This document shows, piece after piece, positions 1-19,843 of a stretch of 19,843 nucleotides of DNA. Below the pieces are notes generated by a model. The model saw only the letters and a list, made by a program, of their open reading frames with translations, ran no database searches and had not been told where the DNA came from. This DNA comes from Candidatus Pygmaiobacter gallistercoris. GTDB taxonomy: Bacteria; Bacillota; Clostridia; Oscillospirales; Ruminococcaceae. A program made the translations under genes and the position numbers. The stretch is from NCBI GenBank assembly GCA_019113125.1, contig DXIA01000138.1:1-19843 (forward strand), in the 5' to 3' direction. The number at the start of each line of letters is the position of its first letter. The first letter of the stretch is position 1.

Positions 1-960
1 GGTGGCGCCGACAATCTTGCCCTTGCCGAAGTCCCGGATCGAAACCGCAAAGAGCTCGGCCGCACCGGAGGTGGATTCGTTGGTCAGCGCCACCATCGGC
101 AGCGCGACCTCCTTTTCGTCACTGGTATAGAGCACCCGGGTCTCCCCGTCCCGATAGGTGCCCGAGACGATGGTCCCGGCGGGACAGAGCAGGTCGATGC
201 AGTCGGCGGCGGCCGCGAGATCACCGTCGGCGTTGTCCCGCAGATCAAAGATCAGCGAAGTTGCGCCCTGATCGGTCATCGCATTGATCGCGTAGTCCAA
301 CCGGGCGGCGGTGTCCTCCGAAAAGCTGAGGATCTTGAGATAGCCCACATTGTCCTCGGTGAGCTGGTACTCGACCAGCGGCAGGTCAAACGGACTGCGC
401 TGAATCTCGACCGCCGTCTCGACATTGTCCTTGAGGTAGGTCACGGTGACGCTGGTGCCGCTCTCGCCCCGCAGCATCCCGGTGACGGTGTCGAGGGTGA
501 GCGACTTGAGATCAGTCTCCCCGACCTTGGTGAGGATGGTCCCCTTGACCAGCCCCGCCGTCTCGGCCGGGCTGCCGGTGTAGAGCTTGACCACCTTGAA
601 ATAGCCGCTGGTGTCCTTAGTGAGCTCGACCCCAATCCCCATCAGCTTGCCGCTGGCAATGTCGTTGCGCTCGATCACCTGCTTTGCGGTGTAGTAGCGG
701 CTGTTGCGGTCTCCAAGGCCCGCAATATAGCCGGTGGCAAGCATGTCATAGAGGGTATCGTCATTGATCTCGGTGTAGAAATTGTCCCGCACCACCTGAT
801 CAACCTCTGCCAGCTTGTTGTACATCGCCTGTTTTTCATTGACATCGCTGACGGTGCGGTCGAACATCTTCATCGCCAGGATCATGGTCACCGAAAAGGT
901 CACGGTCATCGCGATGATCGCGATTGCCGCGGCCAGGCTGACCGATATCTTTTTCTTCAT
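1..960 (-). CDS. S41 C-terminal processing peptidase (CtpA/CtpB-like), 3' end cut off by window edge
   Basis: Secreted or membrane-anchored serine protease of family S41 that trims proteins at their C-termini outside the membrane. The 320 visible residues open with a short basic start and an uncleaved-looking hydrophobic segment (about 5-30), then a PDZ-like region (about 105-190, with GIGVEL and GSPAETAGL) and the start of the protease fold. The nucleophile should be Ser298 in NESTSGAAEL, which aligns with the family's NxGSASASEI. The paired lysine normally lies about 25 residues later, just past position 1, so completeness cannot be judged. Start is ATG at 960 with GGAGG seven bases upstream. 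It follows the M23 hydrolase gene by 89 bases on the same strand, an arrangement common next to ftsEX in Firmicutes, and probably acts on wall enzymes. No convincing promoter was seen in the gap, so cotranscription is likely. Confidence 0.9.
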   Translation of the reverse strand, partial: MKKKISVSLAAAIAIIAMTVTFSVTMILAMKMFDRTVSDVNEKQAMYNKLAEVDQVVRDNFYTEINDDTLYDMLATGYIAGLGDRNSRYYTAKQVIERNDIASGKLMGIGVELTKDTSGYFKVVKLYTGSPAETAGLVKGTILTKVGETDLKSLTLDTVTGMLRGESGTSVTVTYLKDNVETAVEIQRSPFDLPLVEYQLTEDNVGYLKILSFSEDTAARLDYAINAMTDQGATSLIFDLRDNADGDLAAAADCIDLLCPAGTIVSGTYRDGETRVLYTSDEKEVALPMVALTNESTSGAAELFAVSIRDFGKGKIVGAT

Positions 961-1049
961 GCCACAGCCTCCGCTTGGATCTCATCCGGCCGCAGCCGCG
1001 GCGCGGGATGGACAGATACAATATAGTATAGCGCCGGGATGTGTTGTTT

Positions 1050-2216
1050 TTATGAATTCGTTCCCGACTCCCTGCCCAGATAAGGCGCGGGATCGACCTG
1101 CTGGCCGTTGAGCCGGATCTCGAAGTGCAGGTGCGGCCCGGTCGAGTTGCCGGTGCTGCCCACCCTGCCGATGACGGTGGAGCCACCAACCACCTGCTGG
1201 CCGACGGTGACATCAATCTGGCTCATGTGGCCGTAAAGGGTCTTGTTGTTGCCGCCGTGGTCGACGATGACATAGTAGCCGTAGCCCCGGCTGCCGTAGA
1301 CCACCGTCTGCACCGTGCCCGAGAGGCTCGCGACGATGCTCGCGCCGTAGATGCCGCCCTGGCTGATGTCGATGCCGGTGTGCCAGTCGGGCTTGCCGTA
1401 CAGGGTGCGCCAGCCGTAGTAGGAGGAGATCCGGGTGTAGCCCGGCACCGGCCAGTTATAGCTGCCGCCGACGAACTCGGTGTCCTGCGAGGGGCGGTTC
1501 AGCTCGGCCTCAGCCTTCTTTCTCGCCTCCTCGTACTCCTGGGTCAGTTTCTCCTGCTCCTCTTCGTTCGCGAGCTTGAGTGCCTCGGTCGCATCGATGC
1601 TGGCATCCGCCGCCTGGATATTGGCCGCCAGCTCCTGTTTTTTGCCCTCAAGGGTGTCCTGCGCGGCCTCGAGCTGGGCCAGCTGATCGTTGATCTCCGC
1701 CTCCTGCTGCTCGATTTCGGCCCGTTCCTGCCCCAGTTTCTCGAGCAGTGAGGTGTCGGCCGCTGAGATCCGGGACAGGGTGGTGGAGGCGGTCAGCAGC
1801 TCATCGAAGGTGTTGACCGCGAGCAGGGTGGAGAGCAGCCCCGAGCTGTGGTTGACCTGCATCGCCCGCAGCCGCTCGGCAAACAGCGCGTCGGTCTCCT
1901 CCATCTCCCGCCGCTTTTCGTCCAGCTCCGCCTGTTTCTGGGCAAGCGACTGCTGGGTCACGGCGATCGAGTTTGAGATGGTCGAGATCTGCTGCTTGAT
2001 GATCTCGTTCTGCTGCTCAAGGTTTTCTTTGTAGGCCTCCTGCTGCTCCTGTTGCTCCTCCAGCTCCTCGCCCTTCTTGCGCACCTCCTCAAGCTGCTGT
2101 TCGAGCTGCTCGAGATCGTCGCTGGTGACCGCGCGGGCGAGGTAGGGCATCGCCAGCATCGCCAGCATGACGACTGCCATCAGTGCGCAGAGAACCCGTG
2201 CCGTTGTCTTTTTCAA
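1050..2216 (-). CDS. M23 (LytM-type) peptidoglycan hydrolase with long N-terminal coiled coil, EnvC/PcsB-like
   Basis: Predicted zinc endopeptidase that cuts peptidoglycan cross-links; the likely partner activated by FtsEX. The 388 residues hold a signal peptide (1-29, ending PYLARA), a Gln/Glu-rich coiled coil (about 33-240) and a C-terminal M23 domain (about 255-380). All zinc and catalytic positions are present: His279 and Asp283 in HTGID, His330 in LYGHM, and His362/His364 in PHLHFE. It should therefore be an active enzyme, unlike E. coli EnvC, whose LytM domain is degenerate. The start is TTG at 2216, preceded eight bases upstream by AGGAGG; no ATG fits. The gene lies 12 bases after ftsX, so the two are cotranscribed. 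The coiled coil probably docks on the extracellular loop of FtsX, by analogy with CwlO, PcsB and EnvC; this docking is inferred. Confidence 0.92.
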   Translation of the reverse strand: MKKTTARVLCALMAVVMLAMLAMPYLARAVTSDDLEQLEQQLEEVRKKGEELEEQQEQQEAYKENLEQQNEIIKQQISTISNSIAVTQQSLAQKQAELDEKRREMEETDALFAERLRAMQVNHSSGLLSTLLAVNTFDELLTASTTLSRISAADTSLLEKLGQERAEIEQQEAEINDQLAQLEAAQDTLEGKKQELAANIQAADASIDATEALKLANEEEQEKLTQEYEEARKKAEAELNRPSQDTEFVGGSYNWPVPGYTRISSYYGWRTLYGKPDWHTGIDISQGGIYGASIVASLSGTVQTVVYGSRGYGYYVIVDHGGNNKTLYGHMSQIDVTVGQQVVGGSTVIGRVGSTGNSTGPHLHFEIRLNGQQVDPAPYLGRESGTNS

Positions 2217-2228
2217 GGGAAAAACCTC

Positions 2229-3152
2229 CTACACCTTGAGATGTTTGCGGATGCTGATCGCGCTGCCGAAACCGCCGATCACCACACCACTGATCAGGAA
2301 CCCGCCGGCGAGCCAGGGCCAAACAACCTGGTAGCTCAACAGGTTGAAATAGAGATTCGACAGCCACCCGGTGCCCTGCGCTGAGAGCGCCTCGATCACC
2401 CCGAGATAGGCCCCCGAGACGATGCCGAAACTCAACAGTGCTGAGAAGACGCCGATCGCCGTGCCCTCAACCAGAAAAGGCAGCCGGATAAAACTGTTGG
2501 TCGCCCCGACAAACTTCATGATGTTGATCTCCTTGCGACGGGCAAAGACGGTCAGCCGGATGGTGTTCGAGATGACCACCAGCGAGACGATGGCGAGCAC
2601 CGCCACGAGGCCCCAGCCGGCGATATTGACCGCCTGCTTGAGGGAGACCAGCGCCCCGGCCAGCTCTCCGGGGGAGTCGACAAAGTCCACCCCCGGCATC
2701 TGCTCGAGCTCGGCGACCGTCTGATCGATCTTGGTCAGGTCGTCGATGGTGACCCGGTAACTGGCATAGAGCGGGTTGTTCTCCCCCTCGTAGCCGTCCA
2801 GCGCGTTGGCGTAGGCGCCGTCGTCATACTCGGCGATCCAACTCTTGGTCTCCTCCAGAGCCTCCTCCTTCGAGACATAAGTATAATCGAGAATATTGTC
2901 CACCGACCGGATGGCCCGGGCGGTCTCATCCAGCGTCTGCTGGTCGGCGTCGAGCTGGAGATAGACGATCACCTTGTTCTGGGCGCCGAGATAGTTGACA
3001 AAATTATTGACATTGATCGACAGCAACGCCGCGATGCCGGTGATGACCAGGCAGGCGGTGAGCACGCCGATCGAGGCAAAACTCATCAGTTTGTTGCGCC
3101 GCAGGTTGCTCAATCCCTGCCGCGTGAGATAGAAAAAGCCGGAACCTTTCAA
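2229..3152 (-). CDS. ftsX: Cell division ABC transporter permease-like protein FtsX
   Basis: Membrane subunit of the FtsEX complex, which passes cytoplasmic ATP hydrolysis by FtsE to an extracellular wall hydrolase rather than moving a substrate. The 307 residues fit the family. There is a short cytoplasmic start, TM1 at about 23-46, a large extracellular loop (about 47-170), then three more membrane segments near 175-197, 222-245 and 272-297, giving the four-TM FtsX layout. The start is TTG at 3152; its TTGA overlaps the TGA stop of ftsE by four bases, showing translational coupling. The upstream bases GGAGGTGATCC match the 16S rRNA 3' end unusually well and lie inside the ftsE coding end. 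The M23 hydrolase follows 12 bases downstream. Confidence 0.95.
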
Positions 3153-3865
3153 CGGATCACCTCCACTTCGCTGGGCATCACCATACCGGTGCGCGCGCCG
3201 CTGACGTCCGACACCACCGAGCCGTGGTCGATCGTGATCGTCCGCTTGTGGAACCGCGCAGCGAGCTCCTGCTCGTGGGTGACCACCACAATGGTGGTGC
3301 CGACCTTGTTGATGGCGGTCAGCAGCTCCATGATCTCAACCGATAGCTCGGGATCGATGTTGCCGGTGGGCTCGTCCGCGATGATGATGGGGGGAGAATG
3401 TACCAGAGCGCGGGCCAGCGCGACCCGCTGCTGCTCGCCGCCCGACATCTCGGGCGGAAAACTGCGCATCTTCTCCCGCAGGCCGACCAGATTCAGCACA
3501 TAGGGCACCCGCTTGCGGATCTGCCGCTCGGGGATGTTGGTCACCCGCATCGCAAAGGCGACGTTCTCATAGGCGGTCATGGTGGGGATCAGCCGGAAAT
3601 CCTGGAACACCACCCCCAGTGAGCGCCGCAGATAGGGGATCTGGCGGTTCTTGATCCGGGTGAGGTTGTACCCGTTGACGGTGATCTCCCCCTCGGTCGC
3701 CGTCTCCTCGTGCAGCATCAGCTTGAGAAAGGTGCTCTTGCCCGCGCCGGAATGGCCCAGCACAAAGACAAACTCCCCCTTCTCCACCTGCAGGTTCATG
3801 TCATGCAGGGCGACGACACCGCCGGGGTAGACCTTCTTGACATTTTTGAACTCGATCATTGCCAT
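3149..3865 (-). CDS. ftsE: Cell division ATP-binding protein FtsE
   Basis: Cytoplasmic ATPase of the FtsEX complex. The 238 residues contain every ABC ATPase motif: Walker [10 protein letters not shown] (37-45), signature [14 protein letters not shown], Walker [13 protein letters not shown] and a switch histidine in VVVTHEQ. I chose ATG at 3865 ([11 protein letters not shown]) because AAGGAG lies ten bases upstream; the reading frame runs 21 codons further, but that extension crosses the intergenic hairpin region and lacks family similarity. The gene is followed by ftsX with a four-base overlap. No clear -10/-35 pair was seen in the 129 bases upstream, so transcription may partly come through from the upstream regulator gene, past the hairpin at 3920-3961. 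Confidence 0.96.
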
Positions 3866-3919
3866 TGGTTTGCTGCTCCTTCTCTGCGCCACAGGGGCGC
3901 GGTTGGTGTGCAAAAGAAT

Positions 3920-3961
3920 GCCGGGCAAAACCAGAAAAAATTCTCCTGTTTTTTGCCCGGC
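3920..3961 (-). terminator. Probable intrinsic terminator or attenuator between the PucR-type gene and ftsE
   Basis: An 11-base perfect inverted repeat (GCCGGGCAAAA with TTTTGCCCGGC) encloses a 20-base loop. Read on the minus strand it is followed by ATTCTTTTG, a weak U-run. It lies 34 bases after the regulator's stop and 55 bases before ftsE. Because no ftsE promoter is evident downstream, it may be a leaky terminator that sets ftsEX expression rather than a hard stop. Confidence 0.5.
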
Positions 3962-3994
3962 ACACCCGCCGCAATCCTGTCCAAGCGGGCAGGA

Positions 3995-5080
3995 TCAGTA
4001 CTTGGCGGGGTTGGAATTGAGATACTTCTTGACCATCAGCGCCACCTTGAAGACGATGGCGTCGTCGAACTCCCGCAGATCCAGGCCGGTGAGTTTCTTG
4101 ATCTTCTCGAGCCGGTAGACCAGGGTGTTGCGGTGGACAAAGAGACCGCGGCTGGTCTCGGAGACGTTGAGGTTGTTCTCGAAGAACCGCTGGATGGTGA
4201 AGAGGGTCTCGGAATCCAGTGAATCGATACTCCCCTGCTTGAAAACCTCCCGCAGGAACATCTCGCACAGGGTGGTAGGCAGCTGGTAGATCAGCCGGGC
4301 GATGCCCAGGCTGTCATAGCTGACCACCGACTGCTCGGTATCGAAGACCTTGCTGACCTCGAGGGCAATCTGCGCCTCCTTGAAACTGGTCGCGAGGTCC
4401 TTCACGTTGGCGATCGGGGTGCCGATGCCGACGATGCTCTTGATGTAGTGCTCCCCGTTGAGGGTGTCGACAATGCTCGCAGCCAGCTTGATGATATCGT
4501 CCCGGTCGATACCGCGGCGGATCTCCTTGACCAGCACGGTGTCGTTCTCGCTGATGTTGAAGACGAAGTCCTTCTGCTTGTCGGGGAACAGGCCGCTGAC
4601 CACGTCATAGGCCGAGATGTCGTTGCCGCTGGTGACCCGGATCAGCAGCACCACCCGCGAGACGTCGGTCGAGAAGTGCAGCTCCCGCGCCTTGGCGTAG
4701 ATGTCGCCGGGCAGAATGTTGTCCAGCACAACGTTCTTGATGAAGTTGGCCTTGTCGAACTTCTCATCGTGGTACTGCTTGATGTTCTGCAGTGCCACCG
4801 TGATAAGGGACGCATACCGTCCGGCGAGATCGTCGGTTCCCTCGACAAAGACGGCGTAGTCGTTGCGCTTGTTCGAGCTGAACATGTGGTAGGTGTACCC
4901 GTCCCGCACAAAGACATCCCCGGTCGACAGGCGGTCGGCGGCAATGCCGTCCCGCACCTCCCCGATCTTGGTCAGCTCGCTGCAGGAGATAATGGTTCCG
5001 GTTTCATCCACGACGCCGAGGACCCGGTCAACCGCGTCCTTCATCTGATAGATTACGCCCTGAAATACTCTGTTCGCCAT
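3995..5080 (-). CDS. PucR/CdaR-type transcriptional regulator
   Basis: Predicted DNA-binding regulator of 361 residues. The C-terminal region (about 300-355) carries the PucR-type helix-turn-helix: FFENNLNVSETSRGLFVHR followed by NTLVYRLEKI and a LTGLDLREFDDA tail. The central part (about 130-280) resembles the GGDEF-like fold that precedes this HTH in CdaR/PucR proteins, and the N-terminus (1-120) looks like a small-molecule sensing region. No ligand can be named. Start is ATG at 5080 with AAAGGGAAA upstream. A well-formed promoter lies at 5154-5182. The gene sits directly upstream of ftsEX on the same strand with a hairpin between them. No purine, sugar-acid or other catabolic gene typical of this family lies nearby, so its target is unclear; ftsEX is one candidate. 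Confidence 0.85.
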   Translation of the reverse strand: MANRVFQGVIYQMKDAVDRVLGVVDETGTIISCSELTKIGEVRDGIAADRLSTGDVFVRDGYTYHMFSSNKRNDYAVFVEGTDDLAGRYASLITVALQNIKQYHDEKFDKANFIKNVVLDNILPGDIYAKARELHFSTDVSRVVLLIRVTSGNDISAYDVVSGLFPDKQKDFVFNISENDTVLVKEIRRGIDRDDIIKLAASIVDTLNGEHYIKSIVGIGTPIANVKDLATSFKEAQIALEVSKVFDTEQSVVSYDSLGIARLIYQLPTTLCEMFLREVFKQGSIDSLDSETLFTIQRFFENNLNVSETSRGLFVHRNTLVYRLEKIKKLTGLDLREFDDAIVFKVALMVKKYLNSNPAKY

Positions 5081-5153
5081 ACTGATCGTTTCCCTTTCCC
5101 CGGCAGTGACTGCCGCTTGTGAATTTCACCAATTTGCTGTATGCGTTATTTCT

Positions 5154-5182
5154 ATTTTACACAATGGTTTCGTCTTTTGCAA
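5154..5182 (-). promoter_or_regulatory. Sigma-A promoter for the PucR/CdaR-type gene
   Basis: On the minus strand, TTGCAA (5177-5182) and TAAAAT (5154-5159) are separated by exactly 17 bases. Transcription would begin near 5147, giving a leader of about 67 bases before the ATG at 5080. The surrounding 200 bases are clearly more AT-rich than the genes on either side. Confidence 0.75.
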
Positions 5183-5288
5183 TAGGAATCGACAAAATAA
5201 TCACGCCTTTCCTGTGCAACTTGATAAAATTCCCGTTTTGGCAGAAAAAACCGTGGTTTCGCCGGGTCCCAAAAGGGAAAAACAATCC

Positions 5289-6017
5289 TTATTTTTCCAT
5301 CCCGGCCGCGCCGCGCAGCAGCGCGAGTTCGGGCGCGGTGAGCGGGCGGCTGCCGCCCGGCCCGAGCGCGGGGTCCAGCTGCACCCCGCCGATTGCGACC
5401 CGCCGCAATGCGCAGACCCCGGCCCCAAAGACCCCGAACATCCGCTTGATCTGGTGGTAGACCCCCTGGTGCAGCGTGACGGTAACCCGGGTCGGATCCG
5501 CCGGGTCGATCACAAGTCCCGCAGGGCGCATCCGCTCGCCGTCGGCGAGGGTGACACCCTCGGAGAATCCCTGTACCATCTCATTTGTCGCGGGGCAGTC
5601 GAGGGTCACCTTGTAGACCTTTTCGACGTGGTGTTTTGGGGCCAGCAGCGCGTGGGCAAGAGGGCCGTCGTCGGTCAGCAGCACAAAGCCGGTCGAATCC
5701 CTGTCCAGCCGCCCGGCGGGAAAGAGCTCCCGGCGGGGGTACTGCTCCCGCACCAGATCCACAACGGTGGCACGGGAGGCATCCCTGCTTGCGCTGAGCA
5801 ATCCCGCAGGCTTGTCCACCATCAGATAGAGGTGCTCCTGCCAGCGGAGCAAACCACCGCCAAGCGAGAGTTCGGCCTGCTGCTCCACCTTCTGGTCCGG
5901 CTGCCGGCAGATCCTGCCGTCCACCGCCACCCGGCCCGCGAGGATCTCCCTTCGGGCCCCCGAGCGAGGCAGTCCGGCCGCCTGCGCAACCAGCTTGTCA
6001 AGGCGAATCTGCGCCAT
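5289..6017 (-). CDS. RsuA-family rRNA pseudouridine synthase
   Basis: Isomerises a specific uridine in rRNA to pseudouridine; the RsuA/RluB/RluE/RluF branch. The 242 residues contain an N-terminal S4 RNA-binding domain (about 3-55: RLDKLVAQAAG, RREILAGRVAVDG) and the synthase domain, with catalytic Asp105 in AGRLDRDSTGFVLLT and a later QIKRMFG motif. The family and length suggest the small-subunit U516-type enzyme, but the exact target uridine is inferred. I chose ATG at 6017 (MAQIRLDKLV), preceded by AAGGGGGAG, over an in-frame codon 35 codons upstream that would lie upstream of the promoter. It is a single gene with its own promoter and faces away from the GRAM-like gene. Confidence 0.92.
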   Translation of the reverse strand: MAQIRLDKLVAQAAGLPRSGARREILAGRVAVDGRICRQPDQKVEQQAELSLGGGLLRWQEHLYLMVDKPAGLLSASRDASRATVVDLVREQYPRRELFPAGRLDRDSTGFVLLTDDGPLAHALLAPKHHVEKVYKVTLDCPATNEMVQGFSEGVTLADGERMRPAGLVIDPADPTRVTVTLHQGVYHQIKRMFGVFGAGVCALRRVAIGGVQLDPALGPGGSRPLTAPELALLRGAAGMEK

Positions 6018-6063
6018 GGCGATCTCCCCCTTCCGTCCGATCGTTTCCTGCCGCGTCGCGGCT

Positions 6064-6093
6064 ATTATACCATAGATTCCCCCGTTTTTGACA
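6064..6093 (-). promoter_or_regulatory. Promoter for the pseudouridine synthase gene (extended -10)
   Basis: Minus strand: a perfect TATAAT (6064-6069) preceded by TGG gives an extended -10. Upstream, TGTCAA at 6088-6093 is a poor -35 at 18 bases. Initiation near 6057 would leave a leader of about 40 bases before the ATG at 6017. Confidence 0.7.
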
Positions 6094-6116
6094 GGAAATA
6101 TCTGACTGTGTAAAGA
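6088..6116 (+). promoter_or_regulatory. Possible second, upstream plus-strand promoter for the GRAM-like gene
   Basis: A perfect TTGACA (6088-6093) is followed after 17 bases by TAAAGA (6111-6116). If used, it would give a leader of about 110 bases to the ATG at 6234 and would overlap the divergent pseudouridine synthase promoter. The -10 is imperfect. Confidence 0.35.
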
Positions 6117-6202
6117 TTTCACATTTGTGTATAGACCGTTTTCCTCTCCGGGCCGTGCTTTTTTTACAAAAAGAAGAAGTGATGTGTTATCCTCTTAAAT
6201 TG

Positions 6203-6211
6203 TGCTAAAAT
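6203..6211 (+). promoter_or_regulatory. Extended -10 promoter for the GRAM-like gene
   Basis: TGC followed by TAAAAT (6206-6211) is an extended -10 in an AT-rich stretch, with no good -35 at 17 bases (TGTGTT). Initiation near 6218 would give a very short leader before the ribosome binding site GGGAGG and the ATG at 6234. Confidence 0.55.
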
Positions 6212-6233
6212 AGCAAACAGGGAGGGATTCTGG

Positions 6234-6581
6234 ATGAATAAAACACAATTCGTCTTTGCTGAGAATGAGTATATCTTCGCAAGGTGGGTCTCAGCCGACT
6301 GCTGGAAGGTGCCGCAGGTCATTGGAAATCGACAGGTTTCCGGCAAAATCAGTTTTACCAATCAGCGGATTATCTTCCTCGCCTCTGGTCTGATCGGCAC
6401 ACAGAAACTGAGCTGGGAGATCTCCATGCGGGAGATCTCCGCCGTCAAGCCCTGCCTGACCCCGCCGTTTTTCCCGTTCGGCATCGAGATCACCCTCAAG
6501 AGCGGAGATCTCTACCGGCTGGGCATGCTCAACCGCAAGAAATACATCAACTGGATTTCCCAAAACCTTCCTTTGCTCTGA
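6234..6581 (+). CDS. Small GRAM/PH-like domain protein of unknown function
   Basis: A 115-residue soluble protein. Residues about 35-110 have the strand pattern of a GRAM/bacterial PH-like domain: GKISFTNQRIIFLAS, then a strand ending SMREISAVKP, then FGIEITLKSGDLYRLGM, and a final helix KKYINWISQNL. Such domains bind lipids or act as protein-protein adaptors, but nothing here identifies the ligand. There is no signal peptide or membrane segment. Start is ATG at 6234 with GGGAGG nine bases upstream. It stands alone, diverging from the pseudouridine synthase and ending before a strong terminator. The family call rests on pattern only. Confidence 0.7.
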   Translation: MNKTQFVFAENEYIFARWVSADCWKVPQVIGNRQVSGKISFTNQRIIFLASGLIGTQKLSWEISMREISAVKPCLTPPFFPFGIEITLKSGDLYRLGMLNRKKYINWISQNLPLL

Positions 6582-6629
6582 CACGGGGGTTCTTTCCGGC
6601 AAAACGGCTCCTTTTGGGCAGGCAAAAGC

Positions 6630-6682
6630 AAAGCGGCATGCAATCCCCCCTGCGGGGAAAACTGCATGCCGCTTTTTGTTTT
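6630..6682. terminator. Bidirectional terminator between converging genes
   Basis: A 13-base perfect stem (AAAGCGGCATGCA with TGCATGCCGCTTT) encloses a smaller CCCC/GGGG hairpin. It is followed by TTGTTTT on the plus strand and preceded by an A-rich run that serves the minus strand. It serves the GRAM-like gene (plus) and the DUF4130-type gene (minus, ending at 6690). Confidence 0.9.
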
Positions 6683-6689
6683 GAACCGT

Positions 6690-7484
6690 TTAATCTACTG
6701 TCCTACCTGCCGCCGGCAACCCAAAATCCTTCCGTTCCTCCTCCGGCTGCAGCTCAGGCAGCAGATTCCAGTAGCGCTTGGGCATATTGGTCCGCCGGCA
6801 GCGGGGATTCTCCCGCGCGGCGATCGCAATGGTGTTATAAAACCGCCGCCAGAGCCGCCGGGTCTCCTCTTCTTCCTCGCTGACCGGTGGCAGGGTGAGA
6901 CGGTCGACCGTCTCATACCGCAGCAGGTGCTCCTGCCAGATCATCACCTCGTGGTGGGTGCGGTCGTGAATCAGAAAGTTCTCGTTGCGGTACCGCCCGC
7001 AGAAATGTCCGGCAAAGAGGGGCAGCACCCGGTTCTTCGGCTCGATCTCGGCAACCAGCGCCCCGCCCACATCCGAAAACCGCAATAACCCCTTGTATTT
7101 GTGCGCCTCAGCGAGAGCGCGCTCGACCGCCGCCGATGCAGCGGCCACCACCGGATCCCCCCGCATTGCGGTCACCCCCCGTCCGACCCGGAACGCAAGC
7201 CGGGTAAAATCAAGGGCGAGCAGCTCCTTTTCGGGGTGTTCGGTCAGGTAGAGCCCCCGCACCAGCCGCGCCGCATCGGGGCTGATCTTTCGGGCGAGCC
7301 CGTTGAAGACCCGGTTTGCCCGGATCGGCTGGGATTCCACCCACCGCTCCTCGAACAGACTGGTCTGCTGCGGCTCACCAATCAAAATCGCGCCCGGCCG
7401 CTCCTTGCGGGCAAACGCCTCGAAGATGCAGCAGAGCATCCCCTCAAAACCGCCGTCATACAGATAGTTGATGTTCTCCCGCAT
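6690..7484 (-). CDS. TIGR03915/DUF4130-type protein, partner of the radical SAM DNA-repair-like protein
   Basis: A 264-residue protein matching the family annotated as probable DNA metabolism protein, whose members are almost always paired with a TIGR03916 radical SAM gene. The N-terminus NYLYDGGFEGMLCCIFEA is the family's typical opening. The C-terminal DUF4130 region ends with the hallmark segments YNTIAIAARENP and MPKRYWNLLPE (about 215-250). DUF4130 also occurs fused to uracil-DNA glycosylase-like domains, hence the link to DNA repair; no reaction is established to my knowledge. I chose ATG at 7484 because translation there opens like the family, with GAGG five bases upstream and 32 bases after the radical SAM stop. 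An alternative ATG at 7526 overlaps that gene and adds 14 residues unlike the family. The final gene of its transcript. Confidence 0.88.
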   Translation of the reverse strand: MRENINYLYDGGFEGMLCCIFEAFARKERPGAILIGEPQQTSLFEERWVESQPIRANRVFNGLARKISPDAARLVRGLYLTEHPEKELLALDFTRLAFRVGRGVTAMRGDPVVAAASAAVERALAEAHKYKGLLRFSDVGGALVAEIEPKNRVLPLFAGHFCGRYRNENFLIHDRTHHEVMIWQEHLLRYETVDRLTLPPVSEEEEETRRLWRRFYNTIAIAARENPRCRRTNMPKRYWNLLPELQPEEERKDFGLPAAGRTVD

Positions 7485-7516
7485 CCAGACCTCGCCCCCG
7501 CCGCAAAAATCCCCTC

Positions 7517-8809
7517 TCAAAGACATTCGACCGCCGCCTCCCGCAGCTGCTCCCGCCGCACCGGCTCCCCAAAAAGGGAGAGCTGCTCGGTCTGAGCCAG
7601 CGGACTGCCGTCGATCAGCGCCCGCGCCGCCGACTTCCAGCCGCCGACAAGGCCCTCCCGCCGCCGGCCGCGGCAGAGCAGAAAATACTGTGCCCGCTTG
7701 AGCACCACCCCGATCCGCTTGAGATCCTCCCAGTCAAGGCTCCCCTGCCGCCGGGCGCGGACGATCCGGGCGGCACTGCGCGGTCCGATGCCCGGCACCC
7801 GCAGCAACAGCTCATACGCCGCCTTATTAACCTCGACCGGGAAGAGCTCGGGGTGGTTGAGCGCCCAGTTGCATTTTGGGTCGAGAAACGGGTTGAAGGC
7901 GGGGTGCTCCTCGTCCAGCAGCTCCTCCGCCGAAAAGTGGTAAAACCGCAGCAGCCAGTCCGCCTGATAGAGCCGGTGCTCCCGCAGCAGCGGGGGTTTT
8001 GTGTCCAGTGCCGGCAGCAGACTGTCCTGTGCCACCGGGATGTAGGCCGAGAAAAAGACCCGTTTGAGCCCGAACTTGCGGTAGAGCCCCTGGGTCAGCC
8101 GCAGAATCTGCAGGTCGGTCTCGGGGGTGGCCCCGACAATCATCTGGGTACTCTGTCCTGCCGGCGCGAAACGAGGCGCCTTTTTGTATTTTATGACGCT
8201 TTCTCTACTCTCTGTAATTCCATCCCGGATACCGGCCATCGGCCCGAGGATGTTCTGCTTGGTCTTACCGGGGGCAAGCAGCGCAAGACTCTTCTGGCTG
8301 GGCAGCTCGATGTTGACGCTCAGCCGGTCGGCCAGCAGCCCGAGCCGGGCGATCAAATCCGGATCGGTGCCGGGGATCGCTTTGGCATGGATGTAGCCGG
8401 TAAACTGACAGGGGCCCCGCAGCAGCTCGAGTGCCCGGATCATCTGCTCGGTCGCGTGGTCGGGGCTGCGGTCCACCCCGCTGGAGAGAAAGAGCCCCTC
8501 GATGTAGTTGCGCCGGTAAAACCGCATCGTCAGCTCGGCCAGCTCGGCCGGTTCGAAGGCGGCGCGAGGGGTGTCGCTGCTGCGCCGGTTGACGCAGTAG
8601 CGGCAGTCGTAGACGCAGCGGTTGGTCATCAGCACCTTGAGCAGCGAGATACACCGCCCATCCGCCGACCAGCTGTGGCAGATGCCGCAGTCGGCGGTGC
8701 TTCCCATCCCCGCCCCGCTCGGCGCACGGTCCCCCGCGCCGGAGGAGGTACAGGCCACATCATATTTTGCCGCATCGGTCAGAATGGTCAGCTTGTCCAG
8801 CAGATCCAT
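7517..8809 (-). CDS. Radical SAM protein, TIGR03916-type, putative DNA modification or repair
   Basis: Predicted radical S-adenosylmethionine enzyme of 430 residues. The cluster-binding motif is CVYDCRYC (Cys65, Cys69, Cys72), the standard CX3CX2C. Four more cysteines precede it (Cys20, Cys41, Cys44, Cys53, with CGICHSWSADGRC), suggesting a second metal site. Residues about 332-358 (LLRVPGIGPRSAARIVRARR) form a helix-hairpin-helix DNA-binding motif, supporting action on DNA. The family is named putative DNA modification/repair radical SAM protein; substrate unknown. Start is ATG at 8809 with GGGGGA seven bases upstream. A hairpin terminator lies only 20 bases before the start and no promoter fits in between, so expression would require readthrough from the small membrane-protein gene. 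Its partner gene follows 32 bases downstream. Confidence 0.92.
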   Translation of the reverse strand: MDLLDKLTILTDAAKYDVACTSSGAGDRAPSGAGMGSTADCGICHSWSADGRCISLLKVLMTNRCVYDCRYCVNRRSSDTPRAAFEPAELAELTMRFYRRNYIEGLFLSSGVDRSPDHATEQMIRALELLRGPCQFTGYIHAKAIPGTDPDLIARLGLLADRLSVNIELPSQKSLALLAPGKTKQNILGPMAGIRDGITESRESVIKYKKAPRFAPAGQSTQMIVGATPETDLQILRLTQGLYRKFGLKRVFFSAYIPVAQDSLLPALDTKPPLLREHRLYQADWLLRFYHFSAEELLDEEHPAFNPFLDPKCNWALNHPELFPVEVNKAAYELLLRVPGIGPRSAARIVRARRQGSLDWEDLKRIGVVLKRAQYFLLCRGRRREGLVGGWKSAARALIDGSPLAQTEQLSLFGEPVRREQLREAAVECL

Positions 8810-8829
8810 CGATATCCCCCCATCCTGTC

Positions 8830-8854
8830 AAAAAAAGGCGGGCCTCTGCCCGCC
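8830..8854 (-). terminator. Intrinsic terminator between the small membrane protein and the radical SAM gene
   Basis: On the minus strand, GGCGGGC-AGAG-GCCCGCC is followed directly by seven T residues, a textbook terminator. It lies 14 bases after the stop of the 83-residue gene and 20 bases before the radical SAM ATG. The run continues as TTGACA, which resembles a -35, but no -10 follows at a suitable distance. Confidence 0.85.
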
Positions 8855-8868
8855 TTCTGTCGCCGTAA

Positions 8869-9120
8869 TCAGGCAGCCCGCCGCCGGGTTGGGGCATCGC
8901 CCTGCCGACCATCCGCCGAGTGCACCGTCCGCTGTCTGCGCCGGTCGGCGGGTTCCGCAAGTCCCCGCACAAAGAGCTGCCAGCTGCAGAGAAAGAGCAC
9001 CGCCGCCACAAGCAGACGATAGAGCGAGCTGCTGTCCGACAGGCTCACCTCGCCCAGCACCATGATCCCCAAAAGACCGGCCAGAATTGCGAGCATATTC
9101 AGCAGAAAACTTCCTTTCAT
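8869..9120 (-). CDS. Small two-helix membrane protein, predicted target of the adjacent S24 repressor
   Basis: An 83-residue protein not recognised from any named family. It has a hydrophobic segment at about 5-24 (LLNMLAILAGLLGIMVLGEV), a short polar loop with a run of serines (SLSDSSS), and a second segment at about 33-51. A strongly basic, Arg-rich tail follows (about 58-83). Start is ATG at 9120 with GAGGGGGAAG upstream. Its promoter carries the operator palindrome shared with the divergent repressor gene, so it should be induced when the repressor is inactivated. Small membrane proteins under SOS-type control are known as division inhibitors (YneA, SidA) or membrane toxins (TisB); that analogy is inference from position, not from sequence similarity. 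Confidence 0.7.
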   Translation of the reverse strand: MKGSFLLNMLAILAGLLGIMVLGEVSLSDSSSLYRLLVAAVLFLCSWQLFVRGLAEPADRRRQRTVHSADGRQGDAPTRRRAA

Positions 9121-9178
9121 CTTGACTTCCCCCTCTTATATCCTGAGCGGATCTCCCGCATCTTTTCCTGTTGCCCTC

Positions 9179-9207
9179 ATCATAATACAACTATTAGTTG
9201 TTGTCAA
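9179..9207 (-). promoter_or_regulatory. Promoter of the small membrane-protein gene with embedded operator
   Basis: Minus strand: a perfect TTGACA (9202-9207), a 17-base spacer and TATGAT (9179-9184). The palindrome ACAACTAATAGTTGT starts immediately after the -35 and fills the spacer. Bound repressor would directly block RNA polymerase. The leader to the ATG at 9120 is about 50 bases. Confidence 0.85.
9187..9201. promoter_or_regulatory. Operator O1 for the XRE-S24 repressor
   Basis: A perfect palindrome around a single central base: ACAACTA-T-TAGTTGT. It shares both ACAAC/GTTGT arms and the TA before the right arm with O2 at 9258-9272, giving the consensus ACAACYNNTAGTTGT. It differs from the Bacillus LexA box (CGAACnnnnGTTCG). 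Confidence 0.75.
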
Positions 9208-9248
9208 GTGTTATAACAACCATTTTTCAAGAAATAGTCAAATTTCTC

Positions 9249-9277
9249 TTTACAATTACAACCTGTAGTTGTATACT
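9249..9277 (+). promoter_or_regulatory. Autoregulated promoter of the XRE-S24 repressor gene
   Basis: TTTACA (9249-9254), a spacer of exactly 17 bases and TATACT (9272-9277). The operator O2 (9258-9272) occupies the spacer and touches the -10. Initiation near 9284 would leave about 20 bases before the ATG at 9304, enough for the AAGGAGG site. Confidence 0.82.
9258..9272. promoter_or_regulatory. Operator O2 for the XRE-S24 repressor
   Basis: ACAAC-CTGTA-GTTGT, an inverted repeat whose arms extend one more base each side (T...A, 9257-9273). Its centre lies 71 bases from that of O1, about seven helical turns, so both sites could be on the same face of the DNA and bind repressor cooperatively; that last point is inference. 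Confidence 0.72.
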
Positions 9278-9303
9278 AATTGTAGAAAAAGGAGGTGCCG
9301 GCC

Positions 9304-9918
9304 ATGTTTGCTGAAAATCTGAGAAAGCTGCGCCGGGAGCGCAAGCTCAGCCAGGGTGCCCTGGCCGCCGCGTTGCAGATCACCCAGCAGGCGGTGGGCA
9401 AGTGGGAGACCGGCCGCAGTCAGCCGGATGCCGTGATGCTGCGCCGGATCGCCGATCTGTTCGGGGTCAGCACTGATCTTCTGCTGGCCGGCGGACAGCC
9501 GGCGGCCAGGGTGCTCTCCTACACCGCGCCGGTCGAGCACCCGATCCCGGTGGTCGGCACGGTGCGGGCCGGTTTCGGCGCGCTGGCGCTGGAGGAGGAC
9601 TGCGGGGTGGAGTACGCGCGGGTCAAGGATCCCGAGAACTACTTCTACCTGATCGTGCGGGGGGACAGCATGGAGCCCCGGATTCAGGACGGGGACCTCG
9701 CGCTGGTGCACCGCCAGTCGACGTTGGAGGACGGGGATCTCGGGGTCATCGTCTTCGGCGAGGAGGGCGAAGGCACCCTCAAGAAGTTCATCCGCCGGGG
9801 CAACGCAGTGGTGCTGCAGCCCTTTAACCCCGACTACCAGCCACAAGTACTGGTCGGGGAGGATCTTGACCGGCTCTACATCGCCGGCAAGGTGGTCGAG
9901 ACCAAGGCGAAGTGGTAA
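9304..9918 (+). CDS. XRE-family repressor with S24 (LexA-like) self-cleavage domain
   Basis: A 204-residue two-domain repressor. Residues about 4-62 form an XRE/Cro-type helix-turn-helix (LRRERKLSQGALAAALQITQQAV, then WETGRSQPD). Residues about 80-200 form an S24 peptidase domain: probable scissile bond Ala89-Gly90 in VRAGFG, nucleophile Ser122 in GDSMEP and general base Lys160 in GTLKK. All three elements needed for RecA-stimulated self-cleavage, as in LexA and CI, are present, so the protein should be inactivated by DNA damage. It is not LexA itself, whose DNA-binding domain is a different winged helix. Start is ATG at 9304 behind AAGGAGG; a GTG at 9295 lies within that binding site. It diverges from the small membrane-protein gene, and each promoter holds one operator copy. 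No phage genes are nearby. Confidence 0.93.
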   Translation: MFAENLRKLRRERKLSQGALAAALQITQQAVGKWETGRSQPDAVMLRRIADLFGVSTDLLLAGGQPAARVLSYTAPVEHPIPVVGTVRAGFGALALEEDCGVEYARVKDPENYFYLIVRGDSMEPRIQDGDLALVHRQSTLEDGDLGVIVFGEEGEGTLKKFIRRGNAVVLQPFNPDYQPQVLVGEDLDRLYIAGKVVETKAKW

Positions 9919-9921
9919 AAC

Positions 9922-9958
9922 AAAGGCGGCCGGGAGGAGATTCCTCCCGGCCGCCTTT
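9922..9958. terminator. Bidirectional terminator between the repressor and the MBL-fold gene
   Basis: AAAGGCGGCCGGGAGGA pairs with TCCTCCCGGCCGCCTTT around a loop of three bases. T-runs are short on both sides (TTTCG on plus, TTTGTTTT on minus), but the stem is very stable. It lies between the converging ends at 9918 and 9969. Confidence 0.85.
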
Positions 9959-9968
9959 CGTATCGGTC

Positions 9969-10814
9969 TCAGTCAAATTCCAGAACGCTGCCCGCCCCGA
10001 CCGGATGGTAGGCGGGGCAATGGGCCGCAAAGAGGGCGAGGGCCGGCCCGCCGGTGCAGTGGCAGACGGCGGCGGTGGCGAGCTGCGGCCGCTCATTGAA
10101 GAAAGCGATGGTCGCCATCGCCCGCTCGGGGCCGCTCGCCTTGAGATGGGTTCCCCCGATCACCGCGATGACCGGGCGGCCCAGCCGCTCCTCGGCGGCG
10201 AGGATCATGTTGCAGACTCCGCTGTGGGCACAGCCGGTGAGCAGTACGATGCCCTCCCGCGCGGGCAGCGCCAGCGCGAGCTCGTGGTTGAACTCATCCC
10301 GCACCAGCACACCGCCCCGTTTCTGGCGAAACTCGTCGAGCATCGGCTCAAAATCACAGCGGCGCTCAAACCGGGAGAGCAGCGCTGTCTCCGGCTCGTC
10401 GGCGAAGGGGTGAAACACCGGGGTCTCAACATACCGGTGGGGGATCCGGCGGCGGATCAGTTCCCCGTCGGTCAGCCCGGTGCCGGTCGAGGTCAGGCTG
10501 CCGTCCGCCCGGCGGTGAAAGACCGGCCAGAGTGTGTCGGAGGAGAGATAAAACCGGTAGCCGCGGTCCAGACGCCGGTCAAAGAAGAGCGGCAGCGAGA
10601 GCCCGTGGTCGTAGTGGTTGTGGGAGAGGATCACCGTATCCACCCCGGCAATATCCACCCCGAGCGCGGCGGCGTTGTCGAGAAAATGATCCTGCCAGCC
10701 GGAATCCATCAGGATCTTGTGGTGATCGGTCTCGATAAAGACTGACAGCCCGTCCTCCGGCACAAGGTCCGGGCGGGCGGCGGTATTTTCGGAGAGGATG
10801 GTAATGCGGAGCAT
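9969..10814 (-). CDS. Metallo-beta-lactamase-fold hydrolase, COG1237 type
   Basis: Predicted cytoplasmic metal-dependent hydrolase of 281 residues. The metal motif is SHNHYDHG (His65, His67, Asp69, His70); later ligands probably include the His in TGCAHSGV and the one in GGTHL. The TGC(A/S)H and GG(T/F)HL signatures place it with the COG1237 group, some members of which are annotated as dihydropterin-6-methyl ribofuranosylaminobenzene phosphate synthase; the real substrate here is unknown. I chose ATG at 10814 (MLRITILSEN) with GGGGGA upstream. The frame stays open for another 85 codons, but that stretch crosses the promoter and the divergent gene. It is transcribed alone from the promoter at 10847-10875. 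Confidence 0.9.
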   Translation of the reverse strand: MLRITILSENTAARPDLVPEDGLSVFIETDHHKILMDSGWQDHFLDNAAALGVDIAGVDTVILSHNHYDHGLSLPLFFDRRLDRGYRFYLSSDTLWPVFHRRADGSLTSTGTGLTDGELIRRRIPHRYVETPVFHPFADEPETALLSRFERRCDFEPMLDEFRQKRGGVLVRDEFNHELALALPAREGIVLLTGCAHSGVCNMILAAEERLGRPVIAVIGGTHLKASGPERAMATIAFFNERPQLATAAVCHCTGGPALALFAAHCPAYHPVGAGSVLEFD

Positions 10815-10846
10815 CGCAGGGTCCCCCTTTGCGCTGTGTTTTATCC

Positions 10847-10875
10847 AGTGTATCACAAATCGCCCCACAGGACAA
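10847..10875 (-). promoter_or_regulatory. Promoter for the MBL-fold hydrolase gene
   Basis: Minus strand: TTGTCC (10870-10875), a 17-base spacer and TACACT (10847-10852), with TGA just upstream giving an extended -10. Initiation near 10840 leaves about 26 bases before the ATG at 10814. The other side of this 217-base gap must hold the promoter of the divergent creatininase-like gene; TAGTATAGA near 10980 is AT-rich, but I could not assign a convincing -35. Confidence 0.65.
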
Positions 10876-11031
10876 TCCGGACCACAGCTCTTTCCCCTCG
10901 CGCCATCGGCCAAAAATCTGCAACAACTTCTATCTTTTTTGCCGTTTCTGCAATTCTCTCCGGATCCGGGATCTTTTAGTATAGAAGAAAAATGGTGTGG
11001 CGGCGCTGCCGCACACAGAAAGAGGACTGAT

Positions 11032-11868
11032 ATGGAACTGCGGACCCGTTTTCTGCCAAAACTGCTCAACTGCGAGGTTGAGGAGTACCTTGCGCAGAAT
11101 GATCTAATCTTTATTCCGGTCGGCTCGGTCGAGATGCACGGCGGGATGCCGCTGGAGTGCGAGACGGCGCTCAGCGAGGCAGCCGCCCTGCTGATGGCAC
11201 AGCAGAGCGACGGGCTGGTGCTGCCGGGACTGGCCTATTTTTACGCCGGTGCGACCGCGATCGGCCGGGGAACCACCCAGGTCAGCGTGCAGCAGGGCAC
11301 CGCCTACCTCGCAGCGATCGCCGACAGTCTGCTGCGGCAGGGCTTTCGCCGGCAGATCTACCTGAGTCTGCACGGACCGGCCCATCTGACCTGCAGCCCG
11401 ATGGTGCGGGACTTCTTCGACCGCACCGGCGCGCCGGCGCTCTACATCGACCTGATGCTGCAGCTCGACCGATTGGGCAAAGACCTGCTGGCAGAGCACA
11501 GCAGCCTTGCCGAAAAGCTTGATCTGCTGATCCTCGGCGCCTACCGGCTGCTCGGACGGCTGGACGAGATCCCACTGGGCGATCGGTTCGCCGCGCAGCC
11601 GCCCTCCACCGTCTCCCCTTTTTCCCCGCTGTTCTCGGCCGCCTACCAGAGCGGAGCGGTGGGCTACTGTTTCGGCGCGCCGGCGGATCATATGCCGACC
11701 ATCCCGCTGCCCGATCCCGCCCACCGCGAGCTGATCGCACAGGAGGGAGAAACGGCGCTGCGGGAGCTGGTTCTCCGGATCGATCCCGCCGCCCTTGCGG
11801 CCCAGCTGACCGCGCTCGGCGAATTTGCGGGCAGGGTGCGGAAAGAGTATCCCTGGTCGGCCCGATAA
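11032..11868 (+). CDS. Creatininase (creatinine amidohydrolase)-like protein with altered metal-site motifs
   Basis: A 278-residue protein of the creatininase/MftE-like family, which hydrolyses cyclic or linear amides using a two-metal centre. The N-terminal hallmark is recognisable: IPVGSVEMHGGMPLE with Glu34 and His36, the same spacing as in Pseudomonas creatininase. The expected Asp is replaced by Glu (ECETAL, Glu42 or Glu44), and the usual NGHGGN loop reads LSLHGPAHL, keeping His114 but losing the following acidic/Asn positions. DHMPTIPLPD near the C-terminus resembles the family's end. The protein may bind metal differently or have lost activity; the substrate is unknown. Start is ATG at 11032 with AGAGG six bases upstream. 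It diverges from the MBL-fold gene, and a strong terminator follows. Confidence 0.78.
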   Translation: MELRTRFLPKLLNCEVEEYLAQNDLIFIPVGSVEMHGGMPLECETALSEAAALLMAQQSDGLVLPGLAYFYAGATAIGRGTTQVSVQQGTAYLAAIADSLLRQGFRRQIYLSLHGPAHLTCSPMVRDFFDRTGAPALYIDLMLQLDRLGKDLLAEHSSLAEKLDLLILGAYRLLGRLDEIPLGDRFAAQPPSTVSPFSPLFSAAYQSGAVGYCFGAPADHMPTIPLPDPAHRELIAQEGETALRELVLRIDPAALAAQLTALGEFAGRVRKEYPWSAR

Positions 11869-11876
11869 GCAGAAAA

Positions 11877-11924
11877 AGAGAGAGGGACCCCGGCAGATTG
11901 CCGGGGTCCCTCTCTTCTGTTTTT
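11877..11924. terminator. Bidirectional terminator between the creatininase-like gene and rnfB
   Basis: AGAGAGGGACCCCGGCA pairs with TGCCGGGGTCCCTCTCT around a GAT loop. A T-run (TTTTT) lies on the plus strand side, and the AAAAAG before the stem provides one for the minus strand. It lies just past the stops at 11868 and 11927. Confidence 0.92.
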
Positions 11925-11926
11925 AA

Positions 11927-12715
11927 TCAGGCAAAATCCCGGATCGCGCCGACCGGGCAGTTCTTGACACACTCGCCGCAGCCGGTGCATTTTTCGGGGT
12001 CAATCCGCGCGAGATTGTTCTCGACGGTCACCGCCCCGGTGGGGCAGACCTTGGTGCACTTCATGCAGCCGATGCAGCCGACGGTGCAGCTCTTGTGGGT
12101 CACGGCGCCCTTCTCGGTATTCGAGCAGAGAACGACCGGACGGGTCGAGACCGGACGGACCGAGATGATGTGCTTGGGACAGACCTTGGCGCACTCGCCG
12201 CAGCCGGTGCACTTGTCGGGATCCACCACCGAGACGCCGTCCACGACATGGATCGCATCAAATTTGCAGGCCTTGACGCAGTCGCCAAAGCCGGTGCAGC
12301 CGAAGGAGCATGCCTTCGGGCCACCGTAGAGGGAGGCCGCCGCACAGCTCTTGACCCCCTGGTACTCGTACTTTTCCTTGGCCTTCTCACAGCTGCCCTG
12401 GCAGAGCACCACCGCCCGCATCGGGGTGGCGGCGCCGGCCGAGGTGCCCATGATGGCGGCGACCGCGTCGGCACACTTTTGCCCACCGGGCACACAGCGG
12501 CCGATCTCGGCCTCGCCCGAGACGATTGCCTTGGCGTAGTCGGCGCAGCCGGCAAAGCCGCAGGCGCCGCAGTTGGCGCCGGGCAGCGCCTCGGTCACCT
12601 CACCGATGCGGGGATCCTCCTCGACCGACAGGTATTTGGAGGCGATGACCAGAATCGCCGCGCCGACCAGACCGAGGCCGGAGACGATCGCAATTGCGGA
12701 TACAATACTCATCAT
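11927..12715 (-). CDS. rnfB: Rnf complex iron-sulfur subunit RnfB
   Basis: Cytoplasm-facing electron entry subunit of the Rnf complex, thought to take electrons from reduced ferredoxin. The 262 residues comprise a membrane anchor (about 5-26), a four-cysteine domain (Cys49, Cys52, Cys57, Cys74 in CGACGFAGC...C), a middle region with further cysteines (81, 105, 109, 124) and a set of ferredoxin-like motifs. These are CSFGCTGFGDCVKAC (136-150), CTGCGECAKVC (169-179), CTVGCIGCMKCTKVC (210-224) and CTGCGECVKNC (243-253). Cysteine count fits the multi-cluster RnfB of Clostridia. Start is the first of two adjacent ATG codons (12715), eight bases after GGAGG. It is the last gene of rnfCDGEAB, 14 bases after rnfA. 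Confidence 0.96.
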   Translation of the reverse strand: MMSIVSAIAIVSGLGLVGAAILVIASKYLSVEEDPRIGEVTEALPGANCGACGFAGCADYAKAIVSGEAEIGRCVPGGQKCADAVAAIMGTSAGAATPMRAVVLCQGSCEKAKEKYEYQGVKSCAAASLYGGPKACSFGCTGFGDCVKACKFDAIHVVDGVSVVDPDKCTGCGECAKVCPKHIISVRPVSTRPVVLCSNTEKGAVTHKSCTVGCIGCMKCTKVCPTGAVTVENNLARIDPEKCTGCGECVKNCPVGAIRDFA

Positions 12716-12729
12716 TTCACATTCCTCCC

Positions 12730-13326
12730 TTACATCCCGAAGATGGTCTCCACCAGGCCGCCGAAACCGGTGAAGGAGAGGGAGACGATGCTGGCGGCCA
12801 CGAGGGTGATCGGCAGCCCTTCAAAGGCCTTGGGGGGCTGCGCGTCCTCCAGCCGCTTGCGCACGCCGGAGAAGAGCACCATCGCGAACATGAAACCGAG
12901 GCCGGCGCCCAGCGCGCAGACGATGCTCTCGATATAGCTGTACTGGTTGTCGAGGTTCAGGATGGTGACACCCAGAATGGTGCAGTTGGTGGTGATGAGG
13001 GGCAGGTAGATGCCCAGCGCCCGGTAGAGCGGGGGCATGAACTTCTTCATGACCGTCTCGAGCAGCTGTACCAGCACCGCGATGATCAGAATGAAGACGA
13101 TGGTCTGCAGATAGGCGAGCTTATAGGGCACCAGCAGATAGGTGTAGACCGGCCAGGTGGCGAGGGTCGCCACCACCATGACGAAGGTGACGGCGGCGGA
13201 CATGCCGACCGCGGAATCCAGCTTTTTCGACACGCCGAGGAAGGGGCAGATGCCGAGGAACTTGACCAGCACATAGTTGTTGGTCAGGATCATGCTGAAA
13301 AAGATAAAGGCGAGTTTTGCAGCCAT
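12730..13326 (-). CDS. rnfA: Rnf complex membrane subunit RnfA
   Basis: Integral membrane subunit of 198 residues with about six transmembrane helices. Cys27 (in LGICPFLG) and Cys115 (in TTNCTILG) are the conserved positions that, together with the matching pair in RnfE, hold a [2Fe-2S] cluster within the membrane in solved Rnf and NQR structures. The start ATG overlaps the rnfE stop by one base (TAATG), which indicates translational coupling. RnfA and RnfE are homologous and inserted in opposite orientations. Confidence 0.97.
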   Translation of the reverse strand: MAAKLAFIFFSMILTNNYVLVKFLGICPFLGVSKKLDSAVGMSAAVTFVMVVATLATWPVYTYLLVPYKLAYLQTIVFILIIAVLVQLLETVMKKFMPPLYRALGIYLPLITTNCTILGVTILNLDNQYSYIESIVCALGAGLGFMFAMVLFSGVRKRLEDAQPPKAFEGLPITLVAASIVSLSFTGFGGLVETIFGM

Positions 13327-14015
13327 TATTCACACCCTCCTTCCCCATGACAATTCTTGCTGTTGGGGCAGCCGGCGCAGCCGATCTTCTCGGGATCGGT
13401 CTCGACCTTCTTGCCCTGCTTTTTGTCCAGTGTGATGGCCAGCGCCATCAGCACGCCGAAGACGAAGAAACCGCCCGGAGGGCTGGCGAGAATCGCCATC
13501 GGCTCGATCGACGCGGGCAGGATCTGGACGCCGAACAGAGTGCCGGCGCCCAGCAGCTCCCGCACAAAGCCCATCAGGGTCAGGGTGATGGTGAAACCGA
13601 GTCCCATGCCCAGGCCGTCGAGGGCCGAGTCGATGATCCCGTTCTTGCTGGCGAACATCTCGGCGCGGCCGAGGATGATGCAGTTGACCACGATCAGCGG
13701 CAGATAGACGCCCAGCGCCTCGTACAGCGGCCGGACAAACGCCTGCACCAGCATCATGACGATGGTGACAAAGCCGGCGATGATGGTAATGAACGCCGGG
13801 ATCCGGACCTTGTCCGGGATGATTTTGCGGCAGGCCGAGATGGCCATATTCGAGAAGATCAGCACGAAGGTCGCCGCAAGACCCATGCCGATGCTGTTGA
13901 AGACCGCCGTCGTGATCGCAAGGGTCGGGCAGGTGCCCAGCACCAGCCGCAGGTTCGGGTTTTCATGCAGCAGACCATTGGTGACGATCGACAGCTTGCT
14001 CTTTTTGTTTTCCAT
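13326..14015 (-). CDS. rnfE: Rnf complex membrane subunit RnfE, with a Cys-rich C-terminal tail
   Basis: Integral membrane subunit of 229 residues, homologous to RnfA, with about six helices. Cys29 (LGTCPTLA) and Cys112 (VVNCIILG) are the expected intramembrane [2Fe-2S] ligands. After the last helix the protein continues with a polar tail of about 30 residues that contains four more cysteines: Cys213, Cys216, Cys222 and Cys228 (CAGC, NC, GGC), spaced CX2CX5CX5C. This tail could bind a metal or a further cluster; that is inference. The ribosome binding site GGAGG overlaps the rnfG stop region, and the stop overlaps the rnfA start. Confidence 0.96.
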   Translation of the reverse strand: MENKKSKLSIVTNGLLHENPNLRLVLGTCPTLAITTAVFNSIGMGLAATFVLIFSNMAISACRKIIPDKVRIPAFITIIAGFVTIVMMLVQAFVRPLYEALGVYLPLIVVNCIILGRAEMFASKNGIIDSALDGLGMGLGFTITLTLMGFVRELLGAGTLFGVQILPASIEPMAILASPPGGFFVFGVLMALAITLDKKQGKKVETDPEKIGCAGCPNSKNCHGEGGCE

Positions 14016-14021
14016 CCTCTG

Positions 14022-14549
14022 TTACGCCTCCTTCACGGTCTGATAGGCCGACATCGCAGCATCCACCACGGTGAACACGGCATTGGAGGAGTAGGTCGCG
14101 CCACTGACGGCCGCGACCCCATCGGTCCCGGTTTTGCCCTTGAACTGGTCGGTGAAGTCGGCCTCCATGACCTTCTTGCCGACGCTGGGGGTCTCATTGT
14201 TGTCCATGACCTGGATGGCCGAGATGGTCCCGTCCGAGGTAATGCCGACCATGACCGGCACATCGCCGCCATAGCCCTTGGCCGAGCCGGTGATGACATA
14301 GCCCGCGCCGTTGTCGGCCGCCCAGACCTCGCTGACCACGTCATCGGTGTACTCCAGCTGGGTAAAGGCATCCGCCTCGGGCAGCAGCGCGATCCGGCCG
14401 GCGTCGGCCTCCTTCTTCGCGTTGGCGTCGATCACCGGCTGGGTGATCGCGTGGGTGCCCGCCAGCAGCCCCGAAACGACGACGCAGATCAGGGTGAGGA
14501 CCAGAATCGGGCGGACGATCTCCTCAAAGATATTCTTCTTTTTGCTCAT
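14022..14549 (-). CDS. rnfG: Rnf complex flavin-binding subunit RnfG
   Basis: Membrane-anchored, outward-facing subunit that carries a covalently bound FMN. The 175 residues include a short basic start, a membrane anchor (about 11-31) and an FMN-binding domain. The flavinylation motif SGATYSS (149-155) places the phosphoester-linked FMN on Thr152; ApbE would attach it, and no apbE gene lies in the window. The ATG at 14549 overlaps the rnfD TGA stop (ATGA), and rnfE starts seven bases downstream of this gene's stop. Confidence 0.96.
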   Translation of the reverse strand: MSKKKNIFEEIVRPILVLTLICVVVSGLLAGTHAITQPVIDANAKKEADAGRIALLPEADAFTQLEYTDDVVSEVWAADNGAGYVITGSAKGYGGDVPVMVGITSDGTISAIQVMDNNETPSVGKKVMEADFTDQFKGKTGTDGVAAVSGATYSSNAVFTVVDAAMSAYQTVKEA

Positions 14550-15475
14550 TTCTTTTTCCCTCCTCCCAGCGGTTTCTGGCGGGTGAGGTCATTGATATAG
14601 GGAACAAAGAGGTTCATCAGCAGGATCGCGTAGGAGACGCCCTCCGCCGAGGTCGCCCAGAACCGGATCCCGCAGGTGATGATCCCGAGCCCCAGACCAT
14701 AGACCAGCTTGCCGGTCAGGGTGTAGGGGGAGGTGACATAATCGGTCGCCATGAAGATGGCGCCCAGCATCAGACCGCCCGAGAGCAGCTGCACCAGCGG
14801 CTCCTGGCCGGCCAGCAGACTGACCACCGCGACGGTCGCGAGATAGGTGACCGGGATGACCGGAGAGATGACCCGGCGCACCACCAGCCAGATCCCGCCC
14901 AGCAGCAGCGCTGCGGCGCAGGTCTCGCCCAGCACACCGCCGTGGGTGCCAAGGAAGAGGGTCAGCAGCGGCAGGTCGGCGTTCCGGGTGGCGACCAGCG
15001 GGGTCGCACCCGCCAGCGCCGATACCCCGTTGGTGACCTCGGGGTAGGCGTAGGCGGTCATCCGGCCGGCGAAACTGACCGCCAGCACGATCCGGCCGAC
15101 GATGGCCGGGTTTGCGAAATTGTGGCCCAGACCGCCGAACAGCTGCTTTGCGATCACGATCGAGACAAACGCACCGATGACCGCAATCCACAGCGGAATG
15201 GTGGAGGGCAGATTGAAGGCCAGCAGGATACCGGTCACCACCGCCGAGAGATCGGCGATGGGGTTCGATTTCTTCATCAGCCGGCAGTACAGGTACTCAA
15301 ATACCACGCAGGCCGCTACCGTCACCGCGATGACCAGCAGTGCCCGCAGCCCGAAGATGATGGCGCTCGCCACGATGGCCGGGCAGAGTGCGAGAATCAC
15401 GTCGAGCATGATCTTCTGGGTCGAGGAGTTGTCCCGGATATGGGGCGACGCCTTGACGAGCATGTTGTTTTCCAT
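14546..15475 (-). CDS. rnfD: Rnf complex membrane subunit RnfD
   Basis: Integral membrane subunit, 309 residues, homologous to NqrB, with about nine or ten helices; thought to be part of the ion pathway and to carry covalent FMN. The flavin site should be Thr158 in LAGATPL, although the residue before GAT is Ala where Ser or Thr is usual. GHNFANPAIVGR (about 117-128) is a recognisable family segment. I chose ATG at 15475 (MENNMLVKASPHIR) because it shares one base with the rnfC stop (TAATG); the frame is open 36 codons further, but that part lies inside rnfC. The stop overlaps rnfG. Confidence 0.96.
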   Translation of the reverse strand: MENNMLVKASPHIRDNSSTQKIMLDVILALCPAIVASAIIFGLRALLVIAVTVAACVVFEYLYCRLMKKSNPIADLSAVVTGILLAFNLPSTIPLWIAVIGAFVSIVIAKQLFGGLGHNFANPAIVGRIVLAVSFAGRMTAYAYPEVTNGVSALAGATPLVATRNADLPLLTLFLGTHGGVLGETCAAALLLGGIWLVVRRVISPVIPVTYLATVAVVSLLAGQEPLVQLLSGGLMLGAIFMATDYVTSPYTLTGKLVYGLGLGIITCGIRFWATSAEGVSYAILLMNLFVPYINDLTRQKPLGGGKKK

Positions 15476-16791
15476 TATTTCTTCTTCGCCCCTTTCCGCA
15501 GCATGGCCTTTGCCAGCCGCATCGTCTCGGTGACCGGCCGCTTTGCCGGGCAGACATAGCTGCAGCTGCCGCACTCCATGCACAGGTCGACCATCAGCCG
15601 GTCGAGCTCGGCGACATTCTGCGCGTTATAGGCCTTGGCGATGATGACCGGCGACAGGCCGATCGGGCAGGTCTCAATGCAGCGGCCGCAGTGGATGCAC
15701 TCTCCCGCCGGAGGCAGCTTTGCCTCCTCGCGGGTGAAGGCGAGCACCGCGTTGTTCTGCTTGAGGATCGGGAAGGAGAGGTCCGCCACCGAGACGCCCA
15801 TCATCGGGCCACCGGTGATGATCTCGCCGACATTCTCCTTGAGACCACCGCAGTAGTCCAGCACCTCCTTGATCGCGGTACCGACGATGACCCGCAGATT
15901 GCGGGGTTCGACCACCGCACTGCCGTCCACCGTCAGCCGGCGGGCGACCAGCGGCATACCGGTGCGCAGATAGCTCGCGACAAAGGCGACGCTCGAGACA
16001 TTCATCACGATGCAGCCCACATCGCTGGGCAGCCCGCCGCGCGGGACCTCTCGGCCGGTGCAGCTCTCGATCAGGATCTTCTCGGCGCCCTGGGGGTAAA
16101 CGCTGGGCAGCGGCTTGACCTTGATCGAGGGATCCCCCTTGATCAGCGAGAACATCACGTCCATCGCCTCGGGCTTGTTGCGCTCGATGCCGATAATGAC
16201 GTTCTTGATCGCGAGCCACTTCTTGACCGCGAGGATTCCCTCGATGATGTCCTGCGGATTCTCAACGAATTCCCGGTTGTCGGCGGTGATATAGGGTTCG
16301 CACTCGGCACCGTTGATGACCAGGGTGTCGATGACCGACAGATCCTTCATCGTCAGCTTGACGGCGGTCGGGAAACCCGCGCCGCCGAGGCCCACCAGGC
16401 CGCTGTTGCGGATAGCGGTGGTAAAGGACTCATAGTCATTGACCTTCGGCGGTGCGATCGCGGGATCCACCGTCTGCTCCCCGTCCGAGGTAATCTCGAC
16501 CGCCGGCACCCAGGCGCCGCTCGAGATCTGGATCGGGCGCAGATCGGTCACGGTGCCCGAGACGCCCGAGTGGATCGGCGCTGAAACATACCCCTCCGCG
16601 CGGCCAATCAGGGTACCGACAAATACCTTGTCCCCCTTCTTGACCATCGGAACCGCGGTGGCGCCGATATGCTGCTGCATCGGCAGCAGGATCTTCTCCG
16701 GTACCGGCAGATCCACCGTCGCAATATTCTGCGTGTTCTTGTTGTGGGCCAGGCGGGCGCCCTTTGCCGCACGCTTGAAAATATTTTTCAT
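15475..16791 (-). CDS. rnfC: Rnf complex NADH-binding subunit RnfC
   Basis: Peripheral subunit where NAD(H) exchanges electrons with the complex. The 438 residues show a biotinyl-lipoyl-like N-terminal part (about 30-85), the glycine-rich nucleotide-binding segment GLVGLGGAGFP (131-141), NGAECEPY (160-167), and two [4Fe-4S] motifs: Cys365, 368, 371, 375 (CIHCGRCIETC) and Cys404, 407, 410, 414 (CMECGSCSYVC). Start is ATG at 16791, with GAGGGAGGGG upstream. It is the first gene of the six-gene operon, driven from the promoter at 16896-16924. The complex couples ferredoxin oxidation and NAD+ reduction to Na+ or H+ export; which ion cannot be read from this sequence by eye. Confidence 0.97.
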   Translation of the reverse strand: MKNIFKRAAKGARLAHNKNTQNIATVDLPVPEKILLPMQQHIGATAVPMVKKGDKVFVGTLIGRAEGYVSAPIHSGVSGTVTDLRPIQISSGAWVPAVEITSDGEQTVDPAIAPPKVNDYESFTTAIRNSGLVGLGGAGFPTAVKLTMKDLSVIDTLVINGAECEPYITADNREFVENPQDIIEGILAVKKWLAIKNVIIGIERNKPEAMDVMFSLIKGDPSIKVKPLPSVYPQGAEKILIESCTGREVPRGGLPSDVGCIVMNVSSVAFVASYLRTGMPLVARRLTVDGSAVVEPRNLRVIVGTAIKEVLDYCGGLKENVGEIITGGPMMGVSVADLSFPILKQNNAVLAFTREEAKLPPAGECIHCGRCIETCPIGLSPVIIAKAYNAQNVAELDRLMVDLCMECGSCSYVCPAKRPVTETMRLAKAMLRKGAKKK

Positions 16792-16869
16792 TTCCCGAAA
16801 ACCCCTCCCTCTTCTTTCCTTTCGCCCGTGTAAAGAAGTTGTCCCGCGTCGATTTCGCCGCGGGAGATG

Positions 16870-16887
16870 CGTTGCCTTTTGGTAACG
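16870..16887. promoter_or_regulatory. Inverted repeat at the rnf transcription start, possible operator
   Basis: CGTTGCC-TTTT-GGTAACG has 7-base arms with one non-identical pair (G/T on the plus strand). It lies just downstream of the predicted rnf initiation point, where a bound repressor would block elongation or open-complex formation. It does not resemble the Rex site I know. It may equally be a leader hairpin. Confidence 0.35.
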
Positions 16888-16895
16888 TAGTCTAC

Positions 16896-16924
16896 ATTAT
16901 ACAGCCTTCCCTCATTTTTTACAA
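16896..16924 (-). promoter_or_regulatory. Strong promoter of the rnfCDGEAB operon
   Basis: Minus strand: TTGTAA (16919-16924), exactly 17 bases, then a perfect TATAAT (16896-16901). Initiation near 16889 gives a leader of about 98 bases before the rnfC ATG at 16791. No second promoter is visible inside the operon. Confidence 0.88.
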
Positions 16925-17005
16925 TGAAAACCGCAAATTTTTACAGTTTGAACCGACATCTCACCCCGCTTTCCACCCTATTTTGGTGATTTTCCGCTGC
17001 AAGTA

Positions 17006-17014
17006 TGTTATAAT
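17006..17014 (+). promoter_or_regulatory. Extended -10 promoter for the CBM9-like gene
   Basis: TGT followed by a perfect TATAAT (17009-17014); the bases 17 upstream (GTGATT) are a poor -35, as is usual with extended -10 promoters. The leader of about 62 bases contains a perfect hairpin CCGGCC-AAC-GGCCGG (17050-17064) just before the ribosome binding site GAGGTGATC. Confidence 0.7.
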
Positions 17015-17082
17015 ATTTGTGAAATCCGGCGCACTGCGCCGCAAATCCGCCGGCCAACGGCCGGACAGCGAGGTGATCTGTC

Positions 17083-17640
17083 TTGGCCTTTCCGGTCAGT
17101 TACTCCAAAACACCGCTGGTACTCGATGCGGTGAGCGCCCTCAAAATCACCCATTTCTATGGGCACAGTGCGTTGGATGAGGTGTACAGCTATCTGCGCA
17201 TCTTCGTGCAGGACGGTGCGCTGGTCTTCAGCCTGACCAGTTTTGAGCAGCATCCGCCCGAGAACAGCCGGGTCGGAGCCGCCTTCAGTTTTGATCCGGA
17301 GGGCCGCCGTCAGCTGTTTGTCAGCGCCAACCACGATCTCTCTCTCTGCGCTGAGATCCGCACCGACGGCACGGCGGCGCAGCCGATCACCTTCGACACC
17401 CCGCCCGCCCTCTTCGGCGGTTCGGATGAACAGGGCTTTTACTGGGGCTGCCGGTTCCTGCTCGGCCCGGCGCTGATCAAACAGCTGGGGGGAAAGCTGC
17501 TGCCGGGCAGCGTCTTTCTCGGCAATGCTTACAAGTTTGCCGACGGCGAGCGCGCCTACGGCGCCGCCTTCCCCGCTCCGCCGTCCGCAGTGGTCGGCGA
17601 CCGAAACGGATTCGGGGAATTTGTAGTAGTTCCCTATTGA
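17083..17640 (+). CDS. CBM9-like (DOMON-fold) protein without signal peptide
   Basis: A 185-residue protein rich in beta strands and aromatic residues. The segment GFYWGCRFLLGPALIKQLGG, then LLPGSVFLGNAYKFADGERAYGAAFPAP near the C-terminus, resembles the end of CBM9-like proteins, where a GNFYKCGD-type motif is followed by a substrate-facing loop. The family call is from pattern only. No signal peptide or membrane segment is present, so a cytoplasmic role is likely, unlike secreted xylan-binding CBM9 modules. Start is TTG at 17083, nine bases after GAGG; no ATG or GTG in frame fits. It has its own promoter, diverges from rnf and is followed 77 bases later by a tiny membrane protein, probably on the same transcript. 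Confidence 0.72.
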   Translation: MAFPVSYSKTPLVLDAVSALKITHFYGHSALDEVYSYLRIFVQDGALVFSLTSFEQHPPENSRVGAAFSFDPEGRRQLFVSANHDLSLCAEIRTDGTAAQPITFDTPPALFGGSDEQGFYWGCRFLLGPALIKQLGGKLLPGSVFLGNAYKFADGERAYGAAFPAPPSAVVGDRNGFGEFVVVPY

Positions 17641-17717
17641 ATCTCGTTTTATAGACAGAATGGTATTCACGGCGCCGACGGCGCTGTCCGCATCAGAGCA
17701 GAAACGGAGGAAACAGA

Positions 17718-17861
17718 ATGTTGAAAGGGTTACTCAAGATCTTCATCACACTGGCGGGGCTCTTCGCCGCGGTGGCCGGGCTGAGCTATCTCAGCCGGAA
17801 AAATGCCGACCAGTATATCGAGATCTACGACGACGAGGACGAAGAAGAGGACGCCTTCTGA
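17718..17861 (+). CDS. 47-residue single-helix membrane protein with acidic tail
   Basis: A short gene reading MLKGLLKIF, then one hydrophobic segment (about 7-25: KIFITLAGLFAAVAGLSYL), then SRKNADQYIE and a tail of Asp and Glu (DDEDEEEDAF). The positive residues on both sides of the helix and the acidic tail suggest a membrane-tethered peptide, orientation uncertain. I do not recognise the family. Evidence for translation is a good ribosome binding site (GGAGG, seven bases before the ATG) and a terminator starting eight bases after the stop. It follows the CBM9-like gene and likely shares its transcript. Confidence 0.72.
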   Translation: MLKGLLKIFITLAGLFAAVAGLSYLSRKNADQYIEIYDDEDEEEDAF

Positions 17862-17868
17862 ATCGCCG

Positions 17869-17904
17869 AAAAAAGGGAGGGGAAAATTCCCCTCCCTTTT
17901 TATT
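17869..17904. terminator. Bidirectional terminator after the 47-residue gene and the MarR gene
   Basis: AAAAAGGGAGGGGAA pairs with TTCCCCTCCCTTTTT around an AA loop, with T-runs on either strand. It overlaps the stop codon of the converging MarR gene (17900-17902). Confidence 0.9.
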
Positions 17905-18358
17905 CTGTGAGATTTTCGCCGATTCGGGCGAGCAGCGACGATAGATTCTCCCGGTCCTCGGCGGTCAGTCCGCGAAAAAGTCCGCTGAGAAAGGCATCCT
18001 GCGCCTGTTTTGCCTGCCGCACCGGCTCGGCGGCGGCCTCGGTCAGCCAGAGCCGCACCCGGCGGCGGTCCTCCTCATCCCGGTTCTGCCGCAGCAGGCC
18101 CCGGGCGGTCAGCTGTTCCACCGAGGCGCAGACCTGCGACTTTGCCATCCCCCGCAGCCCTACCAGCGCCGCGGCGGTGTTGCGGCCGGGGTGGTTGTGC
18201 AGAAAGAGCAGCAGATCCACCTCGCTGCGGGTCAGCGCCCAGTCCGCCATCACCTGTCCCAGTGCGGCGGCGTAAGCTCGTTTGAACTGCCGGCCCCAGC
18301 GGAAGAGCAGCTCCCACTCCTGCGCGGTCGGCAGTCCGGTCTCAGGCATTGAAGACAT
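17900..18358 (-). CDS. MarR-family transcriptional regulator
   Basis: A 152-residue winged-helix regulator. The recognisable core is ALTRSEVDLLLFLHNHPG, then GMAKSQVCASVEQLTARGLL (recognition helix) and the wing DEEDRRRVRLWLTEA (about 85-115), followed by a dimerisation helix. Its start lies inside the 3' end of the PatB-type gene. I chose ATG at 18358; alternatives are ATG at 18349 and TTG at 18376, and none has a strong ribosome binding site, so it may be translated by coupling to the upstream gene. Cotranscription with the lyase suggests it regulates that transcript or responds to a thiol-related signal; this is inference. Confidence 0.88.
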   Translation of the reverse strand: MSSMPETGLPTAQEWELLFRWGRQFKRAYAAALGQVMADWALTRSEVDLLLFLHNHPGRNTAAALVGLRGMAKSQVCASVEQLTARGLLRQNRDEEDRRRVRLWLTEAAAEPVRQAKQAQDAFLSGLFRGLTAEDRENLSSLLARIGENLTE

Positions 18359-19547
18359 ACCGGTCCAGCCGGTCAAAAGCCTCTTTCACCCGGGACAGCG
18401 GCAGCGCGAGGTTCATCCGGATGTGACAGGGCCCGTGGAACATCCGCCCGTCCTGCCAGGCGACCCCGACGTCCCAGCCGGCCTTCTCGACCCAGTCGAT
18501 GGTCTTGCCGTGTTTTGCGCACCACTCGGTGCAGTCGATGAAGAGCATGTAGGTTCCCTGTGGCTTGACCACCCGCACCCCGTCGAAATGGGCGGCGATG
18601 TAGTCACAGGCATAGTCGACGTTGCCCGCGATCACCTGCCGCAGCTGATCGACCCATTCCTCCCCCTCGGCATTGTAGCCGCCGATGAGGGCGTGCATCC
18701 AGAGCACATTCATCGAGTTGTAGTGGGAGAGCGAGGACTCCTTGTCGATCCGCTCCCGCAGCGTCTTGTTATAGATGATATGGTAGCTGCCCACAAGGCC
18801 CGCGAGGTTGAAGGTCTTGGAGGGGGCGTAGAGCGCGACGGTGCGCATCCGGGCATCCTCCGACACCGACTGGGTCGGGATGTGCTGGAACCCGGGGCGG
18901 ATGATGTCCGACCAGATCTCGTCCGAGACGACCATCACGTCGTGCTTTTGGAACAGCGCCATCGCCTTCTCAATCTCCCACCGCTCCCAGACCCGGCCAC
19001 AGGGGTTGTGCGGGCTGCAGAAGATCGCGGCGTGGATCTTTTCTTTGACGATCTTTTGCTCCATGTCCTCAAAGTCCATCCGCCAGACGCCGTCGTCATC
19101 CAGCACCAGCGGGCTGTGGATGATGCTGTATCCGTTGTTTTTCAGGCAGCCGGTAAAGCCGATGTAGGTCGGGGAGTGGACCAGCACCTTGTCCCCCCGT
19201 GAGCAGAAGACATTCAGTGCGCTGACCACCCCGCCGAGCACCCCGTTCTCATAGCCGATGCAGTCCCGGGTGAGATTTTCCACCCCGTTGCGATCCCGCT
19301 GCCAGCGGAGAATCGCGTCGTAAAAAGCATCGCTGGGGTCGAAATAGCCGAACGCCGGGTGCTGCACCCGCTCGATCATCGCCTGCTGAATCGCGGGCGG
19401 CACCGGAAAGTTCATGTCCGCCACCCACATCGGGATGACGTCGAATCCCTCCTTCGGCGGGTCGGGGGCAAAGCCCTTACCGAGGCCGTCGACCGCGATG
19501 GCGTCCTTGCCGTGGCGATCCATAATGCTGGTGAAATCGTAGGTCAT
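18342..19547 (-). CDS. MalY/PatB-type PLP-dependent C-S lyase (cystathionine beta-lyase-like aminotransferase)
   Basis: A 401-residue cytoplasmic PLP enzyme of fold type I. Members of this branch cleave the C-S bond of cystathionine or cysteine conjugates to release pyruvate, ammonia and a thiol; some instead act as aminotransferases. The PLP lysine is Lys244 in YAPSKTFNLAGL. VVSDEIWSDI (Asp209) contacts the pyridine nitrogen, and SPHNPCGRVW (178-187) is the family's phosphate/cofactor region; IPMWVADMNFPVPP is the typical opening. I chose ATG at 19547 because GGGAGGAG lies six bases upstream; the open frame continues 91 codons but overlaps the upstream dehydratase gene. It follows that gene by 22 bases and overlaps the MarR start by 17. 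Confidence 0.92.
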   Translation of the reverse strand: MTYDFTSIMDRHGKDAIAVDGLGKGFAPDPPKEGFDVIPMWVADMNFPVPPAIQQAMIERVQHPAFGYFDPSDAFYDAILRWQRDRNGVENLTRDCIGYENGVLGGVVSALNVFCSRGDKVLVHSPTYIGFTGCLKNNGYSIIHSPLVLDDDGVWRMDFEDMEQKIVKEKIHAAIFCSPHNPCGRVWERWEIEKAMALFQKHDVMVVSDEIWSDIIRPGFQHIPTQSVSEDARMRTVALYAPSKTFNLAGLVGSYHIIYNKTLRERIDKESSLSHYNSMNVLWMHALIGGYNAEGEEWVDQLRQVIAGNVDYACDYIAAHFDGVRVVKPQGTYMLFIDCTEWCAKHGKTIDWVEKAGWDVGVAWQDGRMFHGPCHIRMNLALPLSRVKEAFDRLDRYVFNA

Positions 19548-19569
19548 GCCGGTCTCCTCCCTTCGGCAA

Positions 19570-19843
19570 TCAGCGGTTCTGATACATCTCCTTGTAGTAC
19601 TCCAGATACGCTCCGCTGGTAACCCGGTCCATCCACTCGGTGTTGGCCAGGTACCAGTCGATAGTCTTCTCGATGCCGACCTCAAAGGTGGTCTCGGGAT
19701 ACCAGCCCAGCTCGTCCTTGATCTTCTGGGGATCGATGCCGTAGCGGCGGTCGTGTCCCAGCCGGTCCGCCACATGGGTGATGAGTTCTTCGCTGATGCC
19801 TTCGTCCTGCAGGCGGTCATGCAGCTGGGCGATCACCGTCTTG
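19570..19843 (-). CDS. rfbB: dTDP-glucose 4,6-dehydratase, C-terminal part (5' end beyond the window)
   Basis: The C-terminal 90 residues of a nucleotide-sugar dehydratase of the short-chain dehydrogenase superfamily, which converts dTDP-glucose to dTDP-4-keto-6-deoxyglucose for rhamnose synthesis. The telltale string is [15 protein letters not shown] followed by [18 protein letters not shown] and KTIDWYLAN, the usual end of RfbB/RmlB. The NAD-binding and catalytic parts lie outside the window, so function rests on this tail. The frame is open to the right edge. It is upstream of and close to the PatB-type gene, probably in one operon; other dTDP-rhamnose genes may lie beyond the edge. Confidence 0.92.

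Follow-up and report, generated by a model that had tools for sequence, protein, structure and literature searches.

Regulators that stand in for LexA have precedents in HdiR, the repressors of Bacteroidetes and FddR, as described in those portions of the literature drawn on here. HdiR, from Lactococcus and Streptococcus, is an S24 repressor found where LexA is absent; it regulates itself and in one species reaches the cinA-recA operon (part of PMC8565304). The same portion of that account describes non-canonical LexA proteins in Bacteroidetes: these are phage-like S24 repressors whose SOS network includes a UDG operon (COG1573-COG4277), and no matches to them are reported there outside Bacteroidetes (PMC8565304). 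Working from Francisella, the authors of FddR proposed that a global regulator is taken over stage by stage (part of PMC13148647). Damage-induced small membrane proteins that inhibit division are described in B. subtilis (YneA), S. aureus (SosA) and Caulobacter (SidA) (part of PMC13396833).

For the Pygmaiobacter/Gemmiger/Faecalibacterium lineage, a literature search found no report of LexA replacement, and it found no study of an SOS regulator in Faecalibacterium, Gemmiger and relatives. The locus considered here lies in a 19,843-nucleotide stretch of Candidatus Pygmaiobacter gallistercoris DNA (the window). Judged from its sequence and that of its relatives, it is quite probably the core of a DNA-damage response in which a phage-type S24 repressor has replaced LexA in this lineage of gut bacteria. 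The repressor's probable targets are a small membrane protein, a pair of putative repair genes and, in many species, recA.

The repressor (204 aa, 9304-9918, + strand) joins a CI-like HTH to a Peptidase_S24 domain. It is faced by a divergent gene for a small membrane protein (83 aa, 8869-9120, - strand), beyond which come a TIGR03916 radical SAM DNA repair/modification protein with an HhH motif (7517-8809, - strand) and its TIGR03915/DUF4130 partner (6690-7526, - strand), the two genes overlapping by 10 nt. A terminator-like hairpin (6630-6675, - strand) lies 3' of the pair. The repressor promoter (9249-9277, + strand) has its -35 element TTTACA at 9249-9254 and its -10 element TATACT at 9272-9277; the membrane-gene promoter (9179-9207, - strand) has TTGACA at 9207-9202 and TATGAT at 9184-9179. 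The spacers between these elements are occupied, in both divergent promoters, by putative operators, palindromes of the form ACAACNNNNNGTTGT, to which no strand is assigned: operator 1, ACAACTATTAGTTGT, at 9187-9201 in the membrane-gene promoter, and operator 2, ACAACCTGTAGTTGT, at 9258-9272 in the repressor's own promoter.

Profile scores confirm the reading frames and families that an earlier note on this DNA had named. The repressor matches Pfam Peptidase_S24 at 86.8 bits and HTH_3 at 55.7 bits, and over its full length it matches the phage repressor family phrog_4 (160 bits). Against the canonical LexA model TIGR00498 it scores 70.9 bits, below the cut-off of 110.95 and over residues 70-198 only; the LexA winged-helix domain PF01726 gives no match in it at E 0.001, with HTH_3 in its place. 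It does share with canonical LexA an Ala-Gly cleavage site and a Ser/Lys dyad, at the positions first claimed (Ala89-Gly90, Ser122 and Lys160), and these four residues are invariant across 13 orthologues. A CI-like HTH, an S24 domain and cleavage residues together are the mark of LexA stand-ins of the HdiR, Bacteroidetes and FddR kind. An anti-phage defence reading was rejected: PADLOC matched the HTH region of the repressor only and none of the other three proteins.

Compared by description only, HdiR is alike in being an S24 repressor in LexA's absence, in regulating itself and, in one species, in reaching recA, as the present repressor would, but it belongs to another lineage and targets umuC-type genes, whereas the predicted targets here are the membrane protein, the TIGR03916/TIGR03915 pair and recA. 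The Bacteroidetes operators given in the portion of the literature used (GGA-N5-TCC and CTAA-N5-TTAG) differ from ACAAC-N5-GTTGT here, and the Bacteroidetes networks it describes are large, whereas the set of exact sites here is very small. FddR, in the part of PMC13148647 drawn on, has the operator GTG-N11-CAC and comes from another phylum; relative to that system, the present one includes LexA-holding relatives and adds recA and a repair pair.

Among the 29 genomes with a strong repressor match, none has a full-length LexA that exceeds the cut-off, compared with 109 of the 168 others in the family (one S24-only match was discounted). The remaining 59 of those 168 are likewise without LexA over the cut-off, so its loss is not restricted to repressor genomes. 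The window's own assembly (91.6% complete) has no TIGR00498 match over the cut-off, and the same is true of all seven genomes of the genus; it does hold a 26.5-bit PF01726 match (cut-off 23.7), and the 378-aa frame that carries it is not matched by TIGR00498. At 33 bits or above, a line drawn after the scores were known, the LexA winged helix-turn-helix is found in 0/35 repressor genomes, 3/3 genomes holding both regulators and 12/12 controls. At the model's cut-off of 23.7 bits, seven of the 35 repressor genomes, the window's own included, match weakly, at 23.7-26.5 bits. One of these (G018) may retain a diverged LexA, since TIGR00498 also matches there over its full length, at 98 bits; for the remaining six, no TIGR00498 match is listed at the same place.

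The operator is closely tied to the repressor: an exact copy lies within 300 bp upstream in 67 of 79 loci, ten more have a copy with one mismatch and two have no operator (expected, 0.01). In the window's own genome the exact operator occurs at the two locus sites only, and a reversed control pattern also gives two matches there, so that it is the placement of the operators, not their number, that exceeds chance. The recA promoter carries an exact operator in 16 of the 32 repressor genomes without canonical LexA (5/11 in one set and 11/21 in a second, which holds two more with one mismatch). The other 14, the window's own among them, have no recA operator even with one mismatch allowed. An exact recA operator is found in 0 of 11 LexA genomes and in 0 of three genomes with both LexA and the repressor. 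An operator precedes uvrB in 1/13. A wide exact-operator regulon was rejected, as only 35 exact sites were found genome-wide in 13 repressor genomes: 19 belonging to the repressor locus (of which the G031 site is some 1.7 kb away), five at recA, one at uvrB and ten elsewhere, five of these ten within long plausible coding frames. The same exact search in 12 LexA genomes with the pair gave 11 sites, none at the scanned recA and uvrB upstream regions. These genome-wide counts are of exact sites only, because mismatched sites would drown in chance matches. Since its own recA is free of the operator, the window's genome seems to have a predicted regulon made up of the local locus alone.

The radical SAM protein scores 628.5 bits against TIGR03916 (rSAM_link_UDG; cut-off 343.5), and its CX3CX2C cysteines (C65/C69/C72) are invariant in an alignment of 25 sequences (reduced from 27 by dropping L038 and L057; L052 never entered). 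Its partner scores 222.1 bits against TIGR03915 (cut-off 112.25) and also matches DUF4130; the DUF4130 alignment went from 28 to 25 sequences with the removal of L044, L052 and L056. Pfam and NCBIfam profiles found no UDG domain in the window proteins. Of 28 relatives whose TIGR03916 match exceeds the cut-off, 13 have the pair next to the repressor. Among 80 named loci, of which 69 were assessable, the radical SAM gene adjoins the repressor in 59 (53 on the same strand, 6 divergent), lies 5-9 kb off in two and is missing beside it in eight. The tree draws on 26 of the 80 named loci, the window, three G loci and 13 further loci; all locus and genome counts include related genomes and so are not independent. 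The earlier note had proposed that its idea would fall if such pairs never adjoined the repressor and membrane-protein genes; these figures do not refute it, and in 73 of 81 loci a membrane protein is encoded opposite the repressor.

Where the repressor is missing, the same repair gene often appears to be under LexA. A LexA box lies upstream of TIGR03916 in 9/15 repressor-less relatives (9/12 with LexA, 0/3 without) and, class-wide, in 19/30 (the best 30 of 48 genomes over the cut-off), and in 0/13 repressor-bearing genomes; the pairs near the repressor have an adjacent S24 repressor instead of LexA boxes. Together with the recA operators and the lack of a full-length LexA over the cut-off in the strong-repressor genomes, these boxes support the DNA-damage role that had been claimed for the module. 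As a correction to the earlier reading, the repressor looks like a LexA substitute for the lineage and more than a local regulator. We take the SOS-controlled UDG operon of other phyla to be related to the TIGR03916/TIGR03915 pair. The damage trigger is less novel than had been claimed, because a UDG operon under SOS control has already been published for other phyla (part of PMC8565304).

The 83-aa membrane protein, the repressor's commonest partner, has two hydrophobic segments and a basic tail ending in RRRAA, a possible C-terminal degron, and matches nothing in Pfam or NCBIfam. An [AVSI]A end is found in 69 of the 73 proteins that face the repressor, compared with 25 of 1476 background frames, which suggests a short-lived protein; the G094 and G186 proteins end otherwise, and six Faecalibacterium prausnitzii-type loci have no membrane protein. 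By description only, YneA, SosA and SidA are similar (a small membrane protein, with expected damage-repressor control and short life), but YneA as described in the portion of the literature used has a LysM domain and one TM, whereas the window protein has two hydrophobic segments and no LysM. No LysM domain or division-inhibitor domain was found in the 16 members scanned. In B. subtilis, lexA lies opposite a membrane gene in the lexA-yneA arrangement. A canonical lexA facing a membrane gene was not seen at 30 LexA loci of relatives under a simple ORF rule (in three, the rule offered an unconvincing frame).

A mechanism can be proposed for the locus. RecA filaments on damaged DNA would provoke cleavage of the repressor at Ala89-Gly90, and this would derepress the repressor gene and the membrane protein; the pair would follow through readthrough of a hairpin here or, in other genera, from within the repressor's operon. 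The membrane protein would most likely hold back division, or some other process of the envelope, for a short time, with its [AVSI]A C-terminus targeting it for fast proteolysis after repair.

That hairpin is an argument for a different and unlikely account, in which the repressor and the membrane protein are a domesticated phage unit complete in itself, and the neighbouring pair goes unregulated by it in the window's own genome because transcription would stop before it. The earlier note was right that a hairpin separates the membrane gene from the pair; its stem is at 8835-8856, not 8830-8854. With the T run that follows, the terminator-like element spans 8829-8856 (- strand); it folds at -29.4 kcal/mol (z -4.3; 0 of 200 shuffles equally stable) and ends about 20 nt before the radical SAM start codon. 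The two-gene unit also occurs without a nearby radical SAM gene in G094, G103 and G186, and eight assessable loci lack one beside the repressor. However, a simple consensus scan found no promoter-like site between the hairpin and the radical SAM start or within the membrane gene, and expression of the pair therefore appears to depend on some readthrough. In Pygmaiobacter massiliensis (G003) there is no comparable hairpin, and the gap between repressor and radical SAM gene is just 36-43 bp in five other loci. Moreover, the pair changes sides between genera (membrane-gene side in Pygmaiobacter, repressor side elsewhere) yet keeps adjoining an operator-bearing promoter. Given the hairpin and a recA without a site, damage induction of the locus in the window's own genome is something we infer.

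It is possible, if doubtful, that the membrane protein is a phage leftover (holin-like or an immunity protein) with no division role, its ending set by some other constraint. The phage-type repressor would fit, as would the lack of a division-inhibitor domain and a weak holin-family match in one of 16 members (E 0.0015); against this, the protein faces the repressor across genera and mostly keeps its ending while identity to the window protein falls to 14%, and Pfam found no phage structural gene among the ten window proteins scanned. That the repressor senses a signal other than damage, such as a peptide or redox, and owes its cleavage residues to a phage ancestor is very improbable. HdiR is reported to respond to heat shock too (part of PMC8565304), and the window genome's recA is outside operator control, but the cleavage site and dyad are invariant in the 13 orthologues, half of the LexA-less repressor genomes have an operator at recA, and at one and the same repair gene the repressor takes over from the LexA boxes.

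The LexA replacement favoured above may also have left its stages on record. Tentatively, with slightly less than even confidence, the family keeps successive steps by which a global regulator was replaced, with the membrane protein as the oldest target and a member of a new damage-induced, degron-tagged two-TM family that pauses division. LexA would have acted alone at first, and later beside an imported phage repressor facing the small membrane protein (as in G094 and G103). LexA would then have been lost, the formerly LexA-controlled radical SAM/DUF4130 pair coming to lie beside the new repressor and recA gaining an operator; finally, in the window's own branch, the regulon would have shrunk to the local locus.

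For Faecalibacterium, Gemmiger and relatives, these findings name a likely DNA-damage regulator and an operator that can be tested. They also connect the TIGR03916/TIGR03915 pair, on which little work has been done, with DNA damage in Clostridia. The connection appears under two different regulators and is thus stronger evidence of function than a single neighbourhood would give. Genomes in which LexA persists beside the imported repressor-membrane-protein unit make it possible to study the takeover of a global regulator step by step.

The four genes recognised in the earlier note are borne out by open reading frames and family matches. The repressor (9304-9918, plus strand), the TIGR03916 radical SAM protein (7517-8809, minus strand) and the TIGR03915/DUF4130 protein (6690-7526, minus strand, overlapping the radical SAM gene by 10 nt) have both, and the 83-aa membrane protein (8869-9120, minus strand) is an open reading frame. 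The spacers of two divergent promoters each contain one of two predicted 15-bp operators (ACAAC-N5-GTTGT; 9187-9201 and 9258-9272), and the membrane gene is separated from the radical SAM gene by a strong hairpin followed by a T run (8829-8856). The assembly (G000) is 1.6 Mb and 91.6% complete; among the repressor relatives and in the tree, the closest match is an uncultured Pygmaiobacter repressor (95% identity). A metallo-beta-lactamase-fold gene (9969-10814, minus strand) converges with the repressor and also adjoins it in three other genomes (G001, G002 and G005).

The module is real and conserved. TIGR03916 scores above cut-off in 28 of 61 genomes (the window's own counted), and the suspected association holds: a repressor orthologue adjoins it in 13 of the 28, with 58-95% identity to the window repressor, the window's own excepted. 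The two genes are divergent in all seven genus genomes and on the same strand, repressor upstream, in six other genera. Scanning named genomes with an alignment of the repressor yielded 129 relatives, of which the best 80 were used (Pygmaiobacter, Gemmiger, Faecalibacterium, Fournierella, Subdoligranulum, Ruthenibacterium, other Oscillospiraceae, Ruminococcaceae and Clostridia); some assemblies are common to both sets. Among these 80 loci, a radical SAM gene lies within 1.5 kb of the repressor in 59 (with a gap of 36-43 bp in five) and 5-9 kb away in two; it was not found in eight with at least 2.5 kb seen on each side of the repressor, and 11 were not assessable. Of 79 loci, 67 have the exact operator in the 300 bp preceding the repressor (0.01 expected), 10 have it with one mismatch and two have none. 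In L047 (G031), an insertion at 10722-11300, transposon-like by eye, apparently parts repressor from operator; G031 has an exact operator about 1.7 kb off, at G031:C4:65425. Loci L031, L035 and L036 (G001, G005, G006) carry an extra small MANWELEYLAKRLGG-like reading frame, about 50 aa long, between the membrane and radical SAM genes; it is absent from the window. A single in-frame TAG interrupts the TIGR03916 match in L038 (G013), which may reflect a pseudogene or an error in the assembly. Some relatives have a second TIGR03916-like subfamily (L058-L060; about 312-333 bits, match beginning at position 55), with no DUF4130 relative found within the stretches around these genes.

The module is probably under DNA-damage control: four lines of evidence agree in making the repressor a probable DNA-damage regulator, namely its cleavage residues, an operator at recA, the absence of LexA, and LexA boxes in relatives. 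The residues A89, G90, S122 and K160 are invariant in 13 orthologues. Among 11 repressor genomes with readable recA upstream regions, five (G003, G004, G014, G026, G031) have an exact operator 131-197 bp ahead of the recA match, adjoining the presumed -35 by eye. It is also present in 11 of another 21 repressor genomes that lack canonical LexA (one mismatch in two more), or 16 of 32 in both sets; one of these genomes, G199, corresponds by its coordinates to Faecalibacterium prausnitzii APC923/61-1. No such operator was seen in 11 LexA genomes, in three genomes with both regulators, or in 500 shuffles of the second set (24 genomes); nor was one found at recA in the window's branch (G000, G002, G005, G006), where it was either lost or never gained. 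At uvrB, one of 13 genomes (G004) has an operator. LexA boxes (GAACNNNNGTTC, at most one mismatch) occur within 150 bp of the radical SAM gene in 9 of 15 repressor-less relatives against 0.6 expected (9/12 with LexA, 0/3 without) and class-wide in 19 of 30 against 0.8 expected, irrespective of LexA status; among 13 genomes with the repressor there are none.

Canonical LexA (TIGR00498) is missing above cut-off from the first 13 repressor genomes. Across 197 family genomes, full-length LexA above cut-off was found in none of 29 with a repressor of at least 300 bits versus 109 of the 168 others (Fisher 3e-12, uncorrected for kinship); one hit among the 29, in G171, covers the S24 part only and was discounted. 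Fifty-nine of the 168 are also without LexA above cut-off. With a line of 33 bits, drawn after the scores were seen, the LexA winged-helix domain appears in 0 of 35 repressor genomes, 3 of 3 with both regulators and 12 of 12 controls; lowering the line to the cut-off set for the model (23.7) brings in weak matches of 23.7-26.5 bits in seven of the 35. Six coincide with no TIGR00498 match among the matches listed, and G018 may retain a diverged LexA, since its match coincides with a 98-bit full-length one.

COG4277 presumably corresponds to TIGR03916. PMC8565304 infers SOS control for the UDG operon COG1573-COG4277 in Bacteroidetes, citing Verrucomicrobia and Alphaproteobacteria as well, and describes phage-type S24 repressors replacing LexA in Streptococcaceae and Bacteroidetes; in PMC13148647 one runs a damage response of Francisella. 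The window repressor is likewise S24 and phage-type. Among the open-access papers listed on LexA or SOS in Faecalibacterium or Ruminococcaceae, none on this repressor was found; a single paper came up for DUF4130 together with radical SAM.

The membrane proteins form a family without a Pfam entry. Of 81 loci, 64, including the window, satisfy a simple rule (a divergent protein of 78-104 aa whose N-terminal region has either two hydrophobic segments or a single long one), and nine of the 17 misses show the protein by eye (L187, L204, L205, L208, L216, L219, L222, L227 and L176, which is G004), giving 73 in all. In six Faecalibacterium prausnitzii-type loci (L217, L218, L221, L230, L235, L251; L218 is APC923/61-1, or G199) it was not found, and two tRNA-Ser genes occupy its place; of the two remaining misses, one (L186) carries an insertion and the other (L246) is too short. 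In a sample of 16, members are as little as 14% identical to the window protein, yet 69 of 73 end in [AVSI]A versus 25 of 1476 long frames from the same loci: all nine by-eye members and 60 of the 64 rule-found ones (46 AA, 8 VA, 4 SA, 2 IA), the other four ending AAS. A database search with 16 members returned 78 relatives, overlapping with the same lineages, none with a Pfam domain and the few named ones hypothetical; the ending is [AVSI]A in 58 of them and AS in 14. We take the Ala-Ala C-terminus to resemble ssrA-type degrons.

On this evidence RecA would trigger cleavage of the repressor, as its residues and kin suggest, and, given the operator placement, both divergent promoters would be derepressed. 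Induction of the pair in the window's genome would require transcription to read through the hairpin, which has no counterpart in P. massiliensis (G003); in other genera the pair lies behind the repressor. By its regulation, size, hydrophobicity and ending, the membrane protein could be a transient division brake; small membrane proteins blocking late division in the SOS response are called widespread in PMC13396833. Going by the family name, the pair would act in DNA repair, and PMC3765255 gives a prediction that DUF4130 is an enzyme related to mutagenesis and linked to SplB-like radical SAM proteins and UDGs. By sequence, solved structures match the radical SAM protein solely over its HhH segment. 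Its C20, C44, H45, C53 and C313, invariant in 25 proteins and outside CX3CX2C, are perhaps a second metal site.

LexA and the repressor (286-290 bits) occur together in G094, G103 and G192. Repressor, divergent membrane protein and exact operator are present in G094 and G103, with no radical SAM gene found within 9.5-10 kb around the repressor, and within 9 kb in G186, where LexA was not found; the G192 contig begins at the repressor gene. The G103 membrane protein ends in AA; those of G094 and G186 have endings other than [AVSI]A. In the repressor tree, where LexA status applies to the G-genome rows, these four fall outside a 33-row group (100/100) that contains the window and all other rows except six outgroup ones; deeper forks are moderately supported. 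Most simply, a repressor of phage origin, together with the membrane gene facing it, would have arrived beside LexA, LexA would have been lost afterwards, the repair pair would have come to adjoin the new repressor, and recA would have acquired the operator. The LexA-bearing relatives with the repressor may show the takeover of the LexA role.
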